NCBI RefSeq assembly: GCF_900182725.1
Contig: NZ_FXTO01000002.1
Span: forward strand, 1 to 64,000
Origin: Thalassovita litoralis
Lineage (GTDB): Bacteria > Pseudomonadota > Alphaproteobacteria > Rhodobacterales > Rhodobacteraceae
Direction of reading: 5' to 3'
Length of the DNA: 64,000 bases
Part shown: positions 1 to 64,000 of the stretch, piece by piece
Position numbering within the stretch: position 1 is the stretch's first letter
Layout of the letters: each line of letters starts with the position of its first letter
The notes under the pieces: generated by a model
Told to the model about the DNA's origin: nothing
The model's database searches: none
The model's input: the letters and a program-made list of their open reading frames with translations, nothing else
Program-made: the position numbers and the translations under genes

Positions 1-68
1 AAGTTAAGTGCTCTTACGCCAATGGTACTGCATCTCAAGATGTGGGAGAGTAGGTAACCGCCAAACCT
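1..68 (+). rRNA. rrf: 5S ribosomal RNA, 3' part
   Basis: The first bases match the 3' half of a bacterial 5S rRNA. They contain the GGTACTGCATCTCAAGATGTG helix IV/V region in outline, then GGGAGAGTAGG and a CCGCCAAACCT 3' end that would pair with the missing 5' end. The gene begins before the window. The 3' boundary is inferred from the usual terminal helix. Confidence 0.93.
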
Positions 69-109
69 AGCAATAACCAATAATCTCTATATACGATGAT
101 CCTAATACA

Positions 110-142
110 AAGCCCGGCCTTGCGCCGGGCTTTTGTTATTTT
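110..142 (+). terminator. Intrinsic terminator of the rRNA operon
   Basis: AAGCCCGGC (110-118) pairs perfectly with GCCGGGCTT (124-132) around a 5-base loop and is followed by a T-rich run to 142. It lies about 40 bases after the 5S end. No tRNA gene lies between the 5S and this hairpin. Confidence 0.92.
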
Positions 143-223
143 CACATCAGTGTTCCTACTGACTTGAATTGAACACCTCCGTGCAACATGCTGCCCCAAG
201 CGAAGATATAGAGGGGGGAGCGC

Positions 224-1462
224 ATGGAACGGGTGACACCGGAACAGCAGGGAATGGATGCGGGACGTTTGGCGCGGATTGGTGCCTGGATGGACCGTTA
301 TGTTGACGCGCGGAAATATCCGGGGTGTTCGGTCTTGGTCGCGCGTGGGGGCAAAGAAGTCTATCACCACGCGACCGGCCTGCGGGATATTGAACGGAAT
401 TTGCCGTTTGAGCGCGATACCGTGGCGCGGATTTATTCGATGACGAAGCCTGTGACCTCGGTCGCGATCCTGATGCTGGCCGAGCGGGGCCTGTTCCATC
501 TGGATGCGCCGGTGTCAGAGTTTATTCCGGCGTTCCGTGATATGACCTGTCTGCTGCCGGGGGCGGTGGACATTGGGCAGGTGAAAGCCTGTGCAACGCC
601 AACCTTGCATCACCTGCTGACCCATACATCCGGGCTAAGCTATCCATTCAATCCGGGGCTACTGCCTGCGGTGATGAATGATGTGGATATTCTGTTCAAA
701 CCGGATCAGGGCTCGTTGGAAGCGATGGCCAATAAGGTCGCGGATTTGCCGCTGGCGTTTGAGCCGGGTGCGCGTTGGGAATATTCGGTATCAATCGACA
801 TTCTGGGCCGGGTGGTCGAAGTGGTTTCTGGCAAATCGCTGGCAGAGTTCTTTGCCGACGAAATCACAGGACCGTTGGGCATGACGGAAACCGCGTTTTC
901 GGTGGTGCCGCAGGGCCGCGACAGGTTTGCCGCGCTGTATACGCCGCTGGCCGGGGACGCGATGGCATTGAATTCGGCGCAGAAAGGGGCCGAAACATTG
1001 CGCAGGGTGGACGATCCGCAAACATCCCCGTTCCTTGAGGCATCCATGCACTCTGGCGGTGGGGGCTTGACCGGCACGCTGGATGATTACATGAAGTTCA
1101 CCGAGATGTTGCGGCGTGGTGGGGAATTGGGCGCACGCCTGTTGTCCCCGAAAACCGTGGATTTCATGCGCCGGAACCATTTGCGGGGCGATATCGCTTC
1201 GATGGGACCGGCCAGTTTCGCTGAACAACCGATGGAGGGGATGGGCTTTGGCCTTGGGGGTTCGGTGGTTTTGGAACCGGGGCGCACCCGCGTTCCCAGC
1301 AGCGTTGGGGATTTCAGTTGGGGGGGCATGGCCTCTACCTTTTTCTGGACGGACCCGGTGCTGGATCTGAGCGTGGTATTCTTTACGCAATTGTCCCCCT
1401 CCAGCTCTTACCCCGCGCGGGCAGAGTTGAAAGCATTGATACATGGAGCAGTGGTGGCATGA
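224..1462 (+). CDS. Serine hydrolase, beta-lactamase / class C esterase family
   Basis: A 412-residue protein of the penicillin-binding-protein-like serine hydrolase family (esterase EstB / class C beta-lactamase type). The SxxK catalytic motif is SMTK at residues 72-75. A Tyr-Ser-Val triplet at 187-189 sits where the family has its YxN motif, and a GGG stretch near the C terminus precedes the usual third motif. No signal peptide is visible, so a cytoplasmic esterase is more likely than a periplasmic beta-lactamase. The start at 224 follows a strong AGGGGGGAG ribosome binding site. Its stop overlaps the start of the next gene by four bases (ATGA), so it is probably co-translated with acetoacetyl-CoA synthetase. 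The substrate is unknown. Confidence 0.88.
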   Translation: MERVTPEQQGMDAGRLARIGAWMDRYVDARKYPGCSVLVARGGKEVYHHATGLRDIERNLPFERDTVARIYSMTKPVTSVAILMLAERGLFHLDAPVSEFIPAFRDMTCLLPGAVDIGQVKACATPTLHHLLTHTSGLSYPFNPGLLPAVMNDVDILFKPDQGSLEAMANKVADLPLAFEPGARWEYSVSIDILGRVVEVVSGKSLAEFFADEITGPLGMTETAFSVVPQGRDRFAALYTPLAGDAMALNSAQKGAETLRRVDDPQTSPFLEASMHSGGGGLTGTLDDYMKFTEMLRRGGELGARLLSPKTVDFMRRNHLRGDIASMGPASFAEQPMEGMGFGLGGSVVLEPGRTRVPSSVGDFSWGGMASTFFWTDPVLDLSVVFFTQLSPSSSYPARAELKALIHGAVVA

Positions 1463-3438
1463 GCGAAGATCGAAAAATTCTGTGGACCCCAACCAAAGAA
1501 CGGGCCGAGGCCAGCCTGATGGCCGAATATATCCGATGGCTAAAGACGCATCGGGGGCTGGAGTTCGCAGACTATAACGCCCTGTGGGAATGGAGCATTT
1601 CCGATCTGGATGGGTTCTGGACCTCGATCGTGGAATTCTTCGATCTGAAATTCAGCAAGCCGTGGGATGTGGTGCTGAAAGAGCGCAAACAACCCGGAGC
1701 GGAATGGTTCGTGGGCGCCGAAATGAACTTTGCCGATCAGGTGTTCCGTTGGGCGGATGCAAAGCCCGATGCGCAGGCGTTGATCGTGCAGTCGCAAACC
1801 GTGGGCCGCAAGGAATATAGCTGGGCAGAGCTGCGCCAGTCGGTTGCCAATGTGGCCGATCATCTGCGTGGGATGGGCGTGGGCAAGGGCGACCGGGTGG
1901 TTGCCATCCTGCCCAATACGGAACTGTCGATCATTGCCTTTCTGGCAACGATCAGTCTGGGGGCGATTTGGTCGCTTTGTGCGCCGGATATGGGGCATGT
2001 CGCTATTCTGGATCGGTTTAAGCAGATCGAACCGAAGGTTCTGATTGCGCAGGACGGCTATAACCACATGGGCAAGATGATCGACCGGCGCGACATTATC
2101 GCCGGGATCGCTGCGGGCCTGCCAACGCTGGAACAGCAGGTGATCCTGCCGATTGTGGGGGATCTGCCCGACGGTGCCGTGCATTGGGATGACATGGTGC
2201 AGGGCGATGCGGAATTGCAGATCGAACAGGTGGATTTTTCCCATCCGATCTGGGTGGTGTATTCGTCCGGCACCACCGGAAACCCGAAACCCATCGTGCA
2301 TGGTCATGGCGGCGCGTTGCTGGAAGGGGCGAAGGCCAGCCTGCATATGGACCTGACGGACCAGACGCGGTTTTCCTGGCTGACGTCCTCGGGGTGGATC
2401 ATGTGGAACGTTCAGGCGACCTGTCTGGCCAAAGGGGCGACCGTGGCCATGTTCGACGGGGCGGCCAATTACCCCGATATGATGGAAGTTTGGCGGTTTG
2501 TTGCGGCTGAAAAGCTGGATTATTTCGGGGCAGGGGCCGCCTATTTCAGCGGATGCCAAAAGGCCGGGATCAAGCCCGCGGCGGAACTGGATTTGTCGGC
2601 GCTTGTGTCGATTGGCGCGACGGGATCACCGATGACCGCCGAAGGCTATGATTGGGTATACGGGGAAATTTCGACGGATGCGTGGCTGGCCCCGATTTCG
2701 GGCGGCACGGATATTGCCGGGGCTTTCGTCTGCGGCAACCCGATGCTGCCGGTGCGCGCAGGTGAAATGCAGGCGCGGGCGCTGGGGAATGCGGTTCGGT
2801 CATTTGACGAGATGGGCAATGAACTGATTGGCGAGGTTGGGGAACTGGTCTGTACCGAACCATTGCCATCCATGCCGCTGTATTTCTGGGGTGACGAGGG
2901 CAATCTGCGTCTGATCGACAGCTATTATGACACCTATCCCGGTGTCTGGCGGCACGGGGACTGGATTGAAATCACAGCCGAAGGTGGGTCTGTGATCTAT
3001 GGCCGTTCGGATGCCACGATCAACCGGCGGGGGCTGCGCTTGGGTAGCTCGGAAATCTACCGCGCGGTCGAGGCGCTGGACGAGGTGCAGGATTCATTGG
3101 TCGTTGATCTGGAATTTCTGGGTCGGGACAGCTTCATGCCGCTGTTCGTGGTGATGACGCAGGGCCATGAGTTAGACGATGCAATGCTGGATAAAATCCG
3201 CGCGTCGATCCGGGCCAGCGTGTCGGCGCGGTTCCTGCCGGATGAAATCGTTGCGATCCCCGAAGTGCCGCGCACTTTGTCCGGCAAAAAGCTGGAAGTG
3301 CCGGTGAAAAAGCTGCTGCTGGGCGGTGATCCGGCCAAGGTGGTCAATCGTGATTCAATGGCCAATCCTGACAGCTTTGACATGTTCATTCGCTATGCCG
3401 CCGATCACGACCGGCTGGGCCATCAGGTCCACGGCTAA
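1459..3438 (+). CDS. aacS: Acetoacetyl-CoA synthetase (acetoacetate-CoA ligase)
   Basis: A 659-residue AMP-forming ligase that activates acetoacetate to acetoacetyl-CoA, linking ketone bodies and polyhydroxybutyrate to central metabolism. The N-terminal acetyl-CoA-synthetase-like region is followed by the nucleotide motif YSSGTTGNPKP at 268-278. Near the end, SGKKLEVPVKKLL contains the catalytic lysine and the C-terminal signature of this subfamily. Length fits the family (about 650 residues). The frame is open further upstream, but the ATG at 1459 overlaps the previous stop and begins the recognisable N terminus. A hairpin lies directly downstream. Acetoacetate is the best-supported substrate; another short beta-keto acid is possible. 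Confidence 0.93.
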   Translation: MSEDRKILWTPTKERAEASLMAEYIRWLKTHRGLEFADYNALWEWSISDLDGFWTSIVEFFDLKFSKPWDVVLKERKQPGAEWFVGAEMNFADQVFRWADAKPDAQALIVQSQTVGRKEYSWAELRQSVANVADHLRGMGVGKGDRVVAILPNTELSIIAFLATISLGAIWSLCAPDMGHVAILDRFKQIEPKVLIAQDGYNHMGKMIDRRDIIAGIAAGLPTLEQQVILPIVGDLPDGAVHWDDMVQGDAELQIEQVDFSHPIWVVYSSGTTGNPKPIVHGHGGALLEGAKASLHMDLTDQTRFSWLTSSGWIMWNVQATCLAKGATVAMFDGAANYPDMMEVWRFVAAEKLDYFGAGAAYFSGCQKAGIKPAAELDLSALVSIGATGSPMTAEGYDWVYGEISTDAWLAPISGGTDIAGAFVCGNPMLPVRAGEMQARALGNAVRSFDEMGNELIGEVGELVCTEPLPSMPLYFWGDEGNLRLIDSYYDTYPGVWRHGDWIEITAEGGSVIYGRSDATINRRGLRLGSSEIYRAVEALDEVQDSLVVDLEFLGRDSFMPLFVVMTQGHELDDAMLDKIRASIRASVSARFLPDEIVAIPEVPRTLSGKKLEVPVKKLLLGGDPAKVVNRDSMANPDSFDMFIRYAADHDRLGHQVHG

Positions 3439-3449
3439 GCATAAAAAAG

Positions 3450-3473
3450 CCCCGGCGCCTTTCGGTGCCGGGG
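3450..3473. terminator. Bidirectional terminator hairpin between convergent genes
   Basis: CCCCGGCGCC (3450-3459) pairs with GGTGCCGGGG (3464-3473), with one G-T pair and a TTTC loop. On the minus strand the stem is followed by CTTTTTTAT, a good U-tract for ending phyR. On the plus strand the following tract is weak, so it may end aacS less efficiently. Confidence 0.85.
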
Positions 3474-3503
3474 AGTTTCCGGAAGGGATAGCCGGATCGT
3501 ATT

Positions 3504-4316
3504 TCAGGCGGTCAGCGTTTCGGTGCTGGCAAAGAACATTGCCTGACTGACAGCAGAACGCACCTGTTGTTCGGAATAGGGCTTGGTGATTACAAAGGCC
3601 GGTTCGGGCCGTTTCCCCGTCAGCAATCGTTCGGGAAAAGCGGTGATGAAAATCACGGGAATATCGCTGGCCGCAATCAGAATTTCGTTCACGGCGTCAA
3701 TCCCGGATGATCCATCCGCCAGTTGAATATCTGACAGGATCAGGTCGGGGTGGTCGCGTCCGGCCAGCCGAACAGCGCCGTCATGTGTACGGGCAACGCC
3801 GGTGATGGCGTGGCCCATGTCCGCGACGATATCCTGAAGGTCCATGGCGATGATTGCCTCGTCCTCGATCACCAGAATACGGCCTGTAATACTGTCTTCC
3901 ATTTCTGCGCGGGCGATGTGGATCAGCCGATCAACGTCTGCCGCATTGGTTCCCATGATTTGAGCGATTTCAATGGCAGTGAATTCTTCGATCGTGTGCA
4001 GCAACAAAGCCTCGCGCGTGTTAGCGGTCAGGGCTTTCAGGTGGCGTTGGGCGTGGGCGGCCAAGCCGTCTTCGGGATCGGATACAGGGGCGCCCGCGCT
4101 GGTCCAGATCAGGTGGAATGCGCGAAACAGGGCCACTTTGTCCGAAAACCCTTGTTCAAAAACCGAACGATCCGCCAGCAGCGCCTCTAGCGTGGCTGCG
4201 GCATAGGAGTCGCCGGTTTTCTGGCTGCCAGTCAGCGCACGGGCGTAGCGCCGTAGATAAGGCAGAAGATTGGCAACAGTCACCGCCAAAAAAGTGCTTT
4301 CGGTGTTTTGTGACAT
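3504..4316 (-). CDS. phyR: PhyR, general stress response regulator (sigma-like anti-anti-sigma factor)
   Basis: A 270-residue protein with the diagnostic PhyR layout: an N-terminal EcfG-like sigma domain (about 10-140) and a C-terminal receiver domain (about 146-262). The receiver shows acidic residues Glu151 and Asp152, phosphoacceptor Asp196 in LILSDIQLADG, Thr225 in FITA and Lys245 in TKP. In this family the phosphorylated protein binds NepR through its sigma-like domain and frees EcfG. The start has AGGAG upstream. The gene is divergent from nepR-ecfG-kinase across a 106-bp region holding a shared EcfG-type promoter. It converges on aacS. Confidence 0.96.
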   Translation of the reverse strand: MSQNTESTFLAVTVANLLPYLRRYARALTGSQKTGDSYAAATLEALLADRSVFEQGFSDKVALFRAFHLIWTSAGAPVSDPEDGLAAHAQRHLKALTANTREALLLHTIEEFTAIEIAQIMGTNAADVDRLIHIARAEMEDSITGRILVIEDEAIIAMDLQDIVADMGHAITGVARTHDGAVRLAGRDHPDLILSDIQLADGSSGIDAVNEILIAASDIPVIFITAFPERLLTGKRPEPAFVITKPYSEQQVRSAVSQAMFFASTETLTA

Positions 4317-4349
4317 GTGCGCTCCTCGTACTGTTTTTCAAACTTTCTT

Positions 4350-4381
4350 GGAACCTAACCCGGCAGAATTGAGTTAGTTCC
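4350..4381. promoter_or_regulatory. Symmetric, divergent EcfG-dependent promoter
   Basis: Plus strand: GGAAC at 4350-4354, 17 bases, then AGTT at 4372-4375. Minus strand: GGAAC at 4381-4377, 16 bases, then GGTT at 4360-4357. Both resemble the alphaproteobacterial EcfG consensus GGAAC-N16/17-CGTT. The element is an imperfect palindrome (GGAACCTAAC ... GTTAGTTCC), so each -35 lies next to the opposing -10. Predicted starts would be near 4382 for nepR-ecfG and near 4350 for phyR. Confidence 0.8.
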
Positions 4382-4422
4382 CCAAGAATTAGATTTTTTA
4401 CGAGTTGCGGAAAGAAAGCGGT

Positions 4423-4575
4423 ATGACCGAGAAACAGCCTAAGTCCAGTCTGGAAGAGTTGATCGACGATAACCTGCGCAAGGTTTACCGACAGGTCGAA
4501 GACGAACAGGTGCCAGACAGGTTTCTGGAGCTTCTGGAGAAGCTGAAGCAACAGGAAAACACCGATGGGACATAA
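4423..4575 (+). CDS. nepR: NepR, anti-sigma factor of the general stress response
   Basis: A 50-residue protein that is easily missed because of its size. It has the NepR core: an acidic/basic helix near LRKVYRQ, the conserved VPDRFLELLEKL, and a short charged tail. Family members sequester EcfG until phosphorylated PhyR takes them away. The ATG at 4423 lies about 41 bases after the predicted EcfG start site. A purine-rich AAAGAAAG precedes it as a modest ribosome binding site. Its last 11 bases (4565-4575) overlap the start of ecfG in another frame, which suggests translational coupling and balanced anti-sigma to sigma output. Position between phyR and ecfG is exactly as expected. Confidence 0.94.
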   Translation: MTEKQPKSSLEELIDDNLRKVYRQVEDEQVPDRFLELLEKLKQQENTDGT

Positions 4576-5143
4576 CACACAGCCCCCGGACCCGCGGGAC
4601 GAGATCGTGACCCATTTACCGGCCTTGCGGGCTTTTGCCGTCAGTCTGACGCGTAACGGTTCGCAGGCGGATGATTTGGTGCAAGACACCATTGTGAAGG
4701 CTTGGAAAAATTTCGATAAATTCCAGCCCGGCACGAATATGCGGGCATGGTTGTTCACAATTTTGCGGAATACATTCTATTCCGCGATGCGCAAAAGCCG
4801 CCGCGAAGTGGCTGATGTGGATGGGGCGCTGGCCGCCACATTGGCGGAAAAACCCCACCATGACGGGCGGTTGGCCATGGCTGATTTTGAAAAAGCGTTC
4901 GTCACCCTGCCCGAAGAACAGCGTGAAGCGCTGATTTTGGTAGGTGCTTCGGGATTTTCCTACGAAGAAGCGGCTGAAACCTGCGGGGTCGCTGTGGGAA
5001 CCATCAAAAGCCGGGTCAACGGGGGGCGGGCGCGATTGGCCGAGTTGTTGGAAATCCGTGATGATGAAAGCATGGAACTGACGGACGCGCAGACAGTGGC
5101 CGTTGTGACCAATTCGATGCAGCCGCGAAAGGGCGCTGCGTGA
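4565..5143 (+). CDS. ecfG: EcfG-family extracytoplasmic-function sigma factor
   Basis: A 192-residue ECF sigma factor. Sigma region 2 spans about 15-80 and contains AFAVSLTRNGSQADDLVQD and the MRAWLFTILRN region. Sigma region 4 spans about 105-160 with LPEEQREALILV and the helix-turn-helix around YEEAAETCGVAVGTIKSRV. It directs transcription of general stress genes and should be held inactive by NepR. It overlaps nepR by 11 bases at its start and the histidine kinase by four bases (GTGA) at its end. This order, and the EcfG-like promoter in front of nepR, points to positive autoregulation. Confidence 0.95.
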   Translation: MGHNTQPPDPRDEIVTHLPALRAFAVSLTRNGSQADDLVQDTIVKAWKNFDKFQPGTNMRAWLFTILRNTFYSAMRKSRREVADVDGALAATLAEKPHHDGRLAMADFEKAFVTLPEEQREALILVGASGFSYEEAAETCGVAVGTIKSRVNGGRARLAELLEIRDDESMELTDAQTVAVVTNSMQPRKGAA

Positions 5144-6876
5144 ACACCCTGTTTCAGCGCTTGCGCAATCAAAGCGAAACTTTGCCTTTTCGTATTGCGG
5201 CGCTTCTGGCGTTGGCGCTGTTGCCCATCGGATTGATTTCCGTCACGCAGACCGTGCTGCTGATCCGGGAGTCGGATAATCGCACCAAGGCCAGTTTGCT
5301 GGCGCTGACGTCAGAAGCCGCAGCCGGAGAGGAGGCGCATATTCGCACCGCTTTCGGTGCGGCGGGTGCTATTGAGGCGTTGCTGCCGGTTCTGCGCAAC
5401 AATCCCGAAGGCTGCGCCGTTCAGTTGCAGCAATTCCTGCGCAGCTACCCGGCATTTTCATTTGCCGGATATGTTGACGGGGATGGGGTGGTTCAGTGTG
5501 CCTCGGCGGGGATAGGCAAGGATCTGTCCGCCCTTAGCCTGTTCAGCCTGATGCGGGACACGCCGGTTCCGCGTGTGACGATCAACCGAAACGGGCCGAT
5601 CAGCGGCACCTCGGTCCTGATTGTATCGGTTCCGGTGATGGAGCGCGGGCAATACGCCGGGTATGTGGCTGTATCATTGCCGCATCGGGTGTTCTTTGGC
5701 GACATCGAGGAGGCCTCGGTCCGGTCGCTGGTCAACCTGATCACGTTCAATGCAGATGGGCAGGTGATGACCAGCAGCGAAGGCTTGGATGAGGTCGTAT
5801 CGGAACTGCCGATCAATCGCGATCTAAAGGAATTTGTAGGCAACCCGGAAACGGCGTTTATTGATACAACGGCCAATGGCCTGCTGCGGGTCTATTCCGT
5901 CGTGCCAGTGGTGCCAAACGTGGCGTATGCGATGGGGATATGGCAATACGAGCAGCATTCCTTTGTCACGGAAAACATCAAGATCACAAATTCGGTTCTG
6001 TTTCCGGTTGCGATGTGGCTGGCCTGTCTGGGGGTGGCGTTCTTCGCGGTGCAGCGCATGGTGATCCGGCCCACGCGAAACCTGCGGGCGCGGATGTTGT
6101 TGTTCATGCGGACCCGCCGCATTTCCCCACCGCGCAATGATGGGTCGGTCCCCATCGAAATCCGCGAGATTGACGAAACCTGGAAGATGATGGCCGAAAG
6201 CGTTCTTCAGGATGAGGCAGAGTTGCATAACTCTTTGCACGAAAAGACGATTTTGGTGAAAGAAGTCCACCATCGCGTGAAAAATAACCTGCAATTGATT
6301 GCCTCGATTCTAAGCATGAAAATCCGCAAGACCCAAAACATGGAGGTGCGCCATTCCCTGCAAGAGGTCCATCGCCGGGTGATGAGCATCTCGCGCGTTC
6401 ATCAGAAACTATACGAAACCACCACCGAAGAACGCGTGCGGGCGGATGAATTGCTGCGTACCATCGTGGAACAGATCAAATCCTCGGCCCTGCCGGACGC
6501 CCGTGCGCTACAGTATTCCGAAGCGTTCGAGCCAGTGGTGATGTACCCGGATCAGGGGGTTCCCCTGTCTTTGGCGGCGTCGGAAATGGTGATGAACGCC
6601 CTGAAATACATGGGGGCGCCCGCGGGGGAAAAACCGTGGCTAGAGATCAGCCTGACCCGCGAAGGGGAAAACGATGTGGTGTTCGAGGTGGCCAATTCGG
6701 TTGGGAACAAGGTGTGCCGGGATGTGCCAGACACCGAAACCGGATTGGGGGATAAGCTGATTGCAGCATTCGTGCAGCAAATGGAAGGCGTCGTAGAAAC
6801 CCAAGAGGAAGAGGGCGTTTACCGCATCCGTATCCGCATCCCGATTGCCGATTTTCAGGAAGAGGCCCGGCAATAG
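5140..6876 (+). CDS. Membrane sensor histidine kinase, HisKA_2 type, of the general stress system
   Basis: A 578-residue kinase starting at a GTG that overlaps the ecfG stop. Predicted membrane helices at about 17-42 and 284-305 enclose a roughly 240-residue extracytoplasmic sensor region. A linker leads to a HisKA_2 dimerisation domain with EVHHRVKNNLQ at 375-385 (phosphorylated His is His377 or His378). A HATPase domain (about 470-575) contains the N-box ASEMVMNALKY. HisKA_2 and HWE kinases beside phyR, such as PhyK, phosphorylate PhyR, so that is the likely partner. The signal sensed cannot be told from the sequence. No terminator is obvious after it. Confidence 0.92.
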   Translation: MNTLFQRLRNQSETLPFRIAALLALALLPIGLISVTQTVLLIRESDNRTKASLLALTSEAAAGEEAHIRTAFGAAGAIEALLPVLRNNPEGCAVQLQQFLRSYPAFSFAGYVDGDGVVQCASAGIGKDLSALSLFSLMRDTPVPRVTINRNGPISGTSVLIVSVPVMERGQYAGYVAVSLPHRVFFGDIEEASVRSLVNLITFNADGQVMTSSEGLDEVVSELPINRDLKEFVGNPETAFIDTTANGLLRVYSVVPVVPNVAYAMGIWQYEQHSFVTENIKITNSVLFPVAMWLACLGVAFFAVQRMVIRPTRNLRARMLLFMRTRRISPPRNDGSVPIEIREIDETWKMMAESVLQDEAELHNSLHEKTILVKEVHHRVKNNLQLIASILSMKIRKTQNMEVRHSLQEVHRRVMSISRVHQKLYETTTEERVRADELLRTIVEQIKSSALPDARALQYSEAFEPVVMYPDQGVPLSLAASEMVMNALKYMGAPAGEKPWLEISLTREGENDVVFEVANSVGNKVCRDVPDTETGLGDKLIAAFVQQMEGVVETQEEEGVYRIRIRIPIADFQEEARQ

Positions 6877-7129
6877 CGCGCGCCCCACGCCACAGATTTT
6901 GATGGACGGCTGTACAACATAGGGATGTGGCCGCGCTGCGCCTGTGCCTTGATGCCCCTGATTAAAGGTCCGGGGTATTGGATCGCGCGGCATAACTGTT
7001 GCGTGATATTTCTATCGGAACGGCTTTACAGATATCGAATTACCGTGAAAAACTTGGTTTTTGCGTCGCCCCCGGTGTTGGGATTTTATCGGCGCGGTTT
7101 TGATGTGCATTAGAGCAAAGGGTTTATTC

Positions 7130-9739
7130 ATGCCTATCACCCCTCAAATTGATACGATTTTCGGCAGCGGCAGTGGGGTTTTCGGTCGCCTTGGTAGCAA
7201 CCCCGTTTCAACGGTATTGAGCGATGGTCGCATCGCTGTTGCTTGGAACGAATGGGAATATCCCGGCGATGGGTCTATTCCGGGGATCGACTATCAGGTC
7301 TGGACCAGCATCCTGAACCCCGATGGGACGATTTCGGTTCCGGCAAGCATTGTGAACGATACCAATGTCGGCTCTCACGGTGCGCCACAGATCGCGGCGC
7401 TGTCCGATGGCGGATATGTTGTCAACTGGATCGTGATGAACCATGAAACGGTGCAGGGCGACGGCCAGACTGTCTATACCTATGAATCTATGGTGCGCAG
7501 CTTTACTGCGACTGGCACCGCCGAAGGTGCGGCGGCCGAGGTATCGCCGGATTTGGCGGTGTATGATCCGTCTGACTATAATTCAATGCTGTCCAATAAC
7601 ATCACACGGTCCAACATCATCAGCCTTGATGGGGGCGGGGCGTTGACGTTGTACAGCTACCGCGAAAGCGGGGCGATCTATGATGATGCGGGCACATGGG
7701 CGCGCGTCGTGGGTAATGACGGGCAAACGCTGGGCACCCCCGTCCGCATTTGGGAAAGCAGCAACTCGACAATGGAGGCGGTGCAACTCACCTCTGGCGA
7801 TCTGGTGTTCCTGAATTACGAGGGCGACTTGGTCGGCTATTCCATCCGCATCACGGGCGCGGATTTGACCAGCGCCCCAACCTCGGTTCCCGGTGCAACC
7901 GGGCCGGTTGAATTCCTGCATGACCCTGAACCTTTCCTGAATGCCACCGGCTATATTTCCGGTGTGCGATTGGCCGCGCTAAGCGATGGAAGCTTCACCG
8001 TCATTTATGGCTACAATCATCAACTGGGCGCGGACAACGACGAATCCCTGCGTCTGGACCGTTACGATGCGGCGGGACAATATCAATCAACCGTGGTGAT
8101 CCCCGTGCTGGATGACGTGGTGCAGCAGCCCGGTGCCGTTCCCTATGAAATTCTGGGGCTGTCTGGCGGTCGTATCATGGTGGTGTGGTCTCATGCCGTG
8201 GCCTATGGCGATCTGGACATAATGGGCGTGATCGTCAACGCAGACGGTACGCTGGAAAGCGTCCCTGCCGTGATCAACCCCAACACCACCGGATTGCAAT
8301 TGCTGGGGGATTTGTCGCTGTTGCCGAACGGTGATGTTTTCATGACCGTGACCGACGCCTCCGGTGCGCTGGTGGGCGGCGTTGCCGATTACATGCACGG
8401 CGTTGTGCTGGATGTGCCCGGCGTTGTGGCGCCCATTGGGGTGAACTATGTCGGCACCAGCGGGCATGACACGTTCTATGGCGGTGCGGCGGATGATACT
8501 GCGCATGGCTATGCCGGGAACGATACGCTGGGTGGCGGCGGCGGCAATGACAGCCTGTTCGGCGAGGCCGGAAATGACATGCTGATGGGCAATGCAGGCC
8601 GCGACTATCTGGACGGTGGTGCTGGATACGATCAGCTTTGGGCCGGGGCGGACAATGACACCCTGATGGGGGGAAACGGGGCGGATGTGTTGGGCGCCGA
8701 TCTGGGCAATGACCTGATCTATGGCGATGACACGGTTGAAAGCGCACTGGATGGGAATGACTCGATCTACGCCGGGGCCGGAAATGATACGGCCTATGGC
8801 ATGGGCGGGAACGATGAAATCTGGTTGGGCGATGGCCTGAACCTTGCCTATGGTGGCAGCGGTGACGACGTGTTGGGCGGTGGAGCAGATGCCGACAGCC
8901 TGCATGGGGGCGATGGTCAGGATTCCCTTTATGCCGGGGCTGGTGACGATTCGATCTGGGGCGATGCTGGCAACGATATTATCTGGACAGGCACCGGCAG
9001 CGATTGGGCTGATGGCGGCGCAGGTAACGATTTGCTGGGCGGGGTCGATGGCGATGACACGCTGTTGGGCGGCCTTGGCGATGACACGCTGTATGGCGGG
9101 GCTGGCGACGACAGCCTTGAAGGCGGCGATGGCAACGATGAAATCTGGGGTGGAACCGGGGCCAACACATTGCACGGCGGCGCGGGTAACGACCTGCTGG
9201 GCGGTGGCGCATTGAATGATGTCATTCATGGCGGCAGCGGGCATGACACGATTTATGCGGCGGCGGGTGATGATTATATCACCGGCGATTACGGTAACGA
9301 TGAAATCTGGGCCGGGGCTGGCAACGATACGCTGGACGGCGGCGACGATCAGGACACGCTGGCTGGTCTGGACGGGAACGACAGTATCACCGGGGGCCGG
9401 GGCGACGATCTGTTGATGGGGGCCGCTGGGGCGGACACATTGGTTGGGGATGCCGGGAATGACACGATATGGGGCGGCGCGGATGCTGACCTGTTCGTGT
9501 TCACCGCTGGCGATGGTCAGGATATGATCGGTGACTTTAACGGCGTTGCGGGTGATCGGCTGAACCTAAGTGACAGCTTGTGGGCAGGGGCGGGTCCGCT
9601 GGATGCCACTGGGGTTGTTGCAGCCTATGCCAGCAACGGGGCGACTGGGATCGAGCTAAGCTTTACCGGCGGCGAAACCATTACCCTGACCGGGTTTTGG
9701 GATATGGCCAATCTGGATAGCTACATCACCATCGTCTGA
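7130..9739 (+). CDS. RTX calcium-binding protein with N-terminal propeller-like repeats, probably type I secreted
   Basis: An 869-residue protein if it starts at 7130 (AAAGGG upstream); the frame is open back to 7061 but that extension looks non-coding. Residues about 20-430 contain seven spaced copies of a motif like LSDGGxxVxW, which suggests a seven-bladed beta-propeller. Residues about 440-790 are glycine/aspartate RTX nonapeptides of the GGxGxDxLx type that bind calcium. The last 80 residues, with LFVFTAGDGQD and a hydrophobic end, look like a type I secretion signal; there is no N-terminal signal peptide. No ABC exporter or membrane fusion gene is nearby. The 253 bp upstream (6877-7129) show no gene. 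Function is unknown; adhesion or glycan binding is a guess. Confidence 0.87.
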   Translation: MPITPQIDTIFGSGSGVFGRLGSNPVSTVLSDGRIAVAWNEWEYPGDGSIPGIDYQVWTSILNPDGTISVPASIVNDTNVGSHGAPQIAALSDGGYVVNWIVMNHETVQGDGQTVYTYESMVRSFTATGTAEGAAAEVSPDLAVYDPSDYNSMLSNNITRSNIISLDGGGALTLYSYRESGAIYDDAGTWARVVGNDGQTLGTPVRIWESSNSTMEAVQLTSGDLVFLNYEGDLVGYSIRITGADLTSAPTSVPGATGPVEFLHDPEPFLNATGYISGVRLAALSDGSFTVIYGYNHQLGADNDESLRLDRYDAAGQYQSTVVIPVLDDVVQQPGAVPYEILGLSGGRIMVVWSHAVAYGDLDIMGVIVNADGTLESVPAVINPNTTGLQLLGDLSLLPNGDVFMTVTDASGALVGGVADYMHGVVLDVPGVVAPIGVNYVGTSGHDTFYGGAADDTAHGYAGNDTLGGGGGNDSLFGEAGNDMLMGNAGRDYLDGGAGYDQLWAGADNDTLMGGNGADVLGADLGNDLIYGDDTVESALDGNDSIYAGAGNDTAYGMGGNDEIWLGDGLNLAYGGSGDDVLGGGADADSLHGGDGQDSLYAGAGDDSIWGDAGNDIIWTGTGSDWADGGAGNDLLGGVDGDDTLLGGLGDDTLYGGAGDDSLEGGDGNDEIWGGTGANTLHGGAGNDLLGGGALNDVIHGGSGHDTIYAAAGDDYITGDYGNDEIWAGAGNDTLDGGDDQDTLAGLDGNDSITGGRGDDLLMGAAGADTLVGDAGNDTIWGGADADLFVFTAGDGQDMIGDFNGVAGDRLNLSDSLWAGAGPLDATGVVAAYASNGATGIELSFTGGETITLTGFWDMANLDSYITIV
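8810..9490 (+). repeat. 162-bp (54-residue) higher-order tandem repeat in the RTX domain
   Basis: The pentapeptide ND(E/I/T)IW recurs with its first base at 8810, 8972, 9134, 9296 and 9458, exactly 162 bp apart each time. Each unit is six RTX nonapeptides. One earlier, related unit begins about 183 bp upstream and carries a seven-residue insertion. The copies differ in sequence, so this is a protein-level period rather than a recent DNA duplication. Confidence 0.88.
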
Positions 9740-9760
9740 ACCAGACGGGCATACAAAATC

Positions 9761-9789
9761 AAAAGGGCAGCGATGGGCTGCCCTTTTTT
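9761..9789. terminator. Bidirectional intrinsic terminator
   Basis: AAAAGGGCAGC (9761-9771) pairs perfectly with GCTGCCCTTTT (9777-9787) around a 5-base loop. T-runs occur on both strands. It separates the convergent RTX gene and the CitE-like gene. Confidence 0.93.
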
Positions 9790-9811
9790 GTGTGTTTGGG
9801 GGCGTCGCCGC

Positions 9812-10603
9812 CTATTCAGATGCGGCCAGTATGGCACGGGCGCGTATACGGACGGGTTCATCCACCATAGCGCCATCCACCGATACGGCCCCATCCCCGG
9901 ACTCCAGAACCCGCCGCGCCCAGTTCAGTTCTGCGGCGCTGGGGGCGAAGGCGCGTAACACGTCGGCAATTTGTTTCGGGTGGATGCACAGCTTTCCGGT
10001 CATCCCCATGTGCCGTGCATGAAGCGCGTCGTCGAAGCTGACAGCCAGATCATCCAGTTGCGTTGTCACGCCATCAATCGGGGCGGCAATCCCGGCCAGT
10101 CGCGACGCCAATACCAGTTCACTGCGCACGGGCAGCAGCACGTCGCGCAAGTGGTGGCACCCCAGATCGGCGCAGTAATCCACAGACCCAAAGGCCAAAC
10201 GTTCCACCCCTTGCAGCGCGGCGATGGCGCGGGCGTTGGATAAGCCCTTGGCCGTTTCTATCAATGCGATCAGCGGAATCCCCTGCAAGGCCGCAACGGT
10301 GGCCGACACTTCGGCCAGATATTCGGACTTTGGCAACATCACCGCAGAGGGTGCCAAGGCCCGCACGGCTGCCATGTCCTTTGGATGCCAGGCGGTGCCT
10401 GCCGCGTTGATCCGCACAATGACCGGCAAATCAGTGAAATCCGTGCGCAGCGCATCGCGTGCGGTGTCCTTGTCTGCGATGGCTACGGCGTCTTCCAGAT
10501 CAAGAATGATGGCATCCGCGCCTGATCCTGCGGCCTTGGCAAACCGTTCCGGCCGCGAGGCGGGAACGAAAAGCGGGGCGCGAATATGGGATAGGTTTAC
10601 CAT
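9812..10603 (-). CDS. HpcH/HpaI aldolase, CitE-like acyl-CoA lyase
   Basis: A 263-residue CitE-like TIM-barrel lyase. It has the substrate-binding RAPLFVPASRPER near the start, ILDLEDAV (acidic metal ligand), VIVRINA, the second metal-binding region LIALIETAKG, and LCIHPKQI near the C terminus. Relatives cleave citramalyl-CoA, malyl-CoA or beta-methylmalyl-CoA, or hydrolyse malyl-CoA. I chose the ATG at 10603 because it overlaps the upstream hydratase stop by 7 bases and begins the conserved fold. Pairing with the MaoC-like gene suggests consecutive hydration and cleavage, for example of itaconyl-/mesaconyl-CoA through citramalyl-CoA. The exact substrate is not resolved. Confidence 0.85.
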   Translation of the reverse strand: MVNLSHIRAPLFVPASRPERFAKAAGSGADAIILDLEDAVAIADKDTARDALRTDFTDLPVIVRINAAGTAWHPKDMAAVRALAPSAVMLPKSEYLAEVSATVAALQGIPLIALIETAKGLSNARAIAALQGVERLAFGSVDYCADLGCHHLRDVLLPVRSELVLASRLAGIAAPIDGVTTQLDDLAVSFDDALHARHMGMTGKLCIHPKQIADVLRAFAPSAAELNWARRVLESGDGAVSVDGAMVDEPVRIRARAILAASE

Positions 10604-11433
10604 TCTGCCTGTGCCTCCATCGCGACAGGGCCACCCGTGCGGGCGGTCCACAGTTTCAGACCTGCGCCGTCGGTGCTGGCGTTCAAGGTGAAATCAGCGT
10701 CATCAAAGATCGGCGACAGGCTGCGGAACCGGAAATATCTGGGCGGTTTACCATGAAGATCGGCAGCGTATTGGCACAGCTGTGTGGCCTGCATTGGGCC
10801 ATGCACGATCAGGCCCGGATAGCCTTCGACCCCGGTCGCATAGGGTTTGTCGTAGTGGATGCGGTGGCCGTTGAAGGTAAGCGCGGAATAGCGAAACAGC
10901 AGCGGTGCGGTCGGGGTGACGGTACGGTGCTGTTCCCCAATCGCAGCGGGGGCGGGGGCTGTAGTGGTTGTCCCGGTCGGACTGGCCCCACGGTAAACGA
11001 TGTCCTGCCGTTCCGTCAGAACCTTTAGCCCGTTGCTGGTCACATCATGGTCGACGGTTACAAAACAAAGCGGCCCGGTGCGGCCCTGTTTCAGCGTTAC
11101 ATCTGTGATAACGGACCGGCGCGTGACAGTTTCGCCAATACGGATCGGACCGAAAAACTGTATCGCGCCACCGGCCCACATGCGGCGGGGTAATGGCACG
11201 GGCGGCAGGAACCCACCCCGCGCGGGATGCCCATCTTCGCCCAACTTCATCGTCGGGACAGTCGGTTGCGCCAGACAAAAATGGATCAGCAGGGGGGCAA
11301 CGTCACCGATTTCAGTCCCGGAATCGCGGTCGAATGTGGCATTGAACTGGCGCACTAAGGTCGGGTCGAGGTGTTCGCTGTCTTTCTGTTCGCGCCCAAT
11401 CCAGCCGCGCAGGTGGTCAATGTCGATTTCCAT
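10597..11433 (-). CDS. MaoC-like / FAS1-like dehydratase (mesaconyl-C4-CoA or itaconyl-CoA hydratase-like)
   Basis: A 278-residue double-hotdog protein. Its C-terminal half carries the hydratase-2-like signature around HYDKPYATGVEGYPGLIVHGP, with the catalytic Asp/His pair. Length and the N-terminal MEIDIDHLRGWIGR resemble mesaconyl-C4-CoA/itaconyl-CoA hydratases and related HTD2-like proteins. GGAGA precedes the start. It is the first gene of a two-gene operon with the CitE-like lyase, which is the known order of reactions in itaconate and mesaconate breakdown (hydration, then citramalyl-CoA cleavage). No CoA-transferase gene is next to it, so this assignment is an inference. An AT-rich region with a perfect inverted repeat lies 78 bases upstream. 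Confidence 0.82.
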   Translation of the reverse strand: MEIDIDHLRGWIGREQKDSEHLDPTLVRQFNATFDRDSGTEIGDVAPLLIHFCLAQPTVPTMKLGEDGHPARGGFLPPVPLPRRMWAGGAIQFFGPIRIGETVTRRSVITDVTLKQGRTGPLCFVTVDHDVTSNGLKVLTERQDIVYRGASPTGTTTTAPAPAAIGEQHRTVTPTAPLLFRYSALTFNGHRIHYDKPYATGVEGYPGLIVHGPMQATQLCQYAADLHGKPPRYFRFRSLSPIFDDADFTLNASTDGAGLKLWTARTGGPVAMEAQAEW

Positions 11434-11510
11434 TGCCGGGTCTCCGAAAAGTTTCAGCCTGACCTAGCCCAGTGTGGCGGCATTGAACAAATATATGTTT
11501 TTAATCTTCT

Positions 11511-11529
11511 GTATATGAAATTTATATAC
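11511..11529. promoter_or_regulatory. Perfect inverted repeat GTATAT-N7-ATATAC, possible operator
   Basis: GTATAT (11511-11516) and ATATAC (11524-11529) flank GAAATTT, in the AT-rich 160-bp region between the divergent hydratase-lyase operon and tusA. Symmetry and location suit a dimeric repressor site. No regulator gene is adjacent, so the partner is unknown. Confidence 0.4.
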
Positions 11530-11593
11530 CTTATCGTTTTGCGCCAGACGGTCCCAGTAGACAGCCCCGGATGGCTGGTTTACCAGCTTGGTC

Positions 11594-11824
11594 ATGACTT
11601 TTGATGACAGCTATGATGCTTCTGGGTTGCTATGCCCCTTGCCCGTGCTGAAGGCGCGGAAACGGTTGTTGGCGTTGCAACCGGGGCAGGTGTTGCGCCT
11701 GATTGCAACGGACCCGGCGGCGATCGTGGACGTGCCACATTTTTGTGCGCAAACAGGGTACGAGCTTTTGGGGATGGAAGACCCCAGCCCGGAAACGCAG
11801 GTTTACTTCATCCGAAAACACTGA
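11594..11824 (+). CDS. tusA: TusA/SirA-family sulfurtransferase
   Basis: A 76-residue sulfur carrier. The family motif CPLP is at 14-17, with Cys14 the persulfide-bearing residue, followed by the helix LKARKRLLAL and the core GQVLRLIATDPAAIVDVP. TusA proteins pass sulfur to tRNA thiolation and molybdenum cofactor maturation. The ATG at 11594 is preferred over the in-frame TTG at 11588 because the conserved region starts there. The gene converges on mobA and their 3' ends overlap by 22 bases. That supports a role in molybdenum enzyme maturation, but does not prove it. Confidence 0.86.
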   Translation: MTFDDSYDASGLLCPLPVLKARKRLLALQPGQVLRLIATDPAAIVDVPHFCAQTGYELLGMEDPSPETQVYFIRKH

Positions 11825-12423
11825 TCCCCACGGGCCAAGGCGCGGGCCTGACGCAAATCCTGCGGGGTGTTGATGTTGAAAAATGGGTCCGCCCCACCAT
11901 GCGGGAATATGACCTGCGTGCCGCCATGCGCATCCGCCCACAGCCGCACCTTGCGGTCCCCGCGTTCCAGCGCATTGGCCAGATCGTCACGCAGCGCCAC
12001 GGGCCACATTCCAAATATGGGCTGTAACACCGGCGTTTCGCCGGGGGCCTGACTGGCGGCCAGCGTCAGCCCGCCGGGTTCTGCCAGACGCGCCACCAGA
12101 TCACGGGGAAAAAACGGTGTGTCAGCCGCCACCGTTACCACCCGATCCGCGCCCAAAGCTGCGGCCCAATCCATTGCAGCCAGAACCCCGGCCAACGGGC
12201 CGGGCTGATCCGCGATGCCATCCGCCAGAACGGGTCGCCGGAACCTTTGAAACCGCGCCGGGTTTCCGTTGGCGTTCAGCGCAAGTTCGCTGCATTGCGG
12301 GGCCAATCGTGCGATGACGTAATCCAACAGGGATTGCCCCGCCAAGGACAGCAAGCCTTTGTCGCCGCCGCCCATGCGGCTGGCTTTGCCACCTGCCAGT
12401 ATGACGCCCGGAACCTTCGTCAT
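11803..12423 (-). CDS. mobA: Molybdenum cofactor guanylyltransferase MobA
   Basis: A 206-residue nucleotidyltransferase that adds GMP to molybdopterin to make the MGD form of the cofactor. The N-terminal LAGGKASRMGGGDKG is the GTP-binding signature. VLADGIADQPGPLAGVLAAM and VAADTPFFP (metal-binding Asp) follow in family order, and FFNINTPQDL is the C-terminal signature. Length is typical. It reads toward tusA and overlaps its end. It is divergent from the DUF2478 gene with an 86-bp gap. Confidence 0.95.
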   Translation of the reverse strand: MTKVPGVILAGGKASRMGGGDKGLLSLAGQSLLDYVIARLAPQCSELALNANGNPARFQRFRRPVLADGIADQPGPLAGVLAAMDWAAALGADRVVTVAADTPFFPRDLVARLAEPGGLTLAASQAPGETPVLQPIFGMWPVALRDDLANALERGDRKVRLWADAHGGTQVIFPHGGADPFFNINTPQDLRQARALARGDQCFRMK

Positions 12424-12509
12424 GATGTGGTCCTTCCTGCGACCCTGCTGCCCTTTCGCAGCATAGTGGCATCCTGTAAGGGAGAATGATCCGTTGCAAG
12501 GGGCCGCAT

Positions 12510-13013
12510 ATGTTGGGCTTTATCATCTCTGAAAAACCGGGGCAGGCCGATGCGATTTTACAGCGGCTTGCGCAGGACTTGATTGTACAAGGCGTCAGAC
12601 TGACTGGCGCGGTTCAGGAAACCACGCGCCTGTCTGCCAATCAAAAGAAAAGTATGGCCTTGCATCTGCTGCCGGATGGCCCGCTGATTGGCATCAGTCA
12701 GGATCTTGGCCCGATGGCTACCGGCTGTTCTTTGGACCCAGACGGGTTGGAACAGGCGGTGGGGTTGATGGCCGCAGCGTTAGAGCGCCAGCCACAAATT
12801 CTATTGCTGAACAAATTCGGCAAGCAAGAAGCCGAGGGCCGTGGTGTCCGTCCACTGATCGGCGAGGCACTGGCGCGGGATATTCCCGTGTTGATCGGGG
12901 TCGGCCGGGAAAAGCTGCCCTTGTTTCAGGCGTTCGCGGGGGATATGGCGCAGGAATTACCGCGCGATTTGCCCGCCCTGCTGGATTGGTGTCAGCAGCA
13001 TATGACGGTCTGA
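12510..13013 (+). CDS. DUF2478 protein (molybdenum-associated NTPase-like)
   Basis: A 167-residue protein matching the DUF2478 family, which is often found with molybdate transport or molybdenum cofactor genes. It has LGFIISEKPGQADAILQRLA at the start, where relatives have a phosphate-loop-like region, but no intact Walker A is visible. LLLNKFGKQEAEGRGVRPLI is the best-conserved block. I prefer the ATG at 12510 over 12486 because AAGGGG lies six bases before it, while the upstream candidate has its purine run almost touching the ATG. Divergence from mobA supports a molybdenum link. Activity is unknown. Confidence 0.82.
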   Translation: MLGFIISEKPGQADAILQRLAQDLIVQGVRLTGAVQETTRLSANQKKSMALHLLPDGPLIGISQDLGPMATGCSLDPDGLEQAVGLMAAALERQPQILLLNKFGKQEAEGRGVRPLIGEALARDIPVLIGVGREKLPLFQAFAGDMAQELPRDLPALLDWCQQHMTV

Positions 13014-13030
13014 AACCGGGCCTTTGGCGT

Positions 13031-13474
13031 TCAGGCGGTTTGCGTGTCGATCCTGTGAATAGCGGCGTAAAGCGCGGTAATCCCCTGTTCCAGCGCAGCG
13101 CGATCTGCATCGGGCATTGCATCCAGAATGGACGCCGCACGCGCCCGGATCAACGGGTGAACCGTGGCAAACAGGTCGTGCCCTTTTTCCGTGCAGGAAT
13201 ACAGCCGCAGGCGGCGATCTTCGGATGGGGTGGCGCGGGTGATCAGCCCCTTTTTGTTCAGCCGATCCGCCGCGCGGCTGACCTGTACCTTGTCCAGCGA
13301 GGTACGCTTGGACAATTCAAGCGATGTGATCTGATCCACATCCGCCAACAGAAACAAAAGCCGCCATTCTTCGCGCGTCAGGCCAAAATCGGTTTGGTAC
13401 ACGTCCACCAAATGACGCGAAAAAGATTCCGCCGTGACGGCCAGTCGATATGGGAAAAAATCGGTCAGTTGCAT
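13031..13474 (-). CDS. MarR-family transcriptional regulator
   Basis: A 147-residue winged-helix regulator. The HTH region is ITSLELSKRTSLDKVQVSRAADRL, followed by the wing RATPSEDRRLRLY typical of MarR proteins that sense small phenolic compounds. It lies downstream of, and on the same strand as, the DUF2783-monooxygenase-MBL genes, separated from them by a hairpin at 13539-13570. It may regulate itself or the aromatic hydroxylase cluster. A second, only distantly similar MarR gene lies at the other end of the cluster (16645-17121). Confidence 0.9.
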   Translation of the reverse strand: MQLTDFFPYRLAVTAESFSRHLVDVYQTDFGLTREEWRLLFLLADVDQITSLELSKRTSLDKVQVSRAADRLNKKGLITRATPSEDRRLRLYSCTEKGHDLFATVHPLIRARAASILDAMPDADRAALEQGITALYAAIHRIDTQTA

Positions 13475-13538
13475 GGCTGTGGTCCGTGTTCTGTGTCTTG
13501 TGCCGGATACTGCCCCAAAGATAAAGGCCGAAGACGGG

Positions 13539-13570
13539 AAAGACCCCGGCGTGGATGAACCGGGGTCTTT
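13539..13570. terminator. Hairpin terminator after the DUF2783 gene
   Basis: AAAGACCCCGG (13539-13549) and CCGGGGTCTTT (13560-13570) form a perfect 11-bp stem with a 10-base loop. On the minus strand it lies just after the DUF2783 stop. The T-run is short, so its efficiency is uncertain. Confidence 0.75.
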
Positions 13571-13581
13571 AGGTGTGTGGT

Positions 13582-13773
13582 TTAGTCCAGCTTGGCAGCG
13601 GCCAGAACCTGTTCCAGCACCTCTTGGTCGCCGATGTGATTGGCCATCAGCAGGATGATCCGGGCGTTCAGGGCCATGCTGGCATCGTCGCTTAGGCCGT
13701 CATGGACCGCGATCAGCCGGGCATAGAAATCATCCGCTTTTGCCAGATTGGGTTGGGTGTTCAGCATTGCCAT
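13582..13773 (-). CDS. DUF2783 small protein
   Basis: A 63-residue soluble protein of the DUF2783 family, with two predicted helices around KADDFYARLIAVHDGL and MALNARIILLMANHIGD. The ATG at 13773 lies 4 bases after the monooxygenase stop. Its ribosome binding site AAAGGA sits inside the last codons of that gene, so the two are translationally coupled. The family is usually seen next to flavin monooxygenases of this type, which suggests an accessory subunit or stabilising partner. Its biochemical role is unknown. Confidence 0.82.
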   Translation of the reverse strand: MAMLNTQPNLAKADDFYARLIAVHDGLSDDASMALNARIILLMANHIGDQEVLEQVLAAAKLD

Positions 13774-13777
13774 CAGG

Positions 13778-15403
13778 TTATTCCTTTCCGCAGGCTTTGC
13801 GCAGGGCGGCCCGCAGCGCGGTTTCGTCATAGCTGTCCCAGCGGGCGGCGACATGCTGATCCGGGCGGATCAGATAAACGCCGGATTTCGTGGTCCCCAA
13901 ATAGCGATCAGCCAAGGCACCCGTGGTATCGTCTGCCGCCGACAGCGCCATGCGGGTGGCGGTCACGCCGTCTTCGGTCACGCTGTCCGGGGCATCGGCG
14001 TCGATGGTCAGGATCTGAAAGCGGCTGCCCAATTGACCCAACAGGAACCCATCCCCCAACGGGGCGTCAGGGCAGGGGCTGCCGGGGCGGCTGCGGGCAG
14101 GGCCGCCAATCAGGGCGTCGGGACCGTTCAGCGACAGGCCGTCATAGGTGCAAGGCACCGACAGGCGACCGGAATTCACGATGGGGCGGGCGAAATCGTA
14201 ATGTTCCGCCAAATCCAGCACCGCGTTGCGGAATACATGGCTGACCTTGGATTTCGGGGTGATGAAATCGGTCGAACGGGTGGAGTTCAGAATGTTTTCA
14301 TCTGCGCCATGCACCCGTTCTTCGTTATAGGTGTCCAGCAGGGTGTCAGGCGCTTCGCCCCGGATCACCATGCCCAGTTTCCAGCCCAGATTGTCCACGT
14401 CCTGCATCCCGGAATTGGCCCCACGGGCGCCAAACGGGCTGACCTGATGCGCGGCATCCCCGGCAAAGAACACGCGGCCATGACGGAAATTATCCATCCG
14501 CTTGCATTGGAACGTGTAGATCGAGGACCAGACCATTTCATAATCCACGCCTTCGCCCAGGAACGCATCCAGGCGGCGGCGGATATTTTCCTCTTTCATT
14601 TCTTCCTTGCGGTCGACGTCCCAGCCAATCTGGAAATCCACGCGCCAAACGTCATCGGGCTGTTTGTGCAGCAGGGTCGATGCGCCCTGACCGTGGGTCG
14701 GTTCAAACCAGAACCAGCGTTCGGTCGGGAAGTTTTCCGACTTCATTTTGATATCGGCAATCAGGAAGCTGTCCTGAAAAACCTTGCCGGTGAAATCATA
14801 GCCCAGCATGGTCCGCAGCGGCGACGATGCGCCATCGCACCCGATCAGCCAATCCGCTTCGATTGTATAAGTCCCGTCCGGGGTCAGAATTTCGATTTCC
14901 ACATAATCGTCATGCGGAATGACGTTTTCGACCCGGTTTTTGCCGCGCACTTCAAGGGGCGCGCCCTCGGCCTGCATGGCCTCGAACCGATCCAGCATGA
15001 AGCTTTCAAAATAGGGCTGCTGCATGTTGATAAAGGCCGGGTATTCATGGCCTTCTTCGGGCAACAGGTTGAATTCAAAAACCTTGCGGTCCTTGTGGAA
15101 CACTTTGCCCAGATTCCACACCACGCCTTTTTCCACCATCGGTTTGCCACAGCCATAGCGGTCAGCGATTTCCAGACAGCGTTTGGCGAAACAGATGGCA
15201 CGGCTGCCCATGCCCACGCCTTCGTGGTCGTCCAGTACCAGAACCGGAATGCCCTGCTGGCCTAAATCCAGCGCGGTTGCCACCCCGATGGGGCCGCCAC
15301 CCATCACCACAACCGGATGACGCACCGGCGTTGCGGCGTCCTGATCGGGTGATTTTTTGTAGGGGTAGCGTTTGAAGGCGAGCGTATATCTGTCGTCAAA
15401 CAT
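13778..15403 (-). CDS. FAD-dependent aromatic monooxygenase (MhpA/PHBH-like hydroxylase)
   Basis: A 541-residue class A flavoprotein hydroxylase. The dinucleotide-binding VVVMGGGPIGVATAL is near residue 32, and the second FAD motif is FFAGDAAHQVSPFGARGANSG. A C-terminal thioredoxin-like tail is expected for the 3-(3-hydroxyphenyl)propionate hydroxylase subgroup, and the length fits. The start at 15403 has a strong GGAGGAG. Such enzymes use NAD(P)H and oxygen to hydroxylate phenolic acids. It lies between an MBL-fold gene and DUF2783, with MarR genes at both sides. A substrate such as a hydroxyphenyl acid is likely but cannot be specified. No ring-cleavage dioxygenase is in the window. Confidence 0.88.
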   Translation of the reverse strand: MFDDRYTLAFKRYPYKKSPDQDAATPVRHPVVVMGGGPIGVATALDLGQQGIPVLVLDDHEGVGMGSRAICFAKRCLEIADRYGCGKPMVEKGVVWNLGKVFHKDRKVFEFNLLPEEGHEYPAFINMQQPYFESFMLDRFEAMQAEGAPLEVRGKNRVENVIPHDDYVEIEILTPDGTYTIEADWLIGCDGASSPLRTMLGYDFTGKVFQDSFLIADIKMKSENFPTERWFWFEPTHGQGASTLLHKQPDDVWRVDFQIGWDVDRKEEMKEENIRRRLDAFLGEGVDYEMVWSSIYTFQCKRMDNFRHGRVFFAGDAAHQVSPFGARGANSGMQDVDNLGWKLGMVIRGEAPDTLLDTYNEERVHGADENILNSTRSTDFITPKSKVSHVFRNAVLDLAEHYDFARPIVNSGRLSVPCTYDGLSLNGPDALIGGPARSRPGSPCPDAPLGDGFLLGQLGSRFQILTIDADAPDSVTEDGVTATRMALSAADDTTGALADRYLGTTKSGVYLIRPDQHVAARWDSYDETALRAALRKACGKE

Positions 15404-15495
15404 GGTGTCTCCTCCGAATGCGGGCGGCCTGTGCGCAAGCCCGCTTGGTATTAAGGCGCAGGAACCGGCCCCGTGTGGGGCTAGTCCGTAAATGT

Positions 15496-16446
15496 TCAGC
15501 CTTGCAGTGCGTCCCACATTGCCAGATCGCGCTGGGCGGTCCAGATGCGGGGGGTGTCGATGCCGCGGGCTTCGTCATAGGCGCGGGCCACGTTGAACGG
15601 CAGGCAATGTTCGTAGATCGCGTAATCCGCGAATTTCGGGTCACACTCGGCGCGGCAGGCATCCCATGCTTCTTTCAGGGTGCCGTTGCGGGCGGCCACA
15701 CGGGCCACCGGGCGATAGGTGCTGTCCACGAAATCACGGGTGTTTTCGATGGCGGCGTTCACCATTTCCTTGCCCACCAGCGCATCGCCCCGGCCCGGCG
15801 CGATGGCGTCCACGTCATAGGCCTTGATCGCGTCCAGCGTGTTGCCCCAGTCGCCGAAATGCCCATCACCGCAGTAGCAGGCCGAATGGTATTCCACGAT
15901 GTCGCCGGTGAACATCACGTTCTGATCGGGCACATGGATCACCGCGTCACCCGCCGTATGAGCGCGGCCGATTTGCTTGATGTCCACCCGGCGGTTGCCC
16001 AGATAAACCGTCATGCTGTCGCTAAAGGTGGTGGTCGGGAAGGTCAGGCCGGGGATGCTTTCGTGGCCTTCGAACAGGCGCGGGAAACGCTGGAATTCGC
16101 TGTCCCAGTCTTCTTGGCCGCGTTCCACCACCATCGCACGGGCGGCATCCGACATGATCACCTGCTGCGCCCCAAAGGCGCTGGCCCCCAGAACACGCAC
16201 GGCATGGTAATGGGTCAGAACCACATGGGTGATTGGCTTATCCGTAACAGAGCGCACGCATTCGATTACCTTATTGGCCAGACGCGGGGTGGCCTGCGCC
16301 TCGACGATCATCACGCTGTCATCGCCGATGATGACGCCGCTGTTGGGGTCGCCCTCGGCGGTGAAGGCATACAGGCCTTCGCCTACCTCGGTGAAGCTGA
16401 TGTTTTTTTCGGTCATGTCCCCTTGGGACGCGAATGCCTTGGCCAT
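15496..16446 (-). CDS. MBL-fold metallo-hydrolase with an incomplete metal-binding motif
   Basis: A 316-residue metallo-beta-lactamase-fold protein. The first metal motif, normally HxHxDH, reads HYHAVR at 79-84: both histidines are present but the Asp and third His are replaced by Val and Arg. Later motifs are intact, with GRAHTAGDAVIH (second-site histidine) and FTGDIV (bridging Asp). A single-metal or non-hydrolytic protein is therefore possible. The ATG at 16446 follows AAGGAAAG. It is the first gene of the operon running into the aromatic monooxygenase and is divergent from a MarR gene. Confidence 0.83.
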   Translation of the reverse strand: MAKAFASQGDMTEKNISFTEVGEGLYAFTAEGDPNSGVIIGDDSVMIVEAQATPRLANKVIECVRSVTDKPITHVVLTHYHAVRVLGASAFGAQQVIMSDAARAMVVERGQEDWDSEFQRFPRLFEGHESIPGLTFPTTTFSDSMTVYLGNRRVDIKQIGRAHTAGDAVIHVPDQNVMFTGDIVEYHSACYCGDGHFGDWGNTLDAIKAYDVDAIAPGRGDALVGKEMVNAAIENTRDFVDSTYRPVARVAARNGTLKEAWDACRAECDPKFADYAIYEHCLPFNVARAYDEARGIDTPRIWTAQRDLAMWDALQG

Positions 16447-16538
16447 CTGTTTTCTTTCCTTGGGTCGGTTGCAACAGGCGGGGGAGAGGGCTGTGCCGTG
16501 CCTCCTCCGCATCGGTCTGCGGTCTTATCCCATAAATA

Positions 16539-16554
16539 CGTTGCATATGCAACG
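16539..16554. promoter_or_regulatory. Perfect 16-bp palindrome, probable MarR operator
   Basis: CGTTGCATATGCAACG at 16539-16554 is fully self-complementary. It lies midway between the divergent MBL-fold gene (start 16446) and MarR gene (start 16645). The TTGCATATGCAA core is of the kind bound by MarR regulators of phenolic catabolism. It probably controls both directions. Confidence 0.72.
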
Positions 16555-16644
16555 AAAATCGAAAGCGGCTTTTTTCTGCGGTCTGAATGTGACAGGTTGG
16601 GATGGGGTATTCCGTTCCCAACCATTTGAAAGAAGGGGAAATAC

Positions 16645-17121
16645 ATGAACGACGACAGTGTTCGCGGCGATGGCGCAGTCCAGCCGGTGTTCGATCTGAC
16701 CCAGTTCACCCCCTACAAACTGGCGCTGGCCGCTCAATTGCTAAGCGAGGCATTGGCGCGGCAATATCGGCAAAGATTCGGTATCTCGATCCCGGATTGG
16801 CGGGTGCTGGTCCACCTGTCCCATTCCGGCGGCGCATCCGTGCGCGACATTGAAACCAGCGTGGTGATGGAAAAATCCAAAGTCAGCCGCGCGGCATCCC
16901 GATTAGAAGGGCGGGGCTTGGTCGCCAAACGCCCCCACCCCGAGGATAAGCGGCTGGTGCATCTGTCCTTGACGCCCGAAGGTCAGGCGCTTGTGGCGGA
17001 AATTCAACCGCTTGCGTTGACCTTGCAAGCCCAGATCGAGGCGGATTTGGGGGCGGGGTTCGCCGATTTTGCCAAGGCGCTGGACCTGCTGGCCGACAAA
17101 TACAATCTGCAAGGCGGCTGA
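16645..17121 (+). CDS. MarR-family transcriptional regulator
   Basis: A 158-residue winged-helix protein with the recognition region GGASVRDIETSVVMEKSKVSRAASRL and wing KRPHPEDKRLVHLSL. The start follows AAGGGG. It is divergent from the MBL-monooxygenase-DUF2783 operon, with a perfect palindrome in the shared promoter region, so it is the best candidate repressor of that operon. Ligand is probably the aromatic substrate or its CoA thioester, by analogy with the family. It converges closely on the HPP/CBS gene (13 bases apart). Confidence 0.92.
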   Translation: MNDDSVRGDGAVQPVFDLTQFTPYKLALAAQLLSEALARQYRQRFGISIPDWRVLVHLSHSGGASVRDIETSVVMEKSKVSRAASRLEGRGLVAKRPHPEDKRLVHLSLTPEGQALVAEIQPLALTLQAQIEADLGAGFADFAKALDLLADKYNLQGG

Positions 17122-17133
17122 CACGCCCCGCGA

Positions 17134-18306
17134 TTAAAGCGGTGTCTCGGGCGCGGACAGGCTGTGCCGGGCCAGTGCTGCGATCAGATCGGTGCGGGTT
17201 ACGATGCCCACGATCTGACCCCGGTCCAGCACGGGAACGGCATCGCAATCGCCTTCGGACATCATCGGCAGCAGGGCGGCCACCGGGGTTGTGGGCAGGG
17301 CGCGGGGCATGGCTGTCGCCATGATTTCGCTGGCCGACACGGGCCTGTCCCGGTTTTGGTCCAGCAGCCGTGCCATTGCCGCCGAAAACCGCCGATCCAG
17401 CCGGAACGCATCCTCACGTGCGCGGCGGATCAGGTGAATTTGGAAAATTACCCCCAGAAACTTGTCGCCGTCCTGCACCACGGGCAAGGACGTGAACCCA
17501 TGTTGCCGAAACAGGTCCGCGACCTGATTCAGCGGCGTATCCGGCCCAACCGTGACCAGATTGCGCGACATGATATCGTCCGCCGTGGCAGGCCCGGTGC
17601 GATGCCGCGCCGCTTCGATTTCGGCGGCCCCGATCAGGCGTGCCAGATCTTCGACCCCCAAATTCAGCGATTGGCGATAGCGGTCCAGAATGCCGGTCAG
17701 GTCGTCCTCGTTCAGGCCCAAACGTTCCGCCGGTTCCGGGTCATGGGTGCCGTGGGAATTGCGGTCCTCGAATTGACGAAAGGGATAATGCCGTCCGCTG
17801 ATGCGTGCGTAAATCGTGGCAAGGACCACCAATAACACCGTTCCCACGCCAACCGGGGCCAGCGCAAACCAGACCCCCAGCGATTGCACCGCATCGGGGC
17901 TAAGTGCGGCTGTCATGGCCACGGCCCCGGCTGGGGGATGTACCGCCCGCAGCAATGTCATCACCGCAATCGCCAGCCCCACCGCCAGCGCAACGCGCAG
18001 CGCAGGGTCCGGCACCAACAGGCACACCCCAACCCCCACCAACGCCGCCGACATGTTCCCCACCACCGCAGACCACGGCTGTGCCAGCGGGCTGTTTGGC
18101 ACTGCGAACACCAGAACAGATGTCGCTCCGAACGGCGCGATCAGATACAGCCCGGTCCGCAGGTCCACCAAGGGGGACAATATAAACAGCCCCACGCAGC
18201 CCAACCCGATCAGCGCCCCCAGCCCGGCGCGCAATGCCTCTTTCCACGGGCCGGACGGAATGGCCGGGCCAAGCGCCCGTAATATATGCTGAAAATCAAA
18301 TGTCAT
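17134..18306 (-). CDS. HPP-family membrane protein with two C-terminal CBS domains
   Basis: About 390 residues. The N-terminal half (about 25-180) has four hydrophobic helices and the HPP signature AVHPPAGAVAM. The C-terminal half carries two CBS domains (about 245-300 and 330-385), with IMSRNLVTVGPDTPL and IMATAMPRALPTTPV at their starts. HPP proteins are linked to nitrite transport in some organisms; CBS domains bind adenine nucleotides. The start is uncertain: ATG at 18306 or GTG at 18321, neither with a clear ribosome binding site. It is not obviously in an operon. Confidence 0.85.
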   Translation of the reverse strand: MTFDFQHILRALGPAIPSGPWKEALRAGLGALIGLGCVGLFILSPLVDLRTGLYLIAPFGATSVLVFAVPNSPLAQPWSAVVGNMSAALVGVGVCLLVPDPALRVALAVGLAIAVMTLLRAVHPPAGAVAMTAALSPDAVQSLGVWFALAPVGVGTVLLVVLATIYARISGRHYPFRQFEDRNSHGTHDPEPAERLGLNEDDLTGILDRYRQSLNLGVEDLARLIGAAEIEAARHRTGPATADDIMSRNLVTVGPDTPLNQVADLFRQHGFTSLPVVQDGDKFLGVIFQIHLIRRAREDAFRLDRRFSAAMARLLDQNRDRPVSASEIMATAMPRALPTTPVAALLPMMSEGDCDAVPVLDRGQIVGIVTRTDLIAALARHSLSAPETPL

Positions 18307-18362
18307 TGCGGGGTCTTTCACGTCGGGGTCTGGGCTTTGCTATCCCGGAACCGCCCCCCGGA

Positions 18363-19325
18363 TCAACCGCGCGGGCTGCGGCCTGTCCATTTGCGATAGG
18401 CGCGGAAAAACGCACTGGGTTCGCTATAGCCCACGGCGGCGGCCACATCCGCCACGCTGACCCCGCCCGTATCCAGCATCCGCTGGGCGCGGGTCATGCG
18501 CAATTCGTCCTTGATCGCGCGATAGCTTTGCCCATCCGCCCGCAACTGGCGGCGCAGTGTGGCAGGGGATACCCCCATCCGTCCGGCCAGCGCGTCAAAT
18601 CCGGGCCAATCCGTCGGGGGCAAATCCGCCAATATCCCGCGCACCCGGATCGCGGTTCCCTGATCGTGGCGGAACCGGATCAGGATATTCGCCGGGGCTT
18701 CGCGCAGGAATGTTTTCAGCGCAGCGTCCCCTCGGATCACCGGCAGCGATAAATAGGCCGCATCGAAAACCAGCCGGGTTTCAGGGGCATCGAACTGCAC
18801 GGGAACGCCGAAAAATTGCCGATAATCCGCCCGGTCCGGTGGGGCAGGGCAGGCGAAATCCAGCCGCCGTAGTGGAATGCGTCGCCCCACCAGCCAACAG
18901 GTCACGCCCATCAGGATCAACCAATAGGTCCGATAGGCAAAAGCCGATCGCTGCATTTCGTCTTGCAGGGTGATCCGCGCCTCGCCCTCGCGCAGGGTCA
19001 ATTGCCCGGTCGGGCCATCCAGCACCACGTTCAAAAAGGACAGCGCCCGGTGCAAGGCCTGTTTCAGCGTCCCAGTCGACAGCACCGCATGGCACAGCAG
19101 CGCGAAACTGCCGGGCCGCATGGGCCGCGCCCCAAGGCCGAAAAATTCGTCCTGCATGGTCTGGGCGATCAGCCACCACAGCCGCCCATAGTCCTGCGCC
19201 GATACCGGGCCAACAGGCGGGATCATCCCCAGTTCTGCCAGCAAAAGCGCGGGGTCATGCCCCCCCGCCCGCAGACAGGACAGCGCATCTTCGACAAATC
19301 CAGCAGAAATCGGCGGTTGCTTCAT
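18363..19325 (-). CDS. AraC-family transcriptional regulator with arabinose-binding-like N domain
   Basis: A 320-residue regulator. The N-terminal two thirds resemble the Arabinose_bd effector domain of the OruR/ArgR-like AraC subgroup. The C-terminal HTH_18 domain includes FDALAGRMGVSPATLRRQLRADGQSY and the second helix region VADVAAAVGYSEPSAFFRAYRKWTG. The frame stays open far upstream, but the ATG at 19325 gives the usual family length. It is divergent from the SDR-thiolase-acyl-CoA dehydrogenase operon (109 bases apart) and is its likely activator. Confidence 0.88.
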   Translation of the reverse strand: MKQPPISAGFVEDALSCLRAGGHDPALLLAELGMIPPVGPVSAQDYGRLWWLIAQTMQDEFFGLGARPMRPGSFALLCHAVLSTGTLKQALHRALSFLNVVLDGPTGQLTLREGEARITLQDEMQRSAFAYRTYWLILMGVTCWLVGRRIPLRRLDFACPAPPDRADYRQFFGVPVQFDAPETRLVFDAAYLSLPVIRGDAALKTFLREAPANILIRFRHDQGTAIRVRGILADLPPTDWPGFDALAGRMGVSPATLRRQLRADGQSYRAIKDELRMTRAQRMLDTGGVSVADVAAAVGYSEPSAFFRAYRKWTGRSPRG

Positions 19326-19433
19326 CCCTGTGCGATACTGGCAAAACCGATCATAAATCAAGATATTTAGCGTCATTGATTGCCATGCCGTCCGGCCTAA
19401 GCTGCGCCGCGATACGGTATCGGAGGAGACATC

Positions 19434-20201
19434 ATGCAAATCGACGGGAAGGCCTTTGTTGTCACGGGGGCAGGTTCGGGTCTTGGCGCGGCTGTGGCGG
19501 ATATGATCGTGGCCGCAGGCGGCAGCGTCGTGTTGGCTGACATCAACGCCGACGCGGGCACCGCCAAGGCGGCAGAGCTGGGTCAAACCGCCCGGTTTTG
19601 CCAGACCGACGTAACGCAAGACGCCGATGGCAAGGCCGCCATTGCTGCCGCGCTGGATGGGTTCGGGCGGCTGGACGGGCTGGTGAATTGCGCAGGTATT
19701 GCGCCGGGCGAAAAAATTCTGGGCCGTAATGGTCCTCATGCTCTGGACAGCTTTGCCCGCGCCATTTCGATCAACCTTGTGGGCAGCTTCAACATGCTGC
19801 GGCTGGCGGCGGATGCGATTTCCCAGCAGGCACCGGGGCCGGATGGTGAACGTGGCGTGATCGTCAACACCGCGTCCATCGCGGCCTATGACGGGCAGAT
19901 CGGGCAGGCGGCCTATGCCGCATCCAAGGGCGGCGTTGCGGCGCTGACCTTGCCCGCAGCCCGCGAACTGGCGCGGTATGGCATCCGTGTTGTGACCGTC
20001 GCGCCGGGCATTTTCGGCACTCCGATGATGGCCGCCATGCCACAGGACGTTCAGGATGCGTTGGGGGCATCGGTTCCGTTTCCATCCCGGCTGGGCAACC
20101 CCGCTGAATTTGCTGCGCTTGTGCGCCATATCTGTGAAAACCCCATGCTGAACGGCGAAGTCATCCGACTGGACGGTGCGCTGCGCATGGCCGCGAAATA
20201 A
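19434..20201 (+). CDS. SDR-family 3-hydroxyacyl-CoA dehydrogenase (type II, HSD17B10-like)
   Basis: A 255-residue short-chain dehydrogenase. The NAD-binding motif is TGAGSGLG at 11-18, NCAG lies at 85-88, and the catalytic residues are Ser148, Tyr161 and Lys165 (YAASK). The sequence style ([31 protein letters not shown]) is that of type II 3-hydroxyacyl-CoA dehydrogenases, which oxidise short or branched 3-hydroxyacyl-CoAs. GGAGGAG precedes the start. It is the first gene of a three-gene beta-oxidation operon, and its product would feed the thiolase just downstream. Confidence 0.92.
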
Positions 20202-20212
20202 GGAGCTTTCCA

Positions 20213-21403
20213 ATGTCTCATTCTGATCCCATCGTTATCGTGGGCATGGCCCGGACCCCTATGGGTGGCTTTCAGGGCGATCTGTCTGACGCTGACGCCT
20301 CGACCTTGGGCGGGGCCGCCATTGCTGCGGCGCTGACCCGCGCGGGCCTGTCCGCCGATGCGGTACAAGAGGTTGTCATGGGCTGCGTTCTGCCCGCAGG
20401 GCAGGGGCAGGCTCCGGCCCGTCAAGCGGGCATAAAGGCCGGTTTGCCGCTGGGCGCGGGCGCGACCACCGTGAATAAAATGTGCGGTTCTGGAATGCGG
20501 GCAGCGATGTTCGCTCATGATATGCTGATTGCGGGCAGTGCCGATGTGATCGTGGCGGGCGGCATGGAAAGCATGACCAACGCGCCCTATCTGCTGCCCA
20601 AGGCGCGGGGCGGCTATCGCATGGGCCACGGCGCGGTTGTGGATCACATGTTCATGGATGGCTTGGAAGATGCCTATGACAAGGGTCGTCTGATGGGCAC
20701 CTTTGCCGAAGATTGCGCGCAGGCCTATCAGTTCAGCCGTCAGGCACAGGACGATTTTGCGATCACGTCCTTGAAGCGGGCGCAGAAAGCTATCGAAGAC
20801 GGCAGTTTTGCCGCCGAAGTGGCCCCGATCACCCTGCAAACCCGCAAGGGCGATGTGACTGTCAGCATTGACGAACAACCCGGCAAGGCGCGGCTGGACA
20901 AAATCCCGACCCTGAAACCCGCCTTCCGCAAGGACGGCACGGTGACGGCGGCCAATGCGTCCTCGATTTCCGACGGGGCGGCGGCGCTGGTGATGATGCG
21001 GGCGTCACAGGCTGAAAAACGTGGCCTGGCCCCGCTGGCGCGGATCACGGGCCACACCACCCACGCGCATGAACCGTATAATTTCCCCACCGCCCCCATC
21101 GGTGCCATGCAAAAGCTGGCCGATAAAACCGGCTGGGCGATGAAAGACGTAGACCTGTTTGAAATTAACGAGGCCTTTGCCGTTGTCGCAATGGCCGCAA
21201 TGCGCGATCTGGACCTGCCGCATGATAAGGTGAACGTGCATGGTGGCGCTTGCGCCTTGGGCCATCCGATCGGCGCATCCGGGGCGCGGGTGATGGTTAC
21301 ACTGTTGGCGGCGCTTCAGAAATATGATCTGAAACGGGGGGTGGCGTCCCTGTGTATCGGCGGTGGCGAAGCCACGGCGATTGGTCTGGAAAGGATTGTC
21401 TGA
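20213..21403 (+). CDS. Acetyl-CoA C-acyltransferase (thiolase)
   Basis: A 396-residue thiolase. The nucleophilic Cys91 is in [15 protein letters not shown] lies in the C-terminal domain, and [16 protein letters not shown] carries the second catalytic Cys/His region. AAGGAG precedes the start. It lies 11 bases after the dehydrogenase and overlaps the next gene by three bases (TGATG). With its neighbours it would complete a beta-oxidation spiral for a short or branched acyl-CoA, such as those from isoleucine or fatty acids. Acetoacetyl-CoA synthesis for storage polymer is an alternative, but the operon context makes it less likely. Confidence 0.95.
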
Positions 21404-22530
21404 TGCAACTGGATGAAACCAACGAAATGGTGCGCGACGCTGTCCGCGCCTTTGCACAGGAACAACTGGCCCCCGGCGCGGCAAAGCGGGACGAGGAACA
21501 CGCCTTTCCCAAGGCCGAACTGACAGAGATGGGAAATCTGGGTTTTCTGGGGATGCTGGTCCCTGAATCCTATGGCGGTTCGGACATGGGCATGGTGTCT
21601 TATGCGCTGGCACTGGAAGAAATCGCCGCTGCGGATGGCGCTTGTTCCACCATCGTATCGGTTCACAGTTCTGTCGGATGTGTGCCGATCCTGAAATACG
21701 GGACCGAGGATCAGAAACAGCGTTTCCTGCCGAAAATGGCGGCGGGTGAATGGATTGGCGGCTTTGCCCTGACAGAACCACAGGCCGGGTCCGATGCGTC
21801 GGGGCTGAAAACCCGTGCGCGGCGCGATGGGGATCACTATGTTCTGGATGGGGTGAAGCAATTCATCACCTCGGGGAAAAACGGCGATGTGGTGATCGTG
21901 TTCGCCGTTACCGATCCCGACGCGGGTAAAAAGGGCATCACCGCTTTCATCGTGCCCACGGATACACCCGGTTATCAGGTGGTTTCGGTTGAACGTAAAC
22001 TGGGGCAGCACAGTTCTGATACTTGTGCGCTGGCCTTTACCAATATGCGTATCCCGGTGGAAAATCGTCTGGGTGCCGAAGGCGAAGGGTATAAAATCGC
22101 GCTGGCTAACCTTGAGGGGGGGCGTATCGGTATCGCCTCGCAATCGGTGGGCATGGCCCGCGCGGCGTTTGACGCGGCCCGCGCCTATGCGCAGGAACGG
22201 ATCACCTTTGGCAAGCCGATCATGCAGCATCAGACCATCGCGTTTAAGCTGGCCGATATGGCCACGAAGATCGAAGCCGCCCGCCATATGGTTTTGCACG
22301 CCGCTGCCCTGCGGCAACAGGGCAAACCCTGCCTGACCGAAGCATCAATGGCGAAACTCTTTGCTTCGGAAATGGCCGAACAGGTTTGCACTGCGGCTAT
22401 TCAGATCCACGGGGGCTATGGCTATCTGGCCGATTACCCGGTGGAACGCATCTATCGCGATGTCCGCGTGTGCCAGATTTACGAAGGCACGTCCGAGGTG
22501 CAGCGCATGGTCATTGCGCGCGGCTTGTAA
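21401..22530 (+). CDS. Short/branched-chain acyl-CoA dehydrogenase
   Basis: The coding start is the ATG at 21403, which overlaps the thiolase stop, giving 375 residues. FAD-binding and acyl-CoA-dehydrogenase signatures are complete: [12 protein letters not shown] in the middle, then the C-terminal [16 protein letters not shown] and the catalytic glutamate in [10 protein letters not shown]. In this family the Glu in the EGTSE position removes the alpha proton. It is the last gene of the AraC-controlled operon. The combination with an SDR-type hydroxyacyl-CoA dehydrogenase and thiolase, but no enoyl-CoA hydratase, is typical of isoleucine-type degradation, although that substrate is inferred. 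Confidence 0.93.
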
Positions 22531-22543
22531 GCCCCTAAATCAA

Positions 22544-22573
22544 AACGCCCCCGGTTTGACCGGGGGCGTTTTT
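22544..22573. terminator. Bidirectional intrinsic terminator
   Basis: AACGCCCCCGG (22544-22554) pairs perfectly with CCGGGGGCGTT (22560-22570) around TTTGA, with a T-run to 22573 and an A-run on the other side. It ends the acyl-CoA dehydrogenase operon and the convergent helicase gene. Confidence 0.94.
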
Positions 22574-22581
22574 GCATGTGC

Positions 22582-24888
22582 TTACCGTTTGCGGCGCGGC
22601 AGCGCATCGCCGCCTTTGCCCTTTATGCGAGGGCGGCCCAGCGATACGCTGGGATCGCTTGCCCCGCGCGGCTTGGCCGGTTTTCCGTCAGGCTTGCCGC
22701 CAAACGGTTTGCCGTCGGGTTTCCCGCCAAAAGACTTGCCCCCCGGCTTATCGCCAAAAGATTTGCCGCCGGGTTTCCCGCCAAAGGGCTTCCCACCGGG
22801 TTTGCCGTCAGATTTGCCACCAAACGGTTTGCCGCCCGGTTTGCCATCAGGTTTCCCGCCAAAGGATTTCCCCGGTTTCCCACGCGGCGCATCGCCATCG
22901 CTGCGGCCCTTATAGGGTGTGCGCGGTGCATCGCCCCCGGATTTGCCGAACGGTTTCTTGCCGGGTTTGTCCCCAAAAGGCCGGTCCCCAAAGGATTTCT
23001 TGTCCTTACCACGGGGGCCATCATCGCGACCGGCCCGTTCGCCACGGTCCCGCTTGGGGGACGCGGAATCCCAAACCGCCTTGTCGCGCGGCTTGCGGTC
23101 GGGGCGTGCATCGCGGGCGGGACGGTCGTCATCGTCGCGCCGTTTCGACGGGCGGTCCCATTTCGCGGGCCGTTCGGCTGCGTCGTCATCGCTGCGCGGT
23201 CCTTTGCGGTGCGGTTTGCCGCCCCGCTCGAACCCGCCCCGGCCCCCGGCGCCGCGATCAAAGCCCGGCTTGTCCCGGCGCGGTGGCGGCGGCAGGTCTG
23301 GCACACCATCCACGCGTTTTGCGCTGATCCCGTCCTCCAGCATTCCGTCTTGCAGGAACGCCTCGAACCCGTCCACGGCGCTTTCGGACAGTTCCACAAA
23401 GGTTTCGGATTCTGCGACGCGGATTTTCCCGATCTGCGATTTTTCCAGATTGCCCGCGCGGCACAGCATCGGCAGCAGCCAGCGCGCTTCGGCATTGTTC
23501 ACCCGGCCCACAGACAGCGACACCCATGCCGACGGCCCGAACGCTGCACGAGGATCGCGCGGCTCTCTGGGTTCGCGGGGTTCGCGCGGCAAAATCGGGG
23601 TATTCAGTTCTTCGGGGGCGGACAGTTTGCCCTGATACAGCCGCAAACAGGCCGCTGCGATTTGCTGCGGGCTGTATTGTTCCAGCAACGTATCGGCAAA
23701 GGCGGTTTCTTCCTCGCTCATGGGATCGGTCCATGCCGGATCGGCCAGCAGGCGGGCCTCATCCTTGGCGCGGATTTCCTCGGGCGTGGGGGCAAAGCCC
23801 CAGTTTGCTTCGATCTTGGCCCAACCCAGCAGGCGGGCGGCTTTTTTCGTGGCCTTGTCCGGCACGATCAGCGCCGAAATCCCCTTGCGCCCGGCGCGGC
23901 CTGTGCGGCCCGAACGGTGCAGCAGCGCTTCGGTGTTGGTGGGCAGATCGGCATGAATCACCAACTCCAGATTGGGCAGGTCGATGCCGCGTGCCGCCAC
24001 ATCGGTGGCCACGCAAACCCGCGCCCGTCCGTCCCGCAGCGCCTGAAGTGCATGGCTGCGTTCGTCCTGGCTTAGTTCCCCGGACAGGGACACAACCGCA
24101 AAGCCGCGATTGGCGAACCGCGCGGTCAGACGCGCCACGGCGGCGCGGGTGTTGGCGAATACGATCACGGTTTGCGCATCATGGAACCGCAACAGGTTGA
24201 TAATCGCATGTTCGGCGTCAACGGCGGCCACCTGGATGGCCTGATATTCGATGTCGCTGTGTTGCTGGCCCTTGGTCAGGGTGGTGACGCGTTCAGCGTC
24301 GCGCTGATAGCGTTTTGCCAGTTCCACGATGGACGGCGGGACAGTGGCCGAAAACAGCAGCGTGCGGCGGTTTTCCGGCGCTTCGCCCAGCATGTATTCC
24401 AGATCCTCGCGGAACCCCAGATCCAGCATTTCATCGGCTTCGTCCAGCACGATGGCGCGAATGTCGGTCAGGTCCAGCGCCCCGCGTTCGATATGATCGC
24501 GCAGCCGCCCCGGTGTTCCCACCACGATATGCGCCCCGCGTTCCAGCGCACGCCGTTCGGTCCGTGCATCCATACCGCCGATGCAGGATACCACCGTAGC
24601 CCCGGTTTTTGCATAGAGCCACGCCAGTTCCCGCTGCACCTGCAAGGCCAGTTCCCGCGTCGGGGCCACCACCAGCGCCATCGGCGCGGCGGGCGGGGGC
24701 ATCATATCGGCATCGCCCAACAGGGTGGGGGCAATCGCCAGACCGAACCCTACCGTCTTTCCCGATCCGGTCTGGGCGGACACCAACAGGTCCGCTTCGG
24801 CCAGTTCAGGGGCGGTGACGGCCTGTTGCACATCGGTAAGCGAGGTATATCCGCGCTCGGCCAGCGCATCGGAAAGGGGGGTGATCAT
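22582..24888 (-). CDS. DEAD-box ATP-dependent RNA helicase with DbpA-type RNA-binding domain and basic repeat tail
   Basis: A 768-residue helicase. The Q-motif region TSLTDVQQAV, Walker A AQTGSGKT (38-45), PTRELALQV, VGTPGRLRD, VLDEADEML, SATVPP, ATDVAARGIDL and HRSGRTGRAGR occur in canonical order. A DbpA/CsdA-like RNA-binding domain follows at about 460-530 (VSLSVGRVNNAEARWLLPML). The last 230 residues are low-complexity, rich in Lys, Gly, Asp, Pro and Phe. Likely roles are ribosome assembly or cold adaptation. The ATG at 24888 starts the conserved fold, but no clear ribosome binding site is seen before it. It appears monocistronic. Confidence 0.93.
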   Translation of the reverse strand: MITPLSDALAERGYTSLTDVQQAVTAPELAEADLLVSAQTGSGKTVGFGLAIAPTLLGDADMMPPPAAPMALVVAPTRELALQVQRELAWLYAKTGATVVSCIGGMDARTERRALERGAHIVVGTPGRLRDHIERGALDLTDIRAIVLDEADEMLDLGFREDLEYMLGEAPENRRTLLFSATVPPSIVELAKRYQRDAERVTTLTKGQQHSDIEYQAIQVAAVDAEHAIINLLRFHDAQTVIVFANTRAAVARLTARFANRGFAVVSLSGELSQDERSHALQALRDGRARVCVATDVAARGIDLPNLELVIHADLPTNTEALLHRSGRTGRAGRKGISALIVPDKATKKAARLLGWAKIEANWGFAPTPEEIRAKDEARLLADPAWTDPMSEEETAFADTLLEQYSPQQIAAACLRLYQGKLSAPEELNTPILPREPREPREPRDPRAAFGPSAWVSLSVGRVNNAEARWLLPMLCRAGNLEKSQIGKIRVAESETFVELSESAVDGFEAFLQDGMLEDGISAKRVDGVPDLPPPPRRDKPGFDRGAGGRGGFERGGKPHRKGPRSDDDAAERPAKWDRPSKRRDDDDRPARDARPDRKPRDKAVWDSASPKRDRGERAGRDDGPRGKDKKSFGDRPFGDKPGKKPFGKSGGDAPRTPYKGRSDGDAPRGKPGKSFGGKPDGKPGGKPFGGKSDGKPGGKPFGGKPGGKSFGDKPGGKSFGGKPDGKPFGGKPDGKPAKPRGASDPSVSLGRPRIKGKGGDALPRRKR
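22676..22880 (-). repeat. Degenerate tandem repeat in the helicase C-terminal tail
   Basis: About eight copies of a unit close to KPFGGKPDGKPG, with variants such as KSFGDKPGG, are encoded here. The DNA repeats with small changes (GGTTTCCCGCCAAA and variants). The tail is intrinsically disordered and highly basic. Slippage between copies would change its length. Confidence 0.85.
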
Positions 24889-25037
24889 CGGGGGGAGTGT
24901 CCATAGCAAGCGCGCCGCAGGGGCGGCGGAAAGACAACTGTCTATACCATCCCGGCGGGCTTGTCCATGCTGATTTCCAAGGCAGGGGCCGAGGCGGGAA
25001 ATTCCAACCGCTGCATTGTGGGGCATCGGTGGAATTT

Positions 25038-25058
25038 GAGTATTTTGGGCAAGATGAA
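25038..25058. repeat. Post-terminator conserved motif, copy 1
   Basis: GAGTATTT, two variable bases, then GGCAAGATGAA. A second copy with 19 of 21 identical bases is at 34668-34688. Read on the minus strand, both copies follow a hairpin that lies after the stop of a minus-strand gene; here the hairpin is at 25072-25108. Confidence 0.7.
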
Positions 25059-25071
25059 AAGCGCGGATTTT

Positions 25072-25108
25072 CCTGAGCGCCCCGCGCATGTTCGGCGGGG
25101 CGTTCAGG
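25072..25108 (-). terminator. Terminator hairpin after the M20 peptidase gene
   Basis: CCTGAGCGCCCCGC (25072-25085) pairs with GCGGGGCGTTCAGG (25095-25108), with one mismatched or wobble position. It is 8 bases after the peptidase stop. The T-tract is poor, so this is a GC-rich terminator or 3'-end protecting hairpin. Confidence 0.7.
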
Positions 25109-25115
25109 GGCGGGC

Positions 25116-26513
25116 TTAGGTTTGCGGCAGTCCGGTGCCGGTGCCAATATCCCAAAACACCCCGGCCATCGCCCGCAGGGCATCGCGGCAGACAGGTTTC
25201 AGGACGTGTTCATTCGGCGCGTGCTGTGAACAGCCACGATAGGAATGCGGCACCCAGACCGTTGGCAGGCCCAGAATGTCGGCAAAGGTGTCATTTGGCA
25301 GCGATCCCGCCAGATTGGGCAAAACATGCGGGGGCTTGCCTGCGGTTTCGGTCAACGAGGCCTGAACGAATTTGACCCAAGGATGGGATGGATCCAGCCG
25401 TGTTGCGGCGAAAAAGCCGCGTTCGTGCGGGACGATCTGGACCTTCTGGAACCCATGCGCATCCAGATGGCGGCGCAGGGCTGGCAGGATGTCCTGCGGA
25501 TTGGTGCCTACGACATAGCGCAATTGGCATGTCGCCCGCGCCGAGGATGAAATTGCATTCACCGGCGCTTCGGGTACACCGCTTTTCATTGCCAGAATGG
25601 CAAAGCTGTTCCAGCCATAGGCCCGTTCGGCCGGGGTCAGGCTTTCTTCGCCCCAGTCGAAATCAATCTTGGGGCTGTCGGGATCGTCCGGTTCAATCGG
25701 CAGCCCGGCCAGCGCGGCACGCACGTTGTCGGTCAGGCTGTCGGGGCGCCATTCGGGAATGCGGATTTGGCCGCGTGCATCGCTGATGGTGGAGAGCGCT
25801 TGTGCCAGAATCATCGCCGGATCGGCCAGCAGCCCACCCCAGTTGCCGGAATGATGCGCCCCTTCGCGCAGGTCCACTGCCAGATCGAAGGTGACGCCGC
25901 CGCGCGATCCCATGAACATCGTCGGGGTATCCGGTTGCAGGCGCGGCCCGTCCGAGGCGATCAGCACATCCGCCGCCAGCCTGTCCTTGTGCGCCTCAAA
26001 GAATTGCGCCAGCCCCGGCGATCCGGTTTCTTCGCTCATTTCCAGAATGATCCGGGTGTTGAAGCCCAGCTGACCACGCACCTGCACGACCGCTTCCAGA
26101 GCGGCGATGTTGATCAGGTGTTGGCCCTTGTTATCGGCGCTGCCGCGACCGTACAGGCGCTCGCCCTCCTCGACCAAGGTGAAGGGGGCCAGCCCCACCC
26201 GCCACATGCCGTCCTGGGCGCGGATCACATCGCCGTGGCCATAGGTCAGGACCGTGGGCAGATCGTCGCCTTCGTGGCGGTCGCCAATCAGCAGCGGGCC
26301 ACCGCCCTGAACCGGGTTGTCAAAGATTTCACATTGAAACCCCAGCGCGGTCAGACGGGGCAGCATGGCCTGTTGCAGATAGCGCATCAATTCCGGGGCG
26401 GCGTCCGGGTTCTGGCTTTCGCTGGGATAGGCGACCAGATCGGCCAGTTCGGTCTGGAACGTGCCTGCATCAAAATAGGCGGATACGGCATCAATCGCGG
26501 CGGTACGGGTCAT
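25116..26513 (-). CDS. M20-family metallopeptidase (dipeptidase/carboxypeptidase)
   Basis: A 465-residue M20 peptidase. The dinuclear-metal motifs are visible: [17 protein letters not shown], the catalytic MSEETGSPG and a C-terminal HAPNEH histidine. No signal peptide, so it should act in the cytoplasm. It is the last gene of the seven-gene operon encoding a peptide ABC transporter and gamma-glutamyltransferase, and its ATG immediately follows the latter's stop. The simplest reading is hydrolysis of dipeptides left after gamma-glutamyl removal, such as Cys-Gly, or of other imported peptides. An N-acyl amino acid amidohydrolase role is an alternative. Confidence 0.9.
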
Positions 26514-28097
26514 TCAGGCGGTTTCCTTTTCACAAACGGCATCGCCCCAAGGGGACATGATTTCAGTGCAGCCCGTGTTCACCGATCCTTTGCGCATCAC
26601 CCCGGCGGGGCAGGCAAAGGCATAGGGGAACATGGTGCGATGGGTGGTACGAACATCGTAATCGGCTGACAGGCTGTCGATCACCGATTGGGGCAGGGCG
26701 TCATCGGCCACCACGATGGGGCCACCGGACACATCAATGCGGGGTTGGTGAAAGGCCGCGCCAATATCCATCCCGTAATCGGCAACGAACCCGGTCAGTT
26801 GCGCCACGGCTGACACGATTTTGCGCCCTCCGCTGGCCCCAAAGGCAAAGCGCGTGTCGTCGGGGGCTTCGCCGATGACAGGGCAGACATTCATCAGGCA
26901 GCGTTTGCCCGCCGCCAGCGAATTGGGCCGCCCCGGCACCGGATCGAACCACATGATCCCGTTGTTCATCAGGAACCCCGTTGACGGCGACACCACCCGC
27001 GAGCCGAAAATCGACAGCAGCGTTTGGGTTTGCGCCACCATATTGCCATGCCGGTCGACCACGGAAAAATGCGTGGTACAGCCGGGGGCTTGTGGGTGTT
27101 CGCCATCATCCCCCATCGACGACAGGCGGGTTTGATAGGCCGATTTCAGACCCCGCGCATAGGCGGCAAAGGCTTCCGCATCGGGGGCGTTGCCGGTCAG
27201 GTCGGTCTTGGCGGCTTCGGTCAGGGCTTGCATCAGGGTTGGCCCGGCGGTCAGCCCCGGCACCGCATGGAGTTGCGTGTCCCGATAGCCAAAACTGAGC
27301 GGGTCATGGAAGGTTGCGGCATAGCTGCGCAGATCGTCCTGTGACAGCGATCCGCCCTTGGCCTGCATATCGGCGGCCATCGCGGCCCCCAGATCACCGT
27401 CATAAAGCGCCCGCGCCCCGTGCCGCGCGATCTGGTCCAGACTGTCGGCCATGCGCGACTGATCCAGCCGCTTTTCGGCCAGCGCCGTCCATGCGCCGAT
27501 CTTGGGCCATTGCCCGTCTTCCAGAAACAGCGCCGCTGCGTCCGGGTCTTTTGCCAGTTCCCGCGTGACCGAGGCAATACACAGGGCCGCGTACCAATCT
27601 ACCAGCATCCCGCGTTTGGCATGGGCAATCGCCGGGGCCACCAGTTCGGCCCACGGCATCCGGCCATAGCGGCCATGCGCCCGGCCCAACCCGTCGACCA
27701 CACCCGGCACTGCCACGGCGGTTGCGCCCTGAACGTTGCGATTGTCCACCACTTCTTCCCACGGGAACAGATCGCCCGCGATGCCCCGGCCCGACAGCGG
27801 GTAATCCGCCGGGTTCAGTGCAGCGGGCGCACGCATTCCGTGGTTCAGCGCCACGGCGCGGCCTTCATCCGCACGCCACAGCATCATTGCGCCGCCGCCC
27901 GCGGGGCCGCTCATCCACGGTTCCAGCACGCCGATCACAAAGGATACCGCCACAGCGGCATCCACGGCATCGCCGCCAACGGCCAGAACATCCGCCCCCG
28001 CCTGCGCGGCCAGACGGTGCTGGGCTGCGACCACGCCGCCCTTGGTTTCGATCACCACTTTGCGCGTGGTCTGGGTGCGGGACAGGGACTCGCTCAT
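26514..28097 (-). CDS. ggt: Gamma-glutamyltransferase / gamma-glutamyl hydrolase, no signal peptide
   Basis: A 527-residue Ntn-hydrolase. Self-cleavage is expected before Thr341 in CTTHFSVVD, which becomes the N-terminal nucleophile of the small subunit. MNNGIMWFDP and GASGGRKI are the downstream small-subunit motifs. The ATG at 28097 lies four bases after the stop of the ABC ATPase gene. The N terminus (MSESLSRTQTTRK) lacks a signal peptide, whereas the well-known bacterial enzymes are periplasmic, so this one probably works on imported substrates in the cytoplasm. It may hydrolyse glutathione or other gamma-glutamyl peptides; a related acylase activity cannot be excluded. Confidence 0.9.
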   Translation of the reverse strand: MSESLSRTQTTRKVVIETKGGVVAAQHRLAAQAGADVLAVGGDAVDAAVAVSFVIGVLEPWMSGPAGGGAMMLWRADEGRAVALNHGMRAPAALNPADYPLSGRGIAGDLFPWEEVVDNRNVQGATAVAVPGVVDGLGRAHGRYGRMPWAELVAPAIAHAKRGMLVDWYAALCIASVTRELAKDPDAAALFLEDGQWPKIGAWTALAEKRLDQSRMADSLDQIARHGARALYDGDLGAAMAADMQAKGGSLSQDDLRSYAATFHDPLSFGYRDTQLHAVPGLTAGPTLMQALTEAAKTDLTGNAPDAEAFAAYARGLKSAYQTRLSSMGDDGEHPQAPGCTTHFSVVDRHGNMVAQTQTLLSIFGSRVVSPSTGFLMNNGIMWFDPVPGRPNSLAAGKRCLMNVCPVIGEAPDDTRFAFGASGGRKIVSAVAQLTGFVADYGMDIGAAFHQPRIDVSGGPIVVADDALPQSVIDSLSADYDVRTTHRTMFPYAFACPAGVMRKGSVNTGCTEIMSPWGDAVCEKETA

Positions 28098-28101
28098 CGG
28101 G

Positions 28102-29100
28102 TCAGCTCCGTTCGAACATGGGGGTTTCCGGGTCGTGCAGGTGGCATTCCACATGCCCATCGCGCATTGGCACCGGGCGCGGGGCGCGTTGCTTGCACAG
28201 GTCGGTGGCGCGGGGGCAACGCGGATGGAAGGCACAGCCCGAAGGCGGATCAATCGGGTTGGGATAGGCCATACCCAGTTGCGTATCCGGCACACCCAGC
28301 CCCGGTTCCGGCGTCAGCACCGATTTCAGCAGCGCCTGCGTATAGGGATGGGCGGAGGCATCGAACAAATCGCCGGTATTGGTTTCCTCGACAATGCGGC
28401 CCAGATACATGACTGCGACCCGCGTCGCCAAATGTTCCACCACCGCCAGATTGTGCGAGATGAACAAATAGGTCAGCCCGAATTCGCGCCGCAATTCCCC
28501 CAGCAGGTTCAGAATTTGCGACTGCACCGACACGTCAAGGGCCGAGGTTGGTTCATCGCAAATCACCACCTCGGGCTTCATGATCAGCGCCCGCGCGATG
28601 GCGACCCGCTGCCGTTGCCCGCCGGACATCTGGCTGGGATAGCTGTTCATCACACGCGCGGGCAGGCCCACCACATCCAGCATATCGCGCACGGCTTTTT
28701 GCTGGCTGGCGGCATCCCCGATCCCGTGAATGCGCAGCGGAAGCGAGATAATATCGGCAATCGACTTGCGCGGGTTCAGCGAACTGTAGGGGTCTTGGAA
28801 AATGGGCTGGATGCGGCGGGCCAGCTCCAGCCGGTTTTGCCCGCCAAGCGCCTGCCCATCCACCAGAACCTGCCCGCTGGTCGGAGCTTCCAGACCCAGT
28901 AGGATTTTCGCCAGCGTGGATTTCCCGCAACCGGATTCACCAACCAGTCCCAGCACCTCGCCCTTGCGCAGGGACAGGCTGACATCACGCACTGCCGTCA
29001 GCGGTTTGCGTTTGCCCATCAGCCCTTGTTTGACCGAATAGGTCTTGGTCACGTTGCGGATTTCAAGCGTCGGGGGCGTCATGTCTTGTCCGTCGAACAT
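28102..29100 (-). CDS. Peptide ABC transporter ATP-binding protein (OppF/DppF type)
   Basis: A 332-residue ATPase with Walker A GESGCGKST, the signature MSGGQRQRVAIARAL, Walker B VVICDEPTSALDV and a switch histidine in FISHNL. The C-terminal oligo_HPY region contains a Cys-containing block (CAFHPRCPRATDLCKQ) typical of peptide-transporter ATPases that may bind an iron-sulfur cluster. The start at 29100 overlaps the upstream OppD-type stop by ATGA. It pairs with the next gene as a heterodimer powering the importer. Confidence 0.95.
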   Translation of the reverse strand: MFDGQDMTPPTLEIRNVTKTYSVKQGLMGKRKPLTAVRDVSLSLRKGEVLGLVGESGCGKSTLAKILLGLEAPTSGQVLVDGQALGGQNRLELARRIQPIFQDPYSSLNPRKSIADIISLPLRIHGIGDAASQQKAVRDMLDVVGLPARVMNSYPSQMSGGQRQRVAIARALIMKPEVVICDEPTSALDVSVQSQILNLLGELRREFGLTYLFISHNLAVVEHLATRVAVMYLGRIVEETNTGDLFDASAHPYTQALLKSVLTPEPGLGVPDTQLGMAYPNPIDPPSGCAFHPRCPRATDLCKQRAPRPVPMRDGHVECHLHDPETPMFERS

Positions 29101-30095
29101 CAGGCAGACTCCTTCTTATCATGGCGTTGCCCGTCGGCATGGACACAGCGGAAACAATGGGGGCCATCGGCGTGTAGTGGGATCGTATCGCGGCAGGCCG
29201 GGGTTGCTTCGGAACAGCGGGTGCGGAAGGTGCAGCCCGAAACCTGCCCCACCAGCGATGGCACGATGCCGGGAATGGTGCCAAGCGGTGCGCCGCGTTC
29301 GGTTTTGCCGGGCAGCGGGATACATTGAAGCAACCCGCGCGTATAAGGATGCAGGGGGCGCTGGAACACATTCAGCGCCGGGCCGGTTTCCACCAGTTCC
29401 CCGGCATACATGACCGCCACCTTATCCGCGACGCGGGCCACCACGCCCAAATCGTGCGTGATCAGGATCATGGCCATGCCCATTTCGCGCACCAGATCCA
29501 CCAGCAGGCGCAAAATCTGTGCCTGAATGGTCACGTCCAACGCCGTTGTGGGTTCATCCGCGATAATCAGTTCCGGCCCGCACATCAGGGCCATTGCGAT
29601 CATCACCCGCTGCCGCAACCCACCCGAAAGCTGGTGGGGATATTGCGACAGGCGGCTTGCGGCGGCGGTGATACCGACCTTTTCCAGCAACTCGATGGCC
29701 CGGTCCCGTGCCTCGGCCCGTGTGGCGTTGCCATGCAGCAGCATCGCCTCCATCAACTGATCGCCAATGGTATAGGCCGGGTTCAGCGAGGTCATGGGTT
29801 CCTGAAAGATCATCGACATCCGCGCCCCGCGCAGGCTGCGCATTTGTTTGGCGCTGGCCTTCAGCAGAGCGGTGCCGTCGAAATCCATCACATCGGCAGT
29901 GCATTTGATCCGCTTTCCCAGCAGACCCATCACCGCCAGCGATGTCAGGGATTTCCCCGATCCGCTTTCGCCCACGATGCACAGCACCTCGCCCCGGTTC
30001 AGGGTGAAATCAATGCCGCGTACCGCGTGCAATGTGCCAGCCCCTACGGGAATGTCGATGGTCAGGTTCTTTACGGTCAACAAAACGTCGGTCAT
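29100..30095 (-). CDS. Peptide ABC transporter ATP-binding protein (OppD/DppD type)
   Basis: A 331-residue ATPase with Walker A GESGSGKS, signature LSGGLRQRVMIAMAL, Walker B LIIADEPTTALDV and the C-terminal oligo_HPY cysteine block CTFRTRCSEATPAC. AGGAG precedes the ATG at 30095, which starts 5 bases after the permease stop. It is the fourth gene of the operon after the binding protein and the two permeases. Confidence 0.95.
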   Translation of the reverse strand: MTDVLLTVKNLTIDIPVGAGTLHAVRGIDFTLNRGEVLCIVGESGSGKSLTSLAVMGLLGKRIKCTADVMDFDGTALLKASAKQMRSLRGARMSMIFQEPMTSLNPAYTIGDQLMEAMLLHGNATRAEARDRAIELLEKVGITAAASRLSQYPHQLSGGLRQRVMIAMALMCGPELIIADEPTTALDVTIQAQILRLLVDLVREMGMAMILITHDLGVVARVADKVAVMYAGELVETGPALNVFQRPLHPYTRGLLQCIPLPGKTERGAPLGTIPGIVPSLVGQVSGCTFRTRCSEATPACRDTIPLHADGPHCFRCVHADGQRHDKKESA

Positions 30096-30099
30096 GGCC

Positions 30100-30999
30100 T
30101 CAGCTCCTGTTTTCGGGGGCGGTAACGTCACGCAGACCATCGCCCATCAGATTGATTGCCAGCACCAGCACGAACAGCACAGCACCGGGGATCAGCACCA
30201 GCCAAGGTTCAAACAGCATCATGTTTTTGCCTTCGCTGACCATCAGACCCCAGCTTGGTGTCGGCGGTTGCACGCCCAGTCCAAGGAAGGACAGCGCCGC
30301 TTCAAGCAGGATGGCGTGGGCCATTTCCAGCGTTACAACCACGATCAGGTTGTTGGCGATATTCGGCATGATTTCCGTCAGCAGGATACGCGGAGTCGAT
30401 GCGCCGATGGCCTGTGCGGCGGCCACATATTCGCGCTGCCGTACTTGCAGGGTTGATGCCCGCATGACCACCGCGAAACGGTCCCACAGCAGCAGGCCCA
30501 GCACGCAAATCACCACTGTCAGCGATCCGCCCAGAATGGCCACCACGGCCAGCGCCACCAGCACAACCGGCATGGCCAGACGCACGTTGATCAGAAAGGT
30601 CACAACCGCATCGACGCGTCCGCCGAAATAGCCAGCCGCCACGCCCATCGCGGTGCCGATCAGCCCCGAAATCGTAGCCGCCACAACACCGATCAGCAGC
30701 GATACCCGCGCACCATAGATCAGCCGCGACAGGTAATCCCGGCCCAGATGGTCAGTGCCCAGCGGGTGTTCCCATGTTCCACCCAGAAACACCGGCGGTT
30801 TCATCCGCGCCATCAGGTCTTGTGCATAGGGATCATGCGGGGCCAGCAATGGTGCCAGAATGGCGATCAGGGTCAGGATTGCCACCACGATCACCCCGAT
30901 CAGCAGGCCTTGATGCCCGAAAACGCGCTTGCGCAGCAATTGGCCGGGGGTTGGTCCGGTGATTTCCTCTAGCAGAGGATCGTTCGCCGTATGGGTCAT
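30100..30999 (-). CDS. Peptide ABC transporter permease (OppC/DppC type)
   Basis: A 299-residue permease with six predicted helices and the OppC N-terminal extension domain (PYAQDLMARMKPP ... HPLGTDHLGRDYLSRLIYGARVSL). The EAA-like loop AAAQAIGASTPRILLTEIMPN contacts the ATPases. It begins one base beyond the OppB-type stop. Together with the OppB-type gene it forms the membrane channel. Confidence 0.95.
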   Translation of the reverse strand: MTHTANDPLLEEITGPTPGQLLRKRVFGHQGLLIGVIVVAILTLIAILAPLLAPHDPYAQDLMARMKPPVFLGGTWEHPLGTDHLGRDYLSRLIYGARVSLLIGVVAATISGLIGTAMGVAAGYFGGRVDAVVTFLINVRLAMPVVLVALAVVAILGGSLTVVICVLGLLLWDRFAVVMRASTLQVRQREYVAAAQAIGASTPRILLTEIMPNIANNLIVVVTLEMAHAILLEAALSFLGLGVQPPTPSWGLMVSEGKNMMLFEPWLVLIPGAVLFVLVLAINLMGDGLRDVTAPENRS

Positions 31000-31000
31000 G

Positions 31001-31918
31001 TCAGCTGCTCCTCATGCGGGGGTCCAGCCACGCGTTCAGAACGTCGGCCAGAAAGGTGAAAACGATATAGAACATCGAGAAGATCAGGATCAGCGCCTGC
31101 ACCGTCGGCAGGTCGTTGCGGCTGATGCTTTCCCACGCCAGGAACCCGGCCCCGTGCAGGGCGAAAATGGATTCCACCACGATAGAGCCACCCAGCATGA
31201 AGCCCATCTGCACCGCAGCCAGCGACACCACCGGGATAATCGCGTTGCGCAGCGCATGGCGGAACATCACGCGCAATTCTGACGATCCCTTGGCGCGCGC
31301 GGTGCGGATATAGTCCGAGGACAGAACCTCTAGCATCCCGGCGCGGGTCAGGCGCATGATGGCGGGCATCGCGTAATAGCCCAGAACGATGGTGGGCATG
31401 ATGAAATGCTGCCATGTCGCCGTACCCGAAGGCGGCAACCAGCGCAGTTTGATAGCGAACACCACGATCAGGATCAGCCCGAACCAGAAGCTTGGCAGCG
31501 CCTGACCGGCGACGGACATGAACAACGCAATCCGGTCCACCAGCGAATTGGGGCGCATCGCAGCCGCCACGCCCAGCGGTACGGCGGTGATCAGCGCAAA
31601 GGCGATGCCGCAAACCCCAAGTGTCATCGTCACGGACAAACGTTCCGCGATCAGACCGGCAACCGGCAGCTTGAAATAATAGCTTTCGCCAAAATCGCCC
31701 CGCAGGGCGGCGAACAGCCAGTCGCCATATTGCACCAGCATGGGGCGGTCGAATCCATAAAGGGTACGGATGGCTTCGATGTCTTCGCCGCTGGCGGTTT
31801 CCCCCGCCAAGGCCGCTGCCGGGTCGCCCGACAGGAACAACAGCGAAAAACTGATGAAAGAGACGGTAAAGGCGACCAGAATGGCCAGCCCCAGCCGCTT
31901 CAGAATGAATTGCAGCAC
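31001..31918 (-). CDS. Peptide ABC transporter permease (OppB/DppB type)
   Basis: A 305-residue permease. It begins with the family's MLQFILKRLGLAILV membrane helix, has a periplasmic loop with LYGFDRPMLVQYGDWL, and carries the EAA loop TARAKGSSELRVMFRHALRNAI. Five to six helices are predicted. It is separated from the binding-protein gene upstream by 132 bases that contain hairpins, and from the next permease by one base. Confidence 0.95.
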   Translation of the reverse strand: MLQFILKRLGLAILVAFTVSFISFSLLFLSGDPAAALAGETASGEDIEAIRTLYGFDRPMLVQYGDWLFAALRGDFGESYYFKLPVAGLIAERLSVTMTLGVCGIAFALITAVPLGVAAAMRPNSLVDRIALFMSVAGQALPSFWFGLILIVVFAIKLRWLPPSGTATWQHFIMPTIVLGYYAMPAIMRLTRAGMLEVLSSDYIRTARAKGSSELRVMFRHALRNAIIPVVSLAAVQMGFMLGGSIVVESIFALHGAGFLAWESISRNDLPTVQALILIFSMFYIVFTFLADVLNAWLDPRMRSS

Positions 31919-31941
31919 CTTGCTTACTCCGGTGGTAGGAG

Positions 31942-31990
31942 GCCGGTTTCAAAACCGGCAGTTCCGATAGTTCCCCCTAAGCTGGGGAAC
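31942..31990 (-). promoter_or_regulatory. Tandem hairpins between binding-protein and permease genes
   Basis: GCCGGTTT/AAACCGGC (31942-31959) and GTTCCCC/GGGGAAC (31970-31990) are inverted repeats in the 132-bp gap of the peptide transporter operon, with a further GC-rich potential stem to about 32020. Such elements in ABC operons often stabilise the 5' binding-protein message or partly end transcription. Confidence 0.55.
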
Positions 31991-32050
31991 AGCCGGGCGG
32001 CAGCGGGGACCGCCACCGCCCGATCAGGTCAGGTCAGAAATGTGTCTGGC

Positions 32051-33571
32051 TTAGTTCCACGTCATCGTGGTGAAGCGCAGCACCTCGTCCGGGGTCGGCG
32101 TGTAGCTGACCGAGGGCTTGAACACATAGTTGGTGTTGTAGCTGAACAGCGGCGCCCAATAGGCTTCGTCCGCGATCCGCTTCAGCGCCTTGCTGTAATG
32201 CGCGATCCGGGTGTCCGGGTCGGTGGAGCTGTCGGCCACGTTCAGATCGGCCAGAACCTGATCGTCACGGGAATCGTCCAGGCTGCCGTGCTTGAAGAAC
32301 TGGCTGACCATAGCCGACGCATCGTTGATCGAATAGCTGCCCCAAGTCAGGAAGGACAGCGGCACTTCGCCCTTCATGTTCAGTTCACGCAGGGCCGAAT
32401 ATTGCAGCATCTTGAAATCGGTCTTGATGCCCACGGCATTCAGATAAGATGCAATGGCTTCTGCGTAATCGCGGTTACGATAGGCATAGAATTCGGTCGT
32501 GAACCCATCCGCATACCCGGCTTCGGCCAGCAGTGCCTTGGCTTTTTCGGGGTTATATTCATAGGTGGTCACGTCCTGCACACAGCCGAATTGCGACGGG
32601 AAACAGGGGGTGTTGACCACTTGCGACTTGCCTTTCAGCAGCGCCGACACAATGGCGTTGCGGTCGATGGCATAGTTGATCGCCTGACGCACCCGCACAT
32701 CGGTATAGGGGTTCGGGTTCATGGTGGACCGGCCTGCGGCATCCATCGTCAGATAGCCCACGCGCATGGTGGATTCGTTTGCCACGGTGAACTGGCCCAT
32801 CTGGTCCAGCTTTTCGGCCTGATCCGCAGGCACCTGCCAGATCAGATCCAGCGAGCCGGAAAACAGTTCCGCGATCTGGGTGTTCACATCCGGGATGGTG
32901 CGGATGTCGACCTTGGCAATGGTGGGCTGGCCTTTGGGGCTGTCATGGTAGTTTTCGTTCTTTTCCAGCACGAAATGCTGGCCGGGAACGACACTGACCA
33001 CCTTGTAGGGGCCGGTGCCCACAGGGTTCAGGCCCATGCCCGACGAACCAACCTTGGCGTAATATTCGTTCGGGTACATCGACACCGGACCAGACAGGAA
33101 TTCGATCGCTGCCGGGAATTTATCCTTCAGGTGGATACGCACGGTGTAATCGTCCACCTTTTCGGCGGATTTCATCCAGTTCACGTTCCGCTGGGTTTTC
33201 ACGCCATTGGCTTCGTCCGCCACGAAATTGACAGTGAATACAACGTCATCGGCGTTGAACACTTCACCATTGTGGAAGGTCACACCTTCGCGCAGTTTCA
33301 GTTCCAGCGTGGTGTCATCGACCCATTCCCAAGATGTCGCAAGGTTGCCCTTGTATTCATTGGTTTCCGGATCACGGTAAATCAGGCCATCCCAGACGGC
33401 CCGCTGCATCACCACACCTTCGCGCGACGAATTGAAATAGCTGTCGACGTTTTCCAGCTCTTTCGTGAAGGCCACGTTCAGCGTGTCAGTGTCCTTATCC
33501 GCCCAGGCAAGGCCGGTGCTGGCGGCCAAGGCCGCGGCAGCGATGGTTGATTTCAAAATGGTGTGTTTCAT
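32051..33571 (-). CDS. Peptide ABC transporter substrate-binding protein (SBP_bac_5)
   Basis: A 506-residue periplasmic binding protein of the oligopeptide/dipeptide/glutathione-binding family. A Sec signal peptide ends at about Ala24 (LAASTGLAWA), with no lipobox cysteine. Conserved LREGVTFHNGEVFNADDVVF and the RQAINYAIDR region are present. It is the first gene of the operon with two permeases, two ATPases, gamma-glutamyltransferase and M20 peptidase. The set suggests uptake of gamma-glutamyl or glutathione-like peptides, though the ligand cannot be read from the sequence. It is divergent from an IclR regulator. Confidence 0.94.
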   Translation of the reverse strand: MKHTILKSTIAAAALAASTGLAWADKDTDTLNVAFTKELENVDSYFNSSREGVVMQRAVWDGLIYRDPETNEYKGNLATSWEWVDDTTLELKLREGVTFHNGEVFNADDVVFTVNFVADEANGVKTQRNVNWMKSAEKVDDYTVRIHLKDKFPAAIEFLSGPVSMYPNEYYAKVGSSGMGLNPVGTGPYKVVSVVPGQHFVLEKNENYHDSPKGQPTIAKVDIRTIPDVNTQIAELFSGSLDLIWQVPADQAEKLDQMGQFTVANESTMRVGYLTMDAAGRSTMNPNPYTDVRVRQAINYAIDRNAIVSALLKGKSQVVNTPCFPSQFGCVQDVTTYEYNPEKAKALLAEAGYADGFTTEFYAYRNRDYAEAIASYLNAVGIKTDFKMLQYSALRELNMKGEVPLSFLTWGSYSINDASAMVSQFFKHGSLDDSRDDQVLADLNVADSSTDPDTRIAHYSKALKRIADEAYWAPLFSYNTNYVFKPSVSYTPTPDEVLRFTTMTWN

Positions 33572-33624
33572 GACACCCCCCTCTCTCTTGTGCTTGGCGC
33601 AAAGCGCGGTTCGGTTCCCGGTGT

Positions 33625-33676
33625 CTGTATTGCATTATGATACAGATCGTCGTTATATGATTTAGTAGATCGTCGT
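33625..33676. promoter_or_regulatory. Operator candidates between peptide transporter operon and IclR gene
   Basis: CTGTAT (33625-33630) and ATACAG (33640-33645) form a perfect inverted repeat with a 9-base spacer. AGATCGTCGT occurs twice, at 33644-33653 and 33667-33676, 23 bases apart (about two helical turns). Both lie in the 161-bp divergent region and are candidates for the IclR site. Confidence 0.55.
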
Positions 33677-33732
33677 AAGAGCGATTCCGTCAATAAGAAA
33701 TCTGCCAACAGGTCGGGAAAACGTACAAAGGT

Positions 33733-34509
33733 ATGGAAAAGAAGCAAAATACGCTGTTTGTAGGGGCGCTTGCGAAAGGGTTGAAACTGTTGCGCGCTTT
33801 TGACGAATCGCACACGGATCTGTCGCTAAGTGATCTGGTTCAACGCACCGGATTGGATAAAAGCGCGGTGCAGCGGTTGGCCAATACGCTACATGTCGAA
33901 GGGATGCTTGACAAGGATCCGGTCACGCGCCGGTTTCGCCCGTCCCATGCGTGGTTGCAGATGGCTTATGCCTATTACTGGTCTGATCCGCTGATTGCGC
34001 GGGCGATGCCACGGCTGATCGAGCTGTCCCAGCATTTGGGGGAAACCGTCAATCTGGCGGAACTGTCCGGGGATCATATCGTGTATGTCACGCGATTGCC
34101 CTGTAAGCGGACGCAATTCGCCGCCACTCTGCCGGGGCGTCGTCTGCCTGCTATCAGTACGGCGGCGGGGCGGGTGATCCTGTCCACCTTTGGGCGGGAT
34201 GAATGGGAACAGGCCGCACGGACCGGCCCGCTGATTTCGATGACGCCGCGCACGATGCTGGACCGCGCGGATATCGAAGCGTTGATCGAAAAGGCGGCAG
34301 GTGAGGGATATTCCGTGTCGCGCGATCAGATGATTTTGAATGAAATTGCCGTTGCGGCGCCGATCCGTGGCATGGATGGGCGTGCAGTGGGGGCGGTGCA
34401 ATGTTCGATTTCCGCCCATACATGGGACGAGGACAGCATTGCCACGCAGATCGTGCCGTTGCTTCAGGACACGGCCAATTCCATTTCGCCGGGGGCGTTC
34501 CGGTCCTGA
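33733..34509 (+). CDS. IclR-family transcriptional regulator
   Basis: A 258-residue regulator with an N-terminal winged helix (LSLSDLVQRTGLDKSAVQRLANTL) and a C-terminal effector-binding domain (LAELSGDHIVYVTRLP ... PGRRLPAISTAAGRVILS). AAAGGT precedes the start. It is divergent from the peptide transporter/gamma-glutamyltransferase operon and is the likely local regulator. Ligand unknown. Confidence 0.92.
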   Translation: MEKKQNTLFVGALAKGLKLLRAFDESHTDLSLSDLVQRTGLDKSAVQRLANTLHVEGMLDKDPVTRRFRPSHAWLQMAYAYYWSDPLIARAMPRLIELSQHLGETVNLAELSGDHIVYVTRLPCKRTQFAATLPGRRLPAISTAAGRVILSTFGRDEWEQAARTGPLISMTPRTMLDRADIEALIEKAAGEGYSVSRDQMILNEIAVAAPIRGMDGRAVGAVQCSISAHTWDEDSIATQIVPLLQDTANSISPGAFRS

Positions 34510-34667
34510 CATATCGGGGCGGGCGGGCTTGATCCAAATGTGCGCCTGACGGCGCGCAGGGTATCTCGGCCCCGGCCTTTGACCTGTGCCTCGGGGTTGG
34601 GTGCTGCCGCTGTCATCGTCCTGTGGGCCAAGTGGGTGCCGCATGGTGCCGCCGGATAGATCAGACA

Positions 34668-34688
34668 GAGTATTTCAGGCAAGATGAA
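34668..34688. repeat. Post-terminator conserved motif, copy 2
   Basis: GAGTATTT, two variable bases, then GGCAAGATGAA, matching the copy at 25038-25058 in 19 of 21 positions. It is 5 bases beyond the terminator hairpin at 34694-34719 when read on the minus strand. The rest of the 214-bp gap (34510-34723) shows no gene. Confidence 0.7.
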
Positions 34689-34689
34689 C

Positions 34690-34719
34690 GAAAAAGGGGC
34701 GCAGCACGCCGCGCCCCTT
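34690..34719 (-). terminator. Intrinsic terminator of the FMN/BKACE/TRAP operon
   Basis: AAGGGGCGC (34694-34702) pairs perfectly with GCGCCCCTT (34711-34719). On the minus strand the stem runs into TTTTTCG, a proper U-tract. Confidence 0.9.
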
Positions 34720-34723
34720 GGGA

Positions 34724-36337
34724 TCAGATGCCATCGTCGAATGGCGCAAAACTGGCCGAGGCCGAACGCCGCCAGCGCATCAGATAGCCGAAACGGTCAT
34801 CGTCCTCGCGCAGCAGGAAGCCTTCGGGCATGTAGGGGTAAACATCATCCCCAGTGACCATATCCCGGTCTTTTTCCCGCATCAGGAAATGGCGTGGCAG
34901 GAAATTGCAGGGATGGCTTAGCCCTGCTGCCCCGGTCATATCCCCCAGCGCCTTGAGCGTGTTGCGGTGGAAATTCGCCACCCGTTCCGCCTTGTCCGGG
35001 ACAACCAGCGCCTTGGCGCGGGCGGGGTCTTGGGTGGCGACGCCGGTGGGGCAGTGGTTGGTGTGACAGGCCTGCGCCTGAATGCACCCGACCGAGAACA
35101 TGAAGCCACGGGCAGAATTGACCCAATCCGCCCCCAGCGCCAGCACCCGCGCGATGTCGAACGCCGTGACCAGTTTGCCCGACGCCCCAATCCGCACCTG
35201 ATCGCGCAGGCCGACGCCGCGCAGCGTGTTGTGGACAAAGGTCAGCCCTTCGACCAGCGGCATCCCCATGTGGTTCGCAAATTCCAGCGGGGCCGCGCCT
35301 GTGCCGCCTTCTTTGCCATCCACCACGATGAAATCCGGGGTGATCCCGGTTTCCAGCATGGCGCGGACGATACACATGAATTCGCGCCGGTGGCCGATGC
35401 ACAGTTTGAACCCCACGGGTTTCCCGCCAGACAGATCACGCAGTCTGGCGATAAATTCCATCATCTGAATCGGGGTTTCAAAGGCCGAGTGAGAGGCCGG
35501 AGAGATACAGTCCACCCCCATCGGGACGCCCCGTGCTTCGGCGATTTCGGGGGTGATTTTGGCGGCGGGCAGCATCCCGCCCTGACCGGGTTTTGCGCCC
35601 TGGCTGAGCTTGATCTCAATCATCTTGATCTGATCGCTTGCGGCCTGTTCTGCAAACCGTACCGGATCAAAATTGCCGTCCTGATCCCGGCACCCGAAAT
35701 AGCCGGTGCCGATTTCATAGATCAGATCGCCGCCGCCTTCGCGGTGATAGCGGCTGATGCCGCCTTCGCCGGTGTCATGGGCGAAGCCGCCCGACTTGGC
35801 GCCTTTGTTCAGGGCCAGAATGGCATTGGCCGACAGCGCTCCGAAGCTCATGGCCGATATGTTGTAGACCGAGGCATTATAGGGCTTGCGGCAATCCGGC
35901 CCACCAATCAGCACCCGAAAATCCGTGTTTTTGATCTGCTTGGGGCGGATGGAATGGGTCAGCCATTGATAGCCGCTGTCGTAAATCTTTTGCTTGGTGC
36001 CAAAGGGGCGCTTGTCTTCGACCCCTTTGGCGCGCTGATACACGATGGCGCGGGCTTCGCGGGAAAACGGGACTTCTTCGTAATCGTCCTCTAGCAGATA
36101 TTGCCGGATTTCGGGGCGGATCAGTTCAAAGAAATACCGGATATGCCCAAGGATCGGATAATTCCGCAGCACGGAATGTTTGGTTTGCAGCAGATCATGC
36201 AGTCCGATTGCCGTCAGTACGGCGGCAATCGTCAATGGCACCAGAAACCAATCGGAAAAGAATATCCCGATCAAGGAGACAACAAGGGCAACCACGCTAA
36301 GGTAAAAGGTCAACATACGTAACAAAGGAACAGGCAT
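34724..36337 (-). CDS. FMN-binding glutamate synthase-like protein with N-terminal membrane helices
   Basis: A 537-residue protein. Two hydrophobic helices at about 5-45 are followed by a Glu_synthase-type TIM barrel. Characteristic blocks are NISAMSFGALSANAI, HDTGEGGISRYH, IEIKLSQGAKPGQGGMLPAAKIT, VDGKEGGTGAAP, and a cysteine-containing block (SVGCIQAQACHTNHCPTG) placed like the 3Fe-4S ligands of glutamate synthase. It lacks the glutaminase domain, so it is not a complete glutamate synthase. The ATG at 36337 follows GGAG. It is the last gene of an operon with a BKACE enzyme and aminotransferase. A membrane-attached amino/imino acid redox step is possible but unproven. Confidence 0.87.
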   Translation of the reverse strand: MPVPLLRMLTFYLSVVALVVSLIGIFFSDWFLVPLTIAAVLTAIGLHDLLQTKHSVLRNYPILGHIRYFFELIRPEIRQYLLEDDYEEVPFSREARAIVYQRAKGVEDKRPFGTKQKIYDSGYQWLTHSIRPKQIKNTDFRVLIGGPDCRKPYNASVYNISAMSFGALSANAILALNKGAKSGGFAHDTGEGGISRYHREGGGDLIYEIGTGYFGCRDQDGNFDPVRFAEQAASDQIKMIEIKLSQGAKPGQGGMLPAAKITPEIAEARGVPMGVDCISPASHSAFETPIQMMEFIARLRDLSGGKPVGFKLCIGHRREFMCIVRAMLETGITPDFIVVDGKEGGTGAAPLEFANHMGMPLVEGLTFVHNTLRGVGLRDQVRIGASGKLVTAFDIARVLALGADWVNSARGFMFSVGCIQAQACHTNHCPTGVATQDPARAKALVVPDKAERVANFHRNTLKALGDMTGAAGLSHPCNFLPRHFLMREKDRDMVTGDDVYPYMPEGFLLREDDDRFGYLMRWRRSASASFAPFDDGI

Positions 36338-36356
36338 GGGGCGTACTCCGGGTGGG

Positions 36357-37124
36357 TCAGGCGGCCAGCGCCGCGGCAAGTTCTTTCACACGGGCGGCAT
36401 TATTGGCAGCACAGGTTAAATCGGCATTAAGCCGATTGTTTTCAAACCCGATCCGCGCCTTGCCACCCAGTTGCGCCGCAGCCACCAGACAGGCGGTTTC
36501 CTGTGCGCCAAAGGCACAGACCGCCCAATCCACGCCCGGCACTTGCTGTTTCAGGGCCGTAGCCGGAACGCCCAGATCGTCGGGGCTGGATTTTTGGCCG
36601 GGTGCATAGCGGCCCAGCACGATCAGCGCCTTCAGATCGGCATTCGGAATGTCCCCTGCCGCAACCAGCCGGGCAAAATGATCGACGTCGGCCTTGTCAT
36701 ACAGGATATGCTGCACATCGGTGCCAGACGCATAACAATCGTGGAAAAACCGCGCTGTCAGGGCTGCGTCCTGCCCATCGGTGATTTCCCGCAGGGCGAT
36801 GGATACCGCGCGGGGTTGCACGGCTTTGACCAGTTCGCGCTGTTGGTCGGGGGTGTACAGCCCCACGGCTTCGGTCGTGATCTGGGTATAGAAATCGGGT
36901 AGTTTTATCGTCAGTTCCGCCAGCAATTCCCGATACATCCCTGCATCAAGCACATGGTTTTGATCGGCGTCGCGGACATGGGCGTGAATGCCGTCGGCCC
37001 CTGCGGCCTGACATTCTATTGCGCAGTCGACGATTTCGGGAATGGTGACAGGAACGCGGGGGTGGTCTTTCTTGGTCAGTCGCGCCCCGTTTGGGGCGAC
37101 CATGATCCGGGGTAGGGGTGTCAT
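36357..37124 (-). CDS. BKACE family beta-keto acid cleavage enzyme (DUF849)
   Basis: A 255-residue TIM-barrel enzyme. The zinc-binding HAHVRD motif places histidines at 47 and 49, and VAPNGARLTKKDHPRVP is typical of the N terminus. Known members condense a beta-keto acid with acetyl-CoA and split it into acetoacetate plus a new acyl-CoA. Its start overlaps the aminotransferase stop by four bases (ATGA). It is therefore likely that the aminotransferase makes the beta-keto acid it uses. At 255 residues it is somewhat shorter than many members, although the sequence appears complete. Confidence 0.88.
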   Translation of the reverse strand: MTPLPRIMVAPNGARLTKKDHPRVPVTIPEIVDCAIECQAAGADGIHAHVRDADQNHVLDAGMYRELLAELTIKLPDFYTQITTEAVGLYTPDQQRELVKAVQPRAVSIALREITDGQDAALTARFFHDCYASGTDVQHILYDKADVDHFARLVAAGDIPNADLKALIVLGRYAPGQKSSPDDLGVPATALKQQVPGVDWAVCAFGAQETACLVAAAQLGGKARIGFENNRLNADLTCAANNAARVKELAAALAA

Positions 37125-38449
37125 GCGGCCAGTGCCTTTTCGATTGCGCCTGATAGCTTGCTGACCAGTTCGTCGATCTGGTCATCCGTGATGATAAAGG
37201 GCGGGGCCAGCAGAACGTGATCCCCCCGTTGCCCGTCTATGGTGCCGCCCATTGGGTAACAGATCAACCCGGCGGCAAAGGCTTCGGCCTTGATTTTTGC
37301 GTGAATTTTCCGTGACGGATCAAACGGTGCCTTGGTGTCACGATCCTGTACCAGCTCAACCCCACGGAACAATCCGCGCCCGCGAATGTCGCCCACATGC
37401 GGGTGTTGCCCAAAGGTACGGCGCAACGCGGCGTCCAGTTTTTCACCCTGTTCACGCACCCGCGCCAGCAGGCCAGTGTTCAGAATTTCGCCCAGAACCG
37501 CATTGGCCGCTGCTGCTGCCATCGCGTGTCCCATGTAAGTGTGACCATGCTGGAAAAATCCCGATCCGGCGGCAATCGCGTCATAGATTTTACCGCTGCA
37601 CAACAGCGCGCCAATCGGCTGATAGCCCGCACCCAGCCCCTTGGCGATCGTGATCATGTCCGGCGAAACGCCATCTTCGGAACAGGCGAACAGGTGGCCG
37701 GTCCGGCCCATGCCGCACATCACCTCGTCCAGAATCAGCAAGACGCCGTGGCGGTCGCAAATCTGGCGGATGCGTTTCAGATAGCCGGGCACCGCAGGCA
37801 CCGCCCCCGCCGTTGCGCCCACTACGGGTTCCGCGACAAAGGCCATTACCGTATCCGGCCCCAGACGCTGGATTTCGGTTTCCAACTCATCCGCCACGCG
37901 CTGACCGTAGGCCTCCAGACTTTCGCCATCGGCCCGGTCGCGATATTCGTAGCAGGGCGAAATATGCGTGGTTTCCACCAGCATTGGCGCGAATTGCGCC
38001 CGCCGCCATTCATTACCGCCCGTGGCCAGCGCCCCCAGCGTATTACCGTGATAGCTTTGCCGCCGCGCGATGACCCGGTGCCGCTGTGGCTGCCCGATTT
38101 CCAGAAAATACTGCCGCGCCAGTTTTAACGAGGCTTCCACAGCTTCGGATCCGCCCGATACCAGATACACCCGCTCGATCCCATCGGGGGCATGGGCCAC
38201 CAGCGTATCGGCCAGTTGTTCTGCCGGGGCAGAGGTAAAGAACCCCGTATGTGCAAAGGCGACCTGATCCAACTGTTGATGCAATGCGGCGCGCACGGCG
38301 GCGTTGGAATGGCCCAGACAGGACACAGCCGCCCCGCCAGAGCCATCCAGATAGCGTTTGCCGGTGGAATCGATCAGATAACAGCCCTCGCCGGAAACGG
38401 CGGTGGGCAGGGTGCCCTTGGTCGAGCGACCAAAGATATGGTTTGGCAT
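37121..38449 (-). CDS. Class III PLP-dependent aminotransferase
   Basis: A 442-residue omega-amino acid type aminotransferase. DEVMCGMGRTG (241-251) holds the PLP-binding Asp, and Lys270 in ITIAKGLGAGY forms the internal aldimine. The family handles beta-alanine, taurine, GABA, putrescine and similar amines. In this operon, after a TRAP transporter and before a BKACE enzyme, it probably converts an imported beta- or gamma-amino acid to a keto acid. Specificity cannot be decided from these motifs. Confidence 0.92.
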   Translation of the reverse strand: MPNHIFGRSTKGTLPTAVSGEGCYLIDSTGKRYLDGSGGAAVSCLGHSNAAVRAALHQQLDQVAFAHTGFFTSAPAEQLADTLVAHAPDGIERVYLVSGGSEAVEASLKLARQYFLEIGQPQRHRVIARRQSYHGNTLGALATGGNEWRRAQFAPMLVETTHISPCYEYRDRADGESLEAYGQRVADELETEIQRLGPDTVMAFVAEPVVGATAGAVPAVPGYLKRIRQICDRHGVLLILDEVMCGMGRTGHLFACSEDGVSPDMITIAKGLGAGYQPIGALLCSGKIYDAIAAGSGFFQHGHTYMGHAMAAAAANAVLGEILNTGLLARVREQGEKLDAALRRTFGQHPHVGDIRGRGLFRGVELVQDRDTKAPFDPSRKIHAKIKAEAFAAGLICYPMGGTIDGQRGDHVLLAPPFIITDDQIDELVSKLSGAIEKALAA

Positions 38450-38455
38450 TTTGGT

Positions 38456-38881
38456 TCAGGTCCTGACGACATAGACAGATTGATTGGCGTGGCGAACCAC
38501 CCGCGCGGCATTCGGCCCCAACAGGTAGTCCTTGAGTTCGGGACGGTGCGATCCGATGACGATCACATCCACCCTCAGCTTGTCTGCGGCACGCAGGATT
38601 TCATCGTAAATCGTGCCGTGCAGCACATGCGGATGGGCCTCTTGCCCCTCTGGCACGTTCTGGTTGACCCATTCGGCCAGCCGTTGACCGAATGCGTCCA
38701 GGGCTTCTTTCTCGAAGCCCGGTTTGAAAAATCCGCTGACCTGCGCCAGACCCATATCCGGCATCACGGAAACGACATGCAGCACGCCGCCATCCCGCAA
38801 CAAATCCTGTGCGGCTGTCAGCGCGGGCAGGTTGATTGCATCGTTGTTCAGGTCGATCGGCAACAGAATGGACTTGCTCAT
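38456..38881 (-). CDS. Universal stress protein (UspA family), TRAP-associated
   Basis: A 141-residue single-domain Usp. The C-terminal ATP-binding pattern is recognisable in IVIGSHRP followed by LLGPNAARVVRHANQSV, although the last glycine-serine element is modified. It lies between the TRAP permease gene (12 bases upstream) and the aminotransferase gene (6 bases downstream). TeaD, a Usp encoded with the TeaABC TRAP transporter of Halomonas, regulates transport in an ATP-dependent way; this protein may act similarly on the neighbouring permease. Confidence 0.9.
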   Translation of the reverse strand: MSKSILLPIDLNNDAINLPALTAAQDLLRDGGVLHVVSVMPDMGLAQVSGFFKPGFEKEALDAFGQRLAEWVNQNVPEGQEAHPHVLHGTIYDEILRAADKLRVDVIVIGSHRPELKDYLLGPNAARVVRHANQSVYVVRT

Positions 38882-38893
38882 CTCTGATCCTCC

Positions 38894-41530
38894 TCAGAAG
38901 GCCGGTTTGGTCTGGCGGCGGCGTTGCATGACGATCACCAGCCCCAGCAGCAACAGCGCCGGAATATAGAACACGTATTTCGTGATCCGGTGGTTCGGGC
39001 TGAGCAGGCTGATCACCTCGACCCGCTCATCGCCGTAGAAATCGAAACCAGACAGTTTTTCCTGCATCGGTTTGCCGAACATCGGTTCATCCATATACAG
39101 TTTGTCGCCCTCGGGCAGCAGGAACAGCCCCGCCGCGTCCGCCCGGCCCGTTGCCGGATCGCTGGCGTCGATATGGTGCAGGATGGTCAGATCCTTCATG
39201 GCGCCATCGGTAAAGGATGGCCCATGCACCACGAACCGCACGGAATCCCCCGGTTCTGCGGCATCGAACGCGGCGGCCAGTTCAATCGCCGGACGTTCGA
39301 TAAAACGCGGCTGCACCCGGTCCAGCCAGAACCCCGGTACGAACAGGGTAAAGGCCACCAGCAGCAGCGCCGCGCTTTCCCACAGCTTCGACCGCGCCAG
39401 GAAATAGCCCTGCGTGGCAGCGGCGAACAGCAGCATGGCAAAGGTCGCCACCACGAACACGAATACCGCCTGCACGATCCCCGGCCATGTTCCCAGATCA
39501 ACGCCGTACAGGATCAGTGTCGGGTTATAGATGAACAGGAACGGCAGCGCCGCCGTGCGCAGTGAAAAGAAGAACGCCGTGAACCCGGTGCGGATCGGAT
39601 CGCCCCCCGATACGGCTGCCGCTGCAAAGGACGCCAGTCCCACCGGCGGCGTCACATCCGCCATGATCCCAAAATAGAACACGAACAGATGCGCGGCGAT
39701 CAACGGGACGATCAGCCCCTCTTGGGCGCCCAGCGTCACCACCACGGTCGCCATCAGCGACGACACCACGATATAGTTGGCCGTGGTCGGCAGTCCCATA
39801 CCAAGGATCAGCGAGAACACCGCGACCAGCACCAGCATGATCATCAGGTTGCCACCGGCCAGCACCTCGACCAGACCGGCCAGTTCGGTGCCGATGGGGG
39901 TTTTGGTCACGGTCGCCACGATGATGCCCGCCGCAGCCGTTGCCACGCCGATCCCGATCATGTTGCGGGCGCCCGCGATCATCCCTTCGACCAGATCGTT
40001 CAGGCCGAACCGCAGCGCGGCGTTTATGTCCTCGCCGCGAAACAGTGCTTTTAGCGGGCGTTGGGTGACGATGATCATCAGCATCACAGCGACGGCATAA
40101 AAGGCCGATTTCGCGGGTGATTGCATTTCGATCATCAGGAACCAGATCAACACCAGAATTGGCAGCAGATATTGCAGGCCAGTGGGGAACACCTGTCCCA
40201 CGGTCGGCAGGGTGAAGCCCTTGGAGTTGGGATCGTCCAGCGCCAGATCAGGCTTGGACGCGGCCAGTTTCACCGCTCCCACATATGCCGCCAGCAGCGC
40301 CAGCGTAATCACCGGGCCGGAAATCCCCGGCGCGGCGGACTGCACCCCCTTGACCGCGTAAACCAGCGCCGTAAACGCCACGCCGCTGACCACGAAGCCG
40401 ATTGCGATTTTCAGGAACATCCGCCCCAGATTGACCGCCGCCCCCAGTGCGGGCATGTCTTTTTTCAACGCTTCCAGATGGACGATGTAAACCAGCGCGA
40501 TATAGCTGATCACTGCCGGAATGAACGCGTGCTTGATCACCTCGACATAGGAAATGCCGACAAATTCCACCATCAGAAAGGCCGCAGCCCCCATCACTGG
40601 CGGCATGATCTGACCGTTTACCGAACTGGCCACCTCGACCGCCCCGGCCTTTTCGCTGGAAAAGCCCACACGTTTCATCAGCGGAATGGTAAAGGTGCCG
40701 GTCGTCACGACATTAGCGATGGACGACCCCGAAATCAGCCCCGTCATGGCCGATCCAACAACCGCCGCCTTGGCCGGACCGCCGCGCAGCGCGCCCAACC
40801 CGGCAAAGGCCAGTTGGATGAAATAATTGCCTGCGCCCGCCTTATCCAGCAGCGCGCCGAACAGCACGAACAGGAACACAAACGCGGTGGACACGCCCAG
40901 CGGAATGCCGAACACACCCGTCGTATCCAGCCATTGCGCGTTGATGATCGAATTCAGTGACAGGCCCGCATGTTCGATAATATCCGGGATCAGCCACCCC
41001 GATCCCATATAGGCGTAAAGCAGGAAAATAGACCCCACCACCGTCAGCGCAGGCCCAAGCGCCCGGCGGGACGCTTCCAGCAACAGCACGATGCCAATTG
41101 CGCCGATGATGATCTGCGTTTGTGTCGGCAGGCCCGACCGCGCGGTTTCTGCCAGATCACGTGAAAACAGGAACACGTAGAACGCACAGCCCGACGCCAC
41201 GATACCGAGCACCCAATCCGTCAGCGGCACCCGGTCGCGCGGCGAAGATTTCAGTGCGGGATAGGCCAGATAGGCCAGAATGACGGCAAATCCCAAATGC
41301 ACGGGCCGCGTCTGCGACGAATTCAAGGCAGGCAGATATTCCGCGAACCAAAGCTGGGGCTGCGCAATCCATAACTGGAATACCGACCACAGAAAGGCCA
41401 GCGCCGAAATCAGCAGCGCCACATTGCGGTTGGTCGGGGCGCGCCCCCCGGTATCCGTGCTGGCGACCAGATCCTGAAGATCTTCGTCGCTATAATCCCG
41501 CCCTTTTGCGGTTGTTTCGTCAGCGGCCAT
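38894..41530 (-). CDS. TRAP transporter fused permease (DctQM type) with C-terminal DUF3394 domain
   Basis: An 878-residue membrane protein. After a hydrophilic N terminus of about 45 residues, a small four-helix unit is joined to the large DctM-type unit, with GGPAKAAVVGSAMTGLISGSSIANVVTTG, FMVEF-like loop regions and LGMGLPTTANYIV. From about residue 690 a DUF3394 region forms a soluble domain followed by a last helix near the C terminus. GGAGG precedes the ATG at 41530. It works with the TAXI binding protein encoded immediately upstream. Confidence 0.93.
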   Translation of the reverse strand: MAADETTAKGRDYSDEDLQDLVASTDTGGRAPTNRNVALLISALAFLWSVFQLWIAQPQLWFAEYLPALNSSQTRPVHLGFAVILAYLAYPALKSSPRDRVPLTDWVLGIVASGCAFYVFLFSRDLAETARSGLPTQTQIIIGAIGIVLLLEASRRALGPALTVVGSIFLLYAYMGSGWLIPDIIEHAGLSLNSIINAQWLDTTGVFGIPLGVSTAFVFLFVLFGALLDKAGAGNYFIQLAFAGLGALRGGPAKAAVVGSAMTGLISGSSIANVVTTGTFTIPLMKRVGFSSEKAGAVEVASSVNGQIMPPVMGAAAFLMVEFVGISYVEVIKHAFIPAVISYIALVYIVHLEALKKDMPALGAAVNLGRMFLKIAIGFVVSGVAFTALVYAVKGVQSAAPGISGPVITLALLAAYVGAVKLAASKPDLALDDPNSKGFTLPTVGQVFPTGLQYLLPILVLIWFLMIEMQSPAKSAFYAVAVMLMIIVTQRPLKALFRGEDINAALRFGLNDLVEGMIAGARNMIGIGVATAAAGIIVATVTKTPIGTELAGLVEVLAGGNLMIMLVLVAVFSLILGMGLPTTANYIVVSSLMATVVVTLGAQEGLIVPLIAAHLFVFYFGIMADVTPPVGLASFAAAAVSGGDPIRTGFTAFFFSLRTAALPFLFIYNPTLILYGVDLGTWPGIVQAVFVFVVATFAMLLFAAATQGYFLARSKLWESAALLLVAFTLFVPGFWLDRVQPRFIERPAIELAAAFDAAEPGDSVRFVVHGPSFTDGAMKDLTILHHIDASDPATGRADAAGLFLLPEGDKLYMDEPMFGKPMQEKLSGFDFYGDERVEVISLLSPNHRITKYVFYIPALLLLGLVIVMQRRRQTKPAF

Positions 41531-41633
41531 TTTGTCCTCCGGCAGTGCAATGGCTTTAAACAAAGGCGGGCCGCCCTATGCGCAGGGCGACCCGTTTTTT
41601 TTCAGGCAGGCATATACACCTGACCGTACCGGA

Positions 41634-42596
41634 TCATTCGATCAGACCGGCTTCGCGGTAATATTTCGCGGCACCGGGGTGCAGCGGGGCAGACAAACCG
41701 TCTTTGGCCATCTGTTTCGGGTCCAGATGCGCAAAGGCCGGGTGCAGGCTGCGGAATTGATCAATGTCGCTGAAGACGGCTTTGACCAGTTCATAAACCA
41801 CGTCGTCCGGGGTGTTGGCCGACGTGACCAGCGTGGCGCCCACACCAAAGGTTTGGGTGTCATCGGCATTGCCGCGATACATGCCGCCGGGGATGGTGGC
41901 GGTGCGATAGAACGGGTTGTCCGCAACCAGTTTGTCCACGGCAGCGCCGGTTACGTTCACCAGAACCGCGTCGCAGGCGGTGGTGGCTTCCTGAATGGAC
42001 CCGGACGGGTGGCCAACGGTGTAAACCATTGCGTCAATGTTGTTGTCGCACAGCGCCTGGCTTTGTTCCGCCGCTTGCAATTCCGATGCGACAGAGAAAT
42101 CACCCATCGTCCAACCCAGAGCGTTCATCAGCACTTCCATCGTGCCGCGCTGGCCCGAACCGGGGTTGCCCACGTTGACGCGCTTGCCTTTCAGGTCTTC
42201 AAAATTCTTCACGCCGGAATCGGCACGGGCCACCACGGTGAACGGTTCGGGATGGATCGAGAAAACAGCCCGCAGATCGGTAAAAGCGCCCTGATCAGCG
42301 AATTTCGAGGTGCCGTTAAATGCGTGATACTGCCAATCCGATTGCGCCACGCCGAATTCCAGCTCGCCCGAGCGGATGGCGTTGATGTTGTAGACCGATC
42401 CGCCGGTCGATTCCACAGCGCAGCGGATGCCATGTTCTTTGCGGGTTTTGGACATCATCCGGCAAATTGCGCCACCCGTCGGGTAATACACGCCGGTCAC
42501 GCCGCCGGTGCCGATCGAAATGTAGGTATCCGCGTGGGCCGCCGGAGCTGCCAAGGCTGCGAAACCGGCCGTCAGCCAGATTTTTGCAAAATTCAT
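41634..42596 (-). CDS. TAXI-family TRAP transporter solute-binding protein
   Basis: A 320-residue periplasmic protein. A signal peptide ends after AAPAAHA (about residue 22). The mature start [23 protein letters not shown] is the TAXI-family signature. [12 protein letters not shown] and [15 protein letters not shown] are further family blocks. It is the first gene of an operon with the fused permease, Usp, aminotransferase, BKACE and glutamate synthase-like genes. The ligand is expected to be an acidic or amino compound used by that pathway. Confidence 0.94.
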
Positions 42597-42742
42597 GGAA
42601 AACTCTCCCTGAGGTTTGGGGGATGAACCCCTGTGATGCGTATGATTTATTTGTCTCCTAATTGTAATGCAAATGTTTTTTGATTTTGGAATGTTTGCTG
42701 CTACTGTAAGCATGCAGCACACAGCACACATCGAATAAGCCT

Positions 42743-43597
42743 ATGAAAAACGAAGAGAAGATTCGCGCCGCGTTGCGCAATATGGCGCAGTCCGGTCCGC
42801 CTAAATTAGCCCATTTTTCAGTTTGGCTTCTGGATCATTTAGAGCAGGCAGCCTTCACCTCGATTCGCGGTTTGGCGCAACAGGCCGGGGTCGATGCGAA
42901 TCTGGTCACACGACTGGCGCGCGAGTTGGGCTATGATGGGTTTGATGCGTTCCGGTCCGAGGTGCAGGGGATCGTCCAGCGCAGGGGGCGGTCCTATGGC
43001 AGCCGTGCCCGCGCCCTGCGCGACAATTCCATTCCTGATCTTTACGCTGAACTGGTTGCGGCCAGCCGTGAAAATATCGAAACCGTGACCTCTGCCACCA
43101 GTCTGGCAGATATTGACGCCTGTGTGCAGCCGTTGCTGGAGGCGCGGCGCGTTTATACGGTGGGGGTGCGCAGTTGTTATTCCATCGCCCATTACCTGTC
43201 CTATGTCGGGGGCATGGCGTTTGATAATTTTGAACAGGTGCCTGCCGTGCCGGGGGCAATTCTGGATCAGATGTCAGCGACAACGCCCGATGATATCGTG
43301 ATTGCCATCACATACGAGCATTACTCGGCCGAGGTGGTTCGCGCCTGTCAGGTGGCGCAAGAATGCGGGGCGCGGATTTTGGCCCTGACAGATTCTTATG
43401 CGTCCCCGGTGGCGGCGAATGCGTGGCGGGTGATCCGGCTGCCGATGGTCGGGCCGCAACTGATGCCGTCGCTGAATTCGGCGTTTCTGGCGGTGGAGCT
43501 GATCCTTGCGGCGATGACCGCCCGAAGCGAAGGCGCTGCCGATAACGTTGCCCGGTACGAGGACCGGATTACCCGATTTGGGGGATATACGCTTTAG
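42743..43597 (+). CDS. MurR/RpiR-family transcriptional regulator
   Basis: A 284-residue regulator. The N-terminal HTH_6 domain contains SIRGLAQQAGVDANLVTRLARELGYDGFDAFR. The C-terminal SIS domain (about 125-260) has GVRSCYSIAHYLSYVGGM and IVIAITYEHYSAEVVRACQVA. SIS domains usually bind phosphosugars, but regulators of this type also control amino acid and TRAP-linked catabolic operons. It is divergent from the TAXI/TRAP-aminotransferase-BKACE operon across 146 bases and is its likely regulator. Confidence 0.92.
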   Translation: MKNEEKIRAALRNMAQSGPPKLAHFSVWLLDHLEQAAFTSIRGLAQQAGVDANLVTRLARELGYDGFDAFRSEVQGIVQRRGRSYGSRARALRDNSIPDLYAELVAASRENIETVTSATSLADIDACVQPLLEARRVYTVGVRSCYSIAHYLSYVGGMAFDNFEQVPAVPGAILDQMSATTPDDIVIAITYEHYSAEVVRACQVAQECGARILALTDSYASPVAANAWRVIRLPMVGPQLMPSLNSAFLAVELILAAMTARSEGAADNVARYEDRITRFGGYTL

Positions 43598-43609
43598 GCC
43601 TGTGTGATC

Positions 43610-43640
43610 GCTGGCCCGGTCTGTGACGTTCCGGGCCAGC
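43610..43640. terminator. GC-rich bidirectional terminator hairpin
   Basis: GCTGGCCCGG (43610-43619) and CCGGGCCAGC (43631-43640) form a perfect 10-bp stem between the convergent RpiR-type gene and pepT. There is no T-run. Confidence 0.7.
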
Positions 43641-43652
43641 GGGGTATGTCCG

Positions 43653-44891
43653 TCAGCCTTTGGCGGCCAATGTGCTGAGCGTCAGGCACAGTTGGGTTGC
43701 GACGGCCATATCCTGCACAGACACATATTCCAGCGGGCCGTGAATGTTCTGCATCCCGGTGAACAGGTTCGGCGTAGGCACCCCCATTTCCGTCAACCGC
43801 GACCCATCGGTTCCGCCCCGGATTGGCACTGAAACCGGATCAATGCCCAACGCACGGCTGGCATCGCGCGCCAGATCGACCGGGGTCATGTCTTTTTCCA
43901 GCCAATACCGCATGTTGCGATATTGCGGGGTGATATTACAGGTGATCGTGGCGCGGGGTTCGGTTGCTTGTACCGCAGCGCAGACCTGCCGCAGCAGGTT
44001 GCCTTTGGCTTCCAGCCCGTCCAGTTCAAAATCGCGCAGGATGAATTTGATCCGCATTTCAGACGACCCGCCGATCATGTCGGTGGCGTGAATGAACCCT
44101 TCGGTGCCATCCGTCAGTTCCGGCACCATTGTCGATTGCGGCAGGGTTTGAATGATTTTCGCGGCCAGATGGATCGCGTTCACCATCTTGTCCTTGGCAT
44201 AGCCGGGGTGGATTGAAACCCCGGAAATCAGCACCTCGGCCCCATCGGCGGAAAAGCTTTCATATTCGATTTCCCCAACGGCCCCACCGTCGAACGTATA
44301 GGCAAAATCAACCCCCAGATCCTTGGGGAGCTGCGCACCAACGCCGCGCCCGATTTCTTCGTCGGGGGTAAAGGCGATGCGGATGTCCCCGTGTTTGATA
44401 TCCGGGTTGTCCAGCATGTGCCGCGCGGCGGTCATGATGATGGCAACCCCGGCCTTATCATCTGCACCCAACAGCGTTGTGCCGGATGCGGTGATCAGAT
44501 CATGCCCGACCTTTCCGGCCAGATAGGGGTATTCCGATGGCGACAGCACCAGTGACGGATCGTCGGGAAAACTGATGTCGCCGCCGTTATAGCCCTTGAT
44601 CACCCGTGGTTTCACGCCGGTGGCATTGAATTGCGGGGCCGTATCAACATGGGCCAAAAAGCCCATCACTGGCCCCGGTGCCGTGCCGGGGATCGTGGCC
44701 AGAACCACGCCGTAATCCGTTAACTCTACGTCTTTTGCGCCCATGTCTTGCAGTTCCGTTTGCAAAACTCGCAAAATATCGAACTGACGTTCCGTGCTGG
44801 GGGCGGTTGGGGAATCGGCGTCGCTTTGGCTGTCGATGGCCGCGTAGCGCACCAGCCTGTCTTCTAATTCCTGATTGAAATCAGCTTGCAT
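43653..44891 (-). CDS. pepT: Peptidase T (tripeptide aminopeptidase)
   Basis: A 412-residue M20B metallopeptidase that removes N-terminal residues from tripeptides. Metal-binding motifs are FLAHVDTAP, LLGADDKAG and TPDEEIGRG, and GGTDGS near the C terminus matches the family. Length is exactly typical for PepT. The start has AGGAGG. No signal peptide, so cytoplasmic. It is flanked by a convergent regulator and a co-directional LysR gene and looks monocistronic. Confidence 0.96.
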   Translation of the reverse strand: MQADFNQELEDRLVRYAAIDSQSDADSPTAPSTERQFDILRVLQTELQDMGAKDVELTDYGVVLATIPGTAPGPVMGFLAHVDTAPQFNATGVKPRVIKGYNGGDISFPDDPSLVLSPSEYPYLAGKVGHDLITASGTTLLGADDKAGVAIIMTAARHMLDNPDIKHGDIRIAFTPDEEIGRGVGAQLPKDLGVDFAYTFDGGAVGEIEYESFSADGAEVLISGVSIHPGYAKDKMVNAIHLAAKIIQTLPQSTMVPELTDGTEGFIHATDMIGGSSEMRIKFILRDFELDGLEAKGNLLRQVCAAVQATEPRATITCNITPQYRNMRYWLEKDMTPVDLARDASRALGIDPVSVPIRGGTDGSRLTEMGVPTPNLFTGMQNIHGPLEYVSVQDMAVATQLCLTLSTLAAKG

Positions 44892-44940
44892 CGTTGCCTC
44901 CTGTGGTTTGCCCGCAGAAGGGAGCGGGCGCGAGGCAGAG

Positions 44941-45837
44941 TCAACCCTGCCGTAGCCGGTTGAATTCGATATGGCGCGTGAACAGTGTGGTCAGATCGCT
45001 GCGCGGGCGCTTGGGCCAGATCATCTGAATTTCATGTTCGGCATGGGGATCGTCAATTTCCAGAAAAACAACATCCACCATCGGGGCGCGGGACATGGAT
45101 ACCGGCATCAGCGATATGCCCATGCCCTGCGCAATCAACGCCAGTACCGTCAGCCAGTGTTGCACATGATACGGTTCATAGGGTTCAACATCTGCGGTGC
45201 GCAGTAACCCCACGATCCGATCATGGTAATGGGCGGCAAATTCGCGTGAAAACACCAGCACCTTTTCCCCGGCCATATCAGAGATGGAAATTCGGCTGCG
45301 TGCGGCCAGCCGATGATTGCGCGGCACGCAACAGACCAGCCGTTCCGTTTCTATCAGGTGGCTGGTCAGCTCCGGGGGCAGGGGGACCGCATGGATGAAC
45401 CCGACATCGGCCTCGCCCTGCAACAGGGCTTCGATCTGGCGGGTGGTGTTCATTTCATGCAGTTCCAGTTGCACGTTTGGGTGGGCTTCCTCGAAACGGC
45501 GCAGGCTGCGGGGCAGGTCGCGGAACAGCATGGACGGCACAAAGGTCACGGATAATCTGCCAGCGGTTCCTTTGGCCTGTTGTTCAGCCAGAGCGCGGGC
45601 GGCATCCAACTGCCCCAGAATGCGGGCGGCATGTTCGGCAAACACCGCACCCGCGGGCGTCAGCCGCACAGATCGGTTGCTGCGTTCCATCAGTGCAAAG
45701 CCCAGTGTTTCCTCTAGCTGTTTCAGGCTGGCGCTAAGGGGGGGCTGGGAAATATTCAGCCGCGCGGCGGCCCGGCCAAAGTGAAGTTCCTGACTAAGCA
45801 CCAGAAACTGTTGCAACTGGCGAAAGGTGACGGCCAT
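44941..45837 (-). CDS. LysR-family transcriptional regulator
   Basis: A 298-residue regulator with an N-terminal HTH (LHFGRAAARLNISQPPLSASLKQLEETLGFALMERS in overview) and a type 2 periplasmic-binding-like effector domain. The HTH and the start MAVTFRQLQQFLVLSQELHFGRAA resemble regulators of aromatic and organic acid catabolism. AGGAAA precedes the start. It is divergent from the acyl-CoA dehydrogenase/CoA-transferase/TRAP operon, with two LysR-type dyads in the intergenic region. Confidence 0.93.
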   Translation of the reverse strand: MAVTFRQLQQFLVLSQELHFGRAAARLNISQPPLSASLKQLEETLGFALMERSNRSVRLTPAGAVFAEHAARILGQLDAARALAEQQAKGTAGRLSVTFVPSMLFRDLPRSLRRFEEAHPNVQLELHEMNTTRQIEALLQGEADVGFIHAVPLPPELTSHLIETERLVCCVPRNHRLAARSRISISDMAGEKVLVFSREFAAHYHDRIVGLLRTADVEPYEPYHVQHWLTVLALIAQGMGISLMPVSMSRAPMVDVVFLEIDDPHAEHEIQMIWPKRPRSDLTTLFTRHIEFNRLRQG

Positions 45838-45852
45838 TAGGTTTCCTAATTG

Positions 45853-45890
45853 ATACTGTAAATCGTATCGTAAAATACTAAATCAGTATT
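45853..45890. promoter_or_regulatory. Paired LysR-type binding dyads
   Basis: AATACTAAATCAGTATT at 45874-45890 contains ATAC-N7-GTAT, the classic T-N11-A LysR box. A second dyad, ATAC (45853-45856) with GTAT (45865-45868), lies one and a half to two helical turns away. Both are in the 122-bp gap between the divergent LysR gene and the acyl-CoA dehydrogenase gene. Confidence 0.72.
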
Positions 45891-45959
45891 GGAAAGGGAA
45901 TGAGTTATCCGTCACCTTCGCCCGAAACGTGCCAATTCGCCGCGCCAGAGGAGATGTAG

Positions 45960-47687
45960 ATGACCGCCCAAATTCATAAGAATATTCCCGACAGTGCTGG
46001 GCTGAACGCTTATGCCGCCGATACGGCGCTACAAGAACTGGCGCGCCTGTATCTGGATGATGCGAATTACGAACTGGCGCAGCCGGAACTGGACCGGATG
46101 GGCCGCTTGGTGGGTGATCGTCTGGAAGAATTGGCGCTGGTTGCAGATAAAAACCCACCGACCCTGCAAATCCGCGCCCGGAATGGGGCCGATCTGGAAA
46201 AAATCCACAAACACCCCGCGTATGAGGAATTGGAGCGCTACGCCTTTGGCGAATTCGGGCTGGCCGCTATGTCCCACCGCGCGGGTGTGTTCGGGGCGGA
46301 AACCAAGCTGCCGCCGATGGTAAAATATGCGCTGGTCTATTTGTTTGTACAGGCTGAGTTCGGCCTGTGTTGCCCGCTGTCGATGACAGATTCGCTGACC
46401 CGGACGCTGGTTAAGTTCGGGTCCAAAGACCTGATTGATACCTATTTTAACCAACTGACCAGTCAGGACATGGACGAACTTTTCCAAGGGTCGATGTTCA
46501 TGACCGAACAGGTCGCCGGGTCCGATGTGGGGGCGATTGAAACGATTGCCCGGCAGGAAAATGGTGAATGGAAGCTGTACGGGGATAAATGGTTCTGTTC
46601 CAACCCCGACGCGGCGCTGGGCATGGTGCTGGCCCGTCCCGAAGGGGGCGGGGATGGCACCAAGGGGCTGTCGTTGTTCCTGTTACCGCGTGTGCTGCCG
46701 GATGGGCGCAAGAATGATTATCGCATTCTGCGGCTCAAGGAAAAAATGGGTACGAAATCCATGGCCTCGGGGGAAATCGTGATGGAGGGCGCGACCGCCT
46801 ATATCGTGGGCGATCCGGGGCAGGGATTCAAACAGATGACCGACATGATCAACATGTCGCGTCTGGCCAATGGGGTTCGGTCTGCGGGCATGATGCGCCG
46901 TGCCGTGGCCGAGGCTGTGTTTATTTCCAAGAACCGGACGGCGTTTGGCAAACGTCTGATTGATCTGCCGCTGATGCGCCGCCAACTGGCGAAAATGCTG
47001 GTGACGACCGAACAGGGCCGCTCAATGGTGTTCCATACCGCCAAGGTGCTGCAAGCGGCGGATGCGGGGGATGCCGATATGGCCAAGGTGCTGCGCATCC
47101 TGACCCCGCTGATCAAGTTCCGCACCTGCCGCGATGCCCGTAAGGTGGCAGGCGACGGCATGGAGGTGCGCGGCGGTTGCGGCTATATCGAAGAATGGTC
47201 GGACGCCCGTGTGCTGCGGGATGCCCATCTGGGGTCCATCTGGGAAGGCACCAGCAACATCGTTGCGCTGGATGTGGCCCGCGCCACCCGCCGCGAAGGG
47301 GCGCTTGGCCGCCTGTCGGCCTATGTGACGGATTTGCTGGATCAGGCGCAGGCCAAGGGCCGGTCTGTGGCGGCGGTCCGGCTGGCTTTTGCCCGCGCGG
47401 CGGCCCGCATGGAAAAAGTCGCAAATGACAAACAACGCGAAGGCGAAGTGCGCGCCGCAGCCTCGGCGGTGTATAACGCCACCTCGGCGGCTGTGATGTT
47501 GTGGGAAGACGCCAACCTGTCTGCGCAACCGGGGGATCGGGCTGCGCTGGCGCAAGCGGTGCTGGACCACAAACTGTCCCCGCGTGATCCACTGGCGGAT
47601 GAGGAAGATATCAGCCCCGAAATGGTGGCGCTGCTGAATGATGCACTGTCGGGCGAGGGGGCGGAACTTCTGCTGGCGGCACAATGA
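45960..47687 (+). CDS. Long acyl-CoA dehydrogenase-family flavoprotein (AidB-like architecture)
   Basis: A 575-residue protein, about 200 residues longer than classic acyl-CoA dehydrogenases. FMTEQVAGSDVGAIET is the flavin/substrate block, GGCGYIEEWSDARVLRDAHL resembles AidB-like proteins, and IWEGTSNIVALDV holds the Glu at the usual catalytic-base position. About 140 extra C-terminal residues form a helical domain. AGGAG precedes the start. It overlaps the CoA-transferase gene by four bases. With that gene and a TRAP transporter, it probably desaturates an imported carboxylic acid after CoA activation. The substrate is unknown. Confidence 0.9.
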   Translation: MTAQIHKNIPDSAGLNAYAADTALQELARLYLDDANYELAQPELDRMGRLVGDRLEELALVADKNPPTLQIRARNGADLEKIHKHPAYEELERYAFGEFGLAAMSHRAGVFGAETKLPPMVKYALVYLFVQAEFGLCCPLSMTDSLTRTLVKFGSKDLIDTYFNQLTSQDMDELFQGSMFMTEQVAGSDVGAIETIARQENGEWKLYGDKWFCSNPDAALGMVLARPEGGGDGTKGLSLFLLPRVLPDGRKNDYRILRLKEKMGTKSMASGEIVMEGATAYIVGDPGQGFKQMTDMINMSRLANGVRSAGMMRRAVAEAVFISKNRTAFGKRLIDLPLMRRQLAKMLVTTEQGRSMVFHTAKVLQAADAGDADMAKVLRILTPLIKFRTCRDARKVAGDGMEVRGGCGYIEEWSDARVLRDAHLGSIWEGTSNIVALDVARATRREGALGRLSAYVTDLLDQAQAKGRSVAAVRLAFARAAARMEKVANDKQREGEVRAAASAVYNATSAAVMLWEDANLSAQPGDRAALAQAVLDHKLSPRDPLADEEDISPEMVALLNDALSGEGAELLLAAQ

Positions 47688-48883
47688 GCAGAACCGGGGC
47701 ACTGAACGGGTTGCGCGTGATTGATTTGTCGCGCGTGTTGGGTGGGCCTTATGCGGGGCAGATTTTGGGGGATCACGGCGCGGACGTGATCAAGGTCGAA
47801 CCCCCCGCAGGGGATGAAACCCGCGAATGGGGGCCGCCCTTTCTGGATGGCACGGCCTCGTATTTTCTGGGGCTGAACCGCAACAAACGGGCGATGGCGC
47901 TGGATTTGCGCAAAGACGAAGGCCGCGCTGTTTTGCTGCGCCTTCTGGAAGATGCCGATGTGCTGCTGGAAAATTTCAAAACCGGCACGATGGAAAAATG
48001 GGGGCTGGGGTTTGATACGCTCACGGAACGCTTTCCCCGCCTGATCCATTGCCGTGTTAGCGGATTTGGTGCGGATGGCCCTATGGGGGGGATGCCCGGC
48101 TATGACGCTATTTTGCAGGCGATGGGCGGCATCATGACAGTGAACGGCACGCAGGCCAGCGGCCCGATCCGCGTGGGTTTGCCTGTCGTGGATATGGTAA
48201 CAGGGCTTCATGCCGTGCAGGGGATTTTGCTGGCGTTGCATCATCGTAGCCTTACGGGAAAGGGGCAGTTTGTCGAAGCGGCGTTGTTTGATACCGCGCT
48301 GTCGCTGCTGCATCCCCATGCTGCCAATCACGCGCTGTCTGGGAAATTGCCCAGCCTTTCGGGGAACGATCATCCCAATATCTCGCCTTACTCCACATAC
48401 GAAACGGCCACGCGCCCGATCTATCTGGCGGTGGGGAACGATCGGCAATTTGCCAAGCTGTGCGCTGAAATCGGTGCGCCACAGATTGCCGAAGATCCGC
48501 TGTTTGCGTCGAACGGCGCACGTGTGACCAACCGTGACGCGCTAAAAGTCGCGCTGGAAGCGGTCATGACCGCGTTTGATGGGGCTGAACTGGCGGATCG
48601 TCTGATCCGGGCCGGGGTGCCTGCGGGGCCGGTTCTGAATGTCGAGGAGGCACTGGCCCATCCCCACACCGCCCATCGTCAGATGCGCGTGGAAATCGAC
48701 GATTACAAAGGCTTGGGATCGGCTGTGAAGCTGGGGGAAACCCCTGCCGATTATCAAAGCAAGCCGCCCGCTTTTGGCGAACACACGCACATCATTTTGG
48801 CACAGGCCGGATTTTCCGAGGACGAAATCCAGCACCTTGCCGAAACGGGGATAACCCCGACATCCCGCCCGAACAGGGGGTAG
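47684..48883 (+). CDS. Family III CoA-transferase (CaiB/BaiF)
   Basis: A 399-residue CoA-transferase. It opens with GLRVIDLSRVLGGPYAGQILGDHGADVIKVE, the family signature in overview, and contains LNRNKRAMALDL and the GYDAILQAMGG block near 139-149, where these enzymes have their catalytic aspartate. It overlaps the dehydrogenase stop by ATGA. Expected role: moving CoA from a donor such as succinyl-CoA onto an imported carboxylic acid, so that the dehydrogenase can act. Donor and acceptor are not identifiable. Confidence 0.93.
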   Translation: MSRTGALNGLRVIDLSRVLGGPYAGQILGDHGADVIKVEPPAGDETREWGPPFLDGTASYFLGLNRNKRAMALDLRKDEGRAVLLRLLEDADVLLENFKTGTMEKWGLGFDTLTERFPRLIHCRVSGFGADGPMGGMPGYDAILQAMGGIMTVNGTQASGPIRVGLPVVDMVTGLHAVQGILLALHHRSLTGKGQFVEAALFDTALSLLHPHAANHALSGKLPSLSGNDHPNISPYSTYETATRPIYLAVGNDRQFAKLCAEIGAPQIAEDPLFASNGARVTNRDALKVALEAVMTAFDGAELADRLIRAGVPAGPVLNVEEALAHPHTAHRQMRVEIDDYKGLGSAVKLGETPADYQSKPPAFGEHTHIILAQAGFSEDEIQHLAETGITPTSRPNRG

Positions 48884-48925
48884 GGACAGTATAAGTTTGG
48901 AAACAAAAACAGGGAGGAAATCTAC

Positions 48926-50059
48926 ATGTTGACCAAATTCACCGCCGCGCTGACCGCGGCCACACTGGCGCTATCCGCCGCCTTGCCCGCCACCGCAGGC
49001 GAGGCCGAATTGCCCCGCTCGATGCTGTGGTCCACCTATGACGTGGGGTCCAGCGGCTATGTCGAGGCATCGGCCATCGCGGATGCCTTCGCCAAGGAAT
49101 ACGGCACCCGTGTGCGTATCATGCCTTCGGGGACGTCGATCGGGCGTTTGCTGCCGCTGAAAACAGGCCGCGTGCAATATGGCTGGCTGGCGAACGAACT
49201 GTATTTCGCAACCGAGGCACTGTATGATTTCAGCGCACAGGAATGGGGTCCGCAGGACCTGCGCACCATTGCGGGACGTCCGTCGACCTTTGGTATGGCC
49301 ATCGCTGCGGACAGCGGCGTGAAAACCATTGCAGACCTGAAAGGCCGCAAGGTCGCGCGGGTCAAGGCGAACCCGTCGATCAACATCAAGGTCGAAGCGA
49401 TCCTGGCCTTTGCCGGGCTGACCTGGGACGATGTGGAAGTGGTGGAAATGCCGTCCTATGGTGCCTCGCTGAAGGCGCTGGTCGATGGGCAGGTTGTCGC
49501 CGCAGGGTCCACCCCCACCGCCGCCACGCTGTATGAATTGGAAAGCTCGCCGCACGGAATTTACTGGGCGCCGCTGGACAAGGATAACGCCGCAGGCTGG
49601 GACGCGGTTGCCAATGTTGCCACGTTCTTTGCCCCGATCAAAGCCACCAAAGGCGCGGGCATGTCTGCTGAAAACCCGGCTGATATTATCGGTGTGCGCT
49701 ATCCGATGATCGCGGTTTACGCTGACGCGTCCGAGGACGAGGTTTACAACCTGATCAAGGCGCTGAACGAAACCTATGGTATCTACAAAGGGGCCACTGC
49801 CGTCACCGGCGATTGGGCGCTGGAAAAAGCGGGCCGCACCCCATCGGATGCGCCGTTCCACCCCGGTGCTATCCGTTACCTGACCGAAATCGGCCTGTGG
49901 ACCGAGCAGGATCAGGCATGGAACGATGCCCGTCTGGCCCGCCTGAAAAAGGTACAGGCCGCATGGGACGCCGCGACCGAAGAAGCCTTGGATAAAAACA
50001 TTCCGGGCAAGCAATGGGCCGCCTTCTGGGAAGAGTACCGCGCTAAAGCGCTGAACTAA
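48926..50059 (+). CDS. TAXI-family TRAP transporter solute-binding protein
   Basis: A 377-residue periplasmic protein with a signal peptide ending near LPATAG (about residue 24). The mature region has MLWSTYDVGSSGYVEASAIADAF, RVRIMPSGTSIGRLLPLKTGRVQYGW and IADLKGRKVARVKANPSI, typical of TAXI proteins. GGGAGG precedes the start. It lies between the CoA-transferase gene and the fused permease. A very strong hairpin follows it inside the operon. Confidence 0.93.
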   Translation: MLTKFTAALTAATLALSAALPATAGEAELPRSMLWSTYDVGSSGYVEASAIADAFAKEYGTRVRIMPSGTSIGRLLPLKTGRVQYGWLANELYFATEALYDFSAQEWGPQDLRTIAGRPSTFGMAIAADSGVKTIADLKGRKVARVKANPSINIKVEAILAFAGLTWDDVEVVEMPSYGASLKALVDGQVVAAGSTPTAATLYELESSPHGIYWAPLDKDNAAGWDAVANVATFFAPIKATKGAGMSAENPADIIGVRYPMIAVYADASEDEVYNLIKALNETYGIYKGATAVTGDWALEKAGRTPSDAPFHPGAIRYLTEIGLWTEQDQAWNDARLARLKKVQAAWDAATEEALDKNIPGKQWAAFWEEYRAKALN

Positions 50060-50073
50060 GCCCTTATTATTCG

Positions 50074-50109
50074 CCGCCGTTTGGGGATGAGTCCCCGAAC
50101 GGCGGTTTT
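50074..50109 (+). terminator. Strong intra-operon hairpin (partial terminator or 3'-end stabiliser)
   Basis: CCGCCGTTTGGGGA (50074-50087) pairs over 14 bp with TCCCCGAACGGCGG (50092-50105), with one G-T pair and a 4-base loop, and is followed by TTTT. It lies in the 71-bp gap between the binding-protein and permease genes, so it probably lowers permease relative to binding protein. Confidence 0.82.
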
Positions 50110-50130
50110 CCCTTTTTCAAAGGTATCGCC

Positions 50131-52065
50131 ATGTCTACCCAAGCTGACCCCGTGCTGGAGACAGCCGCGCCAGCCAACCCCCGTCTGAGCGGGGCAACAC
50201 GCGTTGCCGTTGCCGTTTTGGGCGTTGCCGGTTTGGTCGCGATTGTCGTCCAGACGTTCAACCTGTCCGCCTTTGGCCTGTTTCCGCTGCTGGCCAATCG
50301 CTATTATTACCTGTTGATTGCCCTGTTTCTGGCTGCGTCCTTTTTGATCATGCCCGCGCGATCCGCCAATCGTGATGCCCCGGCCAATCTGTTGGATTGG
50401 GGACTGGCTGTGCTGGCAATCGGATCGGGGCTGTATCTGTCTGTCGTGGCCGAAAATATCCTGACAGGTGGTTGGGATGTGGTGGCGCCGCCCGTTGCCG
50501 CCGCAGTATCCGGTGTTCTGGTGGCCCTGTCCCTGGAAGCGGTGCGCCGGTCTGGCGGCGCGATCCTGCTGGTGATCTGCGGGTTTTTCGCGGCCTATCC
50601 GTTATTTGCCGATTATCTGCCCGGTTTCCTGTGGGGACCATCGCTGAGCCTGACCGAAACCGTGGCGGCACATGCGATGGGCATGGAAAGCATCATTGGC
50701 ATTCCGCTGCGCGTGGTCGCCGATACGTTGGTGGGTTTCATCATTTTTGGCGCAGTGCTGAATGCGATGGGCGGCGGGCAGTTTTTCATGGACCTGTCGA
50801 TGGCCCTGATGGGCAAATCGCGGGGCGGGCCTGCCAAGGTGGCGATCCTGTCCAGCGGGTTGTTCGGGTCATTGTCGGGGTCGGTGATTTCCAACGTGCT
50901 GACCACCGGGCGGCTGACCATTCCGGCCATGCAGCGCGCGGGCTATCCGCCCAAATACGCCGCCGCGGTCGAGGCCTGCGCGTCGACCGGCGGAACGCTG
51001 ATGCCGCCGGTGATGGGGGCTGTGGCCTTTATCATGGCGTCGTTTCTGGATACGTCCTATACCACGATCATTGTTGCGGCGCTGGTGCCGTCGGTGCTGT
51101 ATTATCTGGCGCTGTTGTTGCAAGTGGACCTGTATGCCGCCCGCAAGGGGCTGGCCCCCGCCGGGACCGAAGATATTCCCGCTTTGCCCCGCGTGCTGGC
51201 CGAAGGCTGGCACCATCTGGTGTCCCTGATCCTGTTGGTGGGGATGCTGTTCGTGCTGTCGCCCAGCCGCGCGGCCTATTACGCAACGGTGCTGATGCTG
51301 ATGCTGGGGCTGCTGCGCCACCGCCGTATGCCGACACTCGGCGCTGCCCGTGATCTGCTGGAGGATGTGACCGGCAATATCGCCTATCTGATTGCTACGC
51401 TGTGCGGGATCGGGTTGGTGGTTGGATCACTGGCGATCACCGGCGTGGGCAGCGCCTTTTCGCGCGAACTGGTGCAATATGGCGGGCAAAGCGTATTCCT
51501 GCTGTTGGTGCTGGGGGCGTTGACCAGCTTTGTTCTGGGGATGGGGATGACGGTTTCGGCCTGTTATATCTTCCTTGCGACGGTGCTGGCCCCGGCCTTG
51601 GTGGAACTGGGGCTGTCGCCCATCGGGGCGCATTTGTTCGTGCTGTATTGGGGGATGCTGTCCTATATCACGCCGCCTGTGGCACTGGCGTCGATCACCG
51701 CAGCACAGATTTCCGGTGCGAAGGGGCTGGAAACCGGCTTTACCTCGATGCGACTGGGGGCGGCGCTGTTCATTCTGCCGTTTGTGTTCGTTTATGAACC
51801 GGCCTTGTTGTTGCAGGGCGATCCGCTGACGATCCTGTTTTCTGTCGGCAGTGCGGTTCTGGCGCTGACTGCGCTATCCTGCGCGCTGGAGGGACATCTG
51901 TATCAGGTGGGCCGCATTGGTCCGGTGGCCCGGTTGGTGACTGGGGTCGGGGCGCTGCTGCTGATGATACCGGACCGGATGTACGAAGCCGCAGGGTTGG
52001 CTTTGGTTTTGGGACTGGCGTTGTTGCTAACGATGTTAAACAAGGCCCGCCCAACGGCTGCCTGA
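50131..52065 (+). CDS. TRAP transporter fused permease (DctQM type)
   Basis: A 644-residue membrane protein with the small and large TRAP subunits in one chain and about 16 predicted helices. GGPAKVAILSSGLFGSLSGSVISNVLTTG and ASTGGTLMPPVMGAVAF are the TAXI-associated permease signatures, and LGMGMTVSACYIF is the second repeat motif. It lacks the DUF3394 tail found in the 38894-41530 permease. AAAGG precedes the start. It is the last gene of the LysR-controlled operon. Confidence 0.93.
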   Translation: MSTQADPVLETAAPANPRLSGATRVAVAVLGVAGLVAIVVQTFNLSAFGLFPLLANRYYYLLIALFLAASFLIMPARSANRDAPANLLDWGLAVLAIGSGLYLSVVAENILTGGWDVVAPPVAAAVSGVLVALSLEAVRRSGGAILLVICGFFAAYPLFADYLPGFLWGPSLSLTETVAAHAMGMESIIGIPLRVVADTLVGFIIFGAVLNAMGGGQFFMDLSMALMGKSRGGPAKVAILSSGLFGSLSGSVISNVLTTGRLTIPAMQRAGYPPKYAAAVEACASTGGTLMPPVMGAVAFIMASFLDTSYTTIIVAALVPSVLYYLALLLQVDLYAARKGLAPAGTEDIPALPRVLAEGWHHLVSLILLVGMLFVLSPSRAAYYATVLMLMLGLLRHRRMPTLGAARDLLEDVTGNIAYLIATLCGIGLVVGSLAITGVGSAFSRELVQYGGQSVFLLLVLGALTSFVLGMGMTVSACYIFLATVLAPALVELGLSPIGAHLFVLYWGMLSYITPPVALASITAAQISGAKGLETGFTSMRLGAALFILPFVFVYEPALLLQGDPLTILFSVGSAVLALTALSCALEGHLYQVGRIGPVARLVTGVGALLLMIPDRMYEAAGLALVLGLALLLTMLNKARPTAA

Positions 52066-52104
52066 GCAGAGCAAGGTTGTCGCTGGGACAACTTGAAAAC
52101 GTAA

Positions 52105-52132
52105 ATAGGGCCGGTCCAAAGACCGGCCCTAT
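52105..52132. terminator. Bidirectional GC-rich terminator hairpin
   Basis: ATAGGGCCGGTC (52105-52116) and GACCGGCCCTAT (52121-52132) form a perfect 12-bp stem with a CAAA loop. It lies between the convergent TRAP permease and DctP-type genes. No T-run. Confidence 0.78.
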
Positions 52133-52155
52133 CCACAAATCACGACTGATAGGGA

Positions 52156-53199
52156 TCAGTTTCCGGCGGCGGTATGTTTTGCGATCAGCGCTTGTGCCTC
52201 GGCAAGCAATGCCGCGCCGTCGATACCTTTGGCGGTGACGTCGTTGATCCAACGTTCGTAAACGGGTTGTGCGAAAGCTTTCCACTTTTCGCTGTCTTCT
52301 GGTGAAATCGTGATGATGGTGTTGCCTGCGGCCACGGCTTTTTCCCGCGCGGCACCGTCTGCACCGGCCTGTTGCGCCCCGGCAAAGGCCGAGAATTCCA
52401 AGCCGGAATTGGCATCAATCGCGGCGCGGATGTCATCGGGCAGGCTTTCGTATTTGTCCTTGTTCATCGCCAGCGTGAAGGTGACGGTATAGAACGAATA
52501 CCCATCGGCGAATTCGGTGTGGTTATGTACCAGTTCCGGTACTTTCAGTGCGGTCGTCACTTCCCACGGGATCACGGCCCCGTCGATCACGCCCTTGGAC
52601 AGGGCTTCGGGAATGGCGGTAACAGGCATACCAATCGGCACTGCGCCCAGATTTTCCAGCAGGAACCCGGCCATACGGCTGGGGATGCGGAATTTCAGGC
52701 CTTTCATGTCCTCCATCGAGCGAACCGGGGTGTTGGTGTGCATCACACCGGGGCCGTGAACCCAGCCGCCGATCAGGTGAACATCACGATAATCGGTGTC
52801 CTTCATTTCCTTTTCAAACAATTCCCAGAAGGCGCGGCTGGTCGCTTCGGCATTGGTCATCAGGAAGGGCAGTTCAAACACTTCGGAACGGGGGAAGCGA
52901 CCGGGGGTAAAACCATTCACCGTCCAGGCCAGATCGACGATACCGTCCTGCACCTGATCCATCAGTTCCGGGGGTTTCCCGCCCAGTTGCATTGACGGGT
53001 AATGTTCGATTTTCAGCTTGCCCCCGGTGGCGGCTTCGACGCGCTGAATCCATTCATCCAGAACCAGTTTCGGGACATTGGCCTGCGCAGGCAGGAATTG
53101 GTGCAGTTTCAGCGTGACCTCTTGCGCCCAAAGCGGGGTGGCCAGAAAAGCGGCCCCTGCGGCCAGACCGGCCAGTAGCGTGCGGCGAATGGTGTTCAT
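52156..53199 (-). CDS. DctP-family TRAP transporter solute-binding protein, without a local permease
   Basis: A 347-residue periplasmic binding protein. A signal peptide ends at LATPLWAQ (about residue 25). Conserved blocks are VTLKLHQFLPAQANVPK, GLKFRIPSRMAGFLLENLGAVPIGM and the central Arg-containing region typical of DctP proteins that bind carboxylates. The ATG at 53199 follows GGGAGG. It is downstream of, and co-directional with, the monooxygenase-ligase fusion. No DctQ/DctM genes of the matching class lie beside it; the nearest fused permeases each have their own TAXI protein. Its permease is presumably elsewhere. An aromatic carboxylate ligand is a reasonable guess. Confidence 0.92.
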   Translation of the reverse strand: MNTIRRTLLAGLAAGAAFLATPLWAQEVTLKLHQFLPAQANVPKLVLDEWIQRVEAATGGKLKIEHYPSMQLGGKPPELMDQVQDGIVDLAWTVNGFTPGRFPRSEVFELPFLMTNAEATSRAFWELFEKEMKDTDYRDVHLIGGWVHGPGVMHTNTPVRSMEDMKGLKFRIPSRMAGFLLENLGAVPIGMPVTAIPEALSKGVIDGAVIPWEVTTALKVPELVHNHTEFADGYSFYTVTFTLAMNKDKYESLPDDIRAAIDANSGLEFSAFAGAQQAGADGAAREKAVAAGNTIITISPEDSEKWKAFAQPVYERWINDVTAKGIDGAALLAEAQALIAKHTAAGN

Positions 53200-53262
53200 T
53201 GTTTCCTCCCTTTTGAACACGGTTTTATTTGACTGTACGGGTGTTTCCATCATCCAGACAAG

Positions 53263-56004
53263 TCAGATGGATGGTGTGCCTGCTTGCGTCAGCAGGGCTT
53301 GCCTGTCGATTTTGCCGGTGCCGGTCTTCGGCAATTCGGATACGTATTGGAACAGGCGCGGGGCTTTGAAGGGTGTCAGACGCGATTTCACGTAATCGCG
53401 CAGGGCTTGGGTGCGGTCGTCATCCCCGGTCAGACCAGAGGTCAGGCTGACCACCGCCCGCAGTGCCATACGCTTGTCTTCCAGCTCTTCTGCCAGAACT
53501 GCGCATTCATGGATATCAGGGTGTTCATTCAGGCAGCGTTCCACCTCTAGCGGCCAGACCCATTGGCCTGAAACCTTGATCAGCTCATCCGCGCGACCTT
53601 GGAAATAGTAATATCCATCACGTTCGATGAAACGGTCGCCGGTATAAATCCAATCCCCGCGCATGGTGTCTTGGGTTTTGTCGGGGCGGTTCCAATAACA
53701 CGGTGCCGATGAATCGCCGCGCACGAACATTACGCCTTCTTCTCCGGGTTGGGTGGGGGTGCCATCGGGGGTGAGCAGCTTTACCTCGTACCCCGGAACG
53801 CGGGCGCCTGCTGCGCCGGGGCGGTGGTCGTCCAGATGATTGGACAGGTAGATATGCAGCAATTCGGTCGATCCCAACCCTTCGGTAGGGCCGTGTCCCG
53901 CATGGTTTTTCCACGCAGTATAGACATCTTCGGACAGGATTTCAGCCGCTGACATGGATTGCCGCAACGAGGACAGATCGCGCCCGGCGATGGTGTCGGA
54001 CCGGGCCAGCGCGGTGTACAGCGTTGGCAGGCCGAACAGGACACTGGGGCGATAGGTTTCGATAGCATCCAGAACGGCATCAGGGCGGGGTTGGCCGGGC
54101 AATAGCAGCGCCGTTGCCCCAACCGAGAAGGGGAAGGTGACAGAGTTGCCGAAACCGTAAGCGAAATAGATTTTCGGCACCGAAAAAGCGATGTCATCTG
54201 TCCGCAGTTTCAAAACCTGTTCGCCAAAGCTTTGCTGGGTGTAGGCCATGTCGTGATGCAGATGGACGATCCCCTTGGGGCGGCCTGTCGATCCGGATGA
54301 ATACATCCAGAACGCCATGTCATCCGGTCCGGTATCCGCGCAGGGCAGCGTGGTGGGCTGCCCGGATAGAAAACCGTCCGCAGACAGGCACTCATCGGCT
54401 GCGCCATTCACTGCGATCCGCGTCGTGACGGCGGTGCCGTTCAATGTTTCGGCGTCAAAGATCGGGGCCAATTCCGCCTCTGTCAGGACAATACGGGCGG
54501 CGCTGTCCTTCAGGAAATAGTTCAACACATCCGGTTTGGTCTGAATATTCAGCAGTACTGGCACGAAACCTGCCCGCACAGCACCGAAAAAGGCAGCGGG
54601 ATAGCTGGGGGTGTCATCCAGAAAAAACGCGATGCGGTCACCGCGTTGCAACCCTGCGGCGGTAAACGCATTGCCCCATTGCGCGGCCTTTTCGATCAGT
54701 TCCCGATAGCTAAGCGTTCCCATTGGGCCGATGAGCGCGGGTTTATCGGGATTGCGGGTCAGATTTTGCCACAGGATGTTCGAACAGTTCGGATGATCCG
54801 CTTTTGCAAAGCCAATTTCCGCAGCGCCAGCGGTATCGGCCTGCACCGGGTCTGTGATCGGATCGGGTTTGGCAGCTTTATAGGCGTCGTATTCAGCCAT
54901 GAATTCTGGCGTCAGCCTGCGCATCCGGTCCATATCCACCCGCCCCGAACGGGTCAGATAGTTGAACGCAAAATCCAGTGGCGGCATCTGCATTTTTTCA
55001 CCGAAGCTTTCGTACCACGTGGCCGAGGTGTTGGCCGCGTCGACGATCTTTTTCGCAATGGGTTGGCGTTCGCGCTGATACGCCATCAAGGCCGTATCTA
55101 TATCATCATGTGCAGCCAGCGACCGAACCAGCGCAATCGCGTCTTCCATGGCCAGACGCGTGCCGGACCCGATGGAAAAATGCGCCGTATGCACCGCGTC
55201 CCCCAGCAGCGCATAGCGCCCGCTGACCCAGTTCTGGCACCACAGGCGCGGAAATTGCCGCCAGTGGGATTTGTTGATGACCAGATCAGTGCCTTGCAGA
55301 ACGTCCTTAAACAGATCGGCGCAGATATGTGCGCTTTGTTCTTCGGTCATGTCACCAAAGCCATAGGCGCGATGCACCGCGTCCGAGCATTCCACGATAA
55401 AAGTGCTGCGATCCGGGGTATACCGATAATGGTGGGCGTTCAGCGGTCCCTTGTCGGTTTCAATAAAGGTTTGGGTCAGGGTGTCGAATGGGACGGTTGC
55501 GCCAAACCATGCAAAGTGGTTGCCGAAGTTTTCGATCTTCGGGGCAAAGCCGTCTTCTAATGTCTGGCGGACCAGTGAATTCAGCCCGTCGGCACCGATC
55601 ACCAGATCGGCCTCTAGCTCCTCCAGCGAGTCGATATGCGTGTTAAACCGGATCGGCACGTCCAAGGCGCGGGCGCGGTCCTTGAGGATTTCGATCAAAT
55701 CCAGCCGCCCAATCGCGGTGAAACCCACACCATCCAGCGTCACGCTGCCCTGCGGGTGGTTCAGCGTCATGTTCCGCCACCGTTCCATATGCGGCACAAC
55801 CAGATCATGAGTTTCGGGATCATCGGCCTTCAGAAACTCCAATGCCTGATCAGAGAACACCACACCAAAGCCAAAGGTCGCGCCCTCTGGGTTTTGTTCT
55901 GTTACGCGGACGCGCACATGCGGCAGCAGTCGGCGGATCAGGATCGCGGTGTACAGGCCAGCGGGGCCACCACCAAGAATTTCAATACTGGACAGCTTCG
56001 ACAT
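53263..56004 (-). CDS. Fusion of FAD aryl-CoA monooxygenase (salicylyl-CoA 5-hydroxylase-like) and benzoate-CoA ligase-like enzyme
   Basis: A continuous 913-residue protein with two catalytic modules. Residues 1 to about 385 are a flavin monooxygenase: GGGPAG at 11-16, FGFGVVFSD at 44-52, and GDAVHTAHFSIGSGTRLAMEDA around 268-289, a signature of salicylyl-CoA 5-hydroxylase and 2-aminobenzoyl-CoA monooxygenase N domains. After a linker (about 385-405) comes an AMP-forming aryl-CoA ligase: YSSGSTGRPKG at 568-578, YTGD at 787-790 and catalytic Lys898 in GTGKID; it most resembles benzoate-/2-aminobenzoate-CoA ligases. I see no stop or frameshift at the junction. The start has GGGAGG. It could activate an aromatic acid and hydroxylate the CoA ester. 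Confidence 0.92.
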   Translation of the reverse strand: MSKLSSIEILGGGPAGLYTAILIRRLLPHVRVRVTEQNPEGATFGFGVVFSDQALEFLKADDPETHDLVVPHMERWRNMTLNHPQGSVTLDGVGFTAIGRLDLIEILKDRARALDVPIRFNTHIDSLEELEADLVIGADGLNSLVRQTLEDGFAPKIENFGNHFAWFGATVPFDTLTQTFIETDKGPLNAHHYRYTPDRSTFIVECSDAVHRAYGFGDMTEEQSAHICADLFKDVLQGTDLVINKSHWRQFPRLWCQNWVSGRYALLGDAVHTAHFSIGSGTRLAMEDAIALVRSLAAHDDIDTALMAYQRERQPIAKKIVDAANTSATWYESFGEKMQMPPLDFAFNYLTRSGRVDMDRMRRLTPEFMAEYDAYKAAKPDPITDPVQADTAGAAEIGFAKADHPNCSNILWQNLTRNPDKPALIGPMGTLSYRELIEKAAQWGNAFTAAGLQRGDRIAFFLDDTPSYPAAFFGAVRAGFVPVLLNIQTKPDVLNYFLKDSAARIVLTEAELAPIFDAETLNGTAVTTRIAVNGAADECLSADGFLSGQPTTLPCADTGPDDMAFWMYSSGSTGRPKGIVHLHHDMAYTQQSFGEQVLKLRTDDIAFSVPKIYFAYGFGNSVTFPFSVGATALLLPGQPRPDAVLDAIETYRPSVLFGLPTLYTALARSDTIAGRDLSSLRQSMSAAEILSEDVYTAWKNHAGHGPTEGLGSTELLHIYLSNHLDDHRPGAAGARVPGYEVKLLTPDGTPTQPGEEGVMFVRGDSSAPCYWNRPDKTQDTMRGDWIYTGDRFIERDGYYYFQGRADELIKVSGQWVWPLEVERCLNEHPDIHECAVLAEELEDKRMALRAVVSLTSGLTGDDDRTQALRDYVKSRLTPFKAPRLFQYVSELPKTGTGKIDRQALLTQAGTPSI

Positions 56005-56033
56005 GATCCCTCCCTAATGTCTGTCGATGTTTG

Positions 56034-56065
56034 GGAATGAATAGTGTACAATTCCATATTGTGCA
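56034..56065. promoter_or_regulatory. Overlapping inverted repeats, probable IclR operator
   Basis: TGTACAAT (56045-56052) and ATTGTGCA (56058-56065) form a dyad with 7 of 8 pairs around TCCAT. GGAAT (56034-56038) and ATTCC (56051-56055) form another. They lie in the 87-bp gap between the divergent fusion gene and thioesterase gene and could let the IclR regulator control both. Confidence 0.6.
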
Positions 56066-56091
56066 AAAGATTCCGCAATAAGGAAATAAAA

Positions 56092-56490
56092 ATGATCCAC
56101 ACCTACCACGTACCAATCACGTTCGGCGATTGTGATCCGGCCGGAATTGTGTTTTATCCCAACAGCTTCAGATGGATTGACGCCAGCTTTCACGATTATC
56201 TTCGGCAATTTGGCGGACACGGGGCAATCTGTGCCAAGCTGGGGGGCACAGGCTTGGGGTTGGTCGATTCCGGTGCGCAGTTCCGCTATCCCATGCGGGA
56301 CGGCGATATGCTGATGATCGGAATCACGGCGTTGGATTGGGGGCGTAAAACGCTGACTGTCAGTTACGAAGCGCACATTGGCGACAAGCTGGCCTTCACG
56401 GGAAAAGAGGTGCGCTGTCTGTTCATTCCAACTAAGGACGGCCTGATCGCGGGCGATATGGAGCAGGTCCGCGCAATCGTGGAAGGATAA
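56092..56490 (+). CDS. Hotdog acyl-CoA thioesterase (4-hydroxybenzoyl-CoA thioesterase family)
   Basis: A 132-residue single-hotdog protein. FGDCDPAGIVFYPNSFRWID at 11-30 is the family signature, with Asp15 matching the catalytic aspartate of the Pseudomonas-type 4-hydroxybenzoyl-CoA thioesterase. The ATG at 56092 follows AAGGA; the longer frame upstream runs into promoter elements. It is divergent from the monooxygenase-ligase fusion and precedes an IclR gene by 5 bases. It probably releases the hydroxylated aromatic acid, for example gentisate, from its CoA ester, but the substrate is inferred from context. Confidence 0.9.
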   Translation: MIHTYHVPITFGDCDPAGIVFYPNSFRWIDASFHDYLRQFGGHGAICAKLGGTGLGLVDSGAQFRYPMRDGDMLMIGITALDWGRKTLTVSYEAHIGDKLAFTGKEVRCLFIPTKDGLIAGDMEQVRAIVEG

Positions 56491-56495
56491 GAACC

Positions 56496-57281
56496 ATGGC
56501 AGAGGATGGCAGCACCGGGGCGGGGATCAAATCGCTGGATTCCGCGCTGGCGGTGCTGATGCGGTTGGCCGGGCGGAATGAGGCGGTGACGCTGTCCGAT
56601 TTGGCCCGCGATTGTGACATGCCCCCCAGCAAGGTACATCGCTATCTGGCGTCTTTTATGGCCGCGGGTTTGGTCAAACAAGAAGGCCGATCGGGGCGGT
56701 ATGATCTGGGACCGGGAGCGTTGCAATTGGGGCTGGCGGCGTTGGCGCGGCATGATTTCGTGAATTTCGCGGCTGATGGATTGCCGGACCTTGCGGCCCG
56801 CATGGGGATGACCGTGTTGCTGTCCGTCTGGGGCAATGAAGGGGCCACAGTGGTGCGCTGGGAAAAGGGGATCACGCCAACGGTGACGTCGATGGGCTTG
56901 GGGACCACGCTACCTTTGTTGAATTCAGCGACGGGGCGGGCGTTTCTGGCTTGGGCGCCCGAGGGGGCGATTTCCGCAGCGCGCGAGGCAGAATTGCGCC
57001 GCGCCAGCCGCAATCCGGGGTTGCTGCACGATGTTCCTGCCACAAAATCCGGTTTGGTGGCGTTGGTGGCGCGTATTCGGGCGCGGGGGGTTGCGACGAT
57101 CGAGGGGAAATATATCCCCGGTCTGGTTGCGGCATCAGCCCCGGTATTGGATTGGCAGGACGAGGCGCAGGCCGTGATCACGGTTGTCGGTACGGAGTTG
57201 TCGCAAATTGCGGAAGGTTCGGCAAATGAACGCCATCTGATCCAGTATTGCGCGGAAAAATCGGTGCGTCAACCAGGGTGA
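56496..57281 (+). CDS. IclR-family transcriptional regulator
   Basis: A 261-residue regulator with an N-terminal winged helix (VTLSDLARDCDMPPSKVHRYLASFMAAG) and an effector domain containing GTTLPLLNSATGRAFLAW. AAGGA precedes the start and it lies just after the thioesterase gene. It probably controls the divergent fusion/DctP operon and its own operon through the dyads at 56034-56065. The ligand may be the aromatic acid or CoA ester. Confidence 0.93.
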   Translation: MAEDGSTGAGIKSLDSALAVLMRLAGRNEAVTLSDLARDCDMPPSKVHRYLASFMAAGLVKQEGRSGRYDLGPGALQLGLAALARHDFVNFAADGLPDLAARMGMTVLLSVWGNEGATVVRWEKGITPTVTSMGLGTTLPLLNSATGRAFLAWAPEGAISAAREAELRRASRNPGLLHDVPATKSGLVALVARIRARGVATIEGKYIPGLVAASAPVLDWQDEAQAVITVVGTELSQIAEGSANERHLIQYCAEKSVRQPG

Positions 57282-57302
57282 TCGGGATCGCCTTGCACAG
57301 AT

Positions 57303-57340
57303 AAAACGCCCGGCGGGATTGATCCGCGCCGGGCGTTTTT
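57303..57340. terminator. Bidirectional intrinsic terminator
   Basis: AAAACGCCCGGCG (57303-57315) pairs perfectly over 13 bp with CGCCGGGCGTTTT (57327-57339), and T/A runs follow on both strands. It separates the IclR gene from the convergent TRAP permease gene. Confidence 0.95.
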
Positions 57341-57342
57341 GC

Positions 57343-59682
57343 TCAATGCTCGGCCACGGGGTCCAAGGTTTTGCCCCGCCAGTGCCACAGGATGATCCCA
57401 ATGGCCCCGGCAATGCCAATCAGGCTAAGCAGCGGGATTTTCATCAGCACCAGCACGGCCAATGCCAGACGCGCCCAGCTTTCCCAGCGGCCAATCGGGC
57501 GCGCCTCGAACCGGGCCAGAACACTGGCCAGAAGGTATAGCGCCAGCATCACCCGCCCGAACACCATCGCCAGATGTAGCGGATGCACTGTGCCGTCCAA
57601 TCCCGGCAGATAGCGGGCCGCGCCTGCCTCGGGGTTCAGTTGGGCGGCTTCGATCAGCAGCAGTTCGGGATAGAAGGCAAAGATGAAAGGCACGACGAAG
57701 ATCACGACACCCGCCCGCACCGCAGCCACCCCGGTGCGCATCGGATCGGCCTTGGTGATCGAAGCGGCGGCAAAGGCCGCCACCGCGACAGGGGGCGTGA
57801 TGGCCGAAGCGACGGCGAAGTAAAAGATGAACATATGCGCGGTGAATGTCGCAATGCCCAGCCCCACCAGCATCGGTCCCATCAGCAAGGCAACATTGAT
57901 ATAGGCCGGGACGGTCGGCATCCCCATGCCCAGCAGGATCGCCATCAGCATCGTCGCCGCCAGCGCCAGCAGCATGAAGAACGCATTGTCCCCGATGATC
58001 CCGCCCGAGTCGCGCAGCCAGCCGATGATGTCCACGGCCACATAGTTCGACAGGCCTGTTAGATTCAGACAGAAGTCGATGACCGACACCGCCAGAAACA
58101 TCAGGTACAGTCGACTGACCAACAGCCCCGCATCAGCCAGTGCGGTCACGATTTTACCGGGTGATTGGCGGATTTCGCGGTCCAGAAAGAACAGCACCAC
58201 CAACAGCGCGGTTGCCCACCACCCGGCTGATCCGGCGTCGCCCGCCGAGTTCTGGATCAGTTGCAGCAGCCACGGCAGGTTTTCGGCCCGGCAGCCATTT
58301 TCGCTGATGATCTGGGTGACGCCCCACAAGCCCGCCAAGGGACCACAGCCCACGGCCTCTTTGGGGATCAAAAGCAGGACAAGGATCAGCAGGATCGGCC
58401 CGAAAATCATGACCAGATGCAGCTTGTCCTCTCCGGTCAGGCGCATGTCGTCGGTCACGTCACCTACGGCTTCGATCCCTTGCTTGCGGGCCTGAAAGGC
58501 CACGGTCAGGAATAGGCAGCCGAAATAGGCCACCGCTGGCAGAACCGCGGCGATGATCACCTCGCGGTAGGGGACAACCGTCATGGCAGACAGAACGAAA
58601 GCGGCCACGCCCATCACTGGCGGCATGATCTGCCCACCCGAGGAGGCGGCGGCCTCGATCCCACCTGCGAATGTGTGTTTGAAGCCGCGTTTCAGCATCA
58701 TTGGGATGGTCAGCACCCCGGTAGACAACACGTTCACCACGGGGCCGCCTGAAATCGTTCCGAACAGGGCCGACGAAACAACAGCCGCATGGGCCGGACC
58801 GCCACGCAGGCGGCGGGTCCACAAAAACGCGATCTTGATCAGGGACCGGCCCCCGGCGGATACACCGAACAGCGATCCCAACACGATATAGGGGAACACC
58901 GTATCCATCAGAATACCCATGAACCGACCCAGCAAGCCCTGTGCATTGTTGACAAGGATGTCTTGCATATTGGGCCGCCCGTCGATCAGCATCCGGGGTT
59001 CGCCGCCCAATTTGGTGACAAGGTATTTGTTGATGTCATCAGCCCCGAAGAAATACCACACCATCACCGTGGACAGCGTATAAGCGGCAATCAGGATGGC
59101 GACCATCACCAGCGGAAACCCCCAGACCCGCACGTTATAGGCCAGAAACGTCGCGATGGTGCAGGCGACCAACGGGAAAATCCACAGCCCCAGCGTATTG
59201 ATACAGGACGGATCGTCGACGCTGGTGGGGACGGGTAGCCCCATCGTTTCGGCGAACTCCTTTTCCTCTTGCAGGGCTTTGGCGATCAATTCGGCGCGTT
59301 CACCTGTGAATTGGTCAATCAGGCACACGCTGTCAATTTCGATCAGATAGCCCGCAGCAATTGCCAGCGCGGCCACGATCAGGGCGATGTCCAATGCCAG
59401 CCCCAACCCGGTCAGGCCCTTGGATTTGCCTTTTTCGCGCATGTCACGGGCGACGGAATGCTCAAAGGCCACGGTGGTCATCATGATCACGAAAACCAGC
59501 GGGTAAAGATATTCATAGCTAAAGCGTCGGATCACGACACCATCGCCAAACACGCCCGTCACCAGATCGTCCAGACCGGGAATGGCGGGCAATGTGTTCA
59601 ACATACCAATGGCAACAAGCACAAGGCCAAGGAATAGGGCAAGGCGCCGGAAAATTCCGGGCGTGGCGGCGGGGAAGGTCAT
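57343..59682 (-). CDS. TRAP transporter fused permease (DctQM type), third in window
   Basis: A 779-residue membrane protein. The small-subunit unit has a long periplasmic insertion (about 110-165, acidic, with DSVCLIDQFTGERAELIAKAL). The large unit shows GGPAHAAVVSSALFGTISGGPVVNVLSTG, AAASSGGQIMPPVMGVAAF and LGMGMPTVPAYINVA. GGAGA precedes the start. It is the last gene of the sulfatase-TAXI-permease operon. An unusual second polar stretch (about 440-480, with two or three cysteines) lies between membrane blocks. Confidence 0.92.
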   Translation of the reverse strand: MTFPAATPGIFRRLALFLGLVLVAIGMLNTLPAIPGLDDLVTGVFGDGVVIRRFSYEYLYPLVFVIMMTTVAFEHSVARDMREKGKSKGLTGLGLALDIALIVAALAIAAGYLIEIDSVCLIDQFTGERAELIAKALQEEKEFAETMGLPVPTSVDDPSCINTLGLWIFPLVACTIATFLAYNVRVWGFPLVMVAILIAAYTLSTVMVWYFFGADDINKYLVTKLGGEPRMLIDGRPNMQDILVNNAQGLLGRFMGILMDTVFPYIVLGSLFGVSAGGRSLIKIAFLWTRRLRGGPAHAAVVSSALFGTISGGPVVNVLSTGVLTIPMMLKRGFKHTFAGGIEAAASSGGQIMPPVMGVAAFVLSAMTVVPYREVIIAAVLPAVAYFGCLFLTVAFQARKQGIEAVGDVTDDMRLTGEDKLHLVMIFGPILLILVLLLIPKEAVGCGPLAGLWGVTQIISENGCRAENLPWLLQLIQNSAGDAGSAGWWATALLVVLFFLDREIRQSPGKIVTALADAGLLVSRLYLMFLAVSVIDFCLNLTGLSNYVAVDIIGWLRDSGGIIGDNAFFMLLALAATMLMAILLGMGMPTVPAYINVALLMGPMLVGLGIATFTAHMFIFYFAVASAITPPVAVAAFAAASITKADPMRTGVAAVRAGVVIFVVPFIFAFYPELLLIEAAQLNPEAGAARYLPGLDGTVHPLHLAMVFGRVMLALYLLASVLARFEARPIGRWESWARLALAVLVLMKIPLLSLIGIAGAIGIILWHWRGKTLDPVAEH

Positions 59683-59755
59683 GGGGTGTCTCCGTCAGAT
59701 CACGAGGAGGAGGGGAGGGGCACCGCGCAGCGTGCCCCAACCGGATTGGCGTGTC

Positions 59756-60805
59756 TTACTTGGCGCACTCGGGTACGGTGTAACCGGCCTCTTCCCAGGC
59801 GGCGACTGCGCCGGGATGGTATTTCACCGGATTAATCCCGCAGAAACCTGACAGTTTCGGGTCCATTTCCGCAACGCCCACGTTTTTCATATAGGCGGTC
59901 TTGGATTTCAGTTGCTCCATATTCTTGATATAGGCGGCAACCAGCGCCTTTGCGGTGTCAAAGGGCATGTCCTTGTTCACCACATCGGTAAAGGCCGTTC
60001 CCAAACCCCGGAATGTGGCGTCTTCGGAAATCAGGCGAATGCCTTTGCCGTCCTGATAACCCATGTCTTCCCATTTGATAACGATCGGAACGTTGCCGGG
60101 GGCGTTGAACACCTTTTGGTAGCTGTCGCTTTCGAACACATCTTTCGGGGTGGAAACCATGACCACATTACCCGCCGCCTGCATTGTCGTCGCACGGGCA
60201 GAGGGGAACGTCAGCGGGAACACGAACGCATCCATCGACCCGTCAACCAGTAGTGTCGGCAACTGGCCCCAGTTGGCTTGATGACCGGTGTAGTCCTCGC
60301 CGTCCTTCAGGCCTGCCGCCAGTTGGATCGCCTGACGGGCGTTCACCAAAGCCGCACCACGGGGCGGGCCGTTCCAGACGTCTTTGCCTTTCAGATCGGC
60401 CCAGCTTGTGACGCCTTTGCTTTCGAGTGCGATCAGCCCGTAAGCGCCCGCATTATAGGGATATAGCGCGCGCAGGTCGGCCGCCAGTTCCGCCCCGGCC
60501 TCGCCCTGTTTGGAATAGGGACCACGCCCCTTGGACAGCAGAAAGCCCAAAATCAGCGGCATCGAAGCGATGTCGGTGCGGCCCTGTGCGACGTTCAGAA
60601 CCGAATTGGTCAGTGTTTGCCCTTCTTGTACCTGTAGATTGGCGACACCTTCCTGTGCGGCGGTTTCTGCCAGATACAGAATTGAAACATGGGGGCTGTT
60701 GCCGGGGCTTGATGTTTCCGCCGACAAGTTCGATTGGGCCAATGCCGGGCTGGCCATCAGCCCCGCCGCCGCAAGTGCGGCTAAAGTCCGGGTAACGCGT
60801 TTCAT
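59756..60805 (-). CDS. TAXI-family TRAP transporter solute-binding protein
   Basis: A 349-residue periplasmic protein with a signal peptide ending at ASPALAQ (about residue 24). It is more divergent than the other two TAXI proteins in the window, with SPGNSPHVSILYLAETAAQEG replacing the usual glycine-rich start, but LKGKDVWNGPPRGAALVNARQ and FHPGA-like KYHPGAVAAWEEAGY retain the family pattern. AGGGAGG precedes the start. It lies between the sulfatase and permease genes and should deliver their substrate. Confidence 0.9.
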   Translation of the reverse strand: MKRVTRTLAALAAAGLMASPALAQSNLSAETSSPGNSPHVSILYLAETAAQEGVANLQVQEGQTLTNSVLNVAQGRTDIASMPLILGFLLSKGRGPYSKQGEAGAELAADLRALYPYNAGAYGLIALESKGVTSWADLKGKDVWNGPPRGAALVNARQAIQLAAGLKDGEDYTGHQANWGQLPTLLVDGSMDAFVFPLTFPSARATTMQAAGNVVMVSTPKDVFESDSYQKVFNAPGNVPIVIKWEDMGYQDGKGIRLISEDATFRGLGTAFTDVVNKDMPFDTAKALVAAYIKNMEQLKSKTAYMKNVGVAEMDPKLSGFCGINPVKYHPGAVAAWEEAGYTVPECAK

Positions 60806-60859
60806 TTCCTGTTTCCTCCCTTGGAATGTGTCCGGGGCTCCTCCTGCCCCGGTGTTTTG

Positions 60860-62533
60860 TTATTTGGCTTTGGGGCCGTTTTTCATATTGGGGGCTTTGC
60901 GCTGGCGGTATTTCACCGTCAGTTCCAGCGGGGTGTCGTTTTCGTCATAGACGCCGATCACCACGCCGCGCCGCCGGGTTTTGCTGCGCATTTCCATCAG
61001 TTGCTGTTCAGACCGGGTGGTGCGCTGCGACTGGCGGCGGGTCCATGCGAACAGTTTGTCGTACATTTCGGCGATGACGTCCCAGTGGTCGTCGCTGTCC
61101 CCCAGGTCGTTCAGCTCATCCGGGTCGTTGATCAGATCGAACAGGATCGGACGATAACCGCCTTCGCAGTGGACCAGTTTCCATTCCTTGTTGGCGACCA
61201 TGAACATCACCCCGTCGCGCACGCTGGCATCCAATGCCGTAGCCACGGGCGAGGCCGAATAATCATATTCGCAGATCACGTAGTCGCGCAGCGTTTCCGT
61301 GCGCTGACCCCGCAGGATTGGCAGCAGGCTTTCGCCTTCCAGCACATGATAGGCGGGTTCGCCCCCCGCAACTTCGACAAAGGTGGGGGCAAGGTCGATG
61401 GCTTCGACCAGCGCATCGCAAACAGTGCCGCGGGTGGCGTCCGCTTCGGGGCTGGGATCATAGATGATCAGCGGCACCTTGGTTGATGTGTCGTGGAAAA
61501 ACGTCTTTTCCCCCATCCAGTGATCGCCCAGAAAATCCCCGTGGTCCGAGGTCAGCACGATCATCGTGTCGTCCATCCGGCCGGTGTCTTCCAGCCATTT
61601 GAATAGGCGGCCCATCTGGTCGTCACATTGTTTGATCAGGCCCATATAGGCGGGGATCACCGCCTCGCGCACGTCCTGACGGGAAAAGGTCTGGCCGATT
61701 TTCGTGTCCATGAACGCCTTCAGTACCGGATGGGCGCTCTGATATTCCTGATCGGATCGCACGATGTCCTGCACGTCCTCGGGGCCGAACATGTCGCAAT
61801 AGGGTTCGGGGACGATATAGGGCCAGTGCGGCTTGATATAGGACAGGTGCATACACCACGGTTCCTTGGCCTGTTCGATAAAGGCCATGCCGCGCCCGGT
61901 CAGATAGGGGGTTTCGCTGTCTTCTTCGGCAATATTGGCGGCTTCAGGCGAATTTTTCAGGAACCAGCCAGACAGAACATTGCCATCCTCGTCCAGACCG
62001 GAATTGGCAAAGTCATGCCACGGGTTATCGGACTCATAACCCTTTTCGCGCAGGTACTTGTTATACTCCTTAGCTCCGTCCGGGTCATATGACCCATCCG
62101 GCCCTTCGGGCAGCATCCCGTCATCGCGTTCAAACACATCAAAACCGCATTCGGCCACTCGCGCACCGATCAGGCTGTCGGGTTCCAGCCCCAGCCGTTC
62201 CATGCCTTCTTCGTCGGCACGCATGTGGGTTTTGCCTACCAGCCAGCAATCCATACCCTGTTTGCGCAGGTGATCGCCCATCGTCTGTTCGCCCACCTTC
62301 AGGGGGATGCCGTTCCAGCTTGCGCCGTGGGAATGCACATACCGCCCGGTATAGGTGGACATGCGGGACGACCCACAAATCGGCGACTGGATATAGGACC
62401 GCGTAAACCGCACACCCATCGACGCCAGCCTGTCAATATTCGGGGTTTCCAGCGTTTTGTGACCATAACAGCTTAGGTAATCCCAGCGCAGTTGGTCAAA
62501 CATGATGAACAGAATATTCTTGGGTTTTGCCAT
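60860..62533 (-). CDS. Sulfatase-superfamily hydrolase with atypical CxSxR motif
   Basis: A 557-residue alkaline-phosphatase-fold enzyme (sulfatase or phosphonate monoesterase group). Asp13 in MFDQLRWD is a metal ligand. The formylglycine site reads CGSSR at 53-57 instead of the usual CxPxR. VLTSDHGDFLGDHWMGEKTFFHDTSTKVPLI is the C-terminal metal-binding block in overview. No signal peptide is seen, so it would act in the cytoplasm on an imported ester. The ATG at 62533 is preferred over a GTG at 62548. It heads the operon with the TAXI protein and TRAP permease. Confidence 0.9.
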   Translation of the reverse strand: MAKPKNILFIMFDQLRWDYLSCYGHKTLETPNIDRLASMGVRFTRSYIQSPICGSSRMSTYTGRYVHSHGASWNGIPLKVGEQTMGDHLRKQGMDCWLVGKTHMRADEEGMERLGLEPDSLIGARVAECGFDVFERDDGMLPEGPDGSYDPDGAKEYNKYLREKGYESDNPWHDFANSGLDEDGNVLSGWFLKNSPEAANIAEEDSETPYLTGRGMAFIEQAKEPWCMHLSYIKPHWPYIVPEPYCDMFGPEDVQDIVRSDQEYQSAHPVLKAFMDTKIGQTFSRQDVREAVIPAYMGLIKQCDDQMGRLFKWLEDTGRMDDTMIVLTSDHGDFLGDHWMGEKTFFHDTSTKVPLIIYDPSPEADATRGTVCDALVEAIDLAPTFVEVAGGEPAYHVLEGESLLPILRGQRTETLRDYVICEYDYSASPVATALDASVRDGVMFMVANKEWKLVHCEGGYRPILFDLINDPDELNDLGDSDDHWDVIAEMYDKLFAWTRRQSQRTTRSEQQLMEMRSKTRRRGVVIGVYDENDTPLELTVKYRQRKAPNMKNGPKAK

Positions 62534-62657
62534 ACGTCTATTGCCCACCCGGCAGATATGCGCCGCGCTGATTGCCAGCGATGGGCCTCCTCCTTGCTTT
62601 GTTAACTAACATTAGCGATTCGCAACGGGGACGGGAAATAGCGATTTAGGATATGCT

Positions 62658-62673
62658 ATAACGGGAATGTTAT
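62658..62673. promoter_or_regulatory. Inverted repeat ATAAC-N6-GTTAT upstream of the sulfatase operon
   Basis: ATAAC (62658-62662) and GTTAT (62669-62673) flank GGGAAT, extended by outer GC pairs. The site lies between the LysR stop and the sulfatase start and could be the LysR target, or a small hairpin after the LysR gene. Confidence 0.4.
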
Positions 62674-62679
62674 GCAGGG

Positions 62680-63612
62680 TCAGGCGATGTTGCTATCCAG
62701 TCCCAGCGATACGACCTCTTCGCGGATCACCTGCATCAGCAATTGCGCGGGTTCGCTGACCTCTTGTCCGGCAAGGGTGGTCAGCCCGACAGCCCCGGTT
62801 AATTCGTCTGCGCCAAAGTTCAAAATCGTAACGCTGCCGTCTGCCAGTTCGCGGCGCATCGCCCCCAGCGGTTGACACACGACGGCGTCGGATATCGCTA
62901 TGTAATTTCGGGAAAATTCAAAGGACAGAGTTTCGATCAGATTGGAAAAGCGCGACAGACCATGTGCAATGATGAACCGATCCATTTCGGCCCGGATGAT
63001 TGTATTCGGCAATGGCAGAACGACCGGAAAATGATCAATGTCGTGGATGCTCAGTCCCTTTTGACGGGTCAGCGGATGACCTGATCGGACAAAGAACACC
63101 AATGGTTCACTGAACAGATGTTCAAAGTTCAGGCCTTCCATATGCTCGGCGGCCAGCAGGCGGCCAAAGCCGAAATCAACTTCGCTCGTATGGATATATT
63201 GCTGTAACCCGCCGCCGGTGGTTGCTTTGAATGTCACATCTATTGCCGGATACAGCGATTTGAATCGCGCCACCGCGCCGGGCATCACCATACGCACGAC
63301 ATTGGGCAACACATAAGCCCGCACCCGTTGCGAGGTCAGTCCGCCCAGCAGTGTTTTCAATCCCAGATCGACCTGCCCCAGCCCGTTGCTGACATAGGAA
63401 AACAACAGCCGCCCCTGTGCATTCAGCGCCAGCCCGCTGGCGGTGCGTTCAAACAATGGCCCGCCCAATTCCTGTTCCAATTCGCGCAGGGTACGCGACA
63501 CGCTGGGCTGGACCGTCCCCATGCTTTCGGCGGCATGTGTGACCGATCCAAACTGCGCGACAGCCAGAAAGCACCGCAGATGCCGCATCCTTATCCGGTG
63601 GGAATTCATCAT
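62680..63612 (-). CDS. LysR-family transcriptional regulator (PcaQ-like)
   Basis: A 310-residue regulator. The N-terminal HTH starts RMRHLRCFLAVAQFGSVTHAAESMGTVQPSVSRTL (overview) and resembles PcaQ/GbpR-type regulators. The effector domain follows from about residue 95. Two adjacent ATGs (63612 and 63609) are possible starts. It is upstream of and co-directional with the sulfatase-TRAP operon and divergent from the MFS gene. A T-N11-A dyad sits just before it. Confidence 0.92.
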   Translation of the reverse strand: MMNSHRIRMRHLRCFLAVAQFGSVTHAAESMGTVQPSVSRTLRELEQELGGPLFERTASGLALNAQGRLLFSYVSNGLGQVDLGLKTLLGGLTSQRVRAYVLPNVVRMVMPGAVARFKSLYPAIDVTFKATTGGGLQQYIHTSEVDFGFGRLLAAEHMEGLNFEHLFSEPLVFFVRSGHPLTRQKGLSIHDIDHFPVVLPLPNTIIRAEMDRFIIAHGLSRFSNLIETLSFEFSRNYIAISDAVVCQPLGAMRRELADGSVTILNFGADELTGAVGLTTLAGQEVSEPAQLLMQVIREEVVSLGLDSNIA

Positions 63613-63643
63613 GGCAAAATCCGTTCCTGTTCACGCTATCCTA

Positions 63644-63658
63644 TTGCTAGCGCAGCAA
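63644..63658. promoter_or_regulatory. LysR-type dyad TTGC-N7-GCAA
   Basis: TTGC (63644-63647) and GCAA (63655-63658) flank TAGCGCA, giving a T-N11-A pattern 32 bases upstream of the LysR start. It is placed for autoregulation and possibly control of the divergent MFS unit. Confidence 0.6.
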
Positions 63659-63751
63659 CGGGGGCTGGTCCATCCGCTGTGATTTTTACGAAAATGGACT
63701 GGTCCTTGCGGATGAAAGGCGTATGTCTTGTCGTAAGAGTGAGGGAAACGC

Positions 63752-63838
63752 ATGATCGCGACGACCACGCGCCGTTATTTCGGCGCGGCGCTATCCGTGT
63801 GCCACGGGTGGGGCCGAATGGCGGGGATTGCCCCGTAA
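63752..63838 (+). CDS. 28-residue upstream ORF coupled to the MFS gene
   Basis: A short frame encoding MIATTTRRYFGAALSVCHGW and eight more residues. It has a good ribosome binding site (GAGGGAAA, 4-5 bases before the ATG at 63752). Its TAA overlaps the ATG of the MFS gene (TAATG), so translation of the two would be coupled. I do not recognise the peptide. It may be a leader peptide; alternatively the real MFS start differs. Moderate confidence that it is translated. Confidence 0.5.
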   Translation: MIATTTRRYFGAALSVCHGWGRMAGIAP

Positions 63839-64000
63839 TGCCACAGACAGCTTTGCAAGTGCCGAATTTCCGACGGTATTATGTCGGTGCCGTTCTGGGG
63901 GTGAACGGTATGTGGATTTTCCGGGTGTTGATGTCCTGGCTGGCCTGGGATCTGACGCGGGATGCCAGTTTTGTCGGTTTGGTGGCGGCGGCTTCACTCT
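63838..64000 (+). CDS. MFS transporter, 5' part (cut by the window end)
   Basis: The first 54 residues of a membrane transporter are visible. NFRRYYVGAVLGVNGMWIFRV is the first helix with the basic NFRxY lead typical of the MFS_3 (EntS-like exporter) group, and LAWDLTRDASFVGLVAAASL is the loop and second helix that follow. The ATG at 63838 overlaps the stop of a 28-codon ORF. No independent strong ribosome binding site is seen, which fits coupled translation. The substrate cannot be inferred. Confidence 0.83.
   Translation, partial: MPQTALQVPNFRRYYVGAVLGVNGMWIFRVLMSWLAWDLTRDASFVGLVAAASL

Follow-up and report, generated by a model that had tools for sequence, protein, structure and literature searches.

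We found that one uninterrupted reading frame joins an aryl-CoA flavin hydroxylase (about residues 1-377) to a benzoate-CoA-ligase-type domain (about residues 383-905) in the window, by which we mean the whole 64,000-nucleotide stretch of Thalassovita litoralis DNA analyzed here. Based on sequence comparisons, we propose with a probability of roughly 0.83 that this is a bifunctional CoA-dependent enzyme of the salicylate pathway, which would convert salicylate to salicylyl-CoA and then to gentisyl-CoA on one polypeptide, with gentisate released by a thioesterase. The substrate, the position of hydroxylation, the regulation and any channelling are features that we infer. Related bacteria carry the two enzymes either joined or as neighboring genes, so we regard the fusion as a naturally occurring version of a salicylate degradation route that is already known. 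The novelty lies in the joined architecture, in how widely it occurs and in the signs of repeated fusion or fission; the CoA-mediated salicylate pathway itself has been described before. A search of the open-licence PMC literature returned no fused hydroxylase-ligase in print, which is no proof of absence as most subscription journals lie outside that collection.

One reading frame with two domains

The fused gene, of the CehH-CehG type, lies on the reverse strand (53263..56004), opens with an ATG and encodes 913 amino acids in a single frame with 0 internal stops. Pfam profiles recovered FAD_binding_3 (2.6e-19, best stretch 128-323), AMP-binding (1.3e-72, residues 412-771) and AMP-binding_C (7.1e-14, residues 820-898), and residues 409-904 scored above the cut-off of TIGR02262, the NCBIfam model of the benzoate-CoA ligase family (470 vs 375 bits). 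The first half of NF006101, the bifunctional salicylyl-CoA 5-hydroxylase/oxidoreductase model, was matched by residues 7-379 (profile positions 3-387 of 768) with 375 bits vs a cut-off of 1078; membership in NF006101 was ruled out, as the score falls below the cut-off and the oxidoreductase half is missing. Within its own genome the fusion had a single full-length match, and 43 further matches were partial, nearly all of them other acyl-CoA ligases.

The closest named relatives are separate proteins, encoded on plasmids of Agrobacterium tumefaciens Sta004 and Salipiger abyssi, to which RefSeq gives the names CehH (salicylyl-CoA hydroxylase) and CehG (salicylyl-CoA ligase); throughout, the names CehG, CehH and CehI are the RefSeq annotation of these two plasmids, and our comparisons were made with those plasmid proteins. 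The hydroxylase domain (residues 1-377; 54874..56004, reverse strand), a CehH-like FAD monooxygenase, is 71.4% and 75.9% identical to the two CehH proteins over 377 residues, and the CehG-like ligase domain (residues 383-905; 53290..54858, reverse strand) is 74.3% identical to both CehG proteins over 525 aligned columns. Among 60 of 180 records listed, plasmid entries named bifunctional salicylyl-CoA 5-hydroxylase/oxidoreductase are 35.5-39.0% identical to the hydroxylase domain, whose best solved relative by sequence is VioD. Homology to separate CehH stops at residue 377 and homology to separate CehG begins at residue 383; the gap between these ranges, together with a junction listing of 82 rows, marks a short link of about residues 378-382 (54859..54873, reverse strand). 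Just past the junction lies a DPV...GAAEIGF-like stretch that, in the same listing, also occurs near the start of separate ligases, so the fusion contributes little linker.

We aligned 36 fused proteins (the window protein and 35 selected relatives) and found the main motifs of both domains conserved. In GGGPAG, G11, G13, P14 and G16 are invariant in 36/36 proteins while G12 and A15 vary; invariant as well are G268, D269, A270, H272-H275, S277 and G279-G281 of the GDA.HTAH.S.GSG stretch, Y568-G571, T573 and P576-G578 of YSSGSTGRPKG, and T894-K898 of TGTGK. A preliminary description of this DNA had reported one polypeptide fusing these two domains in this order, and the 913-residue frame and the Pfam and NCBIfam profiles agree with it; the motifs that it quoted (GGGPAG, YSSGSTGRPKG and GTGKID) are present. 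It had placed the junction near codons 385-405; by our comparison the junction lies slightly upstream (377/383). An AlphaFold model of the fusion (pLDDT 83.0, pTM 0.60) has recognizable folds for both domains. Their mutual orientation in the model is not fixed, and we therefore draw nothing about channelling from it.

Neighboring genes and a putative operator

Divergent from the fusion is a CehI-like thioesterase gene of the 4HBT family (56092..56490, forward strand; start codon picked by hand, with the longest open reading frame beginning at 56044), whose product is 54.5% identical over 123 residues to the RefSeq-named CehI. In an alignment to 1bvq, Asp residues of this protein fall on 4HBT Asp17 and Asp32, whose roles are described in an excerpt of PMC516016. 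By tblastn, the thioesterase was found at 43 of the 78 related loci described below (28/51 fused, 15/27 split); at the nearest relative, L009, it was not found beside the fusion by this search. The thioesterase gene is followed by one for an IclR-family regulator (56496..57281, forward strand; Pfam HTH_IclR and IclR_C), 64% identical to the IclR protein encoded beside cehI in A. tumefaciens Sta004. In Sta004, cehI (gentisyl-CoA thioesterase) and the IclR gene are divergent from cehH/cehG, and the equivalent divergent position in S. abyssi is taken by genes for an acyl-CoA thioesterase and an IclR protein; the window has this same gene order.

The IclR protein probably controls the divergent thioesterase and fusion pair. 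Upstream of the hydroxylase start lies an imperfect palindrome of recurring pattern (56052..56086), a putative operator to which, we infer, the IclR protein would bind. The pattern, written after viewing the window and L009 and allowing 4 substitutions, occurred in 37 of 82 upstream regions, some of which are near-copies, vs 67 of 1640 single-base shuffles; 29 of the 37 occurrences start 75-91 nt before the hydroxylase start. On the other side, 9 nt downstream of the fusion and on the same strand, is a gene for a DctP-type TRAP solute-binding protein (52156..53253, reverse strand; Pfam DctP), possibly co-transcribed with the fusion; in L009, too, the fusion is followed by a DctP gene. On both sides of the locus (48926-52065 and 57343-60805) are TAXI-type TRAP genes, which encode a binding protein and a fused permease. 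Farther along the window are a sulfatase-family protein (60860-62548; 300 bits to the PehA phosphoric/sulfuric ester hydrolase model vs a cut-off of 900) and a LysR regulator nearest PcaQ (62680-63612; 248 vs 304 bits).

Proposed pathway and alternative substrates

In the proposed pathway, the C-terminal domain would convert salicylate, ATP and CoA to salicylyl-CoA, and the N-terminal FAD domain would form gentisyl-CoA from salicylyl-CoA by hydroxylation at C5 with NAD(P)H and O2. Gentisate would be set free by the neighboring CehI-like thioesterase and then cleaved by a gentisate 1,2-dioxygenase-like enzyme, whose gene lies elsewhere in this genome. No ring-cleavage gene was recognized near the fusion within the window. 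On contig C32 of the genome, a gentisate dioxygenase-like gene (296 vs a cut-off of 442 bits), a fumarylacetoacetate hydrolase-like gene and a 3-hydroxybenzoate 6-hydroxylase gene (above cut-off) lie together; because the last of these adjoins there, gentisate cleavage from this contig may also serve 3-hydroxybenzoate. Identity between the C32 dioxygenase and the cupin encoded at the Sta004 locus is only 31%.

To characterize the surroundings of the relatives, we searched their flanks with profiles made from one representative per gene type. A gentisate dioxygenase-like gene was found in the examined flank at 40 of 78 loci (28/51 fused, 12/27 split), and 47 of 78 had one or more genes resembling those for gentisate dioxygenase, fumarylacetoacetate hydrolase, GST or MDMPI, contig ends shortening some flanks. 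As for the representatives themselves, those for GST and MDMPI pass their curated cut-offs, that for fumarylacetoacetate hydrolase passes in Pfam, and the dioxygenase scores 260 bits vs the gentisate dioxygenase cut-off of 442. The fused or split state was compared with ten neighbor gene types, and only the liv-type binding protein differed (14/51 vs 1/27, p 0.014, uncorrected for ten tests and confounded by kinship). The gentisate-type cluster of the genome at L094 (3310-5968) sits next to the quinolinate synthase NadA and L-aspartate oxidase genes.

Salicylate to gentisyl-CoA had been the leading hypothesis of the preliminary description, and it gains from CehH and CehG as the nearest named proteins, from the adjacent CehI-like thioesterase and from the gentisate-type genes beside many relatives; the anthranilate or benzoate alternatives named there found no specific support here. 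In the 2-aminobenzoyl-CoA route, anthranilate (2-aminobenzoate) is activated and then hydroxylated, and the fusion might do the same. Foldseek with the AlphaFold model ranked anthranilate- and benzoate-CoA ligases best for the C-terminal part, the top two matches being anthranilate-CoA ligase chains (4wv3); VioD was among the hits of the model from rank 25 downward. By sequence, however, benzoate-CoA ligases score slightly higher (356.8 vs 349.3 bits), so the ligase domain does not discriminate between the two. The neighbor genes of the relatives are gentisate-type and the oxidoreductase half is absent from the fusion, and we consider anthranilate very unlikely. It is also improbable, given that the closest named relatives are salicylate enzymes, that the fusion acts like PhgAB, a route that the preliminary description did not name: 4-hydroxybenzoate would be activated and then hydroxylated while its CoA-bearing carboxyl group undergoes a 1,2 shift, to give gentisyl-CoA, and then gentisate via the thioesterase; PhgA and PhgB entered this comparison by description. 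An excerpt of PMC7862547 describes phgABC as converting 4-hydroxybenzoate to gentisate, with three equal activities and an identical end product, and domain content alone would fit 4-hydroxybenzoate as well.

Fused and split forms among relatives

The preliminary description had proposed searching for this architecture and mapping its spread. We scanned named genomes with patterns built from the fused query and, out of 164 confirmed stretches, retained the best 80. Of these, 78 could be scored: 51 carry both domains in one frame and 27 as two genes. As only the best 80 of 164 were kept, and these were found with fused-query patterns, the ratio of 51:27 is not a frequency in nature. Two loci were left unscored as no hydroxylase match lay upstream; L072 ends at a contig edge, and in L080 (603-3014) the ligase is joined to unrelated sequence, PdxH-like and dehydrogenase-like by eye, which is probably a misassembly in a metagenome bin. 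L043 was re-coded by hand from split to fused because its sole in-frame stop sits at the far end of the ligase. In 26 of the 27 split relatives among the best 80, the ligase gene is immediately preceded by that for the hydroxylase. The two genes overlap by 4 nt at one extreme and are about 110 nt apart at the other, with three exceptions: L068 and L085 overlap by 41 and 379 nt, which we attribute to the first possible start codon being taken, and L079 has 2.4 kb between the two genes.

That the fusion is a rarity found no support: the fused form recurs across many alphaproteobacterial genera among the best 80 of 164 relatives. We also sampled 149 genomes from the family of the window organism and found that 12 match at E <= 1e-150; 8 of these, its own included, have both domains in one frame, 1 has them in neighboring frames and 3 match in the ligase part only at this threshold. 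The sole other genome of the same genus in this sample had no match at E <= 1e-150. In a sample of 385 genomes from the class, 14 matched (its own fused, 3 of one genus in two frames, 10 with the ligase only), two candidates being scored per genome so that hydroxylases may be missed; one hydroxylase stretch among the 3 two-frame genomes contains a TGA.

A joined gene could also be a sequencing or assembly error, or one of its domains could be dead. On some rhizobial plasmids the annotation gives two shorter, overlapping genes in its place, and 27 of the 78 scored relatives are split. A missed stop or frameshift at the junction, named earlier as what would overturn the fusion, is not borne out: 51 of the 78 relatives, from many genera, and 8 of the 12 matching family genomes are fused in one frame, which rules out a junction artefact, and the 36 aligned fused proteins retain the active-site motifs of both domains. 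We thus regard an error or a dead domain as hardly credible and hold to a bifunctional salicylate-pathway enzyme.

Several loci depart from the two common arrangements. In L034 (10001-13996) and L078 (10001-13989), a separate hydroxylase gene directly precedes the fused hydroxylase-ligase gene. Beside the fused gene of L066, a second hydroxylase domain (18464-19588), 37% identical, lies in a 768-residue frame, which is the length of the NF006101 model. The plasmid copies annotated as two overlapping shorter genes (according to annotation tables only) are those of Rhizobium beringeri/ruizarguesonis: L098 (2992-5732), L099 (3055-5732) and L100 (2992-5732). No thioesterase or IclR gene is listed within 3 kb of them in an incomplete plasmid gene table, and decay of an isolated copy is possible.

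Trees and direction of change

We built quick trees of 82 rows with midpoint roots and SH-aLRT support only; these include L090-L092 and the window, all outside the 78-locus counts. The fused or split state needs 6 changes on the two-domain tree, 7 on the hydroxylase-only tree and 8 on the ligase-only tree, and in each tree starred branches force 5 or more of the changes; we read these as signs of repeated fusion or fission in the family. A single clade of all 25 split rows outside a 6-row outlying group was rejected (p-AU 4.35e-05), as was one of 24 split rows without L079 (p 6.56e-09), the groups in both tests having been named after the tree was seen. The 6 outlying rows comprise 4 split and 2 fused, and an 8-row group comprises 7 split and 1 fused. 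In the hydroxylase-only tree, the only starred set around the window is its pair with L009. The separate hydroxylase copy of L034 falls within a starred set of 18 split rows. Pseudaminobacter salicylatoxidans and A. tumefaciens Sta004 have nearly identical split genes, which also speaks for the salicylate reading.

The 17 split rows with the RefSeq-named pairs nest in a 58-row set that is mostly fused (40 fused, 18 split), so a secondary split is the simpler reading for this group, on a midpoint root and with deeper groups mixed or mostly split. Over the family as a whole, the direction of change may be either fusion or fission. It is a tentative and rather doubtful idea that the fused form is older in the larger part of the family, passes salicylyl-CoA straight from its ligase to its hydroxylase domain, and gave rise by later fission to the RefSeq-named CehH/CehG pairs. 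If so, one two-step reaction would be represented in this family by a natural range of joined, separate and perhaps re-joined enzymes.

Significance and comparison with known systems

These relatives form a matched natural set of fused and split enzymes that very probably catalyze the same two steps, which suits testing whether fusion benefits the handover of a reactive aryl-CoA. Annotated plasmid copies in the fused form carry a ligase-only name, which suggests that a complete enzyme for the conversion of salicylate to gentisyl-CoA can stand behind the entry name "benzoate-CoA ligase family protein". This bears on predictions of salicylate breakdown in Alphaproteobacteria, both marine and plant-associated.

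The ceh gene names presumably originate from Rhizobium sp. X9. Compared with the Ceh pathway, the window ligase and hydroxylase are 71-76% identical, the thioesterase is 54% identical and the divergent order with the IclR gene is shared; the ligase and hydroxylase, however, are one polypeptide in the window and separate in Ceh, and the gentisate-cleavage genes of the window organism are unlinked. An excerpt of PMC11335346 credits the CoA-mediated salicylate pathway of Rhizobium sp. X9 to Zhou et al. 2021 (Mol Microbiol 116:783). The NF006101 enzymes have a related N-terminal hydroxylase domain, but their second half is an oxidoreductase where the window protein has a ligase. SdgC is a separate protein, unlike the fused hydroxylase of the window. 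Its reaction, named as that of a salicylyl-CoA 5-hydroxylase in an excerpt of PMC13215587, equals by description the one proposed for the window hydroxylase. PhgABC, also compared by description, shares with our proposal the formation of a CoA thioester, hydroxylation, thioester hydrolysis and the end product, but is encoded by three genes and starts from 4-hydroxybenzoate, with migration of the CoA-bearing group.
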